Part shown: positions 1 through 64,000 of the stretch, in pieces | Layout of the letters: every line of letters starts with the position of its first letter | Position numbering within the stretch: the stretch's first letter is position 1 | Source of the DNA: Labilithrix sp. | GTDB taxonomy: Bacteria; Myxococcota_A; Polyangia; Polyangiales; Polyangiaceae | Assembly (NCBI GenBank): GCA_019637155.1 | Contig: JAHBWE010000027.1 | Location: 1-64,000 of the forward strand | Reading direction: 5' to 3' | Length of the DNA stretch: 64,000 bases | Position numbers and translations under genes: made by a program | The notes under the pieces: model-generated | Told to the model about the DNA's origin: nothing | Seen by the model: only the letters and a program-made list of their open reading frames with translations | The model's database searches: none

Positions 1-2361
1 CACCGGGGCCGGGGGAACGACTCCGCCCGGCGGCGGCGCGATCCCGCCCGTCGGGGGGAGCACCGGCGCGGAGGGCTGCGGCGCGGTCGCGTTCTGGAAC
101 GCGTCCCGCGCGGCGGTGAACGGACCCGCGACCGATCCCGCGCTCGAGCCCACCGGCGCGGTGCTCTTCGCGACCGGCTGCGGGTTCGTCGTCGAGATGA
201 TCGCGATGACGATGCCCGCGACGAGGAGCGCGACGGAGCACGACAGCGCGGCGACGACCCACATCGGCGGGCGGCGCTTGAAGCGCTGCGCCGTCATCGT
301 GCGGTTGTCGTTGTGCTGGATGCGCTGCACCGTCGGCGCCATGCGCGGGCCCATCATACCGACCTGCGTGATGGGGACGAAGTCGCCTTGCGGACCGGTC
401 GGCGCCTGCTGCTGCCGATAGATCGGCATCGCGTGCGTGTTGTAGTCGGCCTGCTGCTGCTGGTCGTACCCCGCCGGCGTCGTCATCCCGAGCGGGTTCG
501 GGTTCGAGCCCGGGATCTGGTCGTACCCGCCGCTGTGCATCTCGCCGGGATACGACGGCGAGTGCGAGAACGACGGCTGCGAAGGCGAGGCGTGCGCGAT
601 CGGCCCCGTCATCGCCGCGATGCGCTGGGCGTTCGGGCGCGGCGGCGTGGGCACCGGCCCCGGCGGCATCGGCGCGTTCGGGTTGCGCCCCGCCGCCGGC
701 GTCGGCGGCGGGTAGCCGGGACCGGCGTGGTTGGGCTCGCGCGAGTTGCCGACGATGGTCTGGTCCTGGTCCTCTTCGGCGAGCTCCTCGGCGTCGAGCA
801 CCTCGGCCGACGCGGCGCTGCGCGCAGGCGGCCGCCCTTGCTTCGGGCGATCGGCCTCCGAGATGTGCATCAACGTCGGCGGCTCGCTGAGCCCGCCGCG
901 GTACTGATCGCTCAGCGCGGAGCCCTGGATCGTGGGGCCGTCGCCGTCGGCCGGATGCGCGTCGTCGTCGAGGAGGCCCGCGCTGATCGGCGCGCCCGCG
1001 GCGGGGCGCGGCGCCGGCGGCGGGCGGCCGAACTTCGGCGGACCCGACGGCCCGCGCGGGGTGGTGAGCGAGTTCGCGGTCTCTTTGCCGTCGGCGGGGA
1101 GGATCTGCGGGCCCGGCGGAGGCATCTGTCCCCATCCGCCCGGCGGGGGCGCGCCTGCGGCGGGGGCCGGCGGCATGCCGGCGGCCGGTCTCGGCGGGCC
1201 GCCGGCGGCCGGCTTCGGCGGACCCGCGGGGCGCTCCTCCGAGTTCGTGTACTCGCCCGTCCCGAGCTTCGGCTTCGAGAGGAGCTGGTCGACGTTGATC
1301 GTCTGCGTGACCTCGGCCGCCCAGCGGAGGTGCGCCTCGCGCTTCTGGATGCGGTCCTGGAAGATCTGTTGCGTGTATGCTGCAACTTCATCGGACGCGA
1401 TGAAGAGGCCGCGCCGCATGAGGAGCGACTGCAGCGCGCGCGAGAGCTCGCGCGCGGTCTTGAAGCGCTCGCCGCGGTTCTTCGCGAGCGCCTTCATCAC
1501 GATCTTCTCGAGGTCGACGGGGTAGCCGCGGATGAGCGTCGACGGGCGCGGGACGTTGCACTCCTGCACCTTCGCGAGCGTGTCGAGATCGCTCTCCATG
1601 CGGAAGAGCCGCTGCCCGGTCGTGAGCTCCCACAAGACGACGCCGAGCGCGAAGATGTCGGTGCGGCGATCGATGGTCTCGCCGTGGACCTGCTCCGGGC
1701 TCATGTACGCGAGCTTGCCCTTGAGCGTGCCCGCGCGCGTGTGGCTCATGCGTGAGCTGAACTTCGCGATGCCGAAGTCGACGACCTTGGTGACGCCGTC
1801 GTACGTGACGAAGAGGTTGTGCGGGGTGACGTCGCGGTGGACGAGGCCGAGCTTCTCACCGTTCTTGCCGAGCAGCTCGTGCGCGGCGTGGAGGCCCTCC
1901 GCCGCATCGGCGATGACGCGGCACGCGATCTCCGGCGGCATCGCGGTGCCGAGCTCCTCGGTCCGCCGCATCACCTCGCGGAGCGGCTCGCCATGGAGGT
2001 ACTCCATCGCGATCCAGTACGTGTCCTCGTGCTTGCCGAGGTCGAACACCGTCGCGACGTTCGGGTGCGAGATGCGCGCGGCGACGCGCGCTTCGTCGAG
2101 GAACATCTGGACGAAGGAGTCGTCCTCGACGAGGTGGGTGTGGATCTTCTTGATCGCGACCCACTTCTGGAAGCCGCCGGGGCCGTCCATGCGTGCAAGG
2201 TGCACGCTCGCCATACCGCCGATGCCGATCTCGTCGACGACGCGGTAGCGCCCGAGGAAATAGGTGCCGCCGCTCTTGATGTCGGACATCGACGGGTTGC
2301 CCGGCCCGAGGGGCTGCGACGCGATCTCCGGCGGCGGTCTATGCGCGCGATCCTGCGGCAA
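1..2361 (-). CDS. Ser/Thr protein kinase (eukaryotic type), C-terminus beyond window
   Basis: Membrane-anchored Hanks-type kinase; the 3' end runs off the window start, leaving about 787 codons. The glycine loop is at residues 45-53 (GIGGMASV), the ATP lysine in VAIKKIH near residue 71, the catalytic loop HRDVTPHN at 175-182 and DFG at 195-197. A long Pro/Gly/Ala-rich linker (residues about 330-680) leads to one predicted membrane helix near residue 700 (WVVAALSCSVALLVAGIVIA), followed by a presumably periplasmic Pro-rich tail. I chose the TTG start at 2361 because GAGGAG lies about 8 nt upstream; an in-frame ATG at 2289 is the alternative. The upstream same-strand gene encodes a secreted TPR-like protein, a pairing repeated twice more in this window. 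The substrate is unknown. Confidence 0.93.
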   Translation of the reverse strand, partial: MPQDRAHRPPPEIASQPLGPGNPSMSDIKSGGTYFLGRYRVVDEIGIGGMASVHLARMDGPGGFQKWVAIKKIHTHLVEDDSFVQMFLDEARVAARISHPNVATVFDLGKHEDTYWIAMEYLHGEPLREVMRRTEELGTAMPPEIACRVIADAAEGLHAAHELLGKNGEKLGLVHRDVTPHNLFVTYDGVTKVVDFGIAKFSSRMSHTRAGTLKGKLAYMSPEQVHGETIDRRTDIFALGVVLWELTTGQRLFRMESDLDTLAKVQECNVPRPSTLIRGYPVDLEKIVMKALAKNRGERFKTARELSRALQSLLMRRGLFIASDEVAAYTQQIFQDRIQKREAHLRWAAEVTQTINVDQLLSKPKLGTGEYTNSEERPAGPPKPAAGGPPRPAAGMPPAPAAGAPPPGGWGQMPPPGPQILPADGKETANSLTTPRGPSGPPKFGRPPPAPRPAAGAPISAGLLDDDAHPADGDGPTIQGSALSDQYRGGLSEPPTLMHISEADRPKQGRPPARSAASAEVLDAEELAEEDQDQTIVGNSREPNHAGPGYPPPTPAAGRNPNAPMPPGPVPTPPRPNAQRIAAMTGPIAHASPSQPSFSHSPSYPGEMHSGGYDQIPGSNPNPLGMTTPAGYDQQQQADYNTHAMPIYRQQQAPTGPQGDFVPITQVGMMGPRMAPTVQRIQHNDNRTMTAQRFKRRPPMWVVAALSCSVALLVAGIVIAIISTTNPQPVAKSTAPVGSSAGSVAGPFTAARDAFQNATAPQPSAPVLPPTGGIAPPPGGVVPPAPV

Positions 2362-2417
2362 TTCGAGGGCTCCTCAGGTGGGATTGGACGGACGGGACGG
2401 AGGAAAAGTGTAAGCGG

Positions 2418-3368
2418 TCAGCGATCGTTCGTGCGCGGAGAGTCGATGTCGAGGTTTGCGGGCGGGCGCGTCCCGAAGAAGACCGCGCTCCCGACGCCGG
2501 CGAGGACGACCCCGCCGATGACGTAGGGCCACGGCGAGGACCAGAAGCCGCCGCCGCGACGGAGGTTCTGGTCGCCGCGCGGCGCCTGCGGGCCCTGCGC
2601 GGTGAAGCCCGAGCCCGTGCTCGCGGCCGGGCCGGTGGTGGACGAAGACGACGAAGAAGGACCGGTCGCGGGGCCGCCGCCCGTGCCGTACTCGGGAGGG
2701 ACGCGGACGCGCTCTTCGACTGACGCGATCCGGTTCTGGTGGTTGTCGAGCGCGTCGACGCGCACGACGATGCTCGCGCCCGGCAGCGTGACCTCGGGCC
2801 CGATCTCGAACTCCACGCTCTCGTCGGGCTTCGCGTCGAGCGAGATCTCCTTGCCGGTCGTCCCGTCCTTCGCGACGACGCCGATCTTCGCGACGATCGG
2901 CAGGTGTCCTTTGTCGAGCGTGGCCGTGACCTTGAACGGCTTTCCGGATGCGGTCTCCTTCACCGTCTTGATGCCGAGCTGGATGCTTCCGATCTTCGCG
3001 GTGTCCCGCTTCGCCTTCTCGGCGTAGGGCGCGGAGCGGCTCCGTCCTTCGGGCGGCAGCGTGAACGTCGCGTCGATGATCGACGCCGCCTTGAACGCCG
3101 CGATCGCCTGGTCCTTCTTGCCGAGCGCCGCGCGGATCGCGCCGAGCCGCACGTATCCCTCGAGCACCTCGGGCGGTGCGAGCCCACCTTTCTCGAGCGC
3201 CTCGCGATAGAGCGGCTCCGCCGTCTCGAGCGAGCCGCGGTCCCACGCGGCCCGCGCCGCGCGCAGCGCAGGCCCACCCGCCGCGTTGTCCTCCGCGAAC
3301 GCAGAGCTCGCCAGCGCCATGCAGAGCATGAACGACACGACGAACCGGGCGAGCGACGAAACGCGCAA
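2418..3368 (-). CDS. Secreted TPR-like protein with C-terminal membrane helix
   Basis: 316 aa. An N-terminal signal peptide (residues 1-25, ending ASSAFA) is followed by a helical TPR-like region (about 30-100: repeated A-E-P-L/A-I-A-A-F patterns) that resembles bacterial TPR adaptor repeats. A beta-rich middle (about 105-215, conserved style VTATLDKGHLPIVAKIGVV) follows, then a Ser/Gly-rich linker and a membrane helix near residues 280-300 (WPYVIGGVVLAGVGSAVFF). It lies 56 bp upstream of the kinase on the same strand, so co-transcription is likely. The general build (signal peptide, TPR, beta domain, C-terminal helix) matches the kinase partners at 53970 and 63240. No enzymatic motif is visible; a role as an envelope sensor or kinase partner is inference. 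Confidence 0.8.
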   Translation of the reverse strand: MRVSSLARFVVSFMLCMALASSAFAEDNAAGGPALRAARAAWDRGSLETAEPLYREALEKGGLAPPEVLEGYVRLGAIRAALGKKDQAIAAFKAASIIDATFTLPPEGRSRSAPYAEKAKRDTAKIGSIQLGIKTVKETASGKPFKVTATLDKGHLPIVAKIGVVAKDGTTGKEISLDAKPDESVEFEIGPEVTLPGASIVVRVDALDNHQNRIASVEERVRVPPEYGTGGGPATGPSSSSSSTTGPAASTGSGFTAQGPQAPRGDQNLRRGGGFWSSPWPYVIGGVVLAGVGSAVFFGTRPPANLDIDSPRTNDR

Positions 3369-3433
3369 TATCTAGAAACGCTATCGCGCCGTAGCAAGAC
3401 CGCGCAAGGAGCGGGGTTAGTACTCAACTCAAC

Positions 3434-3535
3434 TCAACGTCGGGGCTTCGCCCCGACACCCCACCCCAGACACGGCCCTCGCGCTGCGCGCTCGGGGCGC
3501 TTCGCGCCCGCTTGCGCGGCCGCTTCTGGGGCCCC
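3434..3535 (-). repeat. Structured interspersed element, copy A
   Basis: A GC-rich element of about 105 bp, read on the minus strand from GGGGCCCC to CGACGTTGA. Outer stem CCCCAGA (3464-3470) pairs with TCTGGGG (3525-3531); an inner hairpin GGGCGC-TTC-GCGCCC lies between them. The terminal hairpin GTCGGGGC-TTC-GCCCCGAC occupies 3439-3457. Its 3' end points at the TPR-protein gene, which starts 66 bp further on. Full copies are at 3637, 16198, 19637 and 52892, with a remnant at 53797. No ORF of its own is convincing. Confidence 0.85.
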
Positions 3536-3636
3536 GTTGGGGGCTCACATCGGGTGTTGCCCGACACGCACCCCCGACACTCACCCCCACAGGCCACAAG
3601 GACATGCCGCCTCCGGGTGGCCCCCGGGTGGCCCCC

Positions 3637-3745
3637 GGGGCCCCGCGACCGCGGCCGCTTAAGCGGTTGCGAAGCAACCCGAGCGCGCAGCGCGAGGGCC
3701 GTGGTCGCGGGGTGGGGGTGTCGGGGGCGAAGCCCCCGACGTTGA
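3637..3745 (+). repeat. Structured interspersed element, copy B
   Basis: Same element in opposite orientation, head-to-head with copy A across about 100 bp. The outer stem here is CCCCGCGACC (3641-3650) with GGTCGCGGGG (3703-3712), a different sequence from copy A but still complementary. The inner hairpin is GGTTGC-GAA-GCAACC (3665-3679); a CCGCTTAAGCGG palindrome precedes it. The terminal hairpin GTCGGGGGC-GAA-GCCCCCGAC is at 3720-3740. A minisatellite begins about 30 bp after its 3' end. Confidence 0.87.
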
Positions 3746-3771
3746 GTGCCTTACTTACAGATCACCCTATA

Positions 3772-4003
3772 CCTCGCACGTCACCGGAATACCCCGCACG
3801 TCACCGGAATACCCTCGCACGTCACCGGAATACCCCGCACGTCACCGGAATACCCCGCACGTCACCGGAATACCCGCACGTCACGGAAAATACCCCGCAC
3901 GTCACGGAAATACCCCGCACGTCACGGAAATACCCCGCACGTCACGGGATACCGCACGCACCCGCACGTCACGGAACACCCCGCACCCGCACGTCACGGG
4001 AAC
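3772..4003. repeat. 20-bp tandem repeat (minisatellite), 11 units
   Basis: The octamer GCACGTCA recurs 11 times at 3776, 3796, 3817, 3837, 3857, 3876, 3897, 3917, 3937, 3964 and 3989, giving a period of 19-21 bp that loosens at the end. Early units read GCACGTCACCGGAATACCCC; later units drift to GTCACGGAAATACC. There are no unique spacers, so it is not a CRISPR array. The final unit contains the TGA stop (3994-3996, minus strand) of the neighbouring lipoprotein gene, so the array has abutted or replaced that gene's 3' end. Confidence 0.92.
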
Positions 4004-4767
4004 GGCTGCGCTGGGCGGCCGCGTTCGAAGTAGAACGAGAACACGCCGCGGAGGTGGCCGCGGCAGGGTGGGGGAGGGCCTTCGCCGCCTGGTTGCGCGT
4101 CGCGGGGGTCGGCGAGGTAGATGTCGAAGCAGCCGGCGTTCAGGCGCTCGGCGGCGACCTCCTCCTCGAGGCGGCCGTTCGCGAGGCTCGTGAAGGCGAT
4201 GAAGCTGCGGCCGCTGCCGAGGCCGCCGGGCGCCATCTTGTCCGGGGCGCAGCCCTGGGCCGGGTCGGCGCCCATCATCTCCTTCACCGTGCAGGTCCCG
4301 TCGCTCGGGAGCGTCACCTCGTCCACCGCGTTGAGCGTGACGGTCTGCGTCTTGCAGCTTCGCTGCAAATAAAGTGAAAACGCGACAATCGCGGGATCCG
4401 GGTCAGGCGTGACAGGCGTCCCCGCGGGCGTGACCTCGGCGGGGATGTCGACGCGGAGGGTCTCGCCATAGCGGCCCTCGAAGCCGCGGCCGTCGGGCCT
4501 GATCTTCTTGATGTCGTTCACCTGGATCGAGATGCCGTCGGAGAAGTTCTGGAAGTCCGAGCCGCGCTGGATGCGGAGCGTGAGGCTCGTCTCGCGGTAC
4601 GGCACCGCGGCGAAGAAGTCCGGCTCGAGGTCGAACGAGCCGTTCCAGCACTCGGGGATGTTGAGCGTGCCCTGGATGCTGCCGGCGCCGTCGCCTTGCG
4701 AGCACGCGGGCGCGCTCGCGGCGAGCGCGGCGAGGACGACGGCGGCGCTGGCGAATCGCCGGAGCAC
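3994..4767 (-). CDS. Putative lipoprotein of unknown function
   Basis: 257 aa. The N-terminus MLRRFASAAVVLAALAASAPACSQ is a lipoprotein signal with Cys near residue 22. The mature part is beta-rich with scattered cysteines (CWNG, CKTQT, CTVKE, GCAP, GCFD, PPCRG) and no recognised domain; the pattern SLTLRIQRGSDFQNFSDG suggests a beta-sandwich. The stop codon falls inside the 20-bp tandem array, so the last residues (RPAQPFP) may be recently altered. mnmA lies 9 bp upstream on the same strand, so the two may be co-transcribed. The function is unknown. Confidence 0.75.
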   Translation of the reverse strand: MLRRFASAAVVLAALAASAPACSQGDGAGSIQGTLNIPECWNGSFDLEPDFFAAVPYRETSLTLRIQRGSDFQNFSDGISIQVNDIKKIRPDGRGFEGRYGETLRVDIPAEVTPAGTPVTPDPDPAIVAFSLYLQRSCKTQTVTLNAVDEVTLPSDGTCTVKEMMGADPAQGCAPDKMAPGGLGSGRSFIAFTSLANGRLEEEVAAERLNAGCFDIYLADPRDAQPGGEGPPPPCRGHLRGVFSFYFERGRPAQPFP

Positions 4768-4776
4768 GAGCCCACG

Positions 4777-5838
4777 CTAGCAGATGCGCGCGCCGCCGAG
4801 GACGCGGTCGCCGTCGTAGAAGACGGCCACCTGGCCGCGCGACACCGCGCGCACCGGCTCGTGGAACGCGATCGCGTCGGCGGAGACGTGGCCGGACGCC
4901 CCTTCGTGCCGGTAGCGCACGCGGATCCGCGCCTCGCGCGGCAGCTCCACCCCCGGCGCGACGACGACGTCCTCGATCCGAGCGCTCGTCGCGGCGAGGT
5001 CGTCTTCGTCGCCGAGGTGCACCGTCGCGGTCGCAGGATCGATCGCGGTCACGAACGCCGGCCTGCCCAGCGCGACGCCGAGCCCCTTCCGCTGCCCGAC
5101 CGTGAAGCGGTGCACGCCGTCGTGCATCCCGACGCGCCGGCCGTCGCGATCGACGATCGGCCCCGGCCGGAGCCGCGGCTTCGCCCGCTCTTCCACGAAG
5201 GTGGCGTACGCGCCCGCGCCCGCGCCGACGAAGCAGAGCTCCTGGCTCTCGCCCTTCGTCGCGCCCGGGACCTTGCGCGCGAGCGCCTCCGCCCGCACCT
5301 CCGCCTTCGTGCTCTCGCCGAGCGGGAACACGAGCCGCTCGAGGTGAGGGAGCGTCGTCGCGTAGAGAAAGTAGCTCTGGTCCTTCGTGCCGTCGTGTCC
5401 CTCGCGGATGAAGGGCACGCCGTCGTCGGTGCGCCCCATCCGCGCGTAGTGGCCGGTCGCGACGCGCGCGGCGCCGAGCCGATCCGCGAGCGCGACGAGC
5501 TCCGCGATCTTCACCCCGCGGTTGCACGCGGCGCACGGGCTCGGCGTCTCGCCCGCGACGTACGCATCGACGAACGGCTCCACCACCGTGCGCGCGAAGA
5601 GCTCGCGGCGATCGAAGGTGTAGTGCGGGATGCCGAGCGCGTCGGCGGTGCGCCGCGCGTCGTACTGGTCCTCCGGCGCGCAGCAGCGCCCGTGCGATCC
5701 CGCGCCCGTCTCGGGGTAGTCCCAGAGGTGGAGCGTGACTCCGACGACCTCGTGCCCCGCGTCGACGAGGCGCGCGGCGGCGACGGCGGAGTCGACTCCG
5801 CCGCTCATCGCCACGATCACGCGCTCCTTCGCCGCCAT
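4777..5838 (-). CDS. mnmA: tRNA-uridine 2-sulfurtransferase MnmA
   Basis: 353 aa, normal length for the family. It makes 2-thiouridine at wobble U34 of Lys, Glu and Gln tRNAs, activating the base with ATP and using persulfide sulfur. The PP-loop SGGVDS sits at residues 11-16. The catalytic cysteine pair is in PCAACN and in ELCFVG, and the family motifs ATGHYA, KDQSYFL and GESTKAEVR are present. The ATG at 5838 begins MAAKERVIVAMSGGVDS; an upstream in-frame ATG at 5868 adds ten atypical residues. It is followed at 9 bp by the lipoprotein gene. Identification is firm. Confidence 0.96.
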   Translation of the reverse strand: MAAKERVIVAMSGGVDSAVAAARLVDAGHEVVGVTLHLWDYPETGAGSHGRCCAPEDQYDARRTADALGIPHYTFDRRELFARTVVEPFVDAYVAGETPSPCAACNRGVKIAELVALADRLGAARVATGHYARMGRTDDGVPFIREGHDGTKDQSYFLYATTLPHLERLVFPLGESTKAEVRAEALARKVPGATKGESQELCFVGAGAGAYATFVEERAKPRLRPGPIVDRDGRRVGMHDGVHRFTVGQRKGLGVALGRPAFVTAIDPATATVHLGDEDDLAATSARIEDVVVAPGVELPREARIRVRYRHEGASGHVSADAIAFHEPVRAVSRGQVAVFYDGDRVLGGARIC

Positions 5839-5878
5839 GGCGCGAGAACCTAATGGCGCGCGGCGCAAGAAGGAAGCG

Positions 5879-6211
5879 CTACTGCCCCTGCAGCACCGTC
5901 TTCACGCCGTTCGTGGCGCGGTCGACGAGCTTCGCCGAGAGGTCGACCGCCTCGCTGTAGCGGTAGACGCCGGCCTGGAGCGCGAGGAGCTCGACGTTGC
6001 CGAGCTCCTTGCCGCTCCCGACCGCCTTCTCGACGAGCTTCTCGCCGCGATCGCACTCGCGGCCGAGGCCGGCGAGGACCCGCGCGAACGGGGACGGCTC
6101 CGCCGGCGGCGCGGCGCGCTCCGCGTGCTCGGGTCGCTTGCCGTGGCCGTGGTGCGCGAGCTCGACGTCGAAGCCACCGTCCCGCAGCGCGCTCGCTCCG
6201 ATGATCCGCAT
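5879..6211 (-). CDS. Type III secretion inner-rod-like protein (SctI/YscI/HrpB family)
   Basis: 110 aa. The C-terminal 40 residues (NVELLALQAGVYRYSEAVDL then SAKLVDRATNGVKTVLQ) match the hallmark of T3SS inner-rod proteins: LL-LQ, an amphipathic helix, and K-V/T-x-G-x-x-T-L-x-Q at the extreme C-terminus. The N-terminal half is polar and Pro/His-rich, as is common before the rod helix. No clear Shine-Dalgarno precedes the ATG. It lies 47 bp downstream of a FliA-like sigma gene on the same strand, consistent with an operon. No other T3SS structural gene is present in the window, so it is an orphan here. Family assignment is by motif memory and moderately sure. Confidence 0.6.
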   Translation of the reverse strand: MRIIGASALRDGGFDVELAHHGHGKRPEHAERAAPPAEPSPFARVLAGLGRECDRGEKLVEKAVGSGKELGNVELLALQAGVYRYSEAVDLSAKLVDRATNGVKTVLQGQ

Positions 6212-6258
6212 GGAGAGGGGGGTCGGCCTCGGCCCGCCCGCGGTTGCGCGCTTTTTCG

Positions 6259-6948
6259 CTACTCGATGCGGGCGCGCTTCATCGCCCGGGCCAGCCCCTC
6301 GATCGCGCGGGCGTGGAGGCGGCAGCCCCACGACTTCGACAGGCCGATCTCGCGCGCGGCCTCGTCGATCGTGATCTCGTCGAAGTAGATCCGCTTGAGG
6401 AGGGTCCGCTCCTGATCGGGCCGCTCCTCCATCGCCGCCTTCAGCTTCTCGATCATCTCGGCGTACGAGACGTTCGACTCGGGGCTGTGGTCCGCGTCCT
6501 TCGCGTGCTCGAGCGCCTCGCTGCGGCGCATCGCGAGGAAGCCGACCGCGGCCGCCATCGCGGCGGTGGCGAGCTGATCGCCGAGCGCCTTGTCCGCCGC
6601 TTCGGGCGAGCGCGGCGGCGCGGCCGCTTGCTCCTCGAGCGCCGCCTCGTGCACGCGGTCGGCGGCCTGGACGGCGCGGAGCTTGCGATAGACGCGCTTC
6701 GGCAGGCTCCCGGTCTGGCGCATCGCGTCCACCATCCCGCCGCGGATGCGGAGGGCGGCCCACTTCCTGAAGGGAATGCCGCGATCGGGATCGAACGAGC
6801 GCGCCGCGTGGAGGAGCGTCTCGCGGCCTTGCGAGACGAGGTCCTCGTACTGCATTTGCCCTCCGAACTGGCGGCGCATCCCACGCGCGATCGCGTCGAC
6901 GACCGGCATGCCCTCCTCGATGCGCGCGATGACGTCGGGCGTGTCCAT
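6259..6948 (-). CDS. RNA polymerase sigma factor, FliA/WhiG-like (sigma-70 group 3)
   Basis: 229 aa from ATG 6948; an alternative ATG at 6972 adds eight residues. Region 2 is evident: YEDLVSQGRETLLHAARSFD, then FRKWAALRIRGGMVDAMRQ, the classic sigma-28 box with R-x-RG-x-x-DA-R. A region 3-like stretch follows, and region 4 is the helix-turn-helix at the end (ITIDEAAREIGLSKSWGCRLHARAIEGLARAM). Group 3 sigmas usually control flagella, sporulation or type III secretion. No anti-sigma gene is adjacent. The downstream SctI-like gene hints that the sigma serves a T3SS regulon; that link is inference. Confidence 0.88.
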   Translation of the reverse strand: MDTPDVIARIEEGMPVVDAIARGMRRQFGGQMQYEDLVSQGRETLLHAARSFDPDRGIPFRKWAALRIRGGMVDAMRQTGSLPKRVYRKLRAVQAADRVHEAALEEQAAAPPRSPEAADKALGDQLATAAMAAAVGFLAMRRSEALEHAKDADHSPESNVSYAEMIEKLKAAMEERPDQERTLLKRIYFDEITIDEAAREIGLSKSWGCRLHARAIEGLARAMKRARIE

Positions 6949-7054
6949 CTCGAACCCTGAGGTTATCCACAATCCCGGAAGACGACCGTGAGAGTCAAGG
7001 CACGTCGAGTCTTCCCATCGCTCGCGTGAATGGTATGGGTGCTCCTCCTCGTCG

Positions 7055-7735
7055 ATGAGCGATCATCAGAAGCCGAGCGACCGAGACGTGACGTCGGTGC
7101 GGATCGCCGCGAGCGAGCGCGCGAGCTCCATCGATCCGCGCGCGCATCAGGCGTGGCGGACGTGGCTCGCCGCGCTGGCGAAGGACGCCGACGCCGTGAC
7201 CGCGGCCGCGCTCGCGTACGAGTCGCTCGACGCCGACGGCCGGAGCGCGTGGCTCGACGCGCTCGATCACGACGCGCCCGACGTCGAGGTGCCGAAGATC
7301 GCGCTCTACGCGCCCCTGCTCGGGGTGGAGGAGGACGACGAGCGCCGCGCCCGCATCGTGCTCAACGTCGTCGGCGCGGCGCGGAAGAGCACGCCGCCGC
7401 GCGCGTGGGTGGGGCGGCGCGGCGAGGACCGCGTCTGCCTCGTCGTGACGCCGCTCTACCTCGATTTCGTCGAAATCCTCTGCTGCCGCTACGACCCCGA
7501 CGTCGGCGTCCGCGACGCGTGGCACAAGTGGCTCGCGCACACGTCCGACGTCGCGAAGCACGGCGCCGAGGTCGGCGCACAAGAGGAGGCGCTGCTCCCC
7601 GAGGTCGTCGAGGAGCTCGCGCACGCGGTGGTGGCCGATCGCCGCGCGGGCCGGAACGCGCCGCCCTCCCTCGTCCGCTACATGGACCTCTTCGCGCCCG
7701 ATCTCGCGCACCCCGCCCGCTCCGAAGACGAGTAA
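7055..7735 (+). CDS. Hypothetical protein, no recognised domain
   Basis: 226 aa, acidic, soluble, without a signal peptide. The ATG (MSDHQKPSDRD) starts about 107 bp from the divergent sigma gene. Repeated helical Ala/Leu/Asp-rich segments dominate (WRTWLAALAKDADAVTAAAL, ESLDADGRSAWLDAL), followed by a more conserved-looking centre (RVCLVVTPLYLDFVEILCCR) with paired cysteines. It ends 12 bp before the next gene, so it likely heads a transcription unit with 7748 and 8401. No function assigned. Confidence 0.7.
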   Translation: MSDHQKPSDRDVTSVRIAASERASSIDPRAHQAWRTWLAALAKDADAVTAAALAYESLDADGRSAWLDALDHDAPDVEVPKIALYAPLLGVEEDDERRARIVLNVVGAARKSTPPRAWVGRRGEDRVCLVVTPLYLDFVEILCCRYDPDVGVRDAWHKWLAHTSDVAKHGAEVGAQEEALLPEVVEELAHAVVADRRAGRNAPPSLVRYMDLFAPDLAHPARSEDE

Positions 7736-7747
7736 GATCCGTCCGCG

Positions 7748-8398
7748 GTGATGGACCGGCCCGACCTCGACAAACGTTGCGGGAGCTGCGCCCGCTTCGT
7801 TCGCGTCATCGAGACGATCGACGAGAACGGCGAGGTGAAGCGCAAGGGCGAGTGCCTGCTGATGGTGTGGCCGCCGCCGCTCTACGAGACGAACACGTGC
7901 TCGCAGTACGTGAAGAAGGGGACCTTCACCGGCAAGCCGGTCCCCAAGCCGCGCGCGATCCGCAGCGGGTCGCCGCGGCCCGCCGCGCGGCCGGGCGAGC
8001 CGCGGGCGCCCACCCAGTTCACCCTTCCGGAGGAGCTACTCGACATGAACGCTGACGAGTTCCGTGAGATCTTGCGTGAGGTCATCCGAGACGAGCTCGG
8101 CGTCGGCGATCCGCAGCTCGGCGCCCGATGGGAGGGCGGCGAGGTCATCCTGAAGCCGGGCAAAGAAGGCACCCAGGAGAAGCGGATCCCGATCGAGTCG
8201 CTCTTCACGAAGATCGTGATGATCCGCGACAAGCTCCGCGTCCTCGAGCAGAAGATCAACGCGCACGGGAAGCTCTCGCCGGAGGAGAAGGTTCAGATGC
8301 AGGGCTACGTGACGGGGTGTTACGGCTCGCTCACGACCTTCAACCTCCTCTTCGCGAACAAGGGCGACAACTTCGTGGGCCAGAAAGGCGACGACTGA
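7748..8398 (+). CDS. Conserved-looking hypothetical with N-terminal Cys cluster
   Basis: 216 aa. GTG at 7748 (MMDRPDLDK) or ATG at 7751 can start it. The N-terminal 50 residues carry CGSCARF, ECLLM and TCSQY, four cysteines in a CxxC...C...C pattern typical of a small metal or Fe-S site. A Pro-rich linker (about 62-92) follows, then a charged helical domain (LDMNADEFREILREVIRDEL; later MIRDKLRVLEQKINAHGKL, possible coiled coil) and a C-terminal segment YVTGCYGSLTTFNLLF. No signal peptide. It lies between two genes at 2-12 bp spacing. I do not recognise the family. Confidence 0.72.
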   Translation: MMDRPDLDKRCGSCARFVRVIETIDENGEVKRKGECLLMVWPPPLYETNTCSQYVKKGTFTGKPVPKPRAIRSGSPRPAARPGEPRAPTQFTLPEELLDMNADEFREILREVIRDELGVGDPQLGARWEGGEVILKPGKEGTQEKRIPIESLFTKIVMIRDKLRVLEQKINAHGKLSPEEKVQMQGYVTGCYGSLTTFNLLFANKGDNFVGQKGDD

Positions 8399-8400
8399 CC

Positions 8401-8934
8401 TTGCGGCGGTCCGCGCTCGTCCTCGCGCTCTTTGCCGTGGCCTGCGGCCCGAAAGAAGGGGAGGGGCCGCCGGTCGGCGTGTCCACGAAATCGGGATCGT
8501 CCGAGATCGAACGGGTCGAGAAGGCGGCCGTCTTCGCGTTCGACCCGCTCGACGACGAGCGGCCGGTGAGCTCCGAGGCCTTCCGCGGAAAGCCGGCCGT
8601 GATCTGCTTCGTCACGACCGGCGACCTCAACAGCCAGGCCCAGGCGAGCTACCTCGTCCACATGGCCAAGAACGACGGCGACCGCGTGTCGTACGCGATG
8701 GTGGCGCTCCATCCACGGAAGGAGATCGTGCTGGTCGAGACCTACCGGCAGACGCTCGGGGTCGAGTTCCCGGTCGCGCTCGCCGACGCGGCGGCGACCT
8801 CGAGCGCGGGACCCTTCGGCGAGATCCCGGCCGTCCCGACGACGGTCATCCTCGATCGGCAGGGCCGGATGGTGTGGAAGCACACCGGCCTCGCGAAGCA
8901 CGAGGAGATCCGCGGTCACATGCACGGGCTTTGA
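8401..8934 (+). CDS. Thioredoxin-fold lipoprotein without CxxC
   Basis: 177 aa starting at TTG 8401, two bases after the preceding stop. The N-terminus MRRSALVLALFAVACGP is a lipoprotein-type signal with Cys at residue 15. The rest matches the AhpC/TSA-TlpA fold: FDPLDDERPVSSEAFRGKPA, then VICFVTT, a central NDGDRVSYAMVALHP strand and the cis-proline region AVPTTVILDRQGRMVWKHTG. Where TlpA proteins have WCxxC this one has TTGDLNSQ, so a thiol-disulfide redox role is excluded. It may be a binding or structural derivative. The start is inferred from the frame and the signal peptide. Confidence 0.75.
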   Translation: MRRSALVLALFAVACGPKEGEGPPVGVSTKSGSSEIERVEKAAVFAFDPLDDERPVSSEAFRGKPAVICFVTTGDLNSQAQASYLVHMAKNDGDRVSYAMVALHPRKEIVLVETYRQTLGVEFPVALADAAATSSAGPFGEIPAVPTTVILDRQGRMVWKHTGLAKHEEIRGHMHGL

Positions 8935-8958
8935 GGCATTGCCGCCTCGAGGCCTATC

Positions 8959-10878
8959 ATGACGACGATGTTGCGCTCCGCCGTCATCGCCGCCGCGCTC
9001 GCGATGGTCGGGTGCCACGGCGCGTCCGCGAAGTCGCCCGCGGCGGCGAGCGCGGGCAGCACGCCCGCGGCGACGTGCGATCGGCTCGCGGGGGACCTCG
9101 TCGCGTTCGGCGAGGTCCTCGAGACCGCGTCCGCGAACGCGAAGCTCCGCGTCGTCACCTACGCCGGGCTCCTCGAGCTGCTCCTCTCCTTCGAGTCCGC
9201 GAGCAAGGAGCTCGACGTCGAGCTCGCGTCGCTCGGCGAGACGGCGGGGATGGAGAAGACGCGCGCGTCGCTCGCGCGATCGATCCAGTTCGCGCGGTCG
9301 GAGCGGGAGGCGCTCGAGAAGCACGCGAAGGAGATCGCGCCGCTCGCGCGCGAGACGCAGCAAGCCTGGGTCGCGCTGCGCGCGGCGTGCGAGGGACCGC
9401 GGCGCGCGCCCGAGTGCAGCGGCGTGCGCGACGCGATCGGCAAGTACGACGGCGCGGACACGAGCGAGGCGCACGAGAAGGCGGTGGCCGCGCTCGGCGC
9501 GCTGAAGATCACGACGCCGGCGCTCGTGAAGGCGCGCGACCGCGCGACGAAGGCGAGCAAGGCGGCCTCCGTCGCGATCGCGGCGCGGCGCGAGACGACC
9601 AACGCGATGCCGCAGCGCTGGGCCGAGGTGCAGAAGGACCTCGCCTCGTCGGTCGACGGGCTCGTCGCGTCGTGCAAGGGTGAGCCGCATCCGTCGTCGC
9701 AGCTCGTCGCGGCGGCGAAGCCGGATCCGCGGAAGCTCACCGTGCTCGTGCACGTGCGCCCGCCGGCGGGGGTCGAGCGGCAGCTCCTCGCGCTCTCGGC
9801 GTCGGCGCGCGATCCCGGCGAGAAGGCCTTCTACCGCGCGCGGGCGGAGGGCGCGTTCGGGAGCGGCTTCTTCCTCGTCCAGAAGGGCGCGAAGAACAAG
9901 CCCGAGGTCCTCGTCGTCACGAACCGTCACGTCGTCGAGCTCGGCGACGTCGCGGCGCTCGAGCTCGCGGACGGCACGTCGCTCGGCCAGGCCGAGATCG
10001 TCTACGCGAACCCGGCCCACGACCTCGCGGTGCTGCGGCCGACCGGCAAGCTCACGGTGAAGGAGGGCTTCGCGTTCGCGGATCAGCCGGTGAAGGACCA
10101 GCAGACCGTCATCGCGACCGGCTTCCCCGGGATGATCGGGCGGCCCTCGTACCAGACGACGAAGGGCTACGTGTCGAACGAGAGCTTCCGCCTCGACGAA
10201 GGGATGCGCCCGCTCACGTACGTGCAGCACACCGCGCCGATCGATCCCGGCTCGAGCGGCGGCCCGCTCACGGACGAGGCGGGCCACATCGTCGGCGTGA
10301 ACACGCTCAAGGTGAGCGGGCGCGAGAACGTCGGCCTCGCGGTGCCGTCGAAGTACGTGCTCTCCACGTTGCAGGTCGCGAGCTCGATCGAGGCGCACCA
10401 CGCGAAGGGCGCGCGCCTCGCGTGCCTCGGCTTCGTCGCGGAGCTCGGCGCCGCGGAGCCGCGCATGCTCGTGCTCGAGCAGATGATCTCGAACCACCTC
10501 GTCGCGGGGGACGGCCTCGAGGCGGCGGCGGCGCTCAGCAGCGAGCCCGGCTTCGAGGAGCTCTGGAACGACGACAGCGTCCGCGCGATGCGCATCGCGA
10601 CGCTGGTGAAGCTGCGCACGCTCATCATGGGCGGCGGCGGACCGTCGGTGCTCGAGACGTGCGACGACGCCGACACGAAGGCGGACACCGCGAAGTACCG
10701 CATCCGGATGGGGAACTTCGAGACGCGCGAGCTCCTCTTGCGGTGGGAGCACGGCCGCTGGAAGATCGACGGCCTCGACGCGAAGGGCGCCGCCGCCGCG
10801 CGACCGGGCAGCAAGAAGCTCCCCGCCGCAGGGCCGGGCGGATCGCGTAAGGTGGCGCCTCCCAAGAAGCGCCCATGA
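8959..10878 (+). CDS. Trypsin-like (S1C/HtrA-type) serine protease lipoprotein
   Basis: 639 aa. The signal peptide ends in MVGC (Cys near residue 19), so it is lipid-anchored. Residues 40-260 are an Ala-rich helical, probably coiled, region. The protease domain (about 275-480) has GSGFFL, catalytic His in VTNRHVV, Asp in AHDLAVL and Ser in PGSSGGPL. No PDZ domain follows; instead there is an unassigned C-terminal part and a basic Lys/Pro tail. It is likely an envelope stress or processing protease. The stop TGA overlaps the next gene's ATG (ATGA), which implies translational coupling with the membrane acyltransferase-like gene. Confidence 0.88.
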   Translation: MTTMLRSAVIAAALAMVGCHGASAKSPAAASAGSTPAATCDRLAGDLVAFGEVLETASANAKLRVVTYAGLLELLLSFESASKELDVELASLGETAGMEKTRASLARSIQFARSEREALEKHAKEIAPLARETQQAWVALRAACEGPRRAPECSGVRDAIGKYDGADTSEAHEKAVAALGALKITTPALVKARDRATKASKAASVAIAARRETTNAMPQRWAEVQKDLASSVDGLVASCKGEPHPSSQLVAAAKPDPRKLTVLVHVRPPAGVERQLLALSASARDPGEKAFYRARAEGAFGSGFFLVQKGAKNKPEVLVVTNRHVVELGDVAALELADGTSLGQAEIVYANPAHDLAVLRPTGKLTVKEGFAFADQPVKDQQTVIATGFPGMIGRPSYQTTKGYVSNESFRLDEGMRPLTYVQHTAPIDPGSSGGPLTDEAGHIVGVNTLKVSGRENVGLAVPSKYVLSTLQVASSIEAHHAKGARLACLGFVAELGAAEPRMLVLEQMISNHLVAGDGLEAAAALSSEPGFEELWNDDSVRAMRIATLVKLRTLIMGGGGPSVLETCDDADTKADTAKYRIRMGNFETRELLLRWEHGRWKIDGLDAKGAAAARPGSKKLPAAGPGGSRKVAPPKKRP

Positions 10879-12092
10879 CCCCCGACGACGCTCCCGCCTC
10901 CCCGCCGCGCGACGAAGACCCCGCCGCGGCGCCGAAGGCGGAGGCGGAGCCGAAGGTGGTCCCCGTGCTCGGGCCGCGGCCGCGCGTGGCGGCGATCGAC
11001 GTGCTGCGCGGGCTCGTGATGGTGATCATGTCGATCGACCACGCGTCCGAGATGTTCAACTCCGGGCGGCTCTTCACCGATTCCATCCGCTGGTACGAGC
11101 CGGGTCAGGAGCTGCCCGCCGCGCAGTTCTTCACGCGCTGGATCACCCATCTCTGCGCCCCCACGTTCGTCGCGCTCGCGGGGACGTCGCTCGCGATCTC
11201 GACCGAGTCGCGGCGCCTGCGCGGCAAGAGCGAGAAGGCGATCGATCTCCACATCCTCTCGCGCGGCTTCGCGATCCTCCTCTTCGAGGTCGTCTGGATG
11301 TCGCCGGTGATGCTCCGGCCGGGGCGCTTCCTCTTCCAGGTGCTCTACGCGATCGGCGGATCGCTCGTGTGCATGGTCGTGCTGCGGCGGCTCGGGGATC
11401 GGACGCTCCTCGTCGTCGGCCTCCTCCTCGCGTTCTGCAGCGAGATGATCGTCGGCTTCTTCGCCGGCGTCGGCGAGCTCGACTCGCTCGGGGTCGGGCT
11501 CTTCGCGGCGGGCGGGTTCTTCTTCGATCGCCGCCTCATCGTCGCGTACCCGATCGTCCCCTGGCTCTCGATGATGTGCATCGGCTGGGCGTTCGGGCGG
11601 CACATCGTCGTGTGGCGCGCCGCGGGCAAGGACGAGACGCGCCTCGCCACGCGCGCGCTCGCGATCGCCGGCGCGGTGAGCCTCGTGCTGTTCGCGCTCG
11701 TCCGCGGGAAGAACGCGTTCGGCAACATGCGCCTCCATCGCGAGGACGGCTCGCTCGTGCAGTGGCTGCACGTCAGCAAGTACCCGCCGAGCTTCACGTA
11801 CGTGACGCTCGAGCTCGGCATCGCCGCGCTCCTGCTCGCCGCGTTCCTCTGGATCGGGCCGCGCCGCGTCCTCGAGCCGCTGCGGCTCCTCGGGCAGACC
11901 GCCCTCTTCTATTACCTGCTCCACATCCACGTGCTGAAGCTCGTCGCGGTGGTGACGGGGACGGAGGGCAAGCTCGGCATCGTCTCCGCCTACGTCGGCG
12001 GGCTCGCGATCGCGGCGGCGCTCTACCTTCCGTGCCGGTGGTACCGCGGCTACAAGTCGGCGCACGCCGACGGCTGGACGCGCTTCGTCTGA
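10875..12092 (+). CDS. DUF1624/HGSNAT-like polytopic membrane protein
   Basis: 405 aa with about ten predicted membrane helices. The start of the membrane domain, VAAIDVLRGLVMVIMSIDHA, is the signature of heparan-alpha-glucosaminide N-acetyltransferase-like proteins (DUF1624); TRWITHLCAPTFVALAGTS and FYYLLHIHVLKL also fit. Members move acetyl groups across membranes onto sugars, but the substrate here is unknown. About 35 N-terminal residues are disordered and Pro/Glu-rich. It is translationally coupled to the upstream protease and converges on the acyl-CoA synthetase gene with a 1-bp gap. Confidence 0.85.
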   Translation: MTPDDAPASPPRDEDPAAAPKAEAEPKVVPVLGPRPRVAAIDVLRGLVMVIMSIDHASEMFNSGRLFTDSIRWYEPGQELPAAQFFTRWITHLCAPTFVALAGTSLAISTESRRLRGKSEKAIDLHILSRGFAILLFEVVWMSPVMLRPGRFLFQVLYAIGGSLVCMVVLRRLGDRTLLVVGLLLAFCSEMIVGFFAGVGELDSLGVGLFAAGGFFFDRRLIVAYPIVPWLSMMCIGWAFGRHIVVWRAAGKDETRLATRALAIAGAVSLVLFALVRGKNAFGNMRLHREDGSLVQWLHVSKYPPSFTYVTLELGIAALLLAAFLWIGPRRVLEPLRLLGQTALFYYLLHIHVLKLVAVVTGTEGKLGIVSAYVGGLAIAAALYLPCRWYRGYKSAHADGWTRFV

Positions 12093-12093
12093 T

Positions 12094-13560
12094 TCAGACG
12101 AGCTGCTTCACGAGGTCGGGCTTCACGACCTTGCCGAGCGCGTTGCGCGGGAGCGCGTCGAAGAAGAGGACCTGCTTCGGGACCTTGTACGGCGCGAGGT
12201 GCTCCTTGACGAACGCGCGCAGCGCCTCGGCCTCGCACGCGCGATGCGCCTGCACGCACGCGACGACGCGCTCGCCCCACGCCTCGTCCGGCACGCCGAC
12301 GACCGCGACGTCGTCGACGTCGGGGTGGCGGCGCAGCACCTCCTCGATCTCGAGCGCGGACAGCTTGTAGCCGCCGCTCTTGAGGATGTCGACGCTGGTA
12401 CGCCCCAGGATCTTGAACGGTCGTCCCTCGAGGCTCGGCTCACGCATCACCGTGTCGCCGGTGCGAAACCACGGCGTCCCGCCGTCGCTCGCGGCGACGA
12501 ACGCGCGCGCGGTCTCGGCTTCCTTCTGGTGATACCCGACGAACACGGACGGCCCGCGGATCCAGAGCTCGCCGGTGTCGGCGTCCTCGCCTTCGTCGTC
12601 GACGATGCGCGTCTCGACCGTCGGCAGCGGTTGCCCGACGTGGCCGGCGTGGCGCGGTCCGTCGAGCGGGTTCGTGATGCCGACGCCGATCTCGGTCATG
12701 CCGAAGCGCTCGAGCGGGATCTTCCCGTTCACCGCGCGCCACCGCTCCGCGAGCGTGACCGGGAGCGCCGCGCTGCCGCTCGTCGCGAGCCGCAGCTGAC
12801 GCGCGTTGGCCGACCAGCGCGCGCGCGTCGCGTCGTCGGCGGCGTCGAAGGCGGCGAAGAGACGGTGGTACATCGAGGGCACGCCCATGAAGACGGTGGC
12901 GCGCGCCATCTCGTTCCAGATCGCGACCGCGTCGAAGGAGCGAAGCATCCGCGCGGTAGCTCCGGCGCCGATCGCGGTGAGCAGCGCGATCGCGAGGCCG
13001 TGCATGTGATGGAGCGGCAGCGAGTGGAGGAGCACGTCGCTCTCGCGAAACCCCCACGCCGCGCCGACGAGCTCCTGCTGGATCGCGAGGTTCGCGTGCG
13101 TGAGCACGGCGCCCTTCGGCTTGCCGGTCGTGCCGCTCGTGTAGAGCTGCAGCGCGGGCGCGCCCGCGGCGATCGGCGGCAGCGGCGCGGGCTCGTACGC
13201 GGCGAGCGCGCTCACGTCGCGGACGTCGAGCGGCGGCGCGAGCTTCGCGAGCGAGGCGGACGCGACGACGGTGCCGACGCCGGCGTCTTCGCAGTAGTAG
13301 CGGAGCTCGGCGGCGGGATGGATCGGGGTGAGGACGATGAGCGCGCGTCCGGCGAGGAGCGCGCCGTAGAAGGAGGCGAGGAAGTCGACGCCGGGCAGGG
13401 CGAGCACGGCGACGCGGTCTCCGCTCACGTCGCCGAGCGCCGCCGCCACGCCGCGCGCGCGCCGCACGAGCGAGGCGTACGAGTGCTCGCCGCTGTCGTC
13501 GATCACCGCCGTCCGCGCGTCCTCCCCGCGCGCGAGGAACCGCTCCAGAAGCAGACTCAC
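12094..13560 (-). CDS. AMP-forming acyl-CoA synthetase, malonyl-CoA synthetase-like (MatB/ACSF3)
   Basis: 488 aa, ANL superfamily. P-loop-like motif LYTSGTTGKPKGAVLTH, then LERFGMTEIG, WFRTGDT, the hinge region GRTSVDILKSGGYKLSALEI and the C-terminal catalytic lysine motif NALGKVVKPDL. The stretch SVDILKSGGYK with EVLRRHPDVDDVAVVGVPD closely resembles MatB and human ACSF3, which activate malonate or methylmalonate; ordinary fatty-acyl synthetases differ at SVDI(L/I)K. No malonate decarboxylase or transporter is adjacent, so the substrate is inferred. It faces the DUF1624 gene tail-to-tail. Confidence 0.88.
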   Translation of the reverse strand: MSLLLERFLARGEDARTAVIDDSGEHSYASLVRRARGVAAALGDVSGDRVAVLALPGVDFLASFYGALLAGRALIVLTPIHPAAELRYYCEDAGVGTVVASASLAKLAPPLDVRDVSALAAYEPAPLPPIAAGAPALQLYTSGTTGKPKGAVLTHANLAIQQELVGAAWGFRESDVLLHSLPLHHMHGLAIALLTAIGAGATARMLRSFDAVAIWNEMARATVFMGVPSMYHRLFAAFDAADDATRARWSANARQLRLATSGSAALPVTLAERWRAVNGKIPLERFGMTEIGVGITNPLDGPRHAGHVGQPLPTVETRIVDDEGEDADTGELWIRGPSVFVGYHQKEAETARAFVAASDGGTPWFRTGDTVMREPSLEGRPFKILGRTSVDILKSGGYKLSALEIEEVLRRHPDVDDVAVVGVPDEAWGERVVACVQAHRACEAEALRAFVKEHLAPYKVPKQVLFFDALPRNALGKVVKPDLVKQLV

Positions 13561-13623
13561 GCGCGCTTCTTACACGACCACGCGCGCCGCGCGAAGTACG
13601 CTTCTCGTCGTGGGGTGGGGGAG

Positions 13624-14874
13624 ATGAAAGGCAAACGAAAGAAGAAGCGTGGAGCGAGGGCTCCTTCGCGCCTCGCGCTGCTCGTGCCCGTCGTCGTCGT
13701 GGGGGCTGGGCTCGTCGTCCTTTGGTGCAACAGCCGCGGCGGCGGCGCGCCGAGCTCGACGGCGCTCGACGTGCCCAGCGCGGCGCCGAGCGTGTCGGCG
13801 GCGCCGGAGCCGAATCCGATCGACGTGGCGACGCCCGGCTTCGTGCAGATCGCGGCCGCGGGACGCCTCACCTGCGGCCGCACCGACGAGGGGACGGTGC
13901 TGTGCTGGGGCGACAGCGCCTTCACGACCAAGACGCGGTCGGCCGCTCGGCTCCCGGCGCCGCGGCGCGCGCAGCCGACGCTCGTCGCACGGCTCGAAGA
14001 CGCGATCGACCTCGACGTCACGCCGAGCCACGGATGTGCGGTGACGAAGACGGGCGCGGTCCGATGCTGGGTCGACATCACCGCCGCGAGCCTCGATCTC
14101 GGAGGAGCTCCCGAGGAGGCGGTCGCGCTCACCGCCGACGCCACCGGCGTCTCCGACGCCGTGAGCGTGCGCGGCGGCGGCGGCTCGAGCGCCTCGTTCT
14201 GCGTCGTTCATCGCGACGGGACGGGGAGCTGCATGACGGCGAGCGCGCCGGACGTTCCGGCGTCGCCGGAGAAGGTGAGCGGCCTCTCCGCCCTCACGAC
14301 GATCGAGCCCGGCGGCGTTCACAAGTGCGCGCTGACGAAGGACGGACGCGTCGTCTGCTGGGGCGGCAACATGAGCGGCCAGACCGGCATGCTGACGCGC
14401 AGCGATCCCGCCGGCGCGCCGCCGCTCCTCGAGGGCGCGACGTCCCTCTCGGCGGGGTCCGCGTTCTCGTGCGCGGTCAAGGACGGGCGGCCATATTGTT
14501 GGGGCTCCAACGGTTCGCGGCAGGTGAGCGGCGCGCTCGTCCCGTCGGTCGAGGCGCCCGTCGTCGCGCGCGACATCGCGGGCGTTCGTCGCGTCGAGGC
14601 CGGCGTTTACCACGCGTGCGCCGTGACCGACGCGGGGCGCGTTCGCTGCTGGGGTGACGATCGCTACCGGCAGTCGGCGAGCGAGCGCGACGTCCCCGGC
14701 ATCGAAGACGCGATCGACGTCGCGGTCGGCGAATGGCATTCGTGCGCGCTGCTGAAGTCGACGAAGGTCCTCTGTTGGGGCGAGAACCTCCGCGGCCAGC
14801 TCGGCGACGGCACCGTCTCGAGCTTCACGCTCGCGCCCCGGCCCGTGATCGTCCCCGCGTCGAAGGACGAATGA
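13624..14874 (+). CDS. RCC1-repeat (beta-propeller) secreted or membrane-anchored protein
   Basis: 416 aa from ATG 13624. A basic N-terminus (MKGKRKKKRGARAPSR) precedes one membrane helix (residues about 18-35) and a Pro/Ala/Ser linker. The body is a series of RCC1-type blades, each with C-A-(V/L)...G-x-(V/L)-x-CWG: residues CGRTDEGTVLCWGD, CAVTKTGAVRCWVD, CALTKDGRVVCWGG, CAVKDGRPYCWGS, CAVTDAGRVRCWGD and CALLKSTKVLCWGE. Paired cysteines in each blade suggest disulfides outside the cytoplasm. Such proteins are abundant in myxobacteria; the role is unknown. An orientation with the positive N-terminus inside and the propeller outside is inferred. Confidence 0.88.
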   Translation: MKGKRKKKRGARAPSRLALLVPVVVVGAGLVVLWCNSRGGGAPSSTALDVPSAAPSVSAAPEPNPIDVATPGFVQIAAAGRLTCGRTDEGTVLCWGDSAFTTKTRSAARLPAPRRAQPTLVARLEDAIDLDVTPSHGCAVTKTGAVRCWVDITAASLDLGGAPEEAVALTADATGVSDAVSVRGGGGSSASFCVVHRDGTGSCMTASAPDVPASPEKVSGLSALTTIEPGGVHKCALTKDGRVVCWGGNMSGQTGMLTRSDPAGAPPLLEGATSLSAGSAFSCAVKDGRPYCWGSNGSRQVSGALVPSVEAPVVARDIAGVRRVEAGVYHACAVTDAGRVRCWGDDRYRQSASERDVPGIEDAIDVAVGEWHSCALLKSTKVLCWGENLRGQLGDGTVSSFTLAPRPVIVPASKDE

Positions 14875-14876
14875 CC

Positions 14877-15225
14877 TCCGCGCTCGGCGTGAGGTGAAAA
14901 AGAGGAGCCTGGCTCATGCCCTGGTGGATGGAGACCAGGATGGGGTGGTCGGTTTTGCCTTTTGCTCGGTGCCGACTGCAACGAAGAGGTGACGCGCTAC
15001 GGAGTGCAACGAACGAACCATCTCGGCTGGTGGTGGGCGAAAAACGAAAGACGAAAGGACACATGACGCAGGTACGGCCGATCCTTCGGCTAGCCGCCAG
15101 GCTCCCAAATTTGTGTCTCCTCAAACGGGTACGCTCCCGCAGACTCGCGAACCCTCGGGTCGTTCATCGGCGAGCAGCGGAGGATGCGCGCGTCTTCGCG
15201 CGCGTCCTACGGCTGCGAGCGGGGT
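14877..15225. other. Gene-free stretch of about 350 bp
   Basis: It holds no convincing coding region. Locally it is richer in A/T than its surroundings (for example GGTCGGTTTTGCCTTTTGC near 14948), so it may carry the promoter-less tails of two converging units (13624 plus, 15249 minus). A GC-rich hairpin-like segment with CGCGCGTC and GACGCGCGC lies near 15181-15208. No tRNA or riboswitch fold was recognised. Confidence 0.4.
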
Positions 15226-15246
15226 GCAGGGGGCAGAGCCCCCTGC
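15226..15246. terminator. Hairpin just past the 15249 gene, terminator or REP-like
   Basis: GCAGGGGGC (15226-15234), loop AGA, GCCCCCTGC (15238-15246): a perfect 9-bp stem two bases beyond the stop of the minus-strand gene at 15249. There is no U-run after it on the minus strand, so intrinsic termination is uncertain. It resembles the terminal hairpin of the structured element in size and loop length but differs in sequence. Confidence 0.45.
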
Positions 15247-15248
15247 GT

Positions 15249-15950
15249 TTAAGCCACGAGCTCGGTCTTGTTCGCGCGGTTGATCGCTTGTTTCACGCGC
15301 TGGAGGAACTCCTGCACGCGGTCGATCTCGTTGTACATCTCGCGCGCGGGGAGGCCGTAGTCGGTGGTCTCGACGACGTCGAAGCCGACGAGCTCCATCT
15401 CCTCCGCCTTGAGGCCCTTCTCGCTGAAGGTCTCCTTCTTGCGCTCGACCTTGTTGACGGCGCGATGCTTCACGAAGTCGGGGCCCGTCTCGTAGACCGA
15501 GACGTTGTCCTGGCGGAGCGGGACCGCGCGTGCGGCCTGCTCCATCTTCGGGATGATGTCGCTCTTGAGGACGAGCAGCTCCGGCACCGTGTACGTGCGC
15601 GCGACGCCGTCGATGTCCTCGACCTCGGCGACGGCGCGCTGATTGGTGAGCGAGATGCGGAGCGCGAGCGCGCGGTCTTCGGCGACGATCTCCGCGAGCT
15701 TCGCGCGGCACTCGTCGACGGTGTAATGGCGCGTCGTCTTCTTCTCCGATCCCTCGAACGCGACGAAGGGCTCGCCTCCGTCGATCGCGAGGGTCCGGAA
15801 CGAGCGCTTCACGCTTCCGGCGGCCTGGAGCCGGCCGACCCACGTCGCGAGGTCTGCGCCGAGCTTCTTGCGGCGATTGAAGGCATCGCCGAGGGTCATG
15901 GATGGAGCGGCGGGTGTGGGATCGACGGTATTCACGACGGGTGTCTCCAC
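15249..15950 (-). CDS. Hypothetical soluble protein
   Basis: 233 aa, no signal peptide or membrane segment. It is charged and helical (LGDAFNRRKKLGADLATWVG; YNEIDRVQEFLQRVKQAINR at the C-terminus), with a probable coiled coil at the end. The N-terminal METPVVNTVDPTPAAPS is flexible. Upstream, copy E of the structured element points its 3' end at this gene, separated by about 250 bp. I do not recognise the family and assign no function. Confidence 0.72.
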   Translation of the reverse strand: METPVVNTVDPTPAAPSMTLGDAFNRRKKLGADLATWVGRLQAAGSVKRSFRTLAIDGGEPFVAFEGSEKKTTRHYTVDECRAKLAEIVAEDRALALRISLTNQRAVAEVEDIDGVARTYTVPELLVLKSDIIPKMEQAARAVPLRQDNVSVYETGPDFVKHRAVNKVERKKETFSEKGLKAEEMELVGFDVVETTDYGLPAREMYNEIDRVQEFLQRVKQAINRANKTELVA

Positions 15951-16197
15951 GCGCCGAGGGGCGCGGCCGCAGCGCTCGGGGGGTGACCTGCGCGGTGGCG
16001 CGGGCTCGAGCAGAGGTGCTCGCCGAACGAGGGCCGCGTGAACCTAAGCACCCGCTTCGGGCTCACAACCCCTGTGAATGCAGATTCGCAGGGGCTGCGG
16101 AGGGGCGGGGTTTTCCGCGAGCCCCGCGCGGCACGCGACCTGCAGGTGTAAACTGCAAAGCGAGCGAGCCATGGACACCCAGCCGAGAGTTCTTTTG

Positions 16198-16306
16198 TCA
16201 ACGTCGGGGGCTTTGCCCCCGACACCCCCACCCCGCGACCACGGCCCTCGCGCGGAGCGCGAGGGTTGCTTCGCAACCGCTGCAGCGGCCGCGGTCGCGG
16301 GGCCCC
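16198..16306 (-). repeat. Structured interspersed element, copy E
   Basis: Reads on the minus strand from GGGGCCCC (16299-16306) to CGACGTTGA (16198 side). Outer stem CCCCGCGACC (16231-16240) pairs with GGTCGCGGGG (16293-16302). Inner hairpins are CCCTCGCGC-GGA-GCGCGAGGG (16245-16265) and GGTTGC-TTC-GCAACC (16264-16278), overlapping by two bases and so possibly alternative. The palindrome CCGCTGCAGCGG follows. The terminal hairpin has an altered loop (GTCGGGGGC-TTT-GCCCCCGAC). An open frame runs through it on the plus strand but is not likely coding. Confidence 0.87.
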
Positions 16307-16374
16307 CTCTCGACCTTCGCCTATCGGCACCGTTCCCGGCGGAGTCCCGTCGGGGGGCTGAGACGAGCGGGGTT

Positions 16375-16752
16375 GTGGCGGCTGCGGTCGCAGGGCCCGG
16401 CGGGCGGACTGCGACGAGCGGTGCTTCTGCGCGTGCTGCTGTGCTCTTCTTTGTTGCTGGAGCGGTTGCGCTTCTTGGGGCGTGCGCGATCGATCCTACG
16501 GATGGGATGGCGCGTTCGGGGCCGAGCGGTGGCATGGGGGTGGAGTGCAAGTGCCCGGGCACGACGGCGGACTGCAGTGGCGAGCAGGGGCAGTGCCAGA
16601 GCGGCCTCGATTGCCGCCGCACCGACAACAACCGCAACATTTGCACCATCGATTGCGGGAGCAACCCGCTCACCGGCGCGTGTCCCGCGAACTTCGTGTG
16701 CAAGGCGATCGGCGTCCCGGGCACGCGCCTCGCGTGCCACAAGAGCCCGTGA
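16375..16752 (+). CDS. Small Cys-rich putative lipoprotein
   Basis: About 125 aa from GTG 16375; GTG 16441 is an alternative, and the frame stays open upstream through the repeat element, so the start is uncertain. A hydrophobic stretch (AAVLFFVAGAVALLGAC) ends in a lipobox-like GAC. The mature part of about 85 residues contains some ten cysteines (ECKCPG, DCSGEQGQC, GLDCRR, NICTIDCG, GACPANFVC, ACHK), probably disulfide-bonded outside the cell. The motif style resembles the short Cys-rich 'GxxCxxGxxC' domains of myxobacterial surface lipoproteins. It converges with the PglZ-like gene, 16 bp apart. Confidence 0.65.
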   Translation: MAAAVAGPGGRTATSGASARAAVLFFVAGAVALLGACAIDPTDGMARSGPSGGMGVECKCPGTTADCSGEQGQCQSGLDCRRTDNNRNICTIDCGSNPLTGACPANFVCKAIGVPGTRLACHKSP

Positions 16753-16768
16753 GCTCGTAGCAGGGTTG

Positions 16769-19447
16769 TCAGTGCAGCTCGCCGACGAGCCAGGCCTGCG
16801 CGGGGACGAGCACCTCTTCGGGTGACGCGCCGCCGGTGCGGATGTGTCCGCGCCGATCGATCGTGAAGCCGTGGTCGCCCACGATGAAGAGGAGCGTGCG
16901 TGGAGCGACGGTGGTGAGGTGGCGCGCGATCGCCTCCGCGACCGACTGCGCGATGCCGGGGAGCTCGTGCACGGCGTTCGCGCCGGCGGCTTCGAGAAGG
17001 GAGGGGACGAGGTCGAGCTTGTAGACCTCGCGCGAGCCGACGCGCAGGCGGCGCACGGCTTCGGCGGCGCGGCCGCGCAGCGACTCGGAGGCTTCTTCGC
17101 CGGCGGGAGCGCGGAGCGCGTCCATGCCGCGGGCGAGGGTCTCGAGCTGTCGCATCGTCGTGGTGGGGAGGGCGCTCCAGAGCATCGTCTCGGCGCCGAG
17201 CGAGGCGACGCCGGCGGTCTCGCGCGCGAGCGCGTCACGGACCATCGCGCCGACGTCCCAGCGGAGCGAGTCGACGAGGAGCACGTGGGCGGAGCGCGCG
17301 CCGACGAGGCGAGCCTGCTTGGAGGCGAGGTCGAAGGCGTCCATCACGAGGCGTGGTCGCCGGTTCGTGGCCCCGAACGTCGTGAACGCGTCGGTATACG
17401 ACCGCTCGAACGAGCGTCGAAACTCGTCGAACGCCCGCAACGCACGCGGATCGTCGAGCCCCCCCGCGATCGCGTTCGCGAGCGGCACATAGCTCTCTGC
17501 AAAGAGCCGCTCGAACGCCGCGAGCGGCTGCGCCCCCCGCGCCGCGGCGAGCGCAAGCACCCAGCTCCGCCAAGCATCGTTCGCGACCGTAGCCTCCGGC
17601 ACCCCCACCGTCGCACTCCGCGCAGCCTTCCTCCGCCCCCGCCCCTCGCCACCACGCATAGCTTCACCCTCACGCGCGGTCGCAGCCTCACGCGTCATCA
17701 CCACATCCCGCGCCGCTTCGGTCTCGCGCGCGGTCTTAGCGTCACGCGTGGTCACCGCGTCCCGCGTCGCTTCGGTCTCGCGCGCGGTCGTAGCGTTGCG
17801 TGCCGGGTCGGTCTCACAAGCGGTTGCAGCCTCATGCGTCTGTTCGGCGTCGTCGCGAGTAGGCGCAGCATCGCGGGTCTGTTCCGCCTCATGCCGGACC
17901 TCGACGTCGCGCATCTGTTCGACATCGCGAGTGGTCGCGACCTCACGAGTGGTCGCAGTGGTCGCACCGTCGCGAGTGGTCGCGACCTCACGAGTGGTCG
18001 CAGTGGTCGCACCGTCGCGAGCCATCGCGGCCTCGTGAGCGGTCGCAGTGGTCGCAGCGTCGCGAGCCGCAGCGTTGCGAGCGGTTGCAGCATCGCGAGC
18101 GGTTGCAGCATCGCGAGTCTGTTCGGCGTCGCGCGTCTGTTCGGCCTTGCGAGTAGGCACATTGTCGCCCGTCTGTTTCGTCCCCTGCGAGACCTCGACG
18201 TCGCCCGTCTGCCCGGCGCCGCGTGTGGTCGCGGCGTCGCCCGTCAGTTCGGCGCCGCGCGTGGTCGTTGCGTCGCGTGTGGTCGCGGCGTCGAGCGGTG
18301 CTGCTGGGACGGCGAGGCTGGGGCGGCGTGTTCGCGGGCGGGGCATCGGGCCGCGCGATTCGACGATCGGCTCCGCGACGCATACGGAAGGTGCGAGCGC
18401 GAAAGGCTCCGCCGACCCGGCGGCCAGCTCCTCGCGCGGCCCGGCCTCGGCGGCGGAGGCCGCCATTGCGACGTCGAGGCGAACCTCGATCGACGCGAGC
18501 GCGGCCGTGATCTCGGTCGCGTGTTCGACGCGCGCCTCATGCGACGCGAGCCCGGTTGTGATCTCGGTCGCGGCTTCGACCCGCGTCTCGATCGACGCAT
18601 CGGCGACCGAGGCCTCCGTCGCGGCTTCGATGCACGCGGTCGCTGCCGCGATCGCTGCTTCGCTGCGCGCTTCGAGCGGAATGGGCGCGTCTGCGCCCGT
18701 TGCCGCCGTCGCGGCTTCGATGCGCGTCTCCAGCGACGCGGGCGCTAGGTGTACCGTGAGCGGCTCCGGGTCGACGAGCGTGATGCGCTCTGGCTCCGGG
18801 ATGGTGACGGGATCCGAGTCCGGCGCGGAGACGATCGCCTCCGCGACGTCGATCGAGATCGCGACGCTCTCGATCGCGGTCGCGTCGTCACCTGTGAGGA
18901 GCACGGGCGGCTCCTCCCGCGTCGCGATCGCTCCGAGGAGATCGTCGAGGCGGCGCGGCGCGGCGTATGCCGTGACGGCGATGTCCGCGTCGTCGATCAT
19001 CAGGACGAGCGGGAGCGCGGTCGTCGACTCGGCGAGCCAGCGGAGGAGCGCGCTGTCGTCCGGACAGAGCGACGGCGCCGCGATCGCGCGGAGCGTCCCG
19101 AGGCCGATCGCGATGCCGCTCGCGCCGACCTCCTGCGCACGAAGGAGCTGATCGGCGAGGCGCGCCGTCGCCTCGTCCGGCATCGCCGTCCACGCCGCGA
19201 GGTAGGGCGAAGGCGCGCCGGCGCGCGCGAGCTCGCGCTCCACGAGCTCCTCGAGGAGCGAGCCGAGATGACCGCGGACGTGCGCCGTAGGAGGCGGCAT
19301 CTGCACGAGCAACGCCCCCGCGCCGAGCAGCTCGATGCCTCGCTGCTCCTGTGCCTCCTCACTGAGGAACGAGACCTCACCCGAGAGCGGGAGGACACGC
19401 GGCGTCGTCGCAGGGATGCGAGCGTACTCGAGCGGCACTTGCAGCAT
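16769..19447 (-). CDS. PglZ-like (alkaline-phosphatase superfamily) protein with repeat-expanded middle
   Basis: 892 aa from ATG 19447. An upstream in-frame ATG at 19561 would read 38 residues out of partial repeat copies and is disfavoured. Residues 1-220 form an alpha/beta domain (PLVLMIDDADIAV, PPVLLTGDDATAI). Residues about 220-640 are low-complexity: first Glu/Ala/Ser, then degenerate repeats of TRDA/TREV type, with a 15-residue unit ATTATTREVATTRDG occurring twice. The C-terminal 260 residues look like PglZ: LLVDSLRWDVGAMV, the WSALPTTT motif and FIVGDHGFTIDRRGH, which supply metal-binding Asp/His. PglZ proteins occur in BREX and other systems, but no BREX partner is nearby. Function unknown. 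Confidence 0.75.
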   Translation of the reverse strand: MLQVPLEYARIPATTPRVLPLSGEVSFLSEEAQEQRGIELLGAGALLVQMPPPTAHVRGHLGSLLEELVERELARAGAPSPYLAAWTAMPDEATARLADQLLRAQEVGASGIAIGLGTLRAIAAPSLCPDDSALLRWLAESTTALPLVLMIDDADIAVTAYAAPRRLDDLLGAIATREEPPVLLTGDDATAIESVAISIDVAEAIVSAPDSDPVTIPEPERITLVDPEPLTVHLAPASLETRIEAATAATGADAPIPLEARSEAAIAAATACIEAATEASVADASIETRVEAATEITTGLASHEARVEHATEITAALASIEVRLDVAMAASAAEAGPREELAAGSAEPFALAPSVCVAEPIVESRGPMPRPRTRRPSLAVPAAPLDAATTRDATTTRGAELTGDAATTRGAGQTGDVEVSQGTKQTGDNVPTRKAEQTRDAEQTRDAATARDAATARNAAARDAATTATAHEAAMARDGATTATTREVATTRDGATTATTREVATTRDVEQMRDVEVRHEAEQTRDAAPTRDDAEQTHEAATACETDPARNATTARETEATRDAVTTRDAKTARETEAARDVVMTREAATAREGEAMRGGEGRGRRKAARSATVGVPEATVANDAWRSWVLALAAARGAQPLAAFERLFAESYVPLANAIAGGLDDPRALRAFDEFRRSFERSYTDAFTTFGATNRRPRLVMDAFDLASKQARLVGARSAHVLLVDSLRWDVGAMVRDALARETAGVASLGAETMLWSALPTTTMRQLETLARGMDALRAPAGEEASESLRGRAAEAVRRLRVGSREVYKLDLVPSLLEAAGANAVHELPGIAQSVAEAIARHLTTVAPRTLLFIVGDHGFTIDRRGHIRTGGASPEEVLVPAQAWLVGELH
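17650..18300. repeat. Coding degenerate repeats within the PglZ-like gene
   Basis: Short units built around GTCGCG and GCGAGTGGTCGC recur in register with the reading frame. The clearest is a 45-bp unit seen twice in a row near 17930-18030. Other units of about 21 bp encode (T/A)RD(A/V)-type heptads. The frame is preserved throughout, so expansion has been by whole codons. The region will be prone to length change and assembly error. Confidence 0.8.
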
Positions 19448-19497
19448 GCCCGATGTGTCGCCAACTCCGAGCCCAATGGCCCACTTTCCAGCAAACC

Positions 19498-19636
19498 GGC
19501 CCCAGAAGCCGCGGTCACGAAGCGCGAGTGTTGGGTCGGCGGCCCCAGAAGCCGCGGTCACGAAGCGCGAGTGTTGGGTCGGGGGCCCCAGAAGCAGCCG
19601 CGGTCACGAACCGCGAGTGTTGGTTCGGGTTGTGCC
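19498..19636 (+). repeat. Three partial tandem copies of the structured element's 5' part
   Basis: Units starting GGCCCCAGAAGC(C/A)... recur at about 19498, 19541 and 19585, each followed by GCGGTCACGAA(G/C)CGCGAGTG and then the next unit, about 43-55 bp apart. They carry the left arm and the GAA-loop region of the element but not the terminal hairpin. They directly precede full copy C, as if 5' ends had been repeatedly duplicated. Confidence 0.8.
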
Positions 19637-19739
19637 GGGGCCCCAGAAGCGGCCGCGAAAGCGGTCGCGAAGCGACCCTCGCGCTCCGCGCGAGGGCCGT
19701 GTCTGGGGTGGGGTGTCGGGGCGAAGCCCCGACGTTGAC
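19637..19739 (+). repeat. Structured interspersed element, copy C
   Basis: Outer stem CCCCAGA (19641-19647) with TCTGGGG (19703-19709). Inner hairpin GGTCGC-GAA-GCGACC (19663-19677), then CCCTCGCGC-TCC-GCGCGAGGG. Terminal hairpin GTCGGGGC-GAA-GCCCCGAC (19716-19734) and end CGTTGA. With copy E it brackets the Cys-rich lipoprotein and PglZ-like genes, 5' ends facing inward. Confidence 0.87.
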
Positions 19740-20029
19740 CTGATTGACGCGTTGCGGTCCGGTTCCTACGCTTCGTTGGTTCCCTCTGCCGGTCTCGTGC
19801 TTGTGGTTTTCATGATCCCCTTATGTATGTGAACCAGGGAGGCAAACGATCGCTCGTTGTGCACGCCGGACCATCTCTCACGAGCTCTGGATAATTCGGA
19901 AGCCTGAAGCGCGATCCGCGTCGCCCACCTAGCCTACGGGCTAGGGGTTCATGACAATCCGCACACGGACCAAGCGGTACGGAATTTTTGGCGGGCCTCG
20001 CGCGGAAGCGAAGAGGCCCGCTGCCTATT
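19740..20029. other. Intergenic region of about 290 bp with two small hairpins
   Basis: No gene seen. CCTAGCC-TACG-GGCTAGG forms a 7-bp stem at 19928-19945. GCGGGCCTC (19991-19999) and GAGGCCCGC (20013-20021) form a 9-bp stem just past the stop of the diheme gene. The second is followed on the minus strand by CAAAAATT rather than U's, so it is not a textbook terminator. The stretch 19745-19870 is unusually A/T-rich for this genome. No tRNA cloverleaf was found. Confidence 0.45.
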
Positions 20030-21202
20030 TCAGGGCGCGCACGCCGGCGTGAGCGCGGCGATCCAATCGTTCAAGAGCTCGTGCCCCGCGCGGTCCACCG
20101 TGCGCGTCGCGAGCGGCGGCATCTGGTTCGTGTCCGGCGGATCGGTGCGGTTGCCGGAGAGGACGGAGACGAGGCTCCGCGCCGGCTCGCCCGAGCGCAC
20201 GAGCTTGTAGACGTCGCCGCCGCTCTCCGTGCGGAACGCATCCTTACAGACCGTCGTCGCGTACACGTCGAGCTGCTCGATCGGGACGGGGCCGCCGTCG
20301 ACCGGGAGCAGCTCCGTCGCCTTGATCATGAGGCGCGCCGTCGTCTGGAACGCCCCCGCGCCGGGGTTCGCGTTGTGGCACGCGCCGCAGTTCGCGTGGA
20401 GCCAGCCGAGCGCCGGCGCGGCCGTGTCGCCGCCGTTCGCGGGCGTCGCGGCGGGGAGGACGAGCTCGGTCTTCGGCGGATCGACGGTGAGCTTCTTGTC
20501 CGCGACGAGCTTCGCGAGCGTCACGCCCGTCGCGCCGGGGAGCCCGAGGCTCACCGCGTCGACGCCGAGGAGCTTGTCCTTTCGCCCCGTGTGGCAGTCG
20601 AGGCAAGCGCCCTGCGACGGGATCTCGTAGACGCCCGCGTCGACGCCCGCCCCCGCGTCGTCGGTGCGCGTGAACGTCTCGCCGGCCGGGATGCGCGTCG
20701 CCTCGGTCTCCGCGTCGTTCCAGCGATACGCGGTCTGCTGCCAGTCGTCGCGGACCTTGTAGAAGATGCGCGTCTCGATGCGCTTGCCGCCGAGCTTGAA
20801 CTCCTTCCAGACCTTCGTGCCGTTCGGGAAGACCCACTCGTTCATGTCCGACGTGTCGATCTTCGCGTCCGCGGGGAGATGGAGGAAGCGCGCCTTCTCC
20901 GCGGCGTCGCTCCAGAACTCGAGCGCAGGTTTGTAGGCTTGCACGTCCGCCGCGAGCGTCTTCGCGCCGATGTCGGCGTAGAGGCCGCTGCACGAGAGCA
21001 CCTTCGCGAGGCCGTCGGCGTCGATCTGCGCGGCGCACGGATCGGTCACGACGTCGCCGCCGGCGTCGGGGACGACGACCGGCGCGTCGGTGCCCGCGTC
21101 GTCGTCCGGCGCGGCCGGGATCGGATCGTCGTCGCTGCAACCGGCCGCCCAGAGCGCGGCGCCGATCGGAAGAAGAAGGAAGCCCCCACGCCAAAGCTGC
21201 AT
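20030..21202 (-). CDS. Diheme c-type cytochrome-like lipoprotein (SO2930-like)
   Basis: 390 aa. Signal peptide [22 protein letters not shown] with a lipobox Cys, then an Asp-rich linker. Two CxxCH heme-binding motifs are present: CLDCH (near residue 200) and CGACH (near 265). The region [15 protein letters not shown]...[13 protein letters not shown]...RIETRIFY...YRWN matches the pattern I associate with SO2930-family diheme proteins, where it precedes the heme domain. It is probably an envelope electron carrier or adhesin-linked heme protein. No oxidoreductase partner lies next to it. The divergent neighbour is purE, about 40 bp away. Confidence 0.82.
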
Positions 21203-21244
21203 CGGCCGAGGATAGCGGAAGGCGTGGTAGTGTGCCGCCTTCGC

Positions 21245-21750
<506 letters not shown>

Positions 21751-21754
<4 letters not shown>

Positions 21755-22863
21755 CGGTCGGCGTCCTCGGCGGCGGGCAGCTCGGGCGCATGCTCGCGCT
21801 CGCGGGCTACAACCTGGGGCAGCGCTTCGTCTTCCTCGATCCGGGCGCGGAGTCGACCGCGGGCCACGTCGGCAGCCTGCGCGTCGGCGCGTACGACGAC
21901 GAGGAGCGCCTCCAGGAGATCGCGCGCAAGAGCGACGTCGTCACGTACGAGTTCGAGAACGTCCCCGTCGGCTCCGCGCGCTTCTTGAACGAGCTCGTGC
22001 CGGTCTACCCGCCGCCGGCGGCGCTCGAGGTGAGCCAGGACCGGCTCGACGAGAAGCAGTTCTTCGAGCGGCTCGGCATCCCGACGCCCGCCTTCGCGCC
22101 GGTCTCGTCGCGCGCGGAGCTCGACGCCGCGGTCGCGCGCATCGGTCTGCCGGTCGTGATCAAGACGCGCCGCTTCGGCTACGACGGCAAAGGGCAGATC
22201 GTGCTGCGCACCGACGCCGACGTGACGCGCGCGTGGGAGGCGCTCGGCGCGGCGCAGCTCATCGTCGAGGGCCTCGTCCCGTTCGAGCGCGAGCTCTCGA
22301 TCCTCTCCGTCCGCGGCAAGGACGGCGACACGCGCTTCTGGCCCCTCGTCGAGAACGAGCACCGGGACGGCGTGCTGCGCCTCTCGGTCCCGATGAGCGA
22401 CGCATGGACGCCGGAGCTGCAAGCGCGCGCGGAGGCGCACGCCGCGCGTGTCCTCGCGGAGCTTCGCTACGTCGGCGTCCTCGCGATCGAGCTGTTCCTC
22501 GGGCGGGACGGGGCGCTCGTCGCCAACGAGCTGGCGCCGCGCGTGCACAACTCCGGTCACTGGACGATCGAGGGCTCGGAGACGAGCCAGTTCGAGAACC
22601 ACGTCCGCGCGATCCTCGGGCTGCCGCTCGGCTCGACGCGCATGGTCGGCCACGCCGCGATGATCAACGCGATCGGCCGCCTCCCGCCGCGCGAGCGGAT
22701 CCTCGCGATCGAGGGCGCGCACCTCCATGCCTACGGCAAGGACGCGTCGCCGGGCCGCAAGCTCGGTCACGTGACGATCCGCGCGGACTCGCGCGCGGAG
22801 CGCGACGCGAAGGTCGCCGCCCTCCGACCGATCGTCGACCCGACACCGCCGCTCGAAGGGTGA
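21751..22863 (+). CDS. purK: N5-carboxyaminoimidazole ribonucleotide synthase PurK
   Basis: 370 aa, ATP-grasp enzyme that carboxylates AIR with bicarbonate. It begins at GTG 21751 within the purE stop overlap and reads [20 protein letters not shown], the family's nucleotide-binding start. Other signatures are [38 protein letters not shown], the ATP-grasp catalytic strands [12 protein letters not shown] and [17 protein letters not shown]. purD is 35 kb away in this window, so the pathway genes are dispersed. It ends one base before the convergent membrane-protein gene. Confidence 0.97.
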
Positions 22864-22864
22864 G

Positions 22865-23890
22865 CTACAGCGCGCCGGCGCTCCGCATCGCGACGCGCGC
22901 GGCGCGGGGGATCTCGGGCAGCCGCTCGATGACCGTGCCGTCGTACTTCATCGCGAGCCACACCGGCGAGCGCTTCTTCCTGCCCTCGGCGAAGACGACC
23001 ATGATCCCGGGCCGATCCTTGCGCGCGGTCGTCCAGAGCTCGAACGCCTCCGCCTCGTCGGGGCGGTAGAAGCCGATGAGGCTCTCTCGCGCCTGCTCGA
23101 GCGGCGCGCCGGTGATCGTGCCGTCGGTCTCGCGCTCCCACACGTCGCGCCCCTCCGTCTTCCGCACCGCCCACGCCCGCTCGAGCGCGCGCCGGAGCAC
23201 GACGCGCGACGTCGCCGGATCGACGGTGCTTCGCGCGACGATGCGCGATCGCGTCTCGAGCGAAGGGAAGGTCCGGTGGCGCGTCCACATGTACGTCGCC
23301 GCCATGCCGGCGGAGATGAAGCCCACCGCGAGGAGGTAGACGAGGCGCCAGTGCTGCTTCTTCCGGTGCAGCGCGACGACGCTCGTCGTCATCGGCATGA
23401 TGAGCATCATCACCGCGAGCGTCTCGACGACGATCGAGATCCCGAACGCGGCGATGAACTTCGTGAAGTCGAGCTGCGGTTGGTAGACGAAGAAGTACCG
23501 ATAGACGCCCTGCACCGAGATCACGACCGCGGTGACGACGGTGTAGCCCTTGAAGAGCCAGAGCTCGCGCCGCGCCGACCGGACCACGAGCCAGTACGGG
23601 AGGAGTATCGGGGAAAATACGTAATAGAGGAAAGGTCGCGGCGGGTGCTCGCGGTAATACGCCTCGAACGCGAGCTGACGGCGGAGCACGCGCCGCATCC
23701 ACGGCTTCTTGTCGGCCTTCTCGATCAGCACCTCGCCGAAGAAGAACGCCCCGAGCGCGAGCACCATGTTCGCGATCGCCGCCCCCATCGGCACGAGCAT
23801 CGCGAGCAACACCACCCCGAACGGCACGAACGCAAAGAACGCGAGCCGCAGCACGTACTCGCCGATTTCGAGCTTGGCGCGCCGGTTCAT
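22865..23890 (-). CDS. Polytopic membrane protein with C-terminal soluble domain
   Basis: 341 aa. About six hydrophobic segments fall in the first 210 residues (FFAFVPFGVVLLAMLVPMGA, VLALGAFFFGEVLI, FSPILLPYWLVV, YTVVTAVVISVQGVYRYFFV, FGISIVVETLAVMMLIMPM, LAVGFISAGMAATYMW). A cytosolic or periplasmic domain of about 130 residues follows (ending REIPRAARVAMRSAGAL-like, with WERETDGTITGAPLEQARES). It lies 15 bp after the GspE-type ATPase gene on the same strand. No family recognised; the coupling to the ATPase might suggest a secretion-linked role but that is speculative. Confidence 0.78.
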   Translation of the reverse strand: MNRRAKLEIGEYVLRLAFFAFVPFGVVLLAMLVPMGAAIANMVLALGAFFFGEVLIEKADKKPWMRRVLRRQLAFEAYYREHPPRPFLYYVFSPILLPYWLVVRSARRELWLFKGYTVVTAVVISVQGVYRYFFVYQPQLDFTKFIAAFGISIVVETLAVMMLIMPMTTSVVALHRKKQHWRLVYLLAVGFISAGMAATYMWTRHRTFPSLETRSRIVARSTVDPATSRVVLRRALERAWAVRKTEGRDVWERETDGTITGAPLEQARESLIGFYRPDEAEAFELWTTARKDRPGIMVVFAEGRKKRSPVWLAMKYDGTVIERLPEIPRAARVAMRSAGAL

Positions 23891-23905
23891 CCGCGGGAGC
23901 TACGT

Positions 23906-25069
23906 TCAAGTCGTCACTCGGAGGACCTCGTCGATCGTCGTCACGCCTTCGCGGACGCGCTGGAGGCCGACGCGGCGGAGGCTCCCGACGCCGCCCTTGC
24001 GGAGCAGCTCGCGGTACTCGCGGTTGCTCGCCTTCTGCTTCACGAGCTCGCGCATGTCGTCGTCGATGATGACGACCTCGAAGATGCCCGTCCTCCCGCG
24101 GTAGCCCGTCTTGAAGCAGTCGGGGCAGCCCTTCGCGCGCATGATCTTGGTGCCCTTCTCGAGGACGACCGCGTCCTCGTCGAGCACGTCCTCCGTGAGC
24201 TCGTAGATCTCGCGGCAGCTCGCGCACACGATGCGGACGAGGCGCTGCGCGAGCACGGCGGTGAGCGCGTTCGCGACGATCCAGGGCTCGACGCCGAGGT
24301 CGACGAGGCGCACCACGCTCTCGACCGCGTCCGACGTGTGGACGGTGGAGAGCACGAGGTGACCGGTGAGCGACGCCTGGAGCGCGATGCCGGCGGTCTC
24401 CGCGTCGCGGATCTCGCCGACCATGATGACGTCCGGGTCCTGGCGCAAGATCGCGCGGAGGCCCGTCGCGAACGTGAAGCCCGCCTTCACGTTGGTCTGC
24501 CCCTGCGTGATCTGGGTGAGCTCGACCTCGATCGGATCCTCGAGCGTCATCACGTTCGTGCGGCGCGTGTCGAGGAGGCGAATGCACGAGTAGAGCGTCG
24601 ACGTCTTGCCCGCGCCGGTCGGTCCGCTCGCGACGATGAAGCCCTGCGGACGATCGACGAGCTGGCGCACCGTCGCCGCCATCGCGGGCTCGAGGCCGAG
24701 CTTGTCGAACGCGATGAGCGACTGCCCCGAGAGGACGCGGAGCACCACCTTCTCTCCGAGCGAGCTCGGGAAGGTGGAGGCGCGGAGGTGCACCGTCTCG
24801 TGGCTCGGTGAGAGCGTGAGCTGTCCGTCCTGCGGGAGGCGGCGCTCGGCGATGTCCATCCGCGCGAGCACCTTGATGCGCGAGACGACCTCGAGCGAGA
24901 TGTCGAGCGGCACCGCTTGCTCCTCGACCATCTCGCCGTCGACGCGGAAGCGGACGTTCAAGCGATCGCGCTTCGGCTCGAGGTGGACGTCGCTCGCCTT
25001 TGCTCGGATCGCGCGCCGGATGATCTCGTCGAGGACGAGCACCGCGCTCTGTTCGAGGCCCGATGTCAT
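23906..25069 (-). CDS. GspE/PilB-family ATPase lacking the N-terminal domain
   Basis: 387 aa. It has the N2 domain (SDVHLEPKRDRLNVRFRVDG), Walker A GPTGAGKTS, Asp box LEDPIE, Walker B ILRQDPDVIMVGEIRD, His box GHLVLSTVHTSDA and the two zinc-binding pairs CASC and CPDC. The family's N1 domain, which docks to GspL/PilM, is missing; normal GspE here (41819) is 604 aa. It is grouped with trmO and a membrane protein rather than with pilus or secretion genes. It may power an unlinked pilus or secretion machine, or regulate one. Start ATG 25069. Confidence 0.9.
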   Translation of the reverse strand: MTSGLEQSAVLVLDEIIRRAIRAKASDVHLEPKRDRLNVRFRVDGEMVEEQAVPLDISLEVVSRIKVLARMDIAERRLPQDGQLTLSPSHETVHLRASTFPSSLGEKVVLRVLSGQSLIAFDKLGLEPAMAATVRQLVDRPQGFIVASGPTGAGKTSTLYSCIRLLDTRRTNVMTLEDPIEVELTQITQGQTNVKAGFTFATGLRAILRQDPDVIMVGEIRDAETAGIALQASLTGHLVLSTVHTSDAVESVVRLVDLGVEPWIVANALTAVLAQRLVRIVCASCREIYELTEDVLDEDAVVLEKGTKIMRAKGCPDCFKTGYRGRTGIFEVVIIDDDMRELVKQKASNREYRELLRKGGVGSLRRVGLQRVREGVTTIDEVLRVTT

Positions 25070-25083
25070 GGACCGGGAGGGTA

Positions 25084-25830
25084 TCACCCAAAGCGCGCGA
25101 CGAAGGCGCGATGGGCGGGCTGGCTCGGCAGCTCCTTCGGCCGGTAGCCGCTCGTGACGCGCTCGACCACGATGCGCACCTCGTCGGGCTCGCTCCGGAA
25201 GGTGAGGCGCCACTCCTTCACCGCGAGGACGTTGCCCTTGATGCGGCGGTACGCGTGCGGCTGCGGCCCGAGCGAGAGCGCGGCGGCGGCGCGGGCGCGG
25301 AGGTCGAGCCCCGTCTCGGCCTGCACCCACGCGAGCTGCTCCTCGGCCGCGGGCTCGAAGGCGACCGCCCACGACTCCTTCGCGTCGGGCGGCGCGCCGA
25401 GCCAGCCCGAGCCCGCGTCGGGGAACGCGTCGGCGTACGGGATGTACGGCTTCAGGTCGAGCACCGGCGTCCCGTCGACGAGATCGTGATCGCGGACGTG
25501 GACGGTGAGCCCGTCGACGCGCTCGAGCCGCGCCGCGGTGATGCCGATCGGGTTGGGACGGTGCGGCGAGCGCGTCGCGAAGAGACCGCGCTTCACCTCG
25601 CTCCGCGGCGGGAGCACCTTCGGCTTCCAGCCCTCCGCGCGGTGGAACCAGAAGAGGATCCAGACGCGATCGAACGCGGCGAGGTCGTCGAGCGCGTCGG
25701 CGTACTCGGGGAGGAGCTCGATCGATCCCTCCACGCCCTCGGCGAGGATCCCCTGGCGCGGCGCCTCCACCTTCTCGGCGAAGGGCGAGCGGACGAAGCC
25801 GATCGGCCGCACGAGGAGCTCCGCTGCCAT
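25084..25830 (-). CDS. trmO: tRNA (N6-threonylcarbamoyladenosine37-N6)-methyltransferase TrmO
   Basis: 248 aa, TsaA/YaeB family, which uses S-adenosylmethionine to methylate t6A37 of ANN-decoding tRNAs. The N-terminal IGFVRSPFAEKVEAPRQG and the signature LFATRSPHRPNPIGITAARL are diagnostic. The C-terminal TrmO domain carries LSLGPQPHAYRRIKGN. Its stop is 15 bp upstream of the ATPase start, so they may be co-transcribed. mnmA, another tRNA modification gene, lies elsewhere in the window. Confidence 0.92.
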   Translation of the reverse strand: MAAELLVRPIGFVRSPFAEKVEAPRQGILAEGVEGSIELLPEYADALDDLAAFDRVWILFWFHRAEGWKPKVLPPRSEVKRGLFATRSPHRPNPIGITAARLERVDGLTVHVRDHDLVDGTPVLDLKPYIPYADAFPDAGSGWLGAPPDAKESWAVAFEPAAEEQLAWVQAETGLDLRARAAAALSLGPQPHAYRRIKGNVLAVKEWRLTFRSEPDEVRIVVERVTSGYRPKELPSQPAHRAFVARFG

Positions 25831-25848
25831 CGCTCCGCGATAGCACGG

Positions 25849-26556
25849 TCACTCCTTGATCTGCACCTCGGGCAGCGTGTCGGTCGGGGCGGGCATCGGG
25901 GTCGTGCTCTCGGGCTCCGCGGTTTCGCGCTCGCCGCGCTCGTCGTCGCGCTCGGCGTCGCGATCGGGGAGCGTGGTCTTCGCGGGTCCGTCGATGACCG
26001 GCGGCGTCGTCAGCGGCGGCACCATCTCGCTGTTCGGCGTGGTGGGAGGCGACGGCGCAGGCGGCGGCGCGACCATCGCGTTCGTCGCGGGGTCCGGCGT
26101 CATGGTGCGGTAGAAGCCAGCGCGCTCCAGCGCGGCCTCGTCGACGGGCGGCGTGAGGTCGGACCTCGGCTTCGCCTTCGCGGGGGCGCGCCGCGGCGGC
26201 TCGATCTGCGCGCCCTCGATCCTATTCGGGAGGTTCGGCGCCTTCACCGCGTCGACGACCGGCGGCTCCCACGGCGCGAGCTCGCTCGCCTCGGCGATCG
26301 CAGGTGGCGGCGGCGTCGGCGTCGGCTCGGGCAGCGCGGCGTTCGTCACGGTCGTGGTCGAGACCGGCGTGTCGGTGCGCGACTCGATCCCGAAGAAGAA
26401 GTACGTGCCCGCGGCAGCGACGCCGACGAGCGCGAGGGAGATCGCGGCGAAGGCGAGGCCGCGGTCGCTCCGGCGATCCGGCAGGAGGTCGCCGCCGACG
26501 GGATGATTGAGGCCGTCGTCGGGCTTCGTGAACCACTGCGAGTCGGAGGCGCGCAT
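25849..26556 (-). CDS. Pro-rich single-pass membrane protein
   Basis: 235 aa. A 30-residue polar N-terminus precedes one membrane helix (residues about 33-55: GLAFAAISLALVGVAAAGTYFF). The rest is almost wholly Pro/Thr/Glu/Ala-rich and disordered, ending LPEVQIKE. GAGGAGG about 7 bp upstream of ATG 26556 gives strong support for the start. The topology suggests a long periplasmic spacer. No domain recognised. It is followed at 18 bp by trmO and preceded by a GlsB-like gene at 11 bp, both same strand. Confidence 0.75.
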   Translation of the reverse strand: MRASDSQWFTKPDDGLNHPVGGDLLPDRRSDRGLAFAAISLALVGVAAAGTYFFFGIESRTDTPVSTTTVTNAALPEPTPTPPPPAIAEASELAPWEPPVVDAVKAPNLPNRIEGAQIEPPRRAPAKAKPRSDLTPPVDEAALERAGFYRTMTPDPATNAMVAPPPAPSPPTTPNSEMVPPLTTPPVIDGPAKTTLPDRDAERDDERGERETAEPESTTPMPAPTDTLPEVQIKE

Positions 26557-26567
26557 GACGGGCCTCC

Positions 26568-26861
26568 TCAGATCACCGAGCGACGGTAGAACCAGCGTCC
26601 GCTGATGAGCGCGATGACGGCGACGAACAGGGCCGAGCCGAGGATCGACCATACGATCGGGAAGGTCGTCGTCCCGACGGTGAGCGCGAAGAGCTCCGGC
26701 AGGCCGGCGAGGCGCGCGACCCACGTGCCGAGGAGGGCGCCGACGAAGCCGACTCCGATCGAGGCGAGGAAGCCACCCGGGAAGTAGCCGACGATGGCCT
26801 TGCCGACGGCGCCGCAGATGCCCGCGACGAGGAGGAGGACGAGGAGCTCGAGCAGAGACAT
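26568..26861 (-). CDS. GlsB/YeaQ/YmgE-family small membrane protein
   Basis: 97 aa with about four short hydrophobic segments (LLELLVLLLVAGICGAVGKA, GFLASIGVGFVGALLGTWVA, FPIVWSILGSALFVAVIALI). The pattern LVAGxxxGxxGKxxxG...GFxxxxxVGxxGAxLG is that of the transglycosylase-associated (GlsB/YeaQ/YmgE) family, small stress-associated inner membrane proteins. The start ATG 26861 has AAAGGAACG upstream. An in-frame extension to 27011 is not needed. It is the first gene of a minus-strand run ending at 22865, and is divergent from the HupE-like gene. Confidence 0.85.
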   Translation of the reverse strand: MSLLELLVLLLVAGICGAVGKAIVGYFPGGFLASIGVGFVGALLGTWVARLAGLPELFALTVGTTTFPIVWSILGSALFVAVIALISGRWFYRRSVI

Positions 26862-26997
26862 GACGAATCGTTCCTTTCGTTCGGCTGATCGAGCAACGGC
26901 CGTACCCGCCGAAAAGCGCGGGGAAATGAGGGTGAGAACGGCGGTCGATGCGAACGAGCGAGACCGCGTGTCCCCGCGTGTGCTCTTTTTCCCCTCC

Positions 26998-28104
26998 ATG
27001 CGGCGGCTCATGCTCGCGCTCGCGGCGGCGTTCGTGGTGCTCGCGCTCGCGCACCCGGCGAGGGCTCATCAGATCGGGCTCTCGACCGGGGAGTACGTCG
27101 CGCGCGGCTCGTCGCTCGTGGTCAAGCTCGCGTTCGCGCGCAACGAGCTCGCGATGCTCGCGCCGAGCCTCGACCGGAACCGCGACGGACACGTCACCGC
27201 GGCGGAGATCGGCGAGTCGCATCCGCTGCTCACGGAGAAGATCCTCCGCCGCTTGCGCGTCACGACCCACGGCGAGGAGTGCACGCCGACCTTGACCGAC
27301 GCGGGGCTCACCGAGGGCGACGGCATCCTCCTCGGCGCGCGCTGGGCGTGCAAGACCGCGAACGAGCCCTTCGAGGTCCAGCTCCTCGTGCTCGACGATC
27401 TCGCGCGCGGTCATCGTCACATCGCGCGCGCGCTCGAAGGACAGGTCGCGCACGACGCGATGCTCGCGGGCGACGAGCGCACGTTCACCGTCCCGCCCGA
27501 GCCGCCGGACGCGACGCCAGCGGTGTCCGCGCCGAAGGCGGAAGAGAAGACGGGCTTCGGCTCGTTCTTCGTCCTCGGCGTCGAGCACATCCTCACCGGC
27601 TACGATCACCTCGTCTTCGTGTTCGGCCTCGTCCTCGTGCGGGCGCGGCTGCGATCGCTCCTCGCGATCATCACCGCGTTCACGGTGGCGCACTCGATCA
27701 CGCTCGGCGTCGCGGTGCTCGGGATCTGGTCGCCGAGCCCGCGCGTGGTGGAGCCGGCGATCGCGCTCTCGATCGCGTACGTCGGGATCGACAACCTGCG
27801 GAAGGGCGTCTCGGCGGAGAAGCGATGGCGGATCACGTTTCCTTTCGGCCTCGTGCACGGCTTCGGCTTCGCGGGCGCGCTGCAGGAGATCGGGCTGCCG
27901 CGTCACGCGATCCCCTCCGCGCTCGTAGCGTTTAACCTCGGGGTAGAGAACGGGCAGTTACTCGCGCTCGCCGTCCTCCTTCCGATCGTCATGATCCTTC
28001 GGAAAAAGCCGTGGTTCGAGCCGCTCGGCGTGCGGGTCGCGAGCTTCGCCGTCATCGCGCTCGGGCTCGTCTGGCTCGTCGTGCGCGTCGTCTCACCCAG
28101 CTGA
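26998..28104 (+). CDS. HupE/UreJ-like membrane protein with EF-hand loop
   Basis: 368 aa from ATG 26998. Signal peptide to residue about 23 (ALAHPARA), a periplasmic region of about 150 residues, then HupE/UreJ_2-type membrane segments: GVEHILTGYDHLVFVFGLVL, ITAFTVAHSITLGVAVLG, PFGLVHGFGFAGALQEIGLP and NLGVENGQL, the Asp/His/Glu-rich motifs of this family, thought to bind or move metal such as nickel. The periplasmic part contains a 12-residue EF-hand-type loop, DRNRDGHVTAAE (residues 59-70), with ligand positions 1, 3, 5, 7, 9 and 12 occupied. Substrate unknown; no hydrogenase or urease genes nearby. Confidence 0.85.
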   Translation: MRRLMLALAAAFVVLALAHPARAHQIGLSTGEYVARGSSLVVKLAFARNELAMLAPSLDRNRDGHVTAAEIGESHPLLTEKILRRLRVTTHGEECTPTLTDAGLTEGDGILLGARWACKTANEPFEVQLLVLDDLARGHRHIARALEGQVAHDAMLAGDERTFTVPPEPPDATPAVSAPKAEEKTGFGSFFVLGVEHILTGYDHLVFVFGLVLVRARLRSLLAIITAFTVAHSITLGVAVLGIWSPSPRVVEPAIALSIAYVGIDNLRKGVSAEKRWRITFPFGLVHGFGFAGALQEIGLPRHAIPSALVAFNLGVENGQLLALAVLLPIVMILRKKPWFEPLGVRVASFAVIALGLVWLVVRVVSPS

Positions 28105-28160
28105 CTCTTCGTCTGGCGCGCGTTGACACCGACGCTCGCGAGAGCTCCTCTTTAACGACC

Positions 28161-29090
28161 ATGCGGAACCTCCGTCGCCTCGTCGTGCCGAGCGCTTCGC
28201 TTGTCTTCTTGGTCGGCTGCGGCGAAGTCGAGAGCGCACCTCCGAAGGTGCCCGTCATCGCGCAGCACCAGCAGCGCATCGTCGTCGAGGAAGAAGAGGT
28301 GGGGGTCTCGGCCCATCCTCCCGTGCGCCGCGCGCCGGCGACGTTCGACGACGCGGACCCCGAGTCGATCCGGCTCTTCTACGACGTGCTCGCCGCCTAC
28401 GGCTCGTGGACCGACGACGCGCGGCTCGGGCTCGTGTGGACGCCGTCGAAGGAGGCGGTCGGCGCCTCCTTCGTGCCGTACGCCTCGCACGGCCGCTGGA
28501 CGCACCGCGACGCCGCGGGCACGCCGGACTGGGTCTGGGTGAGCGAGCTGCCGTGGGGTTGGATCACGTTCCACTACGGTCGCTGGGCGTACACGGGGGA
28601 CAAGGGCTGGGCGTGGATCTCCGGGCGTCAGTACGCGGGCGCGTGGGTCGACTGGCGCACGCCGAGCGCGACCGACACGAGCATCGTGGGCTGGGGCCCG
28701 ACCCCGCCTTCGCAGGTGTGGCGCGTCTCGCCGGACGGCGTGCACGCGATGAGCTACTCCGCGTTCGCGACGCCGTACGTCTACGCGAAGACGAAGGACC
28801 TCTTCGCGCCCGACGTCGGCAAGCGGCTGATGCCGGCGGGCGCCGCGCTCGCGGTCGCGTACACGACCGAGCCGGGCCGCGCGCCGACGCCCGACAAGCT
28901 GGGCATCGCGAAGGAGGCGGTGCCGCTCCCGCCGCTCATGGACCGCGGTCTCCAGCAAGCGTGGATGCTCGCGACGCCCGCGACGGCGAAGGCGGTCGGC
29001 CTCGGCCCCCAGCTCGGCGCTCCCCCGCGCCTCCGCACCTACGTCGCCGGCGGCCCCCGCTACGCGATCACCTTCTCCGGCGCGCGCTGA
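28161..29090 (+). CDS. DUF6600-like lipoprotein with Trp/Tyr/Gly-rich repeats
   Basis: 309 aa from ATG 28161. Signal peptide ends in the lipobox VGC (Cys near residue 20). The core (about 70-200) has FYDVLAAYGSWTDDARLGLV, SHGRWTHRDAAG, WGWITFHYGRWAYTGDKGWA and WISGRQYAGAWVDWR, a succession of aromatic-Gly units characteristic of the DUF6600 family in Proteobacteria and Myxococcota. The role is unknown, probably envelope. Its 3' end overlaps the convergent MYXO-CTERM gene by 23 bp. Confidence 0.8.
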   Translation: MRNLRRLVVPSASLVFLVGCGEVESAPPKVPVIAQHQQRIVVEEEEVGVSAHPPVRRAPATFDDADPESIRLFYDVLAAYGSWTDDARLGLVWTPSKEAVGASFVPYASHGRWTHRDAAGTPDWVWVSELPWGWITFHYGRWAYTGDKGWAWISGRQYAGAWVDWRTPSATDTSIVGWGPTPPSQVWRVSPDGVHAMSYSAFATPYVYAKTKDLFAPDVGKRLMPAGAALAVAYTTEPGRAPTPDKLGIAKEAVPLPPLMDRGLQQAWMLATPATAKAVGLGPQLGAPPRLRTYVAGGPRYAITFSGAR

Positions 29091-29823
29091 CGAGGACGGC
29101 GGCGACGCCGAGCGCGAGGAGCGCCGCGCCTGCGTCGAGGCCGCCGCTCGGCGTGACGCCGCAGCCTTCCTCCGCGGGCGCAGGCGTCGCGTCGTCGTCG
29201 TCATCGTCGTCACCGCCGCGGCCGGCGTCGCTCGGCTTCGTCGACACGCCGCCGGAGCTGCTGCTCGAGCTCGACGACGACGAGGCTCCGCCGTCGGTCG
29301 GCGCGGGCTCCTCTTTCGCGTCGGTGACCATGATCGTCCGCGTCTCGCTCTTCACGCCGTCGTTGTTCCGGTTGCGGTCGAGGTTCGTCGACATCGCGGA
29401 CACGTAGAGCGTGATGTTCCCGTTCCGGTTCGGGGGAACGAACGTGAACTTGTACGTCCCGTTCGCGCCGTTCACCGCTCTCCCCGACGCGACCTCGCTC
29501 GGCTGCTCGTCGGGGAAGGGGACCACCGTGTTCTGCCCCGCCGTCGCGACGGCGCCGGTGGTGAGGGCGGCGTTGAGCGCGGTCGCGGTGCGCGTGCCGT
29601 TGACGACGATCGTGATCTCGCCGCTCTCTCCCGCCTTGATCGACTCCGGCGCCGTGATCGTCAGCGTCGGCGCCGGCGACGCACCCGCATGGCAGTTGGT
29701 CGTACACGTATCGGCGACCCCGTCATACGGCTTCCCCGAATACCCGCTGATGTCCGGATTCGCCCCCGCCCCCGACGCCAAGAGAAACGCCCCAACCCCG
29801 AAGCCCAAAGCAAGCGATCGCAC
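29068..29823 (-). CDS. MYXO-CTERM-anchored secreted protein (MXAN_6652-like)
   Basis: 251 aa. Signal peptide (1-21), then a CxxxCH segment (DTCTTNCHAGASPAPTLTI) that resembles the N-terminus of MXAN_6652-type proteins, followed by a beta-sandwich of about 100 residues. A low-complexity spacer has runs of about ten Ser and seven Asp. The end is a MYXO-CTERM module: EEGCGVTPSGG, a hydrophobic helix and RRRR. In myxobacteria this tail is processed and lipid-anchored at the cell surface by a myxosortase. Its last 23 bp overlap the convergent DUF6600 gene. Confidence 0.87.
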   Translation of the reverse strand: MRSLALGFGVGAFLLASGAGANPDISGYSGKPYDGVADTCTTNCHAGASPAPTLTITAPESIKAGESGEITIVVNGTRTATALNAALTTGAVATAGQNTVVPFPDEQPSEVASGRAVNGANGTYKFTFVPPNRNGNITLYVSAMSTNLDRNRNNDGVKSETRTIMVTDAKEEPAPTDGGASSSSSSSSSSGGVSTKPSDAGRGGDDDDDDDATPAPAEEGCGVTPSGGLDAGAALLALGVAAVLVSARRRR

Positions 29824-30030
29824 CGACGGAGCGTAGCAGAGCCGATGGGAGCACCTTGCACCCGGTGTCGGCTGTCCGACACGACGTTGACAACCTGACG
29901 CGTCCTCGTGGCTCGGCGTCCGCGCATGCTGACACGCTGGCAGGGGTGGGAATGCGGTTTGGCCCTTGTTTGTCGTGGTATCCGAGGCGCGGGCCGGGCG
30001 GCACGGGCCGTGCTTTCACGGGTGAGCACG

Positions 30031-30318
30031 ATGACGACGGCATCCAAGACAGATCGAGTCGGCGGGTCGAACGTCCGTTACGAGGTCGCGATGGATCGTC
30101 TCGTGTGGGTTGCGTGGCGCGCGTTCTGGGTTGGGCTCGGCGCCTCGCTCGTCATCGTCGGTCAGAGCATGTTCGCGCCCGCGCCTCCGCCGGCCGCGGC
30201 CGACGTCGCGGCGCCCGCCGTCGAGGAGTCCGCGCCTTCGCAGTTCCAGGTCCCCACGATCCGCGGCGGGCACCCGATCGTCTCGCAGAAGCGCGCCCGC
30301 GTTCCTCACGCGTCCTGA
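30031..30318 (+). CDS. Small single-pass membrane protein
   Basis: 95 aa. ATG 30031 has GGTGAG six bases upstream; GTG 30022 is an alternative. One hydrophobic helix (residues about 23-48: LVWVAWRAFWVGLGASLVIVG) is followed by a Pro/Ala linker and a polar tail ending RARVPHAS. No homolog recognised. It overlaps the end of the convergent acyltransferase gene by 13 bp. Confidence 0.6.
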   Translation: MTTASKTDRVGGSNVRYEVAMDRLVWVAWRAFWVGLGASLVIVGQSMFAPAPPPAAADVAAPAVEESAPSQFQVPTIRGGHPIVSQKRARVPHAS

Positions 30319-31661
30319 GCCGCGCGAGTCGCTTCGGCGTGCGCGCGGAGCACCTCGAGATCGGACATCAGCTCGGTGCGCTCCGCGGCGAGGTCGGCGA
30401 GCCGATCGCGTTGCTGCTCCGTCGGCGCTAGCATGCTCGCGCGCGCGGCGAGGCGGTCCCAGCGATCGAGCCACGCCAGCGCCGTGAACGGGGACACGAA
30501 GAGGAGCACGGTCGCGACGATCGCGTACGGCGCCGGTAGGCGCCAGAAGGCGAGGGCGACGCCGGCGGCGGCCCAGAGCGGGTAGACGACGAGGCCGACG
30601 CCGAGCTTGTACGTCGACGAGACGTCCGGATCGCCCTTCAGCTTCTTCGTGACGAAGCGCGGGAGCTGGTACGGGAGCCAGTAGACGACCGCCGCCGCGA
30701 GCGCGAGCGGCAGCGTCAGGATCATCGCGGCGGCGCGTAGAGCGCGGTCCGGCGTCGCGTCGACGAAGGGGCGGCCGTGCGCCACGCGCGCGACGCGATC
30801 GTCGGTGGTCTCCTCCGCCTCGAGGAGCTTTCCGTACGCGCGGAGCCGCTCCTCCATCGCGCGCACCTCGTCGGGCGACGAGCTCGCGAGGACGCGACGC
30901 GCGGCCTCGAGCTGGCGGCCGACGCGGTTCATGTTCGCGAGGGAGCGATCGTCGGCGTCGTTCGCGAACATCTCCGCGACGCGGACGAGGAGCACGCGCT
31001 CCTCCCACGACGCGCCTTCGACGAGGAGCTCGGAGAGATCGCCGAAGAGCGTGTCGGTGACCTCCTTCGCGAGGTCCGCGCCCGGGAGCTCGTCGAGGTG
31101 GCGGACGGGGCCGAAGAGGACGAGCGATCGCGAGCGGAACACGTCGCGCTCGTCGAACTCGAGCGCCACCGCCTGGAACGTGAGCGCGCGGGGCGCCGCG
31201 TCTTCGCGGGGACGAGGCTCCGCGTGCGCGCGGGCGAGCATGCGGCCGGCGCCGCTCTTGAGCGCGAGGAGGTGCGGCTCGTTGTGGCTCGTGCCCTCGG
31301 GGAAGATGAGGATGTTGCCGCCGCCGACGAGGTGCGTCGCGACGCGCGCGAAGACCGCCTCGTTGTCGCTCTCGCTCTTCCCCGGCACGTCGCGCCGCCG
31401 GATGATCGGGACCGCGCCGGCGACGTCGAGCAGCCAGCGGAGGCCCGGGATCTTCCAGAGCGTGCTCTTCGCGACCGGGGAGATCGCGCACGGCGCCTGG
31501 GTGAGCACGAGGATGGGATCGACGAGACCGTTCACGTGGTTCGCGCCGAAGAGGCGACCTCCGACGTCGCGCGCGGGCACGTCGCCCGCGACCTCGATCT
31601 CGCGGAAGTAGATCCGCGCGATGCGGCGGAACAGCAACATGAGGACGGTGCGAACGCTCAT
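30306..31661 (-). CDS. Glycerolipid acyltransferase (PlsC/Gpt2-like), membrane
   Basis: 451 aa. The acyltransferase block is clear: LFGANHVNGLVDPILVLTQA is an NHxNxxVD variant of the NHX4D motif, and ILIFPEGTSHNEPHLLALKS matches the FPEG motif, both as in fungal Gat/Gpt2-type glycerol-3-phosphate acyltransferases and their bacterial relatives. Hydrophobic helices lie at about 315-345 and 375-405, between basic stretches, anchoring it to the membrane. A C-terminal coiled region (EQQRDRLADLAAERTELMSD) ends it. It probably acylates glycerol-phosphate backbones; precise step not decided. The upstream gene (31686) is 24 bp away on the same strand. Confidence 0.82.
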   Translation of the reverse strand: MSVRTVLMLLFRRIARIYFREIEVAGDVPARDVGGRLFGANHVNGLVDPILVLTQAPCAISPVAKSTLWKIPGLRWLLDVAGAVPIIRRRDVPGKSESDNEAVFARVATHLVGGGNILIFPEGTSHNEPHLLALKSGAGRMLARAHAEPRPREDAAPRALTFQAVALEFDERDVFRSRSLVLFGPVRHLDELPGADLAKEVTDTLFGDLSELLVEGASWEERVLLVRVAEMFANDADDRSLANMNRVGRQLEAARRVLASSSPDEVRAMEERLRAYGKLLEAEETTDDRVARVAHGRPFVDATPDRALRAAAMILTLPLALAAAVVYWLPYQLPRFVTKKLKGDPDVSSTYKLGVGLVVYPLWAAAGVALAFWRLPAPYAIVATVLLFVSPFTALAWLDRWDRLAARASMLAPTEQQRDRLADLAAERTELMSDLEVLRAHAEATRAAQDA

Positions 31662-31685
31662 TCCCCAGGTGCACTCTACGGAACT

Positions 31686-32708
31686 CTACGTCGTCGAGCG
31701 CGCATTCGTTCCTGGAGGGCGCGCGGGTCCGAAGCGGAACCGCAGGCGCAGCGCTTCGTCGTCGAGCGCGGCGACGATGGCCTCCGCGCGCGCCTTCGCG
31801 GCGGCGGCTTCGACGCTGCGAGCGCCGAGGATGCGCGCGAGCGTCGCGAGCGCCATCGCGCGCAGGCGGAGGTGCCCGCCGTCCCCCGCGTGCTCGATCG
31901 CCGCTCGCGCGAGCGCGGCGGCCTCCGACTTCGCGCCGCGCTTCCACGCCGCGTACGCGAGCCCGCTCGCGCGGCGGTAGAGCGCGAACGGCGGGACCTC
32001 TTCCGAAGGCAGCGCGGCGAACAGCGCCTCCGCTCCGGCACGATCGCCCGCGCGGTTCAGCGCGTACGCCCGCTGATCGACGAGACGCGCACGCAAGCAC
32101 GCGCGATCGTCCGCGGCCATCGGCTCGCGTTCGACGATGCGCTCCGCTTCGTCCAAGAGACGTGCGACCTCGCGCGGCTCGGCGGGCGCGCGCCGGCTCG
32201 CGACGAACGCCTCGACGAGCGCGACCTCGGCGCGCGCCTCCGGCGGTCCCTTCGCGGCGCGGGCGCGACGGAGATGCGGGACCGCGCCGTCCTCGTCGGC
32301 GGCGCGGAGCGCACACGACGCGCGCGCGAGCGCGAGCCAGGTCCGCGCGGCCGGCGCTTCGCTCACCGGCGGGCGATCCCAGAGCCGCACGAGGTCGAGG
32401 CACAGCGGCACCGGCAGATCGGTGAACCGCGAGTGGTACGCGCCCATCCAACGCGCGCGGGCTTCGGCGGCGTCCGGCAGCCCGAACGCCGCGAGCGCGC
32501 GATCGCCCCAGACGCCGCCCGCGTGTTGCCCGCGCGTGCGGAGGCGTCGCAGCGCGCGCTCGATCGACGCGGCGTCGTCGGCGTACGCGCGGCTGCGGGC
32601 GAGCCTCTCCGCGACGGCGGCGAGGGAGCCGTGTGCCTCGACGAGGCCGTCGACGTAGTCTCGCCACGAGAGCCCGTGTCCGGGATCGTGTCCGGGCGCC
32701 TTCCTCAT
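31686..32708 (-). CDS. Hypothetical helical-repeat protein
   Basis: 340 aa, soluble, Ala/Arg/Leu-rich. Repeated helical pairs (ARTWLALARASCALRAADED, ALNRAGDRAGAEALFAALPS, AEAAALARAAIEHAGDGGHL) suggest TPR-like or Sel1-like solenoid. The N-terminal LSWRDYVDGLVEAHGSLAAV with RALRRLRTRG resembles a helix-turn-helix-like segment, but this is not established. No signal peptide. It precedes the acyltransferase gene by 24 bp. Function unknown. Confidence 0.7.
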   Translation of the reverse strand: MRKAPGHDPGHGLSWRDYVDGLVEAHGSLAAVAERLARSRAYADDAASIERALRRLRTRGQHAGGVWGDRALAAFGLPDAAEARARWMGAYHSRFTDLPVPLCLDLVRLWDRPPVSEAPAARTWLALARASCALRAADEDGAVPHLRRARAAKGPPEARAEVALVEAFVASRRAPAEPREVARLLDEAERIVEREPMAADDRACLRARLVDQRAYALNRAGDRAGAEALFAALPSEEVPPFALYRRASGLAYAAWKRGAKSEAAALARAAIEHAGDGGHLRLRAMALATLARILGARSVEAAAAKARAEAIVAALDDEALRLRFRFGPARPPGTNARSTT

Positions 32709-32731
32709 CGCGACCGCAGAGTCGTTCCATC

Positions 32732-33310
32732 ATGGATACGAAACAACTCCCTCCTTTTCTCCTCGTCGTAGACCTCGAGGCCACGTGCGATCGCGATCGC
32801 GCCACCATCTCGAAGTACGAGATGGAGACGATCGAGATCGGCGCGGTCCTCGTCGAGACCGCGACGCTCTCGCCCGTCGCCGAGCTCGGCACCTTCGTGC
32901 GTCCGATCCGGCATCCGAAGCTCACGCCGTTCTGCACGGAGCTCACCACCATCACGCAGGCGGACGTCGACGACGCGCCGCTCTTCCCCGAGGCGATCGC
33001 GAAGCTTCGCGCGCTCATCGAAGGTCGCGCGACGCTCTTCTGTTCCTGGGGCGACTACGACAAGAACCAGCTCACGCAGGACGCACGGCTCCACGGCATC
33101 AAGCTGCCGTTCGGCGACGCGCACCTCAACTTGAAACGTCGCTTCTCGGAGGTGCTCGGCCTGCCGAAGAAGCTCGGCATGGGTCAGGCGCTGCGTGAGG
33201 TCGGGCTGAGGCTGGAGGGCACACACCATCGTGGGATCGACGACGCGCGGAACATCGCGCGCCTCCTTCCTTGGATCGTCGGCGGTGCTACGCGCCCACC
33301 CCAGCCCTGA
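32732..33310 (+). CDS. DEDDh 3'-5' exonuclease (ERI1/KapD-like)
   Basis: 192 aa. DEDDh family: Exo I in LLVVDLEATC (D, E), Exo II in FCSWGDYDKNQL (D) and Exo III in THHRGIDDARNIARLLPWI (H...D). The arrangement TISKYEMETIEIGAVLV and TFVRPIRHPKLTPFCTELTT is typical of ERI1-like RNases, including bacterial KapD. Likely a cytosolic RNA or DNA trimming enzyme. ATG 32732 sits 23 bp from the divergent 31686 gene. The trypsin-like gene follows about 100 bp downstream. Confidence 0.9.
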   Translation: MDTKQLPPFLLVVDLEATCDRDRATISKYEMETIEIGAVLVETATLSPVAELGTFVRPIRHPKLTPFCTELTTITQADVDDAPLFPEAIAKLRALIEGRATLFCSWGDYDKNQLTQDARLHGIKLPFGDAHLNLKRRFSEVLGLPKKLGMGQALREVGLRLEGTHHRGIDDARNIARLLPWIVGGATRPPQP

Positions 33311-33408
33311 AAATTCCAGATCCGACACCGACATCCACTCCGATGTGCCGAAGATCCACGAGCGATCGCGTCGTGAGACGTGGAACGTACGTTGCGAAAG
33401 CGTCTCAC

Positions 33409-34704
33409 GTGCTTTCGACGACCACGACCCGGCTGTTCGCGGCGCTCCTCGTTTCCTCGGTCGGCGCCGCCGTCACCGGCTGCGCGGTCGAGCCCGATCA
33501 GGGCGGCGTCTCCGAGCCCAGCGTGGGAACTGTGATCCAGCCCATCATTCGTGGTGGCGGGTCGGGCACGGAGCATGACTCGGTCGTGGTGCTCACGACG
33601 ATCGAGAACGGCCAGCGTGCGGCGCTTTGCACGGGGACCCTCGTCGCACCGAACCTCGTCCTCACCGCCCGACATTGCGTGTCGAACACCGACGCGACCA
33701 CCGCATGTGCGCAGGACGGTACGCCGATCAGCGGCTCGATGATCCGAGGCAACCGCGTCGCGAGCCACCTCGCGGTGTTCGTGGGAACGAACGGGGTCGC
33801 GCCGGACTCGGCGGTCGAGGCGAACGCGGCGGCCCGCGGCAAGCGCATCATCGTGGATGCGTCGGACACGGTCTGCAACCACGACATCGCGCTCGTCATG
33901 CTCGACCGGGAGCTCACGTCGCCGGTCGCGCCGCTGCGCATGACCGCGCCGGCGGCGACGGAGAAGGTCGACGTCGTCGGCTGGGGCGTCAACGAGTCGG
34001 GCAGCCTCGTCGCGGCGCGCTCGGCGCGGAGGGACATCCCGCTCCTCGGCGTCGGCCCGGGCCCGTACCCGACCAACCCGGCCTGGGGCTATGGCGACGC
34101 GGAGTTCATGACCGGCGAGTCGGCGTGCGCGGGCGACAGCGGCGCCCCGGCGTTCGCGAAGGGCGGCGCCGTCATCGGCGTGAGCGCACGCGCAGGCAAC
34201 GGCCAGCCGTCGAACGGCAACATGGCGTCGACGTGCGTGGGCGGCAACGCCCATGCAGTCTACACGCATATCTCCAAGTTCGAGAAGCTGATCAAGGCGG
34301 CCTTCGACGTCGCGAAGCAGCCGTTGTGGCTCGAGGGCCAGGTCAACCCGTGGGCGCCTCTGCCCGCGTCGGACGGCTCGAGCGGCTCGAGCGGCATCAT
34401 GAACCAGGGCGGCAACGAGCCGACGCCAGGCGCGCAGCAGCACTCTGCGAAGGCGGACCTCCTCGGCGACACGTCGGCGGCGGACGACGACGGCGAGCCG
34501 GCGACGGGCGCACCGGCCGCGGCGGACGACTCCGCCGCCGGCGGCTGCAGCATGTCGAACGAGCCCCCGAGCGACAACGTCGCCTACGCCGCCGGCGTCG
34601 TCGCCGTCGTCGCGCTCCTATTCGGCCTCCGCCGCCGCTTCCGCAAAGACGCACCCCCCGACGAGCTCCCCCCGCCACGCGACCCTTACGAATCGATGAT
34701 GTAG
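33409..34704 (+). CDS. Secreted trypsin-like (S1) serine protease with MYXO-CTERM-like tail
   Basis: About 431 aa from GTG 33409; GTG 33373 would give a more basic n-region and is a real alternative. Signal segment LFAALLVSSVGAAVTGC ends in a lipobox. The S1 domain has catalytic His in TARHCV, Asp in CNHDIALVML and Ser in CAGDSGAPAF, plus Cys pairs. A Pro/Ser/Gly-rich linker leads to GGCSMSNEPP, a hydrophobic helix (AYAAGVVAVVALLFGL), RRRFRK and a 20-residue acidic tail. The end resembles MYXO-CTERM but carries extra residues after the basic cluster. It therefore has two possible anchors. Confidence 0.85.
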   Translation: MLSTTTTRLFAALLVSSVGAAVTGCAVEPDQGGVSEPSVGTVIQPIIRGGGSGTEHDSVVVLTTIENGQRAALCTGTLVAPNLVLTARHCVSNTDATTACAQDGTPISGSMIRGNRVASHLAVFVGTNGVAPDSAVEANAAARGKRIIVDASDTVCNHDIALVMLDRELTSPVAPLRMTAPAATEKVDVVGWGVNESGSLVAARSARRDIPLLGVGPGPYPTNPAWGYGDAEFMTGESACAGDSGAPAFAKGGAVIGVSARAGNGQPSNGNMASTCVGGNAHAVYTHISKFEKLIKAAFDVAKQPLWLEGQVNPWAPLPASDGSSGSSGIMNQGGNEPTPGAQQHSAKADLLGDTSAADDDGEPATGAPAAADDSAAGGCSMSNEPPSDNVAYAAGVVAVVALLFGLRRRFRKDAPPDELPPPRDPYESMM

Positions 34705-34910
34705 CCCGCTCGACAGCTGCGAGCACGCAGACGCGCCGCTCGGCCTCACTCCGACTGGGAATCGTCGCGCGCTCGAGCCAGCGGAGGCGACGCCCTCGTT
34801 CGCGCGGCTCCGGGCTCGACTGAGGATCGTCGCGCTCGAGCTGATGAAGGCGCCGTCGGTCCGCCCTGCTGCGAGCGCGGCTCCCGAGCTCGCCTGTTAC
34901 GAGCACGCGG

Positions 34911-36818
34911 CTACGGCTCCGACTGGATGAAGAGCTCGTTCGCGACGGTGTCGACATCGGTGTCGCGCGAAGCGGTCTCGACAAGCGCGACGAGGCCCGC
35001 CTCGCCCGGTGCCGCTGCGACGAAGTTGGTATCGTCCGCCGCGACGGGTGCCGCGTCGACGGGAGCCGCTGCGGCGTGGGCTGCGACGAAGCCGGCATCG
35101 TCTGCGTTCGTCGTGACGGGGGCCGCATCGGCGCGTGCCGCGGCGTGCGTTGCGAGGCCCGCCTGGGGTGCCGCGTGCGGTGCGACGAGGGATGCATCGG
35201 CGCGTGGCGCTGCCGTGTCCACTGCTACGAGCGCGATGAGGCCGGCATCGGCGCACGCCGCTGCGGCGTCCGCTGGGACGACCGCGACGAGGCGGCCGCG
35301 ATCGAAGAGACGCCGCTCGATCGCGCGTGCGAGCGAGGCCGGCACCTCTGCGACAAGACCGCGCTGACCGAGCCGCGCGCGCCGCTCCTCGACCGACACC
35401 ACGCCGCGCGCCGCAGCGACGTCGCGTGCGGTTGCGTAGTCGCGCGCCGCAGCGACGTCGCGTGCGGTTGCGTAGTCGCGCGCCGCAGCGACGTCGCGCG
35501 CCGCAGCGACGTCGCGCGCCGCGGCGGCGGCGGCGCTGCGGAGCATGCCGGCGGCGACGGTGTCGTTCGTGCGTGTGTCGATGACGATGAAGGCGCCGGT
35601 CGTGCGGTTTCTTGTGTAGGGGTCGAACGTGAGCGGGGCGCGTGCGCGGAGTTGCACGCGCGCGATCGCGTTGAGGCCGAGCGGCTGCGGCTGCGGCTGC
35701 GACGGGGCCGCGTCGAGCTCTGCGCGTACGGTGCGCGTCGTGTGCTTCACGAGGTAGACGCGACCGCGCTCGAGCGGGCGCTCGCTCATCCATACCAGGT
35801 CGGCCTCGAGGAGGCTGGCGCTCTCCGGGAGATCGTCGGGGTGCGCGAGGAGGTCGCCGCGGCTCACGTCGATCTCGTCGCCGAGGCGCAGCGCGACGCT
35901 CTCGCCCGCCCCCGCGCTCGCGACGCTGCGGTCGCCGACGTCGATCGCGACGACGCGCGCGCGCTTCCCCGAAGGGAGGGCGACCACCTCGTCTCCCACC
36001 GCGATCGTGCCCGACGCGATGCGGCCCGCGAAGCCGCGGTACGAGAGGCCGGGCCGGATGACCAGCTGCACCGGCATGCGGAAGCCCGTCGCCGCCGGCG
36101 CCGCGGCCGGCAGCGTCTCGAGCCGCTCGAGCAGCGTCCCGCCCGTCCACCACGGCATGCGCGTGCTCGCCGCGACGACGTTGTCGCCCGCGAGCGCGCT
36201 CACCGGGATCGCGGAGAGCGACGGCAGCCCGACCACCGCGGCGAGCGCGTCGAGCTCCGCCACGATCGCGGCGAAGCGCCCTTCGTCGAAGGCGACGAGG
36301 TCCATCTTGTTCACGCACGCGACCACGTGCGGGATCCCCAGCAGCGCGGCGATGCGCGCGTGGCGCTCCGTCTGCTCGATGACGCCGAGCCGCGCGTCGA
36401 CGAGGATGACGGCCGCGCCGGCGGTCGACGCCCCCGTCGCCATGTTGCGTGTATACTGCACGTGGCCGGGGGTGTCGGCGATGATGAACTTCCGCCGCGA
36501 CGTCGTGAAGTAGCGGTACGCGACGTCGATCGTGATCCCTTGCTCCCGCTCCGCGAGGAGGCCGTCGGTGAAGAGCGAGAAGTCGATCTCCGACGCCGAC
36601 GCGCCCACCCGCGTCGCGCCCCTCGCCGACGCGCGACGAACGGCGTCGAGCTGATCCTGGTAGAGCCCGTGCGCGTCGTGGAGGAGCCGCCCGATCAGCG
36701 TCGACTTCCCGTCGTCGACCGAGCCGATCGTCACGAAGCGAAGGATCTCCTTCTCTTCTTGAGCCTGGACCCACTCGTGCAACGCGTCCGCGCTCGTCGT
36801 CGTCCAACGCAAGGCCAT
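34911..36818 (-). CDS. cysN: Sulfate adenylyltransferase GTPase subunit CysN fused to a decayed CysC domain
   Basis: 635 aa. With CysD it makes APS from sulfate and ATP, driven by GTP hydrolysis. G1 GSVDDGKST (32-40), G3 DTPGHVQYTRNM, G4 NKMDL and CysN family motif TTRTVRA / YTRNRTTGAF are intact. After residue about 430 comes an Ala/Arg/Asp repeat, then APS-kinase-like sequence: VSVEERRARLGQRG, VPASLARAIERRLFDRGR and CADAGLIALVA. Family members read GLPASGKSTLARA..., so the GKST of the P-loop is missing, and the LDGD motif is gone. The tail is Ala/Pro-rich. CysN activity likely, APS kinase not. The start TGATG overlap with cysD shows coupling. Confidence 0.9.
   Translation of the reverse strand: MALRWTTTSADALHEWVQAQEEKEILRFVTIGSVDDGKSTLIGRLLHDAHGLYQDQLDAVRRASARGATRVGASASEIDFSLFTDGLLAEREQGITIDVAYRYFTTSRRKFIIADTPGHVQYTRNMATGASTAGAAVILVDARLGVIEQTERHARIAALLGIPHVVACVNKMDLVAFDEGRFAAIVAELDALAAVVGLPSLSAIPVSALAGDNVVAASTRMPWWTGGTLLERLETLPAAAPAATGFRMPVQLVIRPGLSYRGFAGRIASGTIAVGDEVVALPSGKRARVVAIDVGDRSVASAGAGESVALRLGDEIDVSRGDLLAHPDDLPESASLLEADLVWMSERPLERGRVYLVKHTTRTVRAELDAAPSQPQPQPLGLNAIARVQLRARAPLTFDPYTRNRTTGAFIVIDTRTNDTVAAGMLRSAAAAAARDVAAARDVAAARDYATARDVAAARDYATARDVAAARGVVSVEERRARLGQRGLVAEVPASLARAIERRLFDRGRLVAVVPADAAAACADAGLIALVAVDTAAPRADASLVAPHAAPQAGLATHAAARADAAPVTTNADDAGFVAAHAAAAPVDAAPVAADDTNFVAAAPGEAGLVALVETASRDTDVDTVANELFIQSEP
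35405..35535. repeat. Coding 18/36-bp repeats in cysN linker
   Basis: GCGCGCCGCAGCGACGTC units, some followed by GCGTGCGGTTGCGTAGTC, are repeated in frame and encode AAARDV and AAARDYATARDV. About six to seven units. The placement at the CysN/CysC junction suggests that replication slippage lengthened the linker as the CysC domain decayed. Confidence 0.85.
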
Positions 36819-37741
36819 CAGAAGTAGCCCTCGCGCTTCTTCGTCTCCATCGACGCCTCCTCGTCCTGATCGATGAGGCGGCCCTGGCGCTCCGAGACCT
36901 TGGCCTCGATCATCTCGCGGATGATCTCCGGCAACGTGGCGGCGGTGCTGCGGACCGCGCCCGTGAGCGGGTAGCAGCCGAGCGTGCGGAAGCGGACCAT
37001 CTCCGTCCGCGGCGTCTCGCCGGGCAAGAGCGGAAAGCGATCGTCGTCGACCATCAAGAGCGCGCCGTCGCGCTCGACGACCGGACGCGGCGCCGCGAAG
37101 TAGAGCGGCACGATCGGGAGCCCTTCGAGCCAGATGTATTGCCACACGTCGAGCTCGGTCCAGTTGGAGAGCGGGAACGCGCGGAGGCTCTCGCCCTTCC
37201 GGACCTTGCCGTTGTAGAGGCTCCACAGCTCCGGCCGCTGGTTCTTCGGGTCCCACTGCCCGTACGGATCGCGGAACGAGAGGACGCGCTCCTTCGCGCG
37301 CGAGCGCTCCTCGTCGCGGCGCGCGCCGCCGAACGCCGCGTCCCAGCCGCCCGCGCGCAGCGCGTCGAGGAGCGCGTGCGTCTTCATCACCTGCGTGTAC
37401 TTGTTCGAGCCCCACGTGAACGGGCTCGCCCCCTCCGCGAGCGCCGAGTGGTTCGTGTGGACGCGCAGGTCGACGCCGTGCTCGCGCGCGAAGCGGTCGC
37501 GGAACGCGATCATCTCGCGGAATTTCCACGTCGTATCGATGTGGAGGAGCGGGAAGGGGAGCGGCGCCGGCGCGAACGCCTTCTGCGCGAGGCGGACGAG
37601 GACGGAGGAGTCCTTTCCAATAGAATAGAGGAGGACCGGCCGCTCGAGCTCCGCTACGACCTCCCGGAAGACATGGATACTCTCCGCTTCCAACTCCCTG
37701 AGATGCGAGAGCCGCCGCGGTTCCGTACGCGTCGAGACCAT
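36818..37741 (-). CDS. cysD: Sulfate adenylyltransferase small subunit CysD
   Basis: 307 aa, normal length. PP-loop SIGKDSS with [20 protein letters not shown]; substrate region [18 protein letters not shown]; signature [20 protein letters not shown] and [20 protein letters not shown]; ends with the family's [11 protein letters not shown]. First gene of the cysD-cysN unit on the minus strand, read divergently from the type II secretion operon. It reduces no sulfate itself; it forms adenylyl sulfate with CysN. No cysH or cysI reductase genes are in the window. Confidence 0.97.
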
Positions 37742-37961
37742 CGAGTTTACGATAATGAATGTACGTCTAACATGAAGGAGCGGGGCGCGAGAGCGATTGT
37801 CACTTTGTCAGCTGGCCGGGGCCGGCGACCGAAGTCGCGCCATCCTGGCGACGGACCGGGTTCTCCACAGCCCGAAAATCCCCAGAATCTCCTTGATCTT
37901 CGCGGGCTAAACGAGTGGCATGCGCTTCGCAAATCGACACATTTGCGGCGCATCCTCCATC
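37742..37961. promoter_or_regulatory. Divergent promoter region, cysD / type II secretion operon
   Basis: A 220-bp gap that separates cysD (minus) from gspC (plus) and must carry both promoters. Just outside cysD is a stretch unusually A/T-rich for this genome (37744-37775, GTTTACGATAATGAATGTAC), a plausible promoter zone. I could not pick -35/-10 boxes with confidence for either gene, and no riboswitch was recognised. Confidence 0.4.
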
Positions 37962-38933
37962 ATGGCCATCCAAGTCGACCAGCTGCTGAAGAAGAACTTC
38001 TGGCTCGTGATCCTTCCGATGATCGGGATCGCGGCGCTGCTGAACGCCCAGGCCGTGACGCAGCTCGTCGGCATCGGCCTCGGCCCGGACGAGAAGGCGC
38101 TCTCGACCCCACCGCCCGTCGCGAAGGGGACGATCCTGACGACGACGAGCGCTCGCTCGACGGACCCCGAGCCGATCATCACCCGCAACCCGTTCGACCA
38201 CGTCACCGGATCGCTGAAGCCGGTGCCGGTCGACGAGAGCGTCGAGACCACGGGCCCGCTCGATACGACCGATCCCTGGAACGCCCCCAACTGCGACGGG
38301 GTGAAGGTCCTCATCATCGCCGCGTCGGCCGATCCCGAGTGGTCGTTCGCGGCGTTCAGCGGCGAGGGCGGCAAGTCGATCATGCGCCGCCGCGGCGGCG
38401 ACGTGAACGGCAAGACCCTCCACTTCGTCGGCTGGGACCGGGTCTGGCTCCAGAACGGCGCCGCGCTCTGTCAGGCGAGCCTGTTCGAGACGAAGGACGC
38501 GCCGAAGGCCGCCGCCCCCGCCGCGCCCGCGCCCGCCTCCGACGCCGGCCCGCCGCCGCGTGGCGCGAAGCCGCTCGATCCCGACATGGCGAAGGGGATC
38601 CAGAAGGTCAGCCCGACCGAGTTCAACATCGATCGCGGCGTCGTCGACAAGATCCTCGAGAACCAGGCGGAGCTGATGCGTCAGGCGCGCATCGTCCCCG
38701 AGCAGGAGAACGGCAAGGTCGTCGGCATCCGCCTCTTCGGCGTCCGTCCCGACACGCTCCTCGGCACGCTCGGCATGGAGAACGGCGACCGCCTCCAGAC
38801 GATCAACGGTTTCGACATGGCGAGCCCCGAGAAGGCGCTCGAGGCGTACGCGCGCCTCCGCACCGCGGACAAGCTGACGATCAGCCTGAACCGCCGCGGC
38901 CAGAACATGAACATCGACTACAACATCCACTGA
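37962..38933 (+). CDS. gspC: Type II secretion protein GspC
   Basis: 323 aa from ATG 37962; an upstream in-frame ATG at 37920 is less likely. GspC is the inner-membrane clamp that joins the platform to the secretin GspD. Membrane helix at about 12-32 (FWLVILPMIGIAALLNAQAV), an HR-like domain with ITRNPFD (about 85-185), a Pro/Ala linker, then a C-terminal PDZ-like domain (GKVVGIRLFGVRPDTLLGTL, NGDRLQTINGFDMASPEKAL). First gene of the operon. Confidence 0.92.
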   Translation: MAIQVDQLLKKNFWLVILPMIGIAALLNAQAVTQLVGIGLGPDEKALSTPPPVAKGTILTTTSARSTDPEPIITRNPFDHVTGSLKPVPVDESVETTGPLDTTDPWNAPNCDGVKVLIIAASADPEWSFAAFSGEGGKSIMRRRGGDVNGKTLHFVGWDRVWLQNGAALCQASLFETKDAPKAAAPAAPAPASDAGPPPRGAKPLDPDMAKGIQKVSPTEFNIDRGVVDKILENQAELMRQARIVPEQENGKVVGIRLFGVRPDTLLGTLGMENGDRLQTINGFDMASPEKALEAYARLRTADKLTISLNRRGQNMNIDYNIH

Positions 38934-38948
38934 AAACGAGCTCCCATC

Positions 38949-39173
38949 ATGAGTCACGACACGAAAGACGACGACCTCTTCGCCCGCACCTGGAAGACGG
39001 TGGTCGTCCTCGTCGGCGCCTGCATCGTCTTCGTCGGCGGCCTCTCCGCCACCGCCGTCTTCGTGACGAGCCGCGCCGTCGCGCCGGCCTCGCGCTCCAC
39101 GAGCGACGAGAGCGAGGCGAAGACCCCCGCGCCGGCCGCGACCACGACGGCGAAGAAGCCCGTCTCGATCTGA
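38949..39173 (+). CDS. Small membrane protein between gspC and gspD
   Basis: 74 aa. Residues 1-15 are polar and acidic (MSHDTKDDDLFARTWK), then one membrane helix (TVVVLVGACIVFVGGLSATA) and a Ser/Thr/Pro/Ala-rich tail ending KKPVSI. It sits in the operon 15 bp after gspC and 18 bp before gspD, with a plausible start. No homolog recognised; canonical gsp operons have no gene here. It may be a T2SS accessory subunit or pilotin substitute, but it has no lipobox. Confidence 0.75.
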   Translation: MSHDTKDDDLFARTWKTVVVLVGACIVFVGGLSATAVFVTSRAVAPASRSTSDESEAKTPAPAATTTAKKPVSI

Positions 39174-39191
39174 TCGCCGAGCCCAACGTCG

Positions 39192-41816
39192 ATGAAGAAG
39201 CGATCTGCAGCGCTCGCCCTCACCGCTCTCTCCGCAGTTCCCTTCATCGCGGGGCTCGCGGAAGCGCAGCCGCGCATCCGCGATCGCAGCCCGCGCGGCG
39301 ACGCGTCGGCGATCCCGACGCAGGCGACGCCCACGCCCGCCGCCGGTGGCGGCACGAAGGACACGACCCCCACGGTGGGCCCGAACGGCAAGGCGCAGGG
39401 CGACACGCAGAGCCTCTCGCAGTTCGAGAGCGGCCTCGAGTTCGAGCCGCGCTCCCCGAACTCCCGCGTCACGTTCTCGCTCGAGGACGCCGACCTCGGC
39501 GAGCTCGTGCGCGTGATCTCGCAGATGACGGGGAAGCGCTTCATCTTCGGACCGAAGGTGAAGAACATCAAAGCGAGCGTGTACACGCCGCAGAAGATCA
39601 CCGTCGCCGAGGCGTACCAGGCCTTCCTCTCGATCCTCGAGGCGAACAAGCTCACCGTCGTCCCGCACGGCCGCTTCCTCAAGATCGTCGACACCGACGC
39701 GATCGCGACGACCGGCACGCCGGTCTACGGCGCGACGGAGGCGTCGCCGTCGGAGGAGCGCTACGTCACGCGCCTCCATCGCCTCGGCCACATCAGCGCC
39801 GACGACGCGGCGGGGGTCCTCGGCAAGTTCAAGTCGAAGGAAGCGGACATCACCGTCTACGCGCCCGGCAACCTCATCATCATCACCGACACCGGCACGA
39901 ACATCCGGCGGATGATGACGATCCTCGAGGAGATCGACGTCGGCTCCTCGGGCGATCAGATCTTCTTCGAGCCGATCCACTACTCGTCGGCGCAAGAGGT
40001 CGAGAAGCGCATCAACGAGCTCTTCGACATCAAGGCCGCCTCGACGCCCGCGGCGCCCGCGCGGGCCGGCGCGGCCGGCAGCGCGCCGTCCACGAGCGCG
40101 AGCGCGGGCGGCGGCGGCGAGCTGCACGTCGCGAAGATCGTCGCCGACGACCGCACCAACTCGCTCATCATCGTCGCGACCGAGCGCGCGTACCTGCGCA
40201 TGCTCGAGCTGATCAAGCGCATCGACGTCCCGCAGACGGGCGAGGGCGAGATCCACGTCCTCCCGCTCCAGCACGCGGACGCGACCGAGCTCACGAAGAC
40301 GCTCACCGAGATCATCACCGGCGCGGTCGCCCCCGCGGCCGGCACCCCGCCGGGCCGCGGCGCGGCTGCGCCGGCCGCGACCCCGGGCGCGCCGCCGCAG
40401 GGCATCTTCGAGGGCGGCGTGAAGGTCTCCGCCGACAAGGCGACCAACTCGATCGTCATCACGTCCTCGCTCCGCGACTACGTCTCGCTCCGCGCCGTCA
40501 TCGATCGCCTCGACCAGCCGCGGCGTCAGGTCTTCATCGAGGCCGTCATCATGGACCTCCAGCTGAAGCGCTCCGACGCGCTCGGCGTGAGCTTCCACGG
40601 CGGCGTGCCGTTCAAGTTCGAGACGGACAACGACTCGACCATCTTCGGCGGCAACAAGATCCTCAACACGATCCCGCCGATCCCGACCGGCGACCCCGAC
40701 GCGCTGCAGGGCTTCGCCCTCGGCGTCCGCGGTCCCGGCATCCCCGGCACGCAGAACCTCCTCGGGACGGGCATCTCGATCCCCGCGTTCGGCACGTTCA
40801 TCCAGGCGATCGCGCGCACGGGCGACACCGACCTCCTCTCCACCCCGCACATCCTCGCGCTCGACAACGAGGACGCGGAGATCAACGTCGGCGACAACGT
40901 CCCGCTCCAGACGAACCAGGGCCTCGGCTCGCTCGCGGGCCTCGCCGGCGGCGCGACCGGCGCGGCGGGCGCGGCCGGCCTCGGCGCGCTCGCCGGCGGC
41001 CTCGGCGGCTTCGGCGCGTTCGGCGGCGTCCCGCGTCAGGACGTCGGCACCAAGATCAAGATCAAGCCGCACCTCAACGACTCGAACGAGGTCCGCCTCG
41101 ACGTGCAGGAGGAGATCAGCGAGGTCGGCGCGAACGTCGGCGGCACCTCCGGCGCGTTCAACATCTCGAAGCGCACCGCGACGACCAAGCTCGTCGTGGC
41201 CGATCAGCAGACCGTCGTCATCGGCGGCCTCATCCGAAACGTGGTCGGCCGCTCGGAGGAGAAGGTCCCCGTCCTCGGCGACATCCCGGTCCTCGGCGCG
41301 CTCTTCCGCAAGCGCACGAACCAGAACGAGAAGCGCAACCTCATCCTCGTGATGACGCCGTACATCATCCGCAACCAGCAGGACCTCCGGACCGTGTTCG
41401 AGCGGAAGATGCAGGAGCGGCAGGAGTACCTCGATCGCTACTTCGTCTTCAGCGAGGTGCAGGAGTACACGCCGCCGAAGGACTGGTCGCGCACGAACGG
41501 CCTCGTCGAGGACATTCGCCAGTCGTACTTCAAGCTCGACGAGCGCCGTCGCCTCGACGAGATCGCGCGCCCGAAGGACGTGAAGATCCACGAGCCGCAG
41601 CAGCCGATCGAGATGCCGCAAGGCATTCGCCCCTCCTCGAGCGGCGCGGGCGGCGCGCCGCCGCCGACCGGCGACACGCCGGCGCCGACGCGCACGCGCC
41701 GCGGCGGCACCAACGACACCGCCGGTCAGCCGCAGCCGCAGGCGCCGGCCGGGGGCGGCAACCCGCCGGTCAACGTCACGCCTCCGACCAGGAACATCGA
41801 ACGGATCGAGCGGTGA
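39192..41816 (+). CDS. gspD: Type II secretion outer-membrane secretin GspD
   Basis: 874 aa, larger than the usual 650-750 because of Ala/Gly-rich insertions. Signal peptide (1-25), N0 domain with VTFSLEDADLGELVRVISQM, N1-N3 domains (about 190-410) with intervening Ala/Pro-rich loops, then the secretin C domain (QVFIEAVIMDLQLKRSDALG, DTDLLSTPHILALDNEDAEI, GTKIKIKPHLND, VVIGGLIRN, VPVLGDIPVLGALFRK, LILVMTPYII). A 120-residue polar tail follows. GspD forms the pore for folded exoproteins. No pilotin gene is seen. Confidence 0.96.
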   Translation: MKKRSAALALTALSAVPFIAGLAEAQPRIRDRSPRGDASAIPTQATPTPAAGGGTKDTTPTVGPNGKAQGDTQSLSQFESGLEFEPRSPNSRVTFSLEDADLGELVRVISQMTGKRFIFGPKVKNIKASVYTPQKITVAEAYQAFLSILEANKLTVVPHGRFLKIVDTDAIATTGTPVYGATEASPSEERYVTRLHRLGHISADDAAGVLGKFKSKEADITVYAPGNLIIITDTGTNIRRMMTILEEIDVGSSGDQIFFEPIHYSSAQEVEKRINELFDIKAASTPAAPARAGAAGSAPSTSASAGGGGELHVAKIVADDRTNSLIIVATERAYLRMLELIKRIDVPQTGEGEIHVLPLQHADATELTKTLTEIITGAVAPAAGTPPGRGAAAPAATPGAPPQGIFEGGVKVSADKATNSIVITSSLRDYVSLRAVIDRLDQPRRQVFIEAVIMDLQLKRSDALGVSFHGGVPFKFETDNDSTIFGGNKILNTIPPIPTGDPDALQGFALGVRGPGIPGTQNLLGTGISIPAFGTFIQAIARTGDTDLLSTPHILALDNEDAEINVGDNVPLQTNQGLGSLAGLAGGATGAAGAAGLGALAGGLGGFGAFGGVPRQDVGTKIKIKPHLNDSNEVRLDVQEEISEVGANVGGTSGAFNISKRTATTKLVVADQQTVVIGGLIRNVVGRSEEKVPVLGDIPVLGALFRKRTNQNEKRNLILVMTPYIIRNQQDLRTVFERKMQERQEYLDRYFVFSEVQEYTPPKDWSRTNGLVEDIRQSYFKLDERRRLDEIARPKDVKIHEPQQPIEMPQGIRPSSSGAGGAPPPTGDTPAPTRTRRGGTNDTAGQPQPQAPAGGGNPPVNVTPPTRNIERIER

Positions 41817-41818
41817 GC

Positions 41819-43633
41819 ATGGAGCAGCGCTTCCTCGGCGAGATCCTCACGCGTCGGGCCGGCATCCCGCTGGAGCGCCTCGAGCCGCTGTACGCGGTGC
41901 AGCGCGAGAAGGGCATCGAGCTCGTCGATCTCCTCGTCAACGGCAACGTCGTCGACGAGGCGACGATCGCGCGCGCGCTCGCGGAGGAGGCGGAGCTCCC
42001 CTACATCGACAAGATCGACGTCGACCGCATCGCGACGCCGCTCGCGACGCGCCTCCCGATCGGCTTCGCGAAGCAGCACAAGATGCTCATCACGAACGAG
42101 GACGACTTCTCCGTCTTCGTGCTGATGGGCGATCCGTTCGACACGACCGCGCTCGACGAGGTCCGCGTCCTCTTCGGCAAGCCGGTCGAGGCCACCGTCG
42201 CGCCGAGCGAGAAGATCGAGGACGCGATCAACCGCGTCTACGAGCGCGACGCCGGCGGCGGCGAGCTCGAGTCGAGCGAGGAGCACGTCGACGACGAGGT
42301 CGCCGGCGGCGACATCCTCGACTCCGACGACGAGGCGCCGGTCATCCGCTGGGTCAACTCGCTCTTCCTCCAGGCGATGAAGGAGCGCGCGAGCGATATC
42401 CACATCGAGCCGGAAGAGAAAGAGGTCATCGTCCGCTATCGGATCGACGGCGAGCTCTACGTCGCTCGTCGCGCACCGCGAGCGTTCATGAGCAGCATCG
42501 TCAGCCGCGTGAAGATCGAGTCCGCGCTCAACATCGCCGAGAAGCGCCTCCCGCAGGACGGACGCATCTCGAAGAAGATCGCGGGCAAGGCGTTCGACAT
42601 CCGCGTCAGCACCATCCCGACGAGCCGCGGCTACGAGCGGATCGTCATGCGTCTCCTCAACAAGTCGTCGGTCCTCCTCGACCTGCCCGACCTCGGCTTC
42701 AGCGCGCGCGACTACGCGCTGATGGACACGCTCATCCACCGCCCCGACGGCATCATCCTCGTCACCGGCCCGACCGGCTCCGGCAAGACGACGACGCTGT
42801 ACGCGTGCTTGAACCGCATCAACCAGCCGAACATCAACATCCTCACGGCGGAGGACCCGGTCGAGTACGAGCTCCCCCAGATCCATCAGGTCCACGTCAA
42901 CGCGAAGATCGGCCTCACCTTCGCGAGCGCGCTCCGCGCCTTCCTCCGTCAGGATCCCGACGTCGTCATGGTCGGCGAGATCCGCGACAAGGAGACGGTC
43001 GAGATCGCGATCAACGCGTCGCTCACCGGTCACCTCGTGCTCAGCACGATCCACACGAACGACGCCGCCGGCGCGTTCACGCGTATGGTCGACATGGGGG
43101 TCGAGCCGTTCCTCCTCCGCTCCGCCGTCATCGGCGTCCTCGCGCAGCGCCTCGTGCGCATGCTCTGCCCGAGCTGCAAGGAGTCGTACAACGCGTCGCC
43201 GGCCGACCTCGAAGAGCTCGGCCTCACGCCGGAGCGCGCGGCGGCGCGGCGGAAGCGCCAGACGATCCCGACCTCGCGCTACTACCCGCGCAGCGTTCAC
43301 GCGCAGGACCCGCTCGAGCACCTCCCCGAGCACATCACCCTCTTCCGCCCGAAGGGTTGCGACAAGTGCGCGCAGACGGGCTTCACCGGCCGCCGCGGCA
43401 TCTACGAGCTCCTGATGATGGACGACGTCGTCGGTCCGATGGTGCTCAAGGGCGCCGACGCGCAGGCGATCAAGCGCGCGGCGATGGAGCAGGGCATGGA
43501 CTCGCTCCGCGACGACGGCGCGCGCAAGGTCCTCGCCGGGCTCACCAGCCTCGAGGAGGTCCTCGGCGCGACGCAGGACGACGTCGAGGCCGACACCGCG
43601 CAGCCGACCTCCGTCCGCAACGTGAGGGTGTGA
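41819..43633 (+). CDS. gspE: Type II secretion ATPase GspE
   Basis: 604 aa from ATG 41819; GTG 41813 overlapping the gspD stop (GTGA) is the alternative. N1E domain (1-150: ILTRRAGIPLERLEPLYAVQ), then N2 (SDIHIEPEEKEVIVRYRIDG), Walker A GPTGSGKTT, Asp box TAEDPVEYE, Walker B LRQDPDVVMVGEIRD and His box LVLSTIHTNDA. Zinc motif CPSC...CDKC (two pairs, widely spaced by a Pro/Arg insert). It energises pseudopilus assembly through GspL and GspF. Confidence 0.97.
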   Translation: MEQRFLGEILTRRAGIPLERLEPLYAVQREKGIELVDLLVNGNVVDEATIARALAEEAELPYIDKIDVDRIATPLATRLPIGFAKQHKMLITNEDDFSVFVLMGDPFDTTALDEVRVLFGKPVEATVAPSEKIEDAINRVYERDAGGGELESSEEHVDDEVAGGDILDSDDEAPVIRWVNSLFLQAMKERASDIHIEPEEKEVIVRYRIDGELYVARRAPRAFMSSIVSRVKIESALNIAEKRLPQDGRISKKIAGKAFDIRVSTIPTSRGYERIVMRLLNKSSVLLDLPDLGFSARDYALMDTLIHRPDGIILVTGPTGSGKTTTLYACLNRINQPNINILTAEDPVEYELPQIHQVHVNAKIGLTFASALRAFLRQDPDVVMVGEIRDKETVEIAINASLTGHLVLSTIHTNDAAGAFTRMVDMGVEPFLLRSAVIGVLAQRLVRMLCPSCKESYNASPADLEELGLTPERAAARRKRQTIPTSRYYPRSVHAQDPLEHLPEHITLFRPKGCDKCAQTGFTGRRGIYELLMMDDVVGPMVLKGADAQAIKRAAMEQGMDSLRDDGARKVLAGLTSLEEVLGATQDDVEADTAQPTSVRNVRV

Positions 43634-43642
43634 GGTCCCCCG

Positions 43643-45028
43643 ATGGCGGTCTTCGTCTACACCGGCCTCGCGGTCGCGAGCGGGAAGAAGGTCTCCGGCG
43701 TCCGCGACGCGGACAACCCGAAGATCCTCCGCGCGCAGCTCAAGCGCGAGGGCATCCTCCTCACGGAGGCGTCGGAGGAGAAGCGGGGCAAGAAGCAGGG
43801 GCGCTCGATCAACCTCGGCGCGTTCTTCAACCGCGTCTCGGTCGGCGACGTCGCGATGCTCACGCGCCAGCTCGCCACCCTCGTCGGCGCGGGCATCCCG
43901 CTCGTCGAGTCCGTCTCCGCGCTCATCGAGCAGGTCGAGAAGGAGGAGCTCCAGAAGACGCTCGCGCTCGTCCGCGACCGCCTCAACGAAGGCACCGCCC
44001 TCGCGAAGGCGCTCGAGCCGTTCCCCCACATCTTCCCGCCGATCTACACGAACATGGTCGCGGCGGGGGAGGTCTCCGGCACGCTCGAGACCGTCCTCGA
44101 GCGCCTCTCCGACTTCATGGAGAAGCAGGCCCACCTCCGGAGCAAGGTCGGCGGCGCGCTCGCGTACCCGATCCTCATGCTCATGCTCGGCACCGGCCTC
44201 ATGACGGTGATGATGGTCGTCGTCGTGCCGAAGGTGACGAACATCTACGCCACCCTCGACCGCGCGCTGCCCTGGTACACCGCGCTCCTCATCTTCGTGT
44301 CGAACGCGCTCTCGTCGAACGAGATGCTCGGCTTCGTCACGTCGCTCGCGACGATGGTGTTCACGCGCAAGGCGCTCGCGCCGGGCACGAAGAAGACGGC
44401 CTGGACGATCGCGGCCGTGCTCGGCGCCTCCGCGCTCCTGATGTTCTTCTTCGCGGTGAGCTCGATCCTCTCGTACTCGATCGGCATCGTCATCGGCATC
44501 GTCGTCGGGTTCGTCCTCTCGCGCTTCCTCCTCTACATCGCGACGCCGCAAGGAAAGGTCTGGAAGGACGGAATCCTCCTCAAGGCTCCGTTGTTCGGCC
44601 CCGTGCTCCGGATGCTCGCGGTCAGCCGCTTCGCCCGGACGCTCGCGACGCTGCTGAAGAGCGGCGTGCCTCTCCTCAAGGCGATGGACATCGTCCGTCA
44701 CGTCCTCGACAACGCCGCGCTCTCGAAGATCGTCGAGGACGCGACCAGCTCGATCCGCGAAGGCGAGTCGATCTCGGTGCCGCTCAAGCGGAGCAAGCAG
44801 TTCCCGCCGATCGTGGTCCACATGATCGCGGTCGGCGAGAAGTCCGGTCAGCTCGAGACGATGCTCGAGAACGTGTCACGCGCGTACGACGCCCAGGTCG
44901 ACACGCGCGTCCAGGCGATGACGAGCCTCCTCGAGCCGCTCATCATCGTGTTCATGGGTGGAGGCGTCGGCTTCATCGCCTTCTCCATCCTCATGCCGCT
45001 CATCCAGATGAACGACTTCGTTCAGTGA
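43643..45028 (+). CDS. gspF: Type II secretion inner-membrane platform protein GspF
   Basis: 461 aa. Two homologous GspF domains: the first has VGDVAMLTRQLATLVGAGIP and AAGEVSGTLETVLERLSDF, the second has LFGPVLRMLAVSRFARTLATL and VGEKSGQLETMLENVSRAYD. Hydrophobic segments at about 170-190, 220-245, 265-300 and 425-455. An inserted segment of about 60 residues between the domains (around 215-270) makes it longer than the usual 405 aa. Its stop is 7 bp before the next gene. Confidence 0.95.
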   Translation: MAVFVYTGLAVASGKKVSGVRDADNPKILRAQLKREGILLTEASEEKRGKKQGRSINLGAFFNRVSVGDVAMLTRQLATLVGAGIPLVESVSALIEQVEKEELQKTLALVRDRLNEGTALAKALEPFPHIFPPIYTNMVAAGEVSGTLETVLERLSDFMEKQAHLRSKVGGALAYPILMLMLGTGLMTVMMVVVVPKVTNIYATLDRALPWYTALLIFVSNALSSNEMLGFVTSLATMVFTRKALAPGTKKTAWTIAAVLGASALLMFFFAVSSILSYSIGIVIGIVVGFVLSRFLLYIATPQGKVWKDGILLKAPLFGPVLRMLAVSRFARTLATLLKSGVPLLKAMDIVRHVLDNAALSKIVEDATSSIREGESISVPLKRSKQFPPIVVHMIAVGEKSGQLETMLENVSRAYDAQVDTRVQAMTSLLEPLIIVFMGGGVGFIAFSILMPLIQMNDFVQ

Positions 45029-45035
45029 GCGACCG

Positions 45036-45446
45036 ATGAAGCCTCGTCCGAGCGCAGTGAAGGTCTTCTTCCCGTGGGAGCGCCGCCGTGGCGTCTTCGG
45101 GGTCCTCGGCCGCGCGCGGGTCCGGGTCGTCGCGGTCGCGCTCGTCCTCGTCGCGCTCATCGTCTGGATCCGCGGCCGCGAGGAGCGGTCCGCCGGCATC
45201 CGCGCGACGCGGGCCTCGATCACGACGATGTACCGCGCGGTCTGGGCCTACCGCGCCGACCACGACAACCAGTGCCCCCATGAGCTCAACGAGCTCGTCG
45301 CGCAGGGGTACTCTCATGACGTTCCTCTCGACGCGTGGGGCCGCCCGCTGCGGCTCACATGTCCAGGGCGCCGCGATCCGCGCGGCTTCGAGATCACGAG
45401 TGACGGCCCCGACGGCATCGCCGGCGGCCTCGACAGGGTAGAGTGA
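45036..45446 (+). CDS. GspG-like protein without a prepilin cleavage motif
   Basis: 136 aa. The C-terminal part has GspG-style major pseudopilin features: MYRAVWAYRADHDNQCPHEL, VPLDAWGRPLRLTCPG and FEITSDGPDGIAGG. The N-terminus has a membrane helix (about 30-47) but is basic and lacks the Gly-Phe-Thr-Leu-Ile-Glu segment that the peptidase cuts and that stacks subunits. It lies between gspF and the true gspG and overlaps the latter's frame at GTGA. It may be a divergent core-component or regulatory paralog. Assignment by C-terminal similarity. Confidence 0.72.
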   Translation: MKPRPSAVKVFFPWERRRGVFGVLGRARVRVVAVALVLVALIVWIRGREERSAGIRATRASITTMYRAVWAYRADHDNQCPHELNELVAQGYSHDVPLDAWGRPLRLTCPGRRDPRGFEITSDGPDGIAGGLDRVE

Positions 45447-45478
45447 GCGAAGGGAAAGGCACAGGCAAAGGAACCGAG

Positions 45479-45889
45479 ATGAAGACCCGATACAACCTCA
45501 AGCGACTTCGCCGTCTTGCTTCTCGTGGCGTCACGCTCATCGAAATCCTGATCGTCCTCGCGATCGTCGGCTTGATCGCCGGCGGCGTCGCGGTCGTCGC
45601 GATCCCGAAGTACGCCGAGGCGCAGAAGAAGCAGGCGAAGAACGACGTCCTCGCCATCCACCCCGTCGCCGAGAAGTACCGCGTCGACCACCCGGGCTCG
45701 TGCGTGACGGTCGAGCAGCTGAAGGCCGAGAAGGAGCTCAGCCCCGGCTCGAAGATCACGGACCCGTGGGACACGCCGTACAAGATCAACTGCGCGGACG
45801 ACGAGACCTACGTCCTCAGCGCGGGCCCCGACAAGAAGGAGGGCACCGCCGACGACATCCGCATCCCCGAGGGCGCCCCCGGTCAGTGA
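45479..45889 (+). CDS. gspG: Major pseudopilin GspG
   Basis: 136 aa from ATG 45479, with AAAGGAACCGAG just upstream as ribosome site; GTG 45443 is an alternative. Prepilin motif RLRRLASRG then VTLIEILIVLAIVGLI, cut after Gly, with the conserved Glu5. Beta region has KITDPWDTPYKINC and LSAGPDKKEGTADDI, the calcium-site style of GspG. It is the main subunit of the pseudopilus. Needs GspO, which is not in this window. Confidence 0.95.
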   Translation: MKTRYNLKRLRRLASRGVTLIEILIVLAIVGLIAGGVAVVAIPKYAEAQKKQAKNDVLAIHPVAEKYRVDHPGSCVTVEQLKAEKELSPGSKITDPWDTPYKINCADDETYVLSAGPDKKEGTADDIRIPEGAPGQ

Positions 45890-45933
45890 GCTAGCCCCGT
45901 TCGTCGAACTGAATCCCGTTCCCATCGCCGGAA

Positions 45934-46677
45934 ATGAAGTACCTGCATTTTACATATTTCCGGCCGGCGAGGGTCAGGCGCGCGCGAGGCATGACCCTCA
46001 TCGAGGTGCTCATCGTCATGGCGCTCATGGGGCTCATCCTGAGCGCGGTGGTGATCGGGTCGGGGCAGCTGTCGTCGTCGAAGCTGCGGCGCTCGTCGAC
46101 GATGATCACCGGGGCGATCCGGATCGGGTTCGCGCGGGCGACGTCGTCGTCGAAGACGGTGCGGCTCGTGATGGACTTCGAGGAGTCGGAGATCTGGCTC
46201 GAGGAGGGCGACCAGCCGCACCTCGTGCAGTCGAAGGACCTCAGCGGCACCGGCGGCGCGGCGGCGGGGACCGAAGAAGAGAAGGCGGCGCAGGAAGAGA
46301 CGGGCCGCATCATGAAGGGGCCCACCGCGCCGCGGACAGCGTTCCGCGAGATCGACGCGATGGGCATGGCGGCCTCGGCGCCGGGCAAGGGCCACAAGAA
46401 GCTCGACAGCAACATCCATTTCCGGCGCGTGCAGACCTCGCACGACGTCGAGGAGCGGAAGAGCGGGCGCGCGTACCTCTACTTCTGGCCCGGCGGGCAG
46501 ACGGAGCGCGCGGCGATCCAGCTCAAGGTCGGGACGAACGACGACGAGTCGAACGCGGTGACGCTGCTCGTCGCGCCGCTGACGGCGAAGGTCACGGTGA
46601 AGGACGGCGCGGTGGACATGCCGAAGCCGGTCGACGACAAGGAAGCCTCCGAGCGCGACGACACGGGGTCGTTCTGA
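45934..46677 (+). CDS. gspH: Minor pseudopilin GspH
   Basis: 247 aa. Prepilin leader VRRARG then MTLIEVLIVMALMGLILSAV with Glu5. The globular part follows, with an insertion of about 60 polar residues (SKDLSGTGGAAAGTEEEKAA and after) that makes it longer than typical GspH. Order after gspG and the pseudopilin type support GspH. The stop overlaps gspI at TGATG. Confidence 0.85.
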   Translation: MKYLHFTYFRPARVRRARGMTLIEVLIVMALMGLILSAVVIGSGQLSSSKLRRSSTMITGAIRIGFARATSSSKTVRLVMDFEESEIWLEEGDQPHLVQSKDLSGTGGAAAGTEEEKAAQEETGRIMKGPTAPRTAFREIDAMGMAASAPGKGHKKLDSNIHFRRVQTSHDVEERKSGRAYLYFWPGGQTERAAIQLKVGTNDDESNAVTLLVAPLTAKVTVKDGAVDMPKPVDDKEASERDDTGSF

Positions 46678-47450
46678 TGAAGCGGCGCGGCTTCTCTCTC
46701 CTCGAGGTCATGGTCGCGATCGCGATCCTCGGCCTGTCGCTCACCGTCATCCTCTCGGCGCAGGGCGGCCTCGCCGCGTCGAACCGCAGCGCGGCGAACA
46801 TGGGGACCGCGACGCAGCTCGCGCGCTGCAAGATGACCGAGATCGAGGAGGGCCTCCTCAAGCTCGGGTACCAGGAGATCGATCAGATCGAGACCGGCGT
46901 CTCGTGCTGCCTCGACGCGACGCCGGAGACGTTCAGCTGCGATACGCGCGTCGAGAAGATCGAGCTGCCGAACCAGAACGGCGGCAACTCGCTCGGCGAC
47001 GGCGGCGCGCTCGCGGGCATGACGAGCATGCTCGGTCCGAACAACGTCGCCGGTGGCCCCGGCCTCGACCTCGGCGTCGACGCCGGCGGCGGCCTCGGCG
47101 GCCTCCAGTCGATGACGCAGCAGCTCACCGCGGGCGCCGGCGCGGACGGCCTCATCTCGATGGTCATGGGCATGCTCTACCCGTCGCTGAAGCCGATGTA
47201 CGAGGCGAGCATCCGCCGCATCACGGTCACGGTGCGCTGGAAAGAGGGCCCGGTCGAGCGCGAGCTCCCGCTCACGCAGTTCGTCACCAACCCGCAGCGC
47301 GGCGGCTTCGCCGGCAGCGCGCTCATGGCCGACGGCGGCGCGATGGACTTCGGCCCCGCACCGGGCACCGGCGGCACGGGCGGCACCGGCACCGGCGGCA
47401 CGGGCACGGGCACCGGCACCGGCGGCACCTCGAGCGGAGGGCACCGATGA
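46677..47450 (+). CDS. gspI: Minor pseudopilin GspI
   Basis: 257 aa. Very short leader: MKRRG then FSLLEVMVAIAILGLSLTVI with Glu5. GspI/J/K form the pseudopilus tip. The soluble part has an inserted Gly-rich region (about 85-160) and ends in a poly Gly-Thr tail (GTGGTGGTGTGG-like). Usual GspI is about 120-130 aa, so this is roughly twice that. Its ATG overlaps the gspH stop, and gspJ overlaps its own stop (ATGA). Confidence 0.88.
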   Translation: MKRRGFSLLEVMVAIAILGLSLTVILSAQGGLAASNRSAANMGTATQLARCKMTEIEEGLLKLGYQEIDQIETGVSCCLDATPETFSCDTRVEKIELPNQNGGNSLGDGGALAGMTSMLGPNNVAGGPGLDLGVDAGGGLGGLQSMTQQLTAGAGADGLISMVMGMLYPSLKPMYEASIRRITVTVRWKEGPVERELPLTQFVTNPQRGGFAGSALMADGGAMDFGPAPGTGGTGGTGTGGTGTGTGTGGTSSGGHR

Positions 47451-48139
47451 CACGGCGCGCTCGCCGTCGCGGCATGACCCTCCTCGAGATCATGGTCTCG
47501 ATGGCGGTCATGGCGATGATCTCCCTCCTCATCTACGGCGCGTTCGACTCGATCTCGCGCGGTCGCCGCGGCGAGGCGCTGCGCGCGGACCGGGCGCGGC
47601 AGGGGCGCGACGCGATCGAGCGCATCGTCCGCGAGCTGCAAGGCGCGTACATCTCGATGCACACGCCGTCGATGCCGGCCCTCGTCACGCGGACGACCGG
47701 GTTCTACGCGCAGAGCTCCTCCCAGTACGACCGGGTCGACTTCACCGCGTTCGCCCACCGGCGCGTGAACGCGGAGGCGCGGGAGTCGGATCAGGCCGAG
47801 ATCGGGTACTTCGTCGTCCGCGATCCGGACGTCGACGGGAAGATGGACCTCGTCCGCCGCGAAGAGGCGCCGATCGACATCGACTTCAAGCGCGGCGGCG
47901 TCGTGAACGTCCTCGCCGAGGACGTCGAGACGTTCGATCTCAAGTACCTCGATCCGCTGACGGGGCAGTGGGTCGAGACGTGGGACTCCACGCTGATGAG
48001 CGCGCAGCTCAATCGCCTCCCGCTCGAGGTGCGCATCGAGCTCGAGCTCAAGCCGGTCAAGAACACGCCCGCCTTCAAGTACGTCACGAAGGCCTTCATC
48101 CCGATCCAGCAACCCTTGACCTTCGGGATCCCGAAATGA
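47447..48139 (+). CDS. gspJ: Minor pseudopilin GspJ
   Basis: 230 aa. Leader MTRRARRRG then MTLLEIMVSMAVMAMISLLI with Glu5. The globular part ends in a GspJ-like strand pattern (LPLEVRIELELKPVKNTPAF). Tip-complex subunit with GspI and GspK. Starts by ATGA overlap with gspI and couples to gspK by the same overlap. Confidence 0.9.
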   Translation: MTRRARRRGMTLLEIMVSMAVMAMISLLIYGAFDSISRGRRGEALRADRARQGRDAIERIVRELQGAYISMHTPSMPALVTRTTGFYAQSSSQYDRVDFTAFAHRRVNAEARESDQAEIGYFVVRDPDVDGKMDLVRREEAPIDIDFKRGGVVNVLAEDVETFDLKYLDPLTGQWVETWDSTLMSAQLNRLPLEVRIELELKPVKNTPAFKYVTKAFIPIQQPLTFGIPK

Positions 48140-49569
48140 AGGCGCCGCGTCAGAAGCCGAGGCTCCGGCGCCGGAAGAAGCGCGGGACCGAGCGCGGCAT
48201 CGCGCTCGTCATGGTCATGGGCGCGATCGCGATCCTGACCGTGATGCTCGCCGAGTTCCAGGACGAGACGAGCGCCGAGCTCGCCGCCGCGACCGCGCAG
48301 CGCGACGGCATCCAGGCGGAGTACTCCGCCCGCAGCGCGCTCAACCTCTCGCGGCTCCTCATCGCGAGCGAGCCGACGATGCGCAAGGCGATCGCGCCGC
48401 TCTTCATGCTGATGAAGCGAAGCCCGCCGCAGCTCCCGCTGTGGGAGTTCTCCGATCGCATGCTCGGCATCTTCAACGATCCGGAGTCGAGCCAGGGCTC
48501 GGCGTCGTCGCTCGGCATCGATCCGACCCAGGGCAAGAACCTCGGCCTCCCCAACGGCGCGTGGGAGCTGTCGATCGTCGACGAAGACTCGAAGATCAAC
48601 ATGAACCTCGGCGCGGCGAACGAGATCGCGCACATCCGCCTCGCGAAGGAGATCATGGGGCTCCTCGCGCCGATCCAGTACGACCCGCTCTTCAACCAGC
48701 GCGACGGGGCGGGCCAGTACAACGACCGCTTCCAGACCTGCGCCGCGATCATCGACTGGGCGGACGTCGACGAGCAGGGCTTCAACTGCAACATGCAGCA
48801 GATGACGGCCGCCGCCGCCGCCGGCATCGAGGACAACTACTACGCGTCGATCCAGCCGAAGGGCTACCGGCGCAAGAACGCGCCCTACGACTCGCTCGCC
48901 GAGCTTCACATGGTGCGCGGCGTGAGCGAGGACTTCTGGGCGACGTTCATCGACCCGGCGCCGGAGGACCCGAAGAAGCGCGTCGTCACGGTGTGGGGGC
49001 AGGGCGCGATCAACGTGAACACGGCGAACGCGCAGACGCTGCTCGCGGTGGTGTGCTCGGGGGCGGTCCCCACCGCGCCGCTCTGCAACGATCCGATGCA
49101 GCAGCAGACCTTCCTCACCGCCGTCACGATGGCGCGTGGAATGACGATGGGAGCGCCCCTGTTCGGATCGCCGAAGGACTTCGTGCAGGCGATGACCGGC
49201 GCGGGCCAGCTCGGCACGCTCCTCGCCGCCCTCGGCCTCCAGAACGTGCAGTTCCATTCGTCGAGCGAGTTCCAGAAGTCGATCACGACCGAGAGCAAGA
49301 TGTTCTCCGTCTACGCGGTCGGCATCAAGAAGGGGTACCGTCGAGAGACACGCGTGAAGATCCATGCCGTCCTCGACTTCCGCAACGCGCCGGCGCTCGG
49401 CAGCACCATGACCGGGATGCCGGGCATGACGACGCCCGGCGCCGCGATGCCGGGCATGACCGGCGCGATGCCGGGCATGACCGGCGCGACCACGAACCCA
49501 GCCGACGCCCTCGCGGCGGCCAACATGCCGAGCACGGGCGGCCAGGTCCTCTATTACAAGGTGGAGTAA
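48136..49569 (+). CDS. gspK: Pseudopilin GspK, tip of the pseudopilus
   Basis: 477 aa. After a long basic leader, ERG then IALVMVMGAIAILTVMLAEF, lacking Glu5 as GspK proteins do. Large alpha domain insert, and the family's INVNTANAQTLLAV motif. Segments DEDSKINMNLGAANEIAHIR and DWADVDEQGFNC fit GspK. The tail has a Met-Pro-Gly-Met repeat (PGMTGAMPGMTGA). It ends three bases before gspL. Confidence 0.92.
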   Translation: MKAPRQKPRLRRRKKRGTERGIALVMVMGAIAILTVMLAEFQDETSAELAAATAQRDGIQAEYSARSALNLSRLLIASEPTMRKAIAPLFMLMKRSPPQLPLWEFSDRMLGIFNDPESSQGSASSLGIDPTQGKNLGLPNGAWELSIVDEDSKINMNLGAANEIAHIRLAKEIMGLLAPIQYDPLFNQRDGAGQYNDRFQTCAAIIDWADVDEQGFNCNMQQMTAAAAAGIEDNYYASIQPKGYRRKNAPYDSLAELHMVRGVSEDFWATFIDPAPEDPKKRVVTVWGQGAINVNTANAQTLLAVVCSGAVPTAPLCNDPMQQQTFLTAVTMARGMTMGAPLFGSPKDFVQAMTGAGQLGTLLAALGLQNVQFHSSSEFQKSITTESKMFSVYAVGIKKGYRRETRVKIHAVLDFRNAPALGSTMTGMPGMTTPGAAMPGMTGAMPGMTGATTNPADALAAANMPSTGGQVLYYKVE

Positions 49570-49572
49570 TTC

Positions 49573-51105
49573 GTGAGCACGTTTCTCGGAGTCGACATCG
49601 GAACGACCGCGGTCAAAGTCGCCGCGATCCGGACGGCGTACCGCAAGGTGCAGCTGATCGGGCTCGCGAACGTCGAGATCGCGCAGGCGGGAGGCGTCAA
49701 CGAGGCGATCGGGATGGCGGTGCGCTCGCTGATGGGCGAGTCGAAGCACCTCGGCGACGCGATCGCGATCGCGCTCCCGGGCGCGCGCGCGACGGTGAAG
49801 ATGGTCGGCCTCCCCGCGAGCGCGCAGAAGCAGATCGGCGAGGTCCTCCCGTTCGAGCTCGAGGCGTCGCTCCCGTTCGACCTCGCGGAGGCGGTGTTCG
49901 ACTACCGCGTCCTCCCCGGGATGCGCGAGAAGAAGGGAGAGGAGCTCTCCGTCCTCGTCGGGGTCGCGAAGACGGCCGACGTCGTCACGCGGATCGACCT
50001 CCTCAAGAACGCGATCGGGGTGGAGCCGGAGCGCGTCGGCGTGGGGGCGTTTCCGATCGCCAACCTGCTGCCGCACGTCTCGATCCTCGGCGAAGGCGTC
50101 TGCGCGATCGTCGACCTCGGCACCGTGTCGAGCGATCTCATCATCCTCGCGAACGGCGAGCCGGTCTTCGCGCGCACGATCGGGATGGGGACGAAGGGGC
50201 TGCCCGGCACCGCCGCGAAGCTCGCGCGCGAGCTGCGCACGACCATCGCCTCGCACCGCGCGCAGGGCGGGGAGGCCCCCTCGCGGCTCTACCTCTGCGG
50301 CGGCGGCGCGTACGTGTCCGGCGCGGAGGCGTTCCTCTCCAGCGCGCTCGAGATCACGGTGGAGCGCCTCCCGCCGCCGATGATCGAGGCGCCGGCGATG
50401 CGGCCCGAGCAAGGCGCGACGATCGCGCGCTTCGCGATGGCGATCGGCCTCGCGCTCGGACTGCAGTCGAAGGCGATCGGGTTCAACCTCCGCAAGGGCC
50501 CGCTCGCGTTCGAGCGCGGGCTGTCGTGGATCAAGGAGCGCGTGCCGCTCCTCGCGGGCCTCGCCGCCGTCATCCTCGTGAGCTTCCTGTTCTCCGCCTG
50601 GGCGCAGCTCTACGCGAAGTCGAAGGAGCGCGCCGTCCTCGAGGCCGCGCTCGCGACGGTGACGAAGGAGGTCCTCGGCGAGGAGACGTCGGACGCGACG
50701 CGCGCGAAGGAGCTCCTCGCGTCGCAGACGGCGATCAACGACGAAGACCCGCTCCCGCACGCGGACGCCTGGGACGTGATGCTGAAGCTCTCGGAGCACA
50801 TCCCGAAGGAGATCACGAGCGACATCGAGGAGCTCGATCTCCAGAAGAACCACGTCGTCGTCCACGGCGTGGTCGGCACCGTCGCCGACGCGGAGACGAT
50901 CCGGACGAACCTGAAGTCGGAGCGTTGCTTCACGGAGCCCAAGATCACGCGCACCGATCAGGCGGTCGGCGCGGAGAACCGGAAGAAATACGTGCTCGAG
51001 TTCGATCTGAGGTGCCCCGAAGACCAGAAGGGCGGAGAGAAGAAGAAGCCCGGCTCGGCCGGCGCGAGCGCCTCGGCGAGCGCGGCCCCCGCGGGAGGGA
51101 AGTGA
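49573..51105 (+). CDS. gspL: GspL (PilM-PilN-like) platform protein
   Basis: 510 aa. The cytosolic N-terminal part is an actin-like PilM-type fold: GVDIGTTAVKVAAI, PFELEASLPFDLAEAVFDYR, VDLGTVSSDLIIL and YLCGGGAYVSGAEAF. One membrane helix lies at about 335-352 (LLAGLAAVILVSFLFSA), then a PilN/GspL periplasmic ferredoxin-like domain and an Ala/Ser/Lys-rich tail. It tethers GspE to the membrane. Start is GTG 49573. Confidence 0.9.
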   Translation: MSTFLGVDIGTTAVKVAAIRTAYRKVQLIGLANVEIAQAGGVNEAIGMAVRSLMGESKHLGDAIAIALPGARATVKMVGLPASAQKQIGEVLPFELEASLPFDLAEAVFDYRVLPGMREKKGEELSVLVGVAKTADVVTRIDLLKNAIGVEPERVGVGAFPIANLLPHVSILGEGVCAIVDLGTVSSDLIILANGEPVFARTIGMGTKGLPGTAAKLARELRTTIASHRAQGGEAPSRLYLCGGGAYVSGAEAFLSSALEITVERLPPPMIEAPAMRPEQGATIARFAMAIGLALGLQSKAIGFNLRKGPLAFERGLSWIKERVPLLAGLAAVILVSFLFSAWAQLYAKSKERAVLEAALATVTKEVLGEETSDATRAKELLASQTAINDEDPLPHADAWDVMLKLSEHIPKEITSDIEELDLQKNHVVVHGVVGTVADAETIRTNLKSERCFTEPKITRTDQAVGAENRKKYVLEFDLRCPEDQKGGEKKKPGSAGASASASAAPAGGK

Positions 51106-51106
51106 G

Positions 51107-51700
51107 ATGGCGATCTCGATCTTCGAACGTTGGGGTCTCAATCCGCGCGAGCAGCGCATGGCGACGGCGGCGGTCTTCGTCTTCGCGGGCGTGCTCGTCT
51201 TGGCGATCCCGGTCGGCCTCTCCATGCTCGTGTCGAGCCGCACGCAGCAGAACGAGGAGCTGAAGGAGGCCCTCAACTCCGTCAACCAGGCGCGCGGCAA
51301 GATCAGGGAGCGCCAGGACCGGAAGGCCTCGATCGCGAGCCGCTACGCGAAGAAGACGCCCGCGCTCGGCGGCTTCATCGAGCAGGCCGCGGCGACGTCG
51401 AAGGTGCAGATCGGCGACTCGGTCGATCGCCCCGACGTGAACCACGGGAAACAATACGTGGAGCGCCACACGGTGGTGCACCTCAAGAACTCGGGCCTCG
51501 GCCCGGTCGTGAAGTTCCTCGAGACCCTCGAGAAGAGCGAGTATCCGATCTCGGTGACGCGCCTCAACATTCGCAAGCGGTCGGGCGATCCCGACTCGTA
51601 TGGTCCGATCGAGGTCGGCGTCTCGGCGTACGATCGCAACGCGCCGGCGACCCCCGCGACGCCGGCCGCGCCGGCGAGCGCCGCGCCCCCGACGAAGTGA
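51107..51700 (+). CDS. gspM: Type II secretion protein GspM
   Basis: 197 aa. N-terminal MAISIFERWGLNPREQRMAT, one membrane helix (about 20-42), a coiled coil (QNEELKEALNSVNQARGKIR) and a small periplasmic ferredoxin-like domain ending RSGDPDSYGPIEVGVSAYD, then an Ala/Pro tail. Partner of GspL. Its start is one base past the gspL stop. Confidence 0.85.
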   Translation: MAISIFERWGLNPREQRMATAAVFVFAGVLVLAIPVGLSMLVSSRTQQNEELKEALNSVNQARGKIRERQDRKASIASRYAKKTPALGGFIEQAAATSKVQIGDSVDRPDVNHGKQYVERHTVVHLKNSGLGPVVKFLETLEKSEYPISVTRLNIRKRSGDPDSYGPIEVGVSAYDRNAPATPATPAAPASAAPPTK

Positions 51701-51710
51701 CGAGGAAGCG

Positions 51711-52784
51711 ATGGAGAACACCCAACAGCCGACCGCGACACCGCAAGTCTCGAGCGGTCCCTCGTTCCCCGATCGGATGAAGGTCCTCGCGCGCCGCATC
51801 GCGCCGAAGCTGGGGTACCCCGCCTTCTACCTGTTCTGTCTCCTCATCTTCATCTCGTGGACGTTCCCGTACGAGAAGCTGAAGGACCGCATCGTCACGC
51901 AGTTCAACGCGCAGCAGTCGAAGAGCAGGAACCCGCAGGAGCTCCAGATCGACGAGCTCGACTCGTCGTTCGTCACCGGCGTGAAGGCGAAGGGCGTCCG
52001 CCTCATCTCCCCCCCCGCCGAGGCGGGCAAGGCGCCGAGCGTGCTGACGATCGACGAGGCCCGCGCGCGCATCTCGCTCCTCGGTCTCCTCGTCGGCAAC
52101 AAGAGCGTGAGCTTCAAGGTCGAGGCGTTCGACGGCATCATCAAGGGCGCCTTCGACGACAGCGGCAAGACGCGCGAGATCGAGATGAGCTTCGACGGCG
52201 TCGACGTCGGTCGCGTCGACCTCGTCGCCGCGAACGTCGGGTTTCCGATCGACGGCAAGCTGTTCGGCGCGATCAAGCTCACGATGCCGGAGGGGAAGGC
52301 CTCGAAGGCGAACGGCACGATCGAGCTCGAGATCCGCGACGCGAACGCGGGCAACACGAAGGAGCTGACGCTCAAGACGCCGCTCGGCCCGTTCACGCTC
52401 CCGCGCCTCAAGATCGGCAACTTCATGATCAACGGCGAGGCGAAGGACGGCGTCCTCAAGATCACGAAGATCTCCGCGAGCGGCGGCGACGTCGACGTCG
52501 CGGGCGACGGCAAGATCCAGCTCCGCGAGGTCGCGAACGACGCGCACCTCGACGTGAACCTGAAGTTCAAGATCAACGACGCGTACCGGAACAAGAACGA
52601 CAAGACGAAGCTCCTCTTCGGCTCGCCCGGCTCGAAGGAGAAGCCGATGCTCGAGATGGACCCGAAGATGGGGAAGGCGAAGGGCGCCGACGGCTTCTAC
52701 GTCCTCCGCGTCGGCGGCACCCTCGGCAAACCCGACGTCCGCGCCGGCACCCCCGCCAGCGGCCCCGCGAGCGAACCCAAATGA
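51711..52784 (+). CDS. gspN: Type II secretion protein GspN
   Basis: 357 aa. GAGGAAGCG precedes ATG 51711. A helix at about 36-51 (YPAFYLFCLLIFISWTFPYE) anchors it; the rest is a beta-rich AsmA/GspN-like periplasmic domain (RIVTQFNAQQ, ITKISASGGDVDVAGDGKIQ). Present in Xanthomonas-, Geobacter- and myxobacterial-type operons, absent in many others. Last gene of the operon. Confidence 0.85.
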   Translation: MENTQQPTATPQVSSGPSFPDRMKVLARRIAPKLGYPAFYLFCLLIFISWTFPYEKLKDRIVTQFNAQQSKSRNPQELQIDELDSSFVTGVKAKGVRLISPPAEAGKAPSVLTIDEARARISLLGLLVGNKSVSFKVEAFDGIIKGAFDDSGKTREIEMSFDGVDVGRVDLVAANVGFPIDGKLFGAIKLTMPEGKASKANGTIELEIRDANAGNTKELTLKTPLGPFTLPRLKIGNFMINGEAKDGVLKITKISASGGDVDVAGDGKIQLREVANDAHLDVNLKFKINDAYRNKNDKTKLLFGSPGSKEKPMLEMDPKMGKAKGADGFYVLRVGGTLGKPDVRAGTPASGPASEPK

Positions 52785-52798
52785 TCAAGGAACACGCC

Positions 52799-52891
52799 TG
52801 GGCCCCAGAAGCTGCTGCGGCAACGCCCCCGCGAACGCGCCTGGGCAAGGGCGCCCCAGCAGCAGCTGCGGCAACGCCCCCGCGAGCGCCC
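52799..52891 (+). repeat. Two partial tandem copies of the structured element's 5' part
   Basis: GGCCCCAGAAGCTGCTGCGG and then a second unit beginning CCCCAGCAGCAGCTGCGGC about 55 bp on, both followed by CAACGCCCCCGCGA(A/G)CGC. They carry the left arm but no terminal hairpin and directly precede full copy D, as at copy C. Confidence 0.8.
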
Positions 52892-52996
52892 GGGGCCCCA
52901 GAAGCGGCCGCTCCAGCGGGCGCGAAGCGCCCCGAGCGCGCAGCGCGAGGGCCGTGTCTGGGGTGGGGGTGTCGGGGGCGAAGCCCCCGACGTTGA
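52892..52996 (+). repeat. Structured interspersed element, copy D
   Basis: Outer stem CCCCAGA (52896-52902) with TCTGGGG (52957-52963); inner hairpin GGGCGC-GAA-GCGCCC (52918-52932); terminal hairpin GTCGGGGGC-GAA-GCCCCCGAC (52971-52991); end GTTGA at 52996. The btpA ATG lies 10 bases past its end, so the element effectively occupies the whole leader of btpA. Confidence 0.88.
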
Positions 52997-53005
52997 CAGA
53001 CCACC

Positions 53006-53785
53006 ATGCTCGTTGGTGTCATTCATCTTCCGCCGCTTCCCGGTAGTCCGCGGTCTGTGCTCGCCGCCGCCGACTGCGCGCGGTCTGCTGCTGGCGACGC
53101 CGCGTCTCTCGCGCAGGCGGGCTACGACGCGATCATCGTCGAGAACTTCGGCGACGCGCCGTTCTTCGCCGGCCGCGTTCCGCCGGTCACGATCGCGGCG
53201 ATGACGGCGTGTGCGCTCGCGGTGCGCGCGGCGGCGCCGGACACGAAGCTCGGCATCAACGTCCTCCGCAACGACGCGGAGTCGGCGCTCGCGATCGCGG
53301 TCGCGACGGGCGCCTCGTTCATTCGCGTGAACGTCCACACCGGCGCGCGCGTCACGGATCAGGGCGTCATCGAGGGCGACGCGGCGTCGACGCTCCGGCT
53401 GCGCCGCGCGCTCGGCGCCGAGGTCGACGTCTGGGCCGACGTCGACGTGAAGCACTCCGCGCCGCTCGGCCCGCCGCGTCCCATCGCGCAGGAGGTCGAG
53501 GACACGACGAAGCGCGCGCTCGCCGCCGCCGTGCTCGTGACGGGGGAGGGGACCGGCAAGGGCGTCGACGTCGAGAAGCTCGCGGAGGTGAAGAAGGCCG
53601 CCGGCGCCGCACCCGTCTACGTCGCGAGCGGCGCGACGATCGAGACGTTGCCGCTCCTCGGAGCCCACGCAAACGGCGTCATCGTCGGCAGCGCCCTCCG
53701 CCCCGGCGGCATCCCAGGCGGCCCGATCGACATCGCCCTCGCGAAGTCCTTCGCCGACGCGTACAGGCGCGCGTTCGCGCGCTAG
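53006..53785 (+). CDS. btpA: BtpA/SgcQ-family TIM-barrel protein
   Basis: 259 aa, TIM-barrel. Begins LVGVIHLPPLPGSP, and has IIVENFGDAPFF, LGINVLRND and IRVNVHTGARVTDQGVIEG, VLVTGEGTGKG, and ends with VIVGSALRPGG, the BtpA/SgcQ signature. Known for photosystem I stability in cyanobacteria, but the family is wide and non-photosynthetic members are of uncertain role. Leader contains structured element copy D, and a remnant lies just past the stop. Confidence 0.88.
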   Translation: MLVGVIHLPPLPGSPRSVLAAADCARSAAGDAASLAQAGYDAIIVENFGDAPFFAGRVPPVTIAAMTACALAVRAAAPDTKLGINVLRNDAESALAIAVATGASFIRVNVHTGARVTDQGVIEGDAASTLRLRRALGAEVDVWADVDVKHSAPLGPPRPIAQEVEDTTKRALAAAVLVTGEGTGKGVDVEKLAEVKKAAGAAPVYVASGATIETLPLLGAHANGVIVGSALRPGGIPGGPIDIALAKSFADAYRRAFAR

Positions 53786-53796
53786 TTGTTGCTTCC

Positions 53797-53820
53797 TCAA
53801 CGTCGGGAGCTTCGCCCACG
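53797..53820 (-). repeat. Remnant of structured element (3' terminal part), copy F
   Basis: TCAACGTCGGGAGCTTCGCCC matches the 3' end of the element, in minus orientation, with a damaged terminal hairpin. The rest of the element is gone. With copy D it places inverted 3' ends on each side of btpA. Confidence 0.65.
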
Positions 53821-53969
53821 GAATGGCCTGGCCCGGGGATTTGCCCGGCTGGCCGAGGTCTTCGTCTGGGACTCGTACTCCTGCAACAACAGCTCCGACT
53901 ATCGGCTCGTCGCGGAGTTCAAGACGCCACGGGCCGCCGAGGCCCGCCGCGTCGCGCGCGCCCCTGACG

Positions 53970-54977
53970 TCAAAACCTACCCGCGAGGCCTGCGTAGCTT
54001 GGGCCGAGGACGGCGCGGACGTCGACGGGGCGGAAGGCGGCGGGGGGAGGGGGCGCCTCCTCCTTCTTCTCCTTGCCGCTGAGGACGAGGCCGACGACGC
54101 CGACGCCTGCGCCGACCGCGCCGGCGATGAACGCGACGGTGGAGATGTTGCCGAGCGTGGTCGCCGAGTCGATGTCGCCCTGCGAGCCGGCGGGGCAGCG
54201 ATCGTTCGGGCAGCGATCCTTGAGGTCGCTCGTCTTCGACATGCTCATCAGACCCGTCACCGCGCCGACGCCGATGCCGACCGCGGCGAGGCCGAAGCCG
54301 CCGTACATCATGAGCTTCGGTGCGCCGAGGCCGCTCTTCGGCGGGGGCGGCGGCGGCGGGGGCGGCGCCGAGGGCTGGTCCTTGAGGTCGACGTCGACCG
54401 TCTTGGCCTCCTTCTCGGCGACGGTGACGTCGACCGTCTTCTCGAGCGTGCCCGACTTCACGGTGATCTTGTGCGCGCCCGGGTTCACCTTGCGCGGGCT
54501 CGTGGCCTCCTCCGGCGGGACCGGCTCGCCGTCGATCGTGATCGTCGCCGGCTGGCCGGCCTCGAGGTTGGCCGGCACCACCACGACGGTGGGGATGCGC
54601 TGCGCGAGCTCCGTCGCCATCGTCTCGGCCGCCTTGCGGGCGGCGGTGAAGGGCGCCGGCTCGCCGGGCTTCTTCTCCATCTTCGCGATGCGCTGGAGCG
54701 TCGCGTCGGCCTCGATCAGCTTGCCGAGCGCGACCTGCGTGCGCGCGACCTCGATCGCGGTCGACGGCACGTTCATGATGTCGTCGCCCCGCTCGTACGC
54801 CGCGAGCGCGCCGACGAGGTCGCCGCCGTCGCGCTTCTTGTCGCCCTCGTCCATGGCGTTGCGCGCCTGCTCCCTCTGCTGCGGAGTGGGCGAAACAGCC
54901 TGCGCGTGAGCGACGGAAGGGAACGTAAGGACCGCGGCCGCGAGGAACGCGGCGGCCGTCAACGACGTGGTGCGCAT
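53970..54977 (-). CDS. Secreted TPR/PEGA-like membrane protein, kinase partner
   Basis: 335 aa. Signal peptide (1-25), TPR-like helices (about 35-120), a PEGA-type beta domain (ITIDGEPVPPEEATSPRKVN, GAHKITVKSGTLEK), a poly-Pro stretch, then two membrane helices (MMYGGFGLAAVGIGVGAVTG and AFIAGAVGAGVGVVGLVLSG) flanking a CPNDRCP disulfide-like loop. Start codon is adjacent to the stop of the upstream kinase gene (54978), so both are translated together. Same build as the proteins at 2418 and 63240. Confidence 0.85.
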   Translation of the reverse strand: MRTTSLTAAAFLAAAVLTFPSVAHAQAVSPTPQQREQARNAMDEGDKKRDGGDLVGALAAYERGDDIMNVPSTAIEVARTQVALGKLIEADATLQRIAKMEKKPGEPAPFTAARKAAETMATELAQRIPTVVVVPANLEAGQPATITIDGEPVPPEEATSPRKVNPGAHKITVKSGTLEKTVDVTVAEKEAKTVDVDLKDQPSAPPPPPPPPPKSGLGAPKLMMYGGFGLAAVGIGVGAVTGLMSMSKTSDLKDRCPNDRCPAGSQGDIDSATTLGNISTVAFIAGAVGAGVGVVGLVLSGKEKKEEAPPPPAAFRPVDVRAVLGPSYAGLAGRF

Positions 54978-56714
54978 CTAGAAGCCTCGATCGACCTTCT
55001 TCGTACCAGTCTTTCCGGTCCCTGTCCCAGCAGGCGTCCATTTGTGACCGGAGGCGGTCGTCGGGGTCTTCGGCGGCACGACGGGGGCGGCGCTCGCGGC
55101 GCTCGGCGGTGGGGTCGGATCGGGCGCCGGGTCCGGCGTCGGATCGGGCGCGGAGGGCGGCGTCGGATCCGGAGCCGGCTCGACCGGCGCTGGCTCGGGG
55201 GGCGCCGCGATCGTGCTCGCGGGCTCGGGCGGGTCGGGGAGCGTCGTCTCCGCGGGCGGCGGCTCGTTCACGCGCGCGGCCGCCTTCGGATCCGGATCCG
55301 AACGGCGCATCACCGCGGAGCTGATGATGAGGATCACGCCGACGAGCGCCGCCGCGCCGAACACGCCGAGCGTGGCCGCGCCGATGTAGCGGCGCCGGCG
55401 CGCGGCGAGGACCGGGTCGACCTGCGACACCGGCGGGTACTCCATGTTCGCGGAGCCGAGCGTCGAGTTGCTCGTCGCGCTCGGGCTCTCGCCGAGGCCG
55501 TGCTGCGCGTAGTCCGCGGCGGGGCTCGGACGTACCGGGCCCGTCATGTCGATCTGGCGCTGGCTGCTCGGCGTCGACGGGACCTCGTGCGGGGTCACCG
55601 ACGGCATGCTCGGCGTGCTCGGCAGGTTCACCGGCGGCTGGATGAGCGGGATCGTGCCCTGCGACGGCGGGCCGACCGCGATGTTCGGCGCCGACGCCGG
55701 CTGGTTCGTCCCGCCCGAGTCGCGCTTCTTCGCTTGCTCGAGCGCGGTGTCGACCGCGCGGCGGCGCGCGGCCTTGCGCTCGGCGAGGAGCTGACCCGTG
55801 TATTGTGCAACTTGCGCCGCGCCGGTGGGCTCGTTGATCGTGACGAGCGCGGCCTCGAGCGCCTGCGACAGCTCGAGCGCGGACGCGAAGCGGTTGGTCG
55901 CGTCGTGCGCGAGCGCCTTGTCGACGATCGCGCAGATCGCGGGGTGGAACTTCTCCTTGTCGAGCGGCGGCGGCGGCTGGCCGCTCGTCAGCTTGTGCAG
56001 CGTCGCGACCTCGTTCACGCCGTCGTAGGGCGGATCGCCGGTGAAGGCCTCGTAGAGCATCGCGCCGATCGCCCAGACGTCGGCGCGATGGTCGATCTTT
56101 CCGCCGACCGCCTGCTCCGGCGCCATGTAGCGGATCTTGCCCTTGAGCTGACCCGCGCTCGTCTCTTGCGAGATGCGGTCGCGCGCCTTCGCGACGCCGA
56201 AATCGATGATCGACGTCGTGCCGTTGTTGCCGACGAGGATGTTCTGGGGAGAGACGTCACGATGCACGACGCCGAGCAGCGTGCCGTCGCGGTCCTTGAG
56301 CTCGTGCGCGGCGTGGAGGCCCGCCGCCGCGTCGGCGCAGATGCGGAGCGCGACGCCGGCGGGGACCTTCTCTTTGCGCTGCTCCGCCGCGCGCAGGATC
56401 TTCGAGAGCGAGTCGCCGTCGACCCACTCCATGACGATGAAGTAGTTCCCTTGCTCTTCGCCGACGTCGAGGATGCGCGCGACGTTCGCGTGCTCGATCT
56501 TCGAAGCGATGCGCGCCTCGTCGAGGAACATCTCCTGGAAGCGCGGGTCCTGCGAGTACTGCGGCAGGATCATCTTCACGACGACCATGCGCTCGAAGCC
56601 GAGCCGTCCGCCGAAGCGCGCGAGCCACACCGAGGCCATGCCGCCATACGCGAGCGGGCACAACAGCTCGTAACGGTCGAGGCGATACCCCGGTTGGAGC
56701 GTGGAGGGATCCAT
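54978..56714 (-). CDS. Ser/Thr protein kinase (eukaryotic type)
   Basis: 578 aa. Kinase domain with YGGMASVWLA, Lys47 in VVVKMI, HRDVSPQN (near 150) and DFGVAK (near 170), and RYMAPEQ. A linker of Pro/Ser/Thr-rich sequence, one membrane helix (about 443-465: IGAATLGVFGAAALVGVILI) and a Pro/Ala/Asp tail outside. Its stop adjoins the start of the TPR/PEGA protein. The ligand and substrates are unknown. Confidence 0.93.
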   Translation of the reverse strand: MDPSTLQPGYRLDRYELLCPLAYGGMASVWLARFGGRLGFERMVVVKMILPQYSQDPRFQEMFLDEARIASKIEHANVARILDVGEEQGNYFIVMEWVDGDSLSKILRAAEQRKEKVPAGVALRICADAAAGLHAAHELKDRDGTLLGVVHRDVSPQNILVGNNGTTSIIDFGVAKARDRISQETSAGQLKGKIRYMAPEQAVGGKIDHRADVWAIGAMLYEAFTGDPPYDGVNEVATLHKLTSGQPPPPLDKEKFHPAICAIVDKALAHDATNRFASALELSQALEAALVTINEPTGAAQVAQYTGQLLAERKAARRRAVDTALEQAKKRDSGGTNQPASAPNIAVGPPSQGTIPLIQPPVNLPSTPSMPSVTPHEVPSTPSSQRQIDMTGPVRPSPAADYAQHGLGESPSATSNSTLGSANMEYPPVSQVDPVLAARRRRYIGAATLGVFGAAALVGVILIISSAVMRRSDPDPKAAARVNEPPPAETTLPDPPEPASTIAAPPEPAPVEPAPDPTPPSAPDPTPDPAPDPTPPPSAASAAPVVPPKTPTTASGHKWTPAGTGTGKTGTKKVDRGF

Positions 56715-56795
56715 GACTCCTTCGAGGTCAGTATCGCCTGATCTTTCTCGTCACGCGAGAAGATCGTGAGCAATGTTGAGAAGGTGCGATGACGG

Positions 56796-57980
56796 CTACC
56801 GAGACCGCAGGATGTCGTTCTTCTTCTCTTCCGACATGCTGGCGCGGCGCTCGCGGAGGCGCGCGAGGAGGGCCTCGCGATCGGCGACGCGCGTGACCGC
56901 CGTGTCTTCCTTGGGCTGCTTCGCCTCTCTCGGCGCCTCTTCTTGTTGCGCTTGTTGCGCGGAGGGGATGGGCGGGGCCGCGACGGTGGTGGTCGCATGG
57001 ACGTTCATGGACGCCGAGGCAGGTGGCTCTTCCACCAGCATCGCGCGCTTGCCGGGGCGCGTCTTCGCTTCGTCCGGGATCCGAACCGGCTCCGCTTCGG
57101 CCTCGGGATCCGGCGGCTTGCTCGTGGGCCGATCGCTCTTGCGCGCGTCGACCGGCGGTGGCGGCGGCGTGCCTTGCGTGAGGATCGACGCGAGCATGGG
57201 GTCGGGCGCGATCGTCGCGTTCGGGTTCGGCGGCGCGGACGGCACGCCCGACGGGAGGCTCGAAGGCGGCGCCATCGGCGCGAACGACGGCATCGCGACG
57301 AGCGGGCTCGGCGGCAACGACGGATCCGGCGGCGGCGCCGACGTCGCCGGGAGCGGCGGCGGCTTCGCGGTCGCGGCCGACGGCGGGTTCGACGAGGGCG
57401 CGCCGTTCACCGCGGGCGCCGACGCGTCGTCGGGCTCGAGCTCCGAGCTCGAGAGCTCCACCGACGAAGGCGGCGGCGCCGAGATGGGCTCCGGCGTCGG
57501 CGGCGGCGCGACAGGCTCCACCGAGATGGGCTCCGGCGTCGGCGGCGGTGAGGGCGCCACGATCGGCTCCGGCGTCGGCGGTGGTGAGGGCGCCACGATC
57601 GGCTCCGGCGTCGGCGGCGCCGCGGGCACGGGCTGCGGGGGCATCGAGCCGGAAAGGCGCGCTTCGCGGATCGCGGCGGCGCGATCGACGAGCGCCTTCG
57701 ACTTCGGATCGAGGCGCGTGAAGCGCAGCGCGAGGCCGGGCTGTCCGCGGAACGCGCTCTCCTTGTGCTGGAGCACGCGCCCCTCGCCGCGCAGCACGAC
57801 CGCGCCGCTCTGGAGCGTGACCTCGAAGCGGAGGATGACGCCCTGCGGGCGCGGCTGCGCGCCGATGAGGATGACGCTCGTCTTCCCGACCGTCTCGAGC
57901 TCGCTCTCGAGGAACTCCTCCTCCGAATCGTACGGACGCACGATGCGGACGGCGACCGGCGGGCGCGCGTTTTCGGCCAC
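56796..57980 (-). CDS. PilZ-like N-terminal domain with long Pro-rich region
   Basis: 394 aa. Residues 1-105 form a beta domain (VGKTSVILIGAQPRPQGVIL, FEVTLQSGAVVLRGEGRVLQ, GQPGLALRFTRLDPKSKALV) matching the myxobacterial PilZ-type pattern, though the RxxxR c-di-GMP motif is not visible. The middle is Pro/Ser-rich with direct repeats of APSPPPTPEPI. The C-terminus has a charged segment (ALLARLRERRASMSEEKKND). The gene is 81 bp upstream of the kinase on the same strand and divergent from purD. Role unknown, possibly c-di-GMP independent. Confidence 0.75.
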   Translation of the reverse strand: MAENARPPVAVRIVRPYDSEEEFLESELETVGKTSVILIGAQPRPQGVILRFEVTLQSGAVVLRGEGRVLQHKESAFRGQPGLALRFTRLDPKSKALVDRAAAIREARLSGSMPPQPVPAAPPTPEPIVAPSPPPTPEPIVAPSPPPTPEPISVEPVAPPPTPEPISAPPPSSVELSSSELEPDDASAPAVNGAPSSNPPSAATAKPPPLPATSAPPPDPSLPPSPLVAMPSFAPMAPPSSLPSGVPSAPPNPNATIAPDPMLASILTQGTPPPPPVDARKSDRPTSKPPDPEAEAEPVRIPDEAKTRPGKRAMLVEEPPASASMNVHATTTVAAPPIPSAQQAQQEEAPREAKQPKEDTAVTRVADREALLARLRERRASMSEEKKNDILRSR

Positions 57981-58019
57981 GGGTTCATCCTAACATCCAT
58001 GCGTGGTACGTCCGCTTTC

Positions 58020-59285
58020 ATGACACGCATTCTGGTGGTCGGCGGCGGATCGCGCGAGCACGCCCTCGGCGCCGCGCTCGCGGGCGCGGGCCGCACGCTC
58101 CTCTTCGCGCCCGGCAACGCGGGCACTGCCACGATCGGGATGAACCACGCCGTCGCGATCGGCGACGTCGACGCGCTCGTCGCGCTCGCGAAGGAGGAAG
58201 AGGTCGACCTCGTCGTCGTCGGACCCGAGCTGCCGCTCACGCTCGGCCTCGTCGATCGGCTCGCCGCGCGAGGCATCCGCGCGTTCGGGCCCACCCAGGC
58301 CGCCGCGCGCCTCGAAGGATCGAAGGCCTTCATGAAGGACATATGCAAGCGCGCCGGTGTGCCGACCGCGGACTTCGCGGTGTTCACCGACGCGGAGGCG
58401 GCGAAGGCGCACGTCCGCGCGGCGGGGCGCCCGCTCGTCGTGAAGGCGGACGGCCTCTGCGCGGGGAAGGGCGTCGTCGTCGCGGCGAGCGTCGACGAAG
58501 CGTGCGCCGCGATCGATCGGATGATCGTGGAGCGCGCGCTCGGGGACGCGGGCGCCACCGTCGTCCTCGAAGAGCTGCTCCCGGGCGAGGAGGCGAGCTT
58601 CCACGTCGTCTGCGACGGCGCGCGCGCGGTGCCGCTCGTCGCGGCGCAGGACCACAAGCGCGTCTTCGATCGCGACGAGGGCCCGAACACCGGCGGCATG
58701 GGGGCGTACGCGCCGGCGCCGGTCGTCACCCCCGCGATCGCGGACGAGGTGATGCGCGCGATCGTGACGCCCACGCTCCGCGCGATGGCCGACGCGGGCG
58801 CGCCGTTCCGCGGCGTCCTCTTCGTCGGCTTGATGATCGACGCGGGCAAGCCGCGCGTCCTCGAGTTCAACGTGCGCTTCGGCGATCCGGAGACGACCGT
58901 GCTCGTGCCGATGCTCGACGGCGACTGGCTCGCGCTCCTCGATGGCGCGGCGCGCGGAGACCTCGCGCGCTTCGAGCCGCGCACGAAGCCAGGCGCCGCG
59001 CTCGCGGTCGTGATGGCGAGCGAGCGCTACCCGGCGACGCCGAAGACGGGCGACCGCATCGAAGGGCTCGACGACGCGCGCGCGGTGGCCGGCACCTATG
59101 TGTATCATGCAGGTACCAAGCGGGCGGACGACGCGGTCGTCACCGCCGGCGGCCGCGTCCTCACGGTCGGCGCCCACGCGACGACGCTCGCGGAGGCGCG
59201 CGCACGCGCGTACGACGCGGTCGCGAAGATCCGCTGGCGCGGCGAGCACCACCGCACCGACATCGGCCATCGCGCGCTGGGCTAG
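58020..59285 (+). CDS. purD: Phosphoribosylamine-glycine ligase PurD
   Basis: 421 aa, ATP-grasp ligase making GAR in purine synthesis. N-terminal ILVVGGGSREHALGAAL, then GPELPLTLGLVDRLAARGI, ATP-grasp FMKDICKRAGVPTADF and VVKADGLCAGKGVVVA, signature FDRDEGPNTGGMGAYAPAPV and LEFNVRFGDPET, C-terminal KTGDRIEGLDDA. Ends by overlapping the convergent lipoprotein by 4 bp. purE-purK lie far off in the window. Confidence 0.97.
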   Translation: MTRILVVGGGSREHALGAALAGAGRTLLFAPGNAGTATIGMNHAVAIGDVDALVALAKEEEVDLVVVGPELPLTLGLVDRLAARGIRAFGPTQAAARLEGSKAFMKDICKRAGVPTADFAVFTDAEAAKAHVRAAGRPLVVKADGLCAGKGVVVAASVDEACAAIDRMIVERALGDAGATVVLEELLPGEEASFHVVCDGARAVPLVAAQDHKRVFDRDEGPNTGGMGAYAPAPVVTPAIADEVMRAIVTPTLRAMADAGAPFRGVLFVGLMIDAGKPRVLEFNVRFGDPETTVLVPMLDGDWLALLDGAARGDLARFEPRTKPGAALAVVMASERYPATPKTGDRIEGLDDARAVAGTYVYHAGTKRADDAVVTAGGRVLTVGAHATTLAEARARAYDAVAKIRWRGEHHRTDIGHRALG

Positions 59286-60475
59286 CGCGGCGGGCGGCCG
59301 ATGCCGCCGAGGGTGCCGCCGTCGACGTCTTCGCGGACGGGGACGGCGAGGAAGTGGAGGGCGCGGCGCGCGTCGAAGCCCTCGTTCGCGCCGCCGTCCT
59401 CGAGCGTCTTCTTGATCCGCGGGTCGCCGAGCAGGAGTAGCGCGAAATTCGATGGTGCCAGGAAATACGTGGTCGGGTTCGCGTCGGGGCGCGACATCGC
59501 CTGCACGGTCGCGAGCGTCTGATCGAGCGAGAACGGCGGGGCGGCGTCGGCGAGACCGGCGTCGTCGGCGGGACCGGCGTCGTCGGGGCGGTACGCGACG
59601 CGGAAGCCGTGCGTGCCGTAGACGGTCTCGTCCGTGAAGTCGAGGTCGAGGAGCGCGGACGCGCTCGCGTCGTAGAGCGGTGGCGACTCGGCGACCTTCT
59701 GCGTGAGCGGCGCGCCCGCGGCGGCGTCGAGGTCGCCGAACGTCACGTCGACGTGCTCGCCGAGCGGGACGTCGCCGGCGAGCGCCTCGGAGAGGTTCAC
59801 GAGCTCGACCGGCAGCGTCGTCGCCGCCGTCTGCGTCGTCGCCGCGAGAGGGAACGTCAGCACCTTCAAGCTCCCGGCGTTGGCGTCGAAGCCCTCGCCG
59901 CACTCGGAGGGCTCGACGCCGGTCTCGGTGAGCCAACCCTGGCGGCCGCAGCCGCTGACGACGAGCGCCGTCGTCTCGTCCACGCCGATCGGCTCCGAGA
60001 GCGGACCGAGCACCTCGTAGTCCTTGCCCTCCTGGATGTCCGCCTTCGCGAGGACCTCACCGCAGTCGTCCTGCGTCGGATCGTCGGGCGTCGCCGCCAC
60101 CCGCGTCTGGTTGATGACGTAGACCTTCCCCGGCGCCCGCGTGATCGCGCCGATGCGGGTGACGCTCCCCATCTCGACGCCGACGACGTTCGATTGCGGG
60201 AGGACGCGCGAGTCGGGCTGCGGCGGCAGCTCTGGGTATTTCTCGAAGCAGAGACGGAACGCCGGGAAGGCCGCCGCGTGCACGATGACGACGCCGCTCG
60301 TCGGGCCGGTCGCGCCGCCGTCGCCGACGCCGATCGGTCCGCCGCTGTCGATGTCCCCCCCGTCTCCGCCGCCGGCGAAGGGCGAGCCGTCGTCGTCGCC
60401 GCCGCACGCGAGCGCGACGGCGCCGGCGGCGCCCGCGATGGAGGCGAAGAGGGCGATGCGGCGGACCTTCCTCAC
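59282..60475 (-). CDS. Putative lipoprotein, paralog 1
   Basis: 397 aa starting at GTG 60475. Signal peptide MRKVRRIALFASIAGAAGAV then LACGG, Asp/Gly-rich linker, then a globular region with VVIVHAAAFPAFRLCFEKYP, VVGVEMGSVTRI, YVINQTRVA and VVSGCGRQG. It ends with HFLAVPVREDVDGG. About 40% visibly like its upstream neighbour (60472), from which it arose by tandem duplication; the two are coupled by GTGA overlap. Function unknown. Confidence 0.8.
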   Translation of the reverse strand: MRKVRRIALFASIAGAAGAVALACGGDDDGSPFAGGGDGGDIDSGGPIGVGDGGATGPTSGVVIVHAAAFPAFRLCFEKYPELPPQPDSRVLPQSNVVGVEMGSVTRIGAITRAPGKVYVINQTRVAATPDDPTQDDCGEVLAKADIQEGKDYEVLGPLSEPIGVDETTALVVSGCGRQGWLTETGVEPSECGEGFDANAGSLKVLTFPLAATTQTAATTLPVELVNLSEALAGDVPLGEHVDVTFGDLDAAAGAPLTQKVAESPPLYDASASALLDLDFTDETVYGTHGFRVAYRPDDAGPADDAGLADAAPPFSLDQTLATVQAMSRPDANPTTYFLAPSNFALLLLGDPRIKKTLEDGGANEGFDARRALHFLAVPVREDVDGGTLGGIGRPPR

Positions 60476-61698
60476 GGCGTCGTCGAGGCGTCCGCTTCGG
60501 CTTCGGCGCCGGCGTCGGCGAGGATCGCGGGATCGAGGACCGGCACCGCGACGATGTGGAGCGCGCGCCGCGGGTTGAAGGCCGGGTTCGCGCCGCCGCC
60601 CGCGCGCTCCTCGGAGTGCGAGGGATCGCCGAGGACGAGGAGCGCGTAGTTGGAGGCCGCGCGGTAATACGTGGTCGGGATGTCACCGGGGGCGGAGAGC
60701 TGCTGCACGTCGGCGAGGGACTGGCGTCGCGTGACCTTCTGGGCGTCGATCGTCGAGATGACGTCGAACCCCAGGCGGCCGTACGACTCCTCCTTCGTTT
60801 GATCGACCGCGAGCCGCGCCTCGCCGCCGGTCTCGAACGCCGTCGCGTTGAGAGGGAGCGACACCTGCGCCTCGGCGCCGGCGTCGATCTCGGGTCCGAA
60901 CTTCACCTCGACGGAGGCGCTGACCGCTGCGGCCGCGGGCGAGAGGTTGAAGATCGCGACCGGGATCTCGGACTCGGTCGGTCCGTCGGGGGAGGCTGCG
61001 AGCGTGAGCGCCGTCGCCGCCAGGTTGCCTTCGACCGGCTTCCAGTCGCCTCCGCAGCTCGCGACCGCCGGCGTGCCCGCGGCGGGTGGGGCCGCCAGCT
61101 GATCGAGCCCTCGGATCGTGACGGCGTCCGCGCACCCCGTGATCGCGAGGACGTCGACGTTCCCGACCCCGAGCGGACGCTCGATCTTCGTCGCGAAGTA
61201 GTAGTCGCGGTACGCGATGAGGGGGTTGGAGAGCGCGTCGCCGCCGATCTCTGAGATGAGCTGTCCGCACGTCCGCGCGTCCTCGGCGCCGGACTCGACG
61301 CGGATCCGCGCCTCGTCGATCACGTAGACCATGCCCGCCGCCTCCGGGAGCGCGTCGATGCGCACCGCCCCGCCGACCTCGACGCCGACGACGTTCGCGC
61401 CCGGCATCACCTTCGAGTCGGGCTGCGGGAGCTTGTCGGGGTAGTTCTCGAAGCAGAGACGGAAGGAGGGGAACGTCGCCGAGTGCGCGACCACCACGCC
61501 CGTCGCGGCGGGGCTGCCGAACTCCGGCGCGGCCCCGCCGCCGCTGCTGCTGCTGCCGGCGCCGTTGGGGTCGCCCGAGTCATTGTCGCCGCGGCCGGAC
61601 TTCCGGCTGTCGAGGGACATGCTGTCGTTCATGTCGGCGCACGCGATGCCCACGGTCGTGAAGAGCGCCACCGCAACCAAGGCCTTCGCATGTCTCAT
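60472..61698 (-). CDS. Putative lipoprotein, paralog 2
   Basis: 408 aa. Signal MRHAKALVAVALFTTVGIAC and a Ser/Gly/Asp linker. The body mirrors paralog 1: VVVAHSATFPSFRLCFENYP, NVVGVEVGGAVRIDAL, YVIDEARIR, LAITGCADA and HIVAVPVLDP. First of the pair, divergent from the third kinase. Start ATG 61698. Confidence 0.8.
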   Translation of the reverse strand: MRHAKALVAVALFTTVGIACADMNDSMSLDSRKSGRGDNDSGDPNGAGSSSSGGGAAPEFGSPAATGVVVAHSATFPSFRLCFENYPDKLPQPDSKVMPGANVVGVEVGGAVRIDALPEAAGMVYVIDEARIRVESGAEDARTCGQLISEIGGDALSNPLIAYRDYYFATKIERPLGVGNVDVLAITGCADAVTIRGLDQLAAPPAAGTPAVASCGGDWKPVEGNLAATALTLAASPDGPTESEIPVAIFNLSPAAAAVSASVEVKFGPEIDAGAEAQVSLPLNATAFETGGEARLAVDQTKEESYGRLGFDVISTIDAQKVTRRQSLADVQQLSAPGDIPTTYYRAASNYALLVLGDPSHSEERAGGGANPAFNPRRALHIVAVPVLDPAILADAGAEAEADASTTP

Positions 61699-61792
61699 GC
61701 AGAGCCAAGATAGCAGAGCGCGGGCCAAGCCCAGCGACCCCGGAAAACGCGTGAAAAACACCGCCGAACCCGCTGCCAACCGTGCCAAACCC

Positions 61793-63239
<1,447 letters not shown>

Positions 63240-63253
<14 letters not shown>

Positions 63254-64000
63254 CCGCTCCAAGCGTGCCTTCTGGTTGCTGCCGTTCGTGGTGACGCTCC
63301 TCGCGTCCGCGCCGGCGAGCGCGCAGCGCACCGCGCAGGACATCACGTCGGCGCGCCAGCTCTACAACGAAGGCCTCGCGCTCCGCGAGAAGGGCGACCA
63401 GAAGGGCGCGCTCGAGAAGTTCAAGGGGGCGCACACGCTCGGCAACACGCCGCTCACCGGCATCGAGCTGTGCAAGATGCACCAAACCTTGAAGCAGCCG
63501 GTCGAGGCGAGCGAGGCGTGCCTCTCGGTCGGCCGCATCGGACCGATCCCGGAGGAGAGCCAGCGCTCGAAGGACGCGCGCGTCGAGGCGGCGAAGATCG
63601 CGGAGACGGAGCAGGCGAAGATCAGCAACATCAAGGTGAAGGTCTCCGGCGTGCCTTCCGGCTTCGATCCCACCGTCGCGATCGACGGCGTCGCGATCCC
63701 GCCCGTCGCGCTGAGCGCGCCGCGCCCGGTCAACCCGGGGCCGCACGTGATCACGGCGAAGGTGGGGAGCGGACCGGAGACGAAGACGTCACTCGAGACG
63801 AAGGAGGGGGAGACGAAGGAGATCGAGGTGACGGTGCAGCCGCCGCCTCCCGACGAGAAGCCGCCGCCGCGCGTCGCCGGCGACGGCGCGGGCCCGCAGC
63901 CGAAGCCGAAGGAAGGGGGAAGCCAGTCCGCGAAGATCGCGCTCGGCTTCGCCGGCGTCGCCGCCACGATCGGCACGGTGGCGGGGATCGTCGCGTTCAC
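63240..64000 (+). CDS. Secreted TPR/PEGA-like protein, kinase partner (C-terminus beyond window)
   Basis: At least 253 codons, running off the window. Signal peptide (1-29, PASAQ), TPR-like helices (QLYNEGLALREKGDQKGALE), a PEGA-style beta domain (VSGVPSGFDPTVAIDGVAIP, GPHVITAKVGSGPETKTSL), poly-Pro/Lys linker and the start of a membrane helix (KIALGFAGVAATIGTVAGIV) at the edge. It begins inside the kinase gene (14-bp overlap). Same build as 53970 and 2418. Confidence 0.85.

Follow-up and report, generated by a model that had tools for sequence, protein, structure and literature searches.

What does a PglZ-like protein of 892 amino acids do when it stands alone in a myxobacterial genome? The question is raised by a stretch of 64,000 nucleotides from Labilithrix sp., family Polyangiaceae (the window; contig JAHBWE010000027.1, positions 1 to 64,000), for one gene of which a preliminary description had considered a role in defence or in signalling.

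Gene and linker

The gene (16769..19447, minus strand) was confirmed as an open reading frame running from an ATG at 19447 to a stop codon that ends at 16769, and its product has three parts: an N-terminal domain, a linker, and a PorX-like helical bundle plus PglZ domain. The preliminary description did not state the strand. A mechanical start, GTG at 19561, would yield 930 amino acids; we prefer the ATG because homologues from the same genus begin at that position in alignment A2. Of 40 neighbourhood loci that were fetched, A2 omits 14 for brevity, all of which are present in A1, namely L049 and L051, whose frames of ~1,610 amino acids were taken as over-extended, and L042, L046, L050, L052, L058, L062, L063, L065, L067, L069, L070 and L071.

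The low-complexity linker (residues 179–622, 17582..18913, minus strand) places 444 residues between the folded parts. It is rich in A, T, E, R and P and holds several rows of tandem repeats between 17669 and 18598, in line with the earlier view of a repeat-expanded middle; the expansion is seen in the window's species, and the linker is fast-evolving and probably disordered.

The C-terminal part resembles PorX

The C-terminal part (residues 621–892, 16772..17587, minus strand) combines a helical bundle with a PglZ domain of the alkaline-phosphatase superfamily, the latter being what it shares with BREX PglZ (types 1–6). With its AlphaFold2 model (pLDDT 92.7, pTM 0.88; helices at model residues 18–88), all 17 Foldseek matches at E ≤ 0.001 were PorX, from E 1.5e-7 (8tef_D) to 8.8e-6, and VIA gave nine PorX entries at Z 18.6–19.5 with 256–271 residues aligned, the best being 8tff_B (Z 19.5, 266 residues, 4.1 Å). 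Since the VIA alignments begin at PorX residue 101–108, the helical bundle is included in the match. The structural match to a BREX PglZ is lower (9zn5_B, Z 13.6), and the protein stays far below the family cut-offs, with 14.7 bits against a gathering threshold of 25 for Pfam PglZ (PF08665, E 0.031) and 18.5 bits against 400 for the NCBIfam BREX PglZ model NF033450; its best family scores, weak as they are, come from BREX PglZ models. PF08665 matches 28 of 38 sequences at E ≤ 1, the best at E 1.9e-5. The PglZ-like nature of the C-terminus is therefore borne out by the fold, although the Pfam score is below cut-off; the landmarks LLVDSLRWD, ALPTTT and GDHGF, on which it had first been proposed, are found there, and the conserved catalytic residues make them more than chance. 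The dN/dS ratio of this domain was ~0.11, 0.18 and 0.22 in three pairs.

An ordinary phosphatase of a metabolic pathway, which the preliminary description had named as a conceivable result of a fold search, now seems highly improbable. It would suit the purE and purK genes that lie near the gene in its own genus, but the PurK family occurs in only 12 of 41 neighbourhoods, and the fold search places PorX far above the metabolic members of the superfamily. A search of the phylum with the PorX model NF052313, in which seven candidates were scored per genome, matched every genome; the matches listed lie in the receiver region (they reach ~206 of 513 in the query), none passes the cut-off, and they supplied no comparator but are compatible with the presence of PorX in the phylum.

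One metal site is held, the other eroded

The ligands of PorX were taken from passages of PMC10951265 and mapped by PDB alignments through canonical PglZ, and the catalytic residues were counted in 76 homologue sequences (D123, T161, D255 and H256 are numbered on window:16772-17638:-). Asp726 (D123; 17270..17272, minus strand), the equivalent of the Zn1 ligand D237 of PorX-Fj, is kept in 75 of the 76; Thr764 (T161; 17156..17158, minus strand), equivalent to the nucleophile T271, is Thr in 73 and Ser in 3; and Asp858-His859 (D255 and H256; 16871..16876, minus strand), equivalents of the Zn1 ligands D414 and H415, are present in 76/76 each. The sole remaining Zn2 ligand would be Asp812 (17012..17014, minus strand; Asp in 75/76), which motif spacing and strand-helix position suggest as the equivalent of PorX-Fj D360. 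Four residues further on, the window has Ser, and Ala, Ser or Gly is found in 74/76; PorX carries His at this position and most BREX PglZ carry Glu. A profile alignment of xGG to the HGG motif puts Thr871 (16835..16837, minus strand) at the place of the Zn2 His (H499 in PorX-Fj, H741 in E. fergusonii PglZ), a position that is His in only 10 of 76 sequences and Gln in 44. By this partly inferential mapping, two of the three Zn2 ligands, the +4 ligand and the last His, are lost. For comparison, D, T, D, DH and the last His are all present in each of 12 canonical PglZ from relatives, whose +4 residue is Glu in ten, His in one and Lys in one. In the three homologues read from another family of the order, f6, the losses extend to the first Asp, the Thr and the Zn1 His.

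According to passages of PMC12205998, both PorX and the PglZ of E. fergusonii act on oligonucleotides, cleaving cyclic as well as linear ones, and in the latter enzyme H741A still opens cA6 with no further products, while T538A is inactive. The H741A variant mimics one natural loss in the family studied here. Whether catalytic activity is retained in some form we judge to be an even question: since Zn2 is largely gone and the three f6 homologues read lack the residues just named, the protein may have no activity and serve a structural role alone. Both domains would then be without enzymatic centres and the protein a scaffold or adaptor, a reading to which the unseen Walker A and B motifs of the N-terminal domain, the two missing Zn2 ligands and the losses in f6 all lend themselves. 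We nevertheless hold it to be rather unlikely, for 73–76 of the 76 sequences retain the nucleophile and the Zn1 ligands, and a dead site would hardly need them.

A probably degenerate N-terminal domain

The N-terminal domain (residues 19–175, 18923..19393, minus strand) is assigned, with moderate confidence, as a degenerate AAA+/STAND-type α/β domain on the strength of its model, its fold matches and its homology to family f6. The AlphaFold2 model (pLDDT 87.8, pTM 0.78) matched 13 chains at Z ≥ 8 in VIA, including Cdc6/ORC, RdrA and Hda; these best rows come from ORC/Cdc6 and other AAA+ ATPases, but the top score, 8.7, is near the noise level, and both Walker A and Walker B, which would be expected of such ATPases, are missing on reading the sequence. 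Foldseek was weak (best E 0.012). The f6 homologues have a homologous N-terminal domain with a P-loop-like remnant, and Pfam gave neither an AAA nor a PglZ match on three of them. The α/β domain that was first described as unfamiliar may be such a Walker-less AAA+/STAND-type domain. Pfam scans of the whole protein or of this domain alone found no CheY receiver, and profiles of the domain against PDB sequences returned nothing relevant. BrxB was dropped as its family because hhalign found no similarity to 12 BrxB of relatives (prob 1.4). The dN/dS of ~0.65 between the window and locus L032 indicates that constraint is not strong in the gene's own lineage; two other congener pairs gave 0.22 and 0.26. 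Alignment A3 of this domain leaves 9 of 70 hits unused (L099, L104, L106, L108, L115, L139, L143, L145 and L146), being partial, weak, very long frames or set aside for no strong reason, and A4 leaves L142, L144 and L145 unused. The domain is probably an input or binding module.

Descent and neighbours argue against defence

In a survey of the order, the gene was present in 52 of 59 genomes of its own family, in 5/5 of family f8 and, by weak matches, in 3/5 of f6, with 0/27 in other families; in the class sample, 51 genomes of family f1 match and five are listed without the gene. It is missing from 7 of the 59 family genomes, and since G030 and its congener G268 are each a single contig without it, it is dispensable. 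The tree unites the gene's own genus in one clade (100/97) and f8 in another (100/100), with the least possible number of label changes. By its distribution the gene is a core gene of its family, and the tree agrees with vertical inheritance. Counts over loci L032–L071 plus L072–L149 are not independent, because their source genomes overlap. BREX-type PglZ (PF08665 over cut-off) is patchy by comparison, with 11 of 58 relatives carrying it and none found in the gene's own genome.

On a rough gene call, the protein neighbours are housekeeping-like and vary between genera, the commonest family occurring in 14 of 41 neighbourhoods (window included). The conserved metabolic context that had been contemplated is thus partly there: the protein neighbours are housekeeping-like but differ from genus to genus, and it is a 6S RNA that is found in most loci. 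The gene does stand alone, without BREX partners, as had been claimed: BrxC, PglX and other BREX genes are not found adjoining it, and a PADLOC scan of ten flanking proteins detected no BREX or other defence system neighbour; only a trypsin-like protease was hit, by two RT-Protease_XI models.

The proposal of a defence component does not sit well with these data. Defence is unlikely because the gene is near-universal among its family's genomes, forms groups in the tree that follow the families, was not found in most other families of the order and has no BREX genes nearby; with BREX-type PglZ patchy and the PADLOC result as it is, a defence island was rejected as the main reading. The idea that a BREX-like nuclease, stand-alone or domesticated, is here still active against phage DNA would find some backing in the literature, in which PglZ is a BREX nuclease and, according to passages of PMC12839542, most Type-4 BREX PglZ carry an N-terminal inactive STAND domain, a possible further likeness to the present protein; it would also agree with the identity of the best family scores. 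BrxC-like ATPases with a compact C-terminal PglZ domain do occur in the class (L203 and L204), and these fusions share with our protein the order of the parts and ~12 residues between DHG and xGG; they differ in being at least 1,330 amino acids long, in having a recognisable ATPase part (DUF6079 and BrxC models) and in keeping the His of HGG. Against such a nuclease speak vertical descent as a core gene of one family, the housekeeping-like neighbours, the eroded metal site with its last His mostly lost, and the lack of profile similarity to BrxB, and we regard it as very unlikely. A non-defence regulator with a PorX-type module is what we consider likely, and of the two roles first suggested, signalling is a possible one and the reading we favour.

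A divergent 6S RNA gene upstream

Upstream of the gene lies a conserved promoter-like element, GAAAGTGGGCCA-N12-TTGGCGA (19458..19488, minus strand), which ends ~10 bases before the ATG. Among 66 upstreams, 43 score ≥17, 37 of these at -47..-39 (means of 0.9 and 0.1 in shuffles), compared with 27 of 3000 random 100-mers; because the consensus was drawn from the upstreams counted, only the position and these controls carry weight. In the gene's own genome the strict and the relaxed pattern each match once, at the PglZ-like gene, and across 38 relatives the relaxed pattern matches 28 genomes, mostly at scattered places, so that no regulon sharing the element emerged.

Beyond the element, an insert (19498..19738) that is not present in four aligned congeners consists of 43-bp tandem repeats (19498–19629) and a dispersed ~103-bp repeat (about 19635–19738). 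It is followed by a σ70-like promoter read by eye (TTGACG, 17 bases, TACGCT; 19744..19772, plus strand), at which a strict promoter scan listed none; its complement GTCAA is kept in 10/10 aligned upstreams. The putative promoter would serve a 6S RNA (RF00013; 19780..19984, plus strand) divergent from the PglZ-like gene, with 53.9 bits against a gathering threshold of 46.4 (E 1.2e-8), the only 6S match among those listed for this genome. Of the elements that had been placed on both sides of the gene, the dispersed repeat and the 6S RNA gene thus stand, upstream, and no mobile gene was recognised. The consensus of 16 6S RNAs folds as a stem with a central bubble, with compensatory change in 20 of 32 pairs (covariation term -2.81 kcal/mol).

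The 6S RNA is a global transcription regulator, on which RNA polymerase makes ultrashort product RNAs (pRNAs). The protein may work in its cycle, for example by trimming or sensing pRNAs or by tuning the 6S level, and the two genes may be kept back to back by a shared divergent control region. Among 50 genomes with both genes, 30, from 19 genera, have the 6S RNA no more than 5 kb from the matched C-domain, in 28 cases as a divergent upstream gene and in 2 as a downstream gene of the same orientation; six more have it on the same contig but farther away (four at 13–21 kb) and 14 on different contigs. In 78 named loci it lies upstream in 40, always on the opposite strand and within 500 bp in 32, and downstream in 3, while 23 have none and 12 too little sequence; none was found close by in Sorangium and Polyangium loci with enough upstream sequence. 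A 6S-like RNA is also a commoner neighbour (24 of 40 fetched loci) than the most frequent protein family. In passages of the papers concerned, PglZ domains cut short linear oligonucleotides, although E. fergusonii PglZ left MS2 RNA uncut (PMC12205998), and 3'-exonucleases influence how much pRNA B. subtilis contains (PMC12005410). However, f8 and f6 genomes have the 6S RNA on another contig, two f1 chromosomes have it at distances of 617 and 988 kb, and many 6S-bearing genomes of other families are without the PglZ-like gene. In f2 and f3 genomes it adjoins gene F6 where the PglZ gene is missing, so the order F6-F5-6S-PglZ may simply be a gene arrangement retained from an ancestor, and adjacency was rejected as proof of function. 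Passive synteny is possible, and we take a role in the 6S RNA cycle to be unlikely. The ssrS-ygfA pair of gamma-proteobacteria is a precedent in which a protein gene keeps its place next to 6S RNA, the cause being given as unknown in 2010 in passages of PMC2848244; its protein is unrelated, and ssrS and ygfA are co-transcribed rather than divergent as in Polyangiaceae. Among the open-licence papers listed by searches, neither titles nor abstract openings dealt with a PglZ/6S RNA pairing.

Discussion

The data are best read as a domesticated PorX-type regulatory protein that would act on or sense short oligonucleotides. With PorX, a T9SS response regulator, it shares the helical bundle and PglZ fold, the nucleophile Thr, the Zn1 ligands and the arrangement of a C-terminal output module preceded by an input domain. 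It differs from PorX, whose input is a CheY receiver, in its input domain, its shorter stretch from DHG to the last motif, its long repeat linker and its eroded Zn2 site. On balance we think it probable that the Polyangiaceae have here a regulatory protein of vertical descent, in which the linker, itself probably disordered, tethers an AAA+/STAND-type N-terminal domain to an output module of PorX type. The Walker-less domain would set when the PglZ domain acts; the latter would bind, and probably slowly cut, short oligonucleotides with one metal in place of the two of PorX and BREX PglZ, or may have turned into a ligand-sensing pseudo-enzyme. The setting would be growth-phase or transcription control, not phage defence.

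A more specific version, which is speculative and which we think quite unlikely, would make the protein a new 6S RNA partner: a one-metal PorX-type PglZ with an inactive AAA+ input domain, both derived from a domesticated BREX-related ATPase-PglZ fusion, that shares a divergent control region with ssrS and, by clearing or sensing oligonucleotides of pRNA size, links RNA polymerase release from 6S RNA to the growth state of Polyangiaceae.

PglZ domains are familiar as parts of BREX defence systems and of PorX, the T9SS regulator, and the present family adds a further setting, lineage-core and stand-alone, with a different input domain. The partial natural loss of its metal site provides a natural experiment on the role of the second metal. 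If the adjacency to 6S RNA is functional, one bacterial family would possess a dedicated protein partner of 6S RNA, and the fate of the product RNAs would become testable there.

Results

The PglZ-like gene is a single open reading frame of 892 residues on the minus strand (16769..19447; ATG at 19447, stop ending at 16769), which starts at the same Met as its own-genus homologues in the alignment and is the single match in the own genome (10.1 Mb in 46 contigs). The preliminary description was right in seeing here one gene with a PglZ-like C-terminus and a repeat-rich middle. The closest named relatives of the C-domain are from Labilithrix sp. MAGs (74-76%), followed by others that include Polyangium, Sorangium and Minicystis; the window thus most probably stems from a Labilithrix-like bacterium within the Polyangiaceae.

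The AlphaFold2 model of the C-domain (289 residues, 76 sequences; pLDDT 92.7) identifies its fold. Foldseek at E<=0.001 yields 17 matches, every one of them PorX, and VIA-align returns nine PorX entries (Z 18.6-19.5, 256-271 residues aligned), followed by BREX PglZ 9zn5_B (Z 13.6) and, among the matches listed, by rows with Z <=9.5; the fold search thereby upholds the PglZ-like assignment. Since the VIA-align alignment runs from PorX residue 101-108 on, the match includes the three-helix bundle of PorX. Against Pfam PglZ the domain scores 14.7 bits (cut-off 25), against NCBIfam BREX_PglZ_1_B 18.5 bits (cut-off 400), and at E<=1 PglZ is matched by 28 of 38 sequences (best E 1.9e-5). Judged by such profiles, the PglZ domain is difficult to recognise.

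PMC10951265 gives T271, D237, D414 and H415 as Zn1 ligands of F. johnsoniae PorX, and D360, H364 and H499 as Zn2 ligands. In our alignment of 76 C-domain sequences, the Zn1-equivalent first Asp is D in 75 and N in one, the Thr is T in 73 and S in 3, and the counterparts of D414 and H415 are each present in 76/76. The Zn2 Asp, whose position we infer from motif spacing and strand-helix position, is kept in 75/76; the residue four places later is Ala/Ser/Gly in 74/76. At the HGG-motif His position, mapped by profile alignments and VIA end points, 44 of the 76 have Gln, 10 His, 9 Ser and 5 Thr, the window's protein being one of these 5. Twelve canonical PglZ of relatives carry at the Zn2 positions D (12), E (10), H or K (1 each), and H (12). 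Three homologues from family f6 (L055, L056, L057) have also lost the first Asp, Thr and His of Zn1; they combine an AAA-like N-domain with a PglZ domain devoid of the catalytic Thr and Zn1 residues, and are apparent pseudo-enzymes.

For the N-domain (model pLDDT 87.8; 194 residues, 62 sequences), Foldseek found no match with E below 0.01. VIA gave 13 chains at Z>=8, with Cdc6/ORC and RdrA on top and Hda and an archaeal AAA+ ATPase also present, to be read against the tool's own warning that best Z values of 7 to 8 occur often. Reading the sequence revealed neither a Walker A nor a Walker B motif. The f6 homologues, which align to this domain (hhalign prob 83, E 8.8e-6), show by eye a remnant resembling a P-loop and an acidic strand like that of Walker B. 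With moderate confidence, we regard the N-domain as an inactivated AAA+/STAND domain. BrxB was rejected as an identity, there being no detectable similarity (prob 1.4).

In the window's protein, 444 residues join the two domains. Among the 66 homologues whose N-domain was detected, the linker measures 9 to 423 residues (median 157) and abounds in A, P, E, S and D. Its TRDA/TREV look, remarked upon in the preliminary description, is explained by tandem repeats. The congeners L032 and L033 carry differing repeats at the same place; the linker is a loose tether that the repeat has expanded in a lineage-specific way. Values of dN/dS for L032-L033 and L032-L034 are ~0.11 and ~0.18 in the C-domain, ~0.22 and ~0.26 in the N-domain, and ~0.54 and ~0.67 in the linker; for window-L032 they are ~0.22, ~0.65 and ~0.41, the last with a linker dS of 1.7 and an unsure repeat alignment. 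By these figures, the C-domain is under firm constraint and the N-domain less so in its own lineage. Another, 18/36-bp tandem repeat array lies at 35401-35526 in addition to that of the linker, which suggests that repeat expansions are common in the window.

The gene was matched in 60/96 relatives, namely 52/59 of its own family f1 (Polyangiaceae), 5/5 of f8 and 3/5 of f6, and in 0/27 genomes of the order's other families. A class-wide profile search matched 61/240 genomes (f1 51, f8 3, f6 4, three weak elsewhere), the genomes listed without a match including at least five in f1 and at least two in f6. Of the weak matches, one is a BREX-type PglZ. The other two are DUF6079/BrxC-like ATPases that end in a compact PglZ domain (L203:145-4143, plus strand; L204:3972-7961, minus strand); these fusions within one chain are related to BREX and come from the same class as the window. 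In the 38-row gene tree, own genus and f8 each form one clade (100/97 and 100/100), label changes are at the least possible number, and the L064 branch is long. BREX-type PglZ above the Pfam cut-off and BrxB each occur in 11/58 relatives, and the own genome has neither. The gene therefore seems to have been passed down within the lineage. Two genomes of one contig each (G030, G268) are without it, so it is dispensable. In genome G024, the final ~64 residues of the PglZ-like domain are matched a second time (L046:8771-8971), near the full gene.

Neighbourhoods were compared by a rough gene call in the window and 40 loci, with neighbour names not from Pfam being our own reading of translations. 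Conservation here is divided: protein neighbours change by genus, while a divergent 6S RNA lies upstream in many loci. Own-genus neighbours are purE/purK and a lipoprotein-like gene, those elsewhere a penicillin-acylase-like gene or the cluster F5-F6-F13-trxB-UDG; the commonest family, an AMP-dependent ligase, reaches 14/41 neighbourhoods. PADLOC on ten flanking proteins gave no defence neighbour apart from two protease models. With this and its prevalence in f1, the suggested defence role is unsupported; the signalling role proposed alongside it is plausible.

In the window, the 6S RNA (19780-19984, plus strand; Rfam, 53.9 bits) is divergent from the PglZ-like gene and is the own genome's single match among the matches listed. 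Rfam alone at gathering threshold found 6S RNA in 4/11 loci scanned, and a profile search seeded with five Rfam hits found 6S-like RNA in 67/118 loci (two sets that overlap), including 24/40 neighbourhood loci. Of 78 named loci, 40 have it upstream in opposite orientation, 32 of these within 500 bp, and 3 have it downstream; it was not found in 23, and the upstream sequence is too short in 12. Sixteen of these RNAs share a closing stem, large central bubble and terminal stem, with compensatory change at 20/32 consensus pairs. Genome-wide, 6S was found in 80/96 members of the order at E<=0.01 (42 above gathering score) and seems widespread there. Both partners were found in 50 of 60 gene-bearing genomes: within 5 kb in 30 (28 divergent; 19 genera), farther apart on the same contig in 6 (13.7, 15.0, 17.4, 20.8, 617 and 988 kb), and on different contigs in 14, among them the three f8 and the three f6 genomes.

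The intergenic region holds, by eye, a sigma70-like 6S promoter, at the site of which a promoter scan listed none. About 42 bases before the PglZ-like gene's ATG lies a conserved element, GAAANTGGGCCA. GTCAA, which is complementary to part of the 6S promoter, and AAANTGGGCC are kept in 10/10 aligned upstreams. The element scores >=17 in 43/66 upstreams (37 at -47..-39), against a mean of 0.9 and maximum of 3 in shuffles and 27/3000 random 100-mers. In the window, gene and 6S are pushed apart by a dispersed ~103-bp repeat (about 19635-19738; at least 50 other aligned rows across the own genome, with 40 out of 358 candidates scored) and by 43-bp tandem repeats with GGCCCCAGAAG cores (19498-19629). 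A resembling array lies at 52790-52905.

Discussion

The recurrent pairing could reflect a coupling of PglZ-like gene and 6S RNA at the level of function. We consider this rather unlikely, because the F6-F5-6S-PglZ block may be nothing more than an ancestral arrangement that is gradually coming apart. Indeed, in f2 and f3 genomes 6S adjoins F6 and the PglZ-like gene was not found, and in three f1 genomes (G033, G034, G028) 6S still sits beside F5/F6, with the PglZ-like gene 3.7 kb away in G033 and otherwise on another contig. F6, by our reading a membrane sensor-like protein, is a second recurrent 6S neighbour, also outside the gene's own family (L217, L218 and L234 in f2 and f3).

The architecture has a parallel elsewhere, since most Type-4 BREX PglZ carry an inactive STAND domain at the N-terminus (PMC12839542). 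As to working mode, we infer it from E. fergusonii PglZ, for which PMC12205998 reports that H741A opened cA6 with further products absent, nicking more and linearising less, and that T538A is inactive. Because loss of the HGG His thus spares cA6 opening, the natural protein may, by analogy, be a one-metal, single-cut enzyme or else an oligonucleotide sensor.

In summary, the gene belongs to the core set of a single bacterial family, where it frequently lies back to back with 6S RNA. What is new here is a PglZ-domain protein that consists of a putative inactive AAA+-like domain, a loose linker and a PorX-type module whose metal site is partly lost.

Follow-up and report, generated by a model that had tools for sequence, protein, structure and literature searches.

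Between a gspN-like gene (stop codon at 52784) and a btpA-like gene (start at 53006) lies a structured element of about 105 nt, copy D, at 52892–52996 on the plus strand of the window, by which the whole 64,000-nt stretch of Labilithrix sp. DNA analysed here is meant. Its outer stem is CCCCAGA/TCTGGGG and its inner hairpin GGGCGC. An earlier note had reported five full copies and one remnant with a common layout; all are present, and the observation of a repeated structured element is confirmed. The reported coordinates are also right, with the correction that copies A and E and the remnant F lie on the minus strand. Copy A (3434–3535, minus) has a terminal hairpin of 8 bp, while copy B (3637–3745, plus) and copy E (16198–16306, minus) carry an outer stem of the CCCCGCGACC/GGTCGCGGGG type. 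Copy C (19637–19739, plus) stops a short way before the –35 box of a 6S RNA gene. Remnant F (53797–53820, minus) is a degraded terminal hairpin alone, with a CGACGTTGA end, about 11 nt past the btpA stop codon. Inverted pairs of copies within the window match over 108–109 nt at 92–94% identity, well above chance. Absent from the earlier note are degenerate copies that comprise the 5' portion of the element alone: three in tandem, each of 43 nt, directly 5' of copy C (19498–19629, plus), and others directly 5' of copy D (52790–52890, plus).

The element folds into a cloverleaf, in which a long outer stem encloses three hairpins, followed by a separate hairpin at the 3' end. In its own orientation it begins GGGG-CCCC and runs through the first arm of the outer stem, the three hairpins and the closing arm to a G-rich linker, GGGG(T)GGGGG, and the terminal hairpin. 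The outer stem has 14–17 bp and includes a conserved G.T mismatch. The terminal hairpin, GTCGGGGGC-GAA-GCCCCCGAC, is a triloop with a stem of 8–9 bp and is followed by GTTGA, so that the element ends CGTTGA. Copy E forms a perfect cloverleaf and hairpin at –80.8 kcal/mol (z –5.6); fold z-scores range from –2.9 to –6 as RNA and from –3.9 to –5.4 as DNA, and similar folds are obtained with DNA parameters and for the opposite strand. The two ends, GGGGCCCC and CGTTGA, are unrelated and form no terminal inverted repeats, and there is no U-tract. In a scan of the window against Rfam 15 the element had no match above the gathering threshold, the sole match being a 6S RNA.

A hidden Markov model built on the five window copies and run on 1.264 Mb of the same genome found 59 full-length copies. 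The exact 12-mer end signature CCCCGACGTTGA occurs 38 times in this sample and 158 times in the whole 10.1-Mb genome, and scaling by this ratio gives an estimate of about 245 full copies. The reversed signature, used as a control, is absent from the genome, while the signature itself occurs 0–5 times in 11 relatives. A covariance-model search found at least 150 copies in the genome and none in 11 genomes of the same genus. Nearly all large contigs carry copies, some of them up to 98% identical to copy D at unrelated loci. No interspersed 20-mer families were found in samples of 400 kb and 300 kb from two relatives. A degenerate pattern run over named GTDB genomes, a scan in which the element's own genome was possibly not included, gave 26 scattered single matches that were judged to be chance. 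The search of the genome and its relatives that the earlier note had proposed shows complete turnover of the repeat within the genus, with some 245 estimated copies in one species and none in eleven others. No published description of such an element in myxobacteria-like genomes was found.

The flanks of about 118 compared copies are unrelated outside sharp ends. Two of the sites are empty in relatives. At the site of copy D, btpA comes almost immediately after the gspN-like gene in the relatives (L189 and L190, as well as L188, which is in reverse orientation). At the site of copy C, an upstream block (TGGCCCA..TTTC) is closely followed by the 6S promoter (L301, L305 and L306). The intergenic DNA at these empty sites has diverged in the relatives, and the exact target sequence is not derivable from them. 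The two empty orthologous sites and the differing flanks together indicate a dispersed mobile element. The alternative that the copies are fragments of one recent segmental duplication, which the earlier note had itself raised, would suit the 100-nt spacing and opposite orientation of copies A and B; it retains next to no probability, since A and B have different stem types, copies are spread over nearly all large contigs and the unrelated flanks refute it. Target-site duplications show no excess over chance, save for a few tandem arrays; some copies stand in such arrays with spacers of 4–7 nt, and degenerate partial copies have mostly accumulated on the 5' side of the element. The element is thus dispersed, recently multiplied and intergenic, missing from the orthologous sites of relatives, and without terminal inverted repeats or target-site duplications.

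The 6S RNA gene (19780–19984; RF00013, 53.9 bits) begins 40 nt downstream of copy C, and its region is conserved in 11 of 11 relatives. GTTGA was considered as a target site, as relatives have GTTGACC upstream of 6S. This was ruled out by the intact native –35 box, TTGACG, which lies 17 nt before TACGCT and about 6 nt downstream of the end of copy C. An identity as an attC site was rejected for want of an RYYYAAC start, and local GC skew proved too weak to decide on a replication-strand bias.

The stem variants quoted in the earlier note are correct, and additional ones occur genome-wide. The outer stem is found in four or five types with complementary arms, those parsed being CCCCAGA/TCTGGGG, CCCCGCGAC/GTCGCGGGG, CCCCGCGAA/TTCGCGGGG and CCCCGGGA/TCCCGGGG; the inner hairpin has four pair types, GC/GCC, TT/AAC, TC/GAC and TTT/AAA. 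Covariation was assessed against a null in which the substitutions of each column were redistributed over a FastTree tree. One pair exceeded what phylogeny explains (29–39, E = 0.005) and the next reached E = 0.2 (30–38); both of these top-ranked pairs are true stem partners. Further high-ranked signals comprise the true partners 9–68 and 11–66 together with subfamily block effects.

The covariation is real, as the earlier note stated, but its reading of compensatory change as the mark of a selected fold holds only in part, as double changes nearly free of intermediates can also arise by template switching on a DNA hairpin. Variable inner pairs are swapped between G-C and T-A or between C-G and T-A, with 5 of 224 cells unpaired and no G.T. 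Outside the one fixed G.T pair, G.U mismatches number 17 (14 of them in one column), against 17 A.C mismatches. As G.U intermediates are nearly absent and G.U is about as frequent as A.C, a DNA-level or mutational cause is favoured over selection on one RNA strand, and the scarcity of such intermediates fits DNA-hairpin or template-switch repair better than RNA selection. Template switching, by which one arm of a palindrome is rewritten from the other in a single step, is documented as giving rise to paired stem changes (PMC8794818), and there is an appreciable chance, if somewhat short of even, that mutation of this kind accounts for the covariation. It should, however, erase fixed mismatches, and these persist: an A.G at 12–65 in the AGA type, a G.T at 13–64 in 109 of 112 and a tandem G.A in hairpin 3. 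Their persistence suggests some constraint, and that something still recognises the fold. Template switching bears on why the stems covary and is compatible with a mobile element; so clear a case of covarying stems in mobile DNA is a warning for RNA gene calls based on covariation.

According to a simple codon-model ORF finder made for this work, 49 of the 59 full copies lie between genes. Of 41 separate loci, 14 have the stop codon of an incoming gene no more than 20 nt from the 3' end of the element, compared with one locus for the 5' end; random intergenic placement expects about 5% near stop codons (p ~ 1e-8). The placement of the terminal hairpin 4–15 nt past stop codons at one third of loci is what might be expected of a functional RNA, whether a hairpin that serves 3'-end processing or termination or a family of small RNAs, that had spread because it is useful past genes. 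The sense-strand position past stop codons of a second family, GAGGGCTCTGCCCTCTCGAGCTC, at 13 of 14 loci points the same way. A functional RNA is nonetheless improbable: both orientations relative to transcription occur, the mismatch classes favour neither strand, the U-tract is missing and the element is absent from all 11 relatives. The suggestion of a small RNA family in the earlier note, without a match in Rfam, copies in relatives or a strand preference in the wobble counts, finds no support.

The GAGGGCTCTGCCCTCTCGAGCTC family is a hairpin family unrelated in sequence to the 105-nt element. It has 77 copies in the genome (for example on contigs C9, C10 and C6), and among the relatives a single match with three mismatches in one and none in the ten others. 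Copies at those 13 loci lie 0–7 nt past the stop codon. Its layout of a hairpin, a C-rich linker and a larger stem-loop is the same as that of the 105-nt element.

MITEs, ERIC and BOX are non-coding intergenic repeats of about 100 nt with strong secondary structure, and BOX is modular. The element resembles them in size, intergenic placement, structure and lack of coding capacity, but differs in sequence and fold; it is not a MITE, having neither terminal inverted repeats nor target-site duplications. It also has much in common with the REP, REPIN and BIME repeats that TnpA(REP) (RAYT) transposases mobilise, being high-copy, intergenic, hairpin-forming, specific to a species or genus, clustered and often situated past stop codons in a genome with RAYT-like genes. 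Those repeats, however, are 20–40 nt long, compared with 105 nt, and are built from a single hairpin or an inverted pair rather than a cloverleaf with one hairpin. The element is a high-copy intergenic palindromic repeat like a canonical GTAG REP, yet it falls outside that family on two tested features: GT[AG]G is missing from the 5' foot of the hairpin (aligned copies have GGTG/GGGG on the plus and CAAC/ACCCCCA on the minus strand), and no RAYT gene at six loci is flanked by it. Nor does it belong to the CGTC-tagged REPs (Di Nocera et al. 2013, PMC3733652). Its minus-strand terminal hairpin, TCAACGTCGGGGGC-TTC-GCCCCCGACACC, likewise starts with CGTC and has a stem of 8–9 bp. In those REPs, however, the tag is unpaired, the stem starts with A-T pairs, the loop has 4–5 nt and a CCA tail follows, whereas in the element the tag is partly paired (GTC with GAC), the stem is G-C, the loop has 3 nt, CCA is lacking and a cloverleaf module is added. 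The element looks like a REP-like family that is both new and non-canonical, and whose fold is branched.

Genes for six RAYT-like proteins of the Y1 HUH type, which bear HxH and Tyr motifs and fall into two subclades, are present in the genome (contigs C20, C13, C39, C24 and, twice, C12). The C20 paralog, the one tested, scores below the curated cut-off for both the REP-associated tyrosine transposase family NF047646 (31.7 bits against 80) and PF01797 (21 against 23). Two pairs of the genes have 97% identity that barely extends beyond the coding sequence, which looks as though the gene had moved by itself as a minimal unit, and a GCTATGCT-type sequence lies just upstream of all six. The earlier note's proposal of a REP/RAYT-like mobile hairpin is borne out as to kind by the estimated 245 dispersed copies in one species, the empty sites, the intergenic placement, the lack of target-site duplications and these six co-resident genes; its weak points are the missing GT[AG]G foot and the missing linkage. 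No element lies within 1.5 kb of the genes at any of the six loci, and in the 12 kb examined at each of them the only copy in all is a partial one, 3.7 kb away. Linkage was rejected on this ground and because the ends of the duplicated RAYT unit are unlike those of the element. RAYT-like genes are also present in relatives without the element.

Other machinery, such as an unseen or lost transposase or hairpin recombination and repair, might instead have spread the element, in which case the six RAYT-like genes would be mere bystanders. This is unlikely, though of some weight given that none of the genes is flanked by the element and that the CGTC-tagged REPs of other bacteria are likewise without a linked transposase (PMC3733652). 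Against it, the lack of target-site duplications and terminal inverted repeats and the hairpins near the end form an IS200/IS605-like pattern, and no autonomous partner with another kind of transposase and the same ends was found in the 1.264-Mb sample. That no longer element in this sample has these ends also tells against the preferred reading given below. TnpA subclasses without associated REPs are known (PMC6006769).

The reading preferred here, with a probability of roughly 60%, is that of a miniature mobile DNA element of the REP/BIME kind, about 105 nt long, non-autonomous and confined to one species, that is mobilised by a Y1 HUH transposase. Such an enzyme is the likeliest agent judging from anatomy: the lack of terminal inverted repeats and target-site duplications, the subterminal hairpins and the co-resident enzymes. 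One strand of the element would fold when single-stranded, as on the lagging strand, and a TnpA(REP)/RAYT-type Y1 HUH transposase would then cleave and join it in trans. Local arrays may grow via slippage between GGGG tracts, and copies inserted next to a gene end would be transcribed as 3'-UTR or 5'-leader hairpins. It is a rather doubtful further step to see in the two unrelated families of the same layout a new HUH-mobilised class, with a four-way junction (cloverleaf) plus hairpin as substrate and each family perhaps served by one RAYT-like subclade. With this element the REP-like repeats gain an architecture that is composite and branched, and they gain it in a lineage for which none was found described.

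Simple repeats also occur in the window. About nine tandem 20-nt units of ATACCCCGCACGTCACCGGA lie directly 3' of copy B, at 3769–3953. At 17650–18640 and 35180–35530, long open frames contain further tandem repeats (periods 18, 36, 45, 51 and 54 nt), which encode low-complexity repeat proteins.
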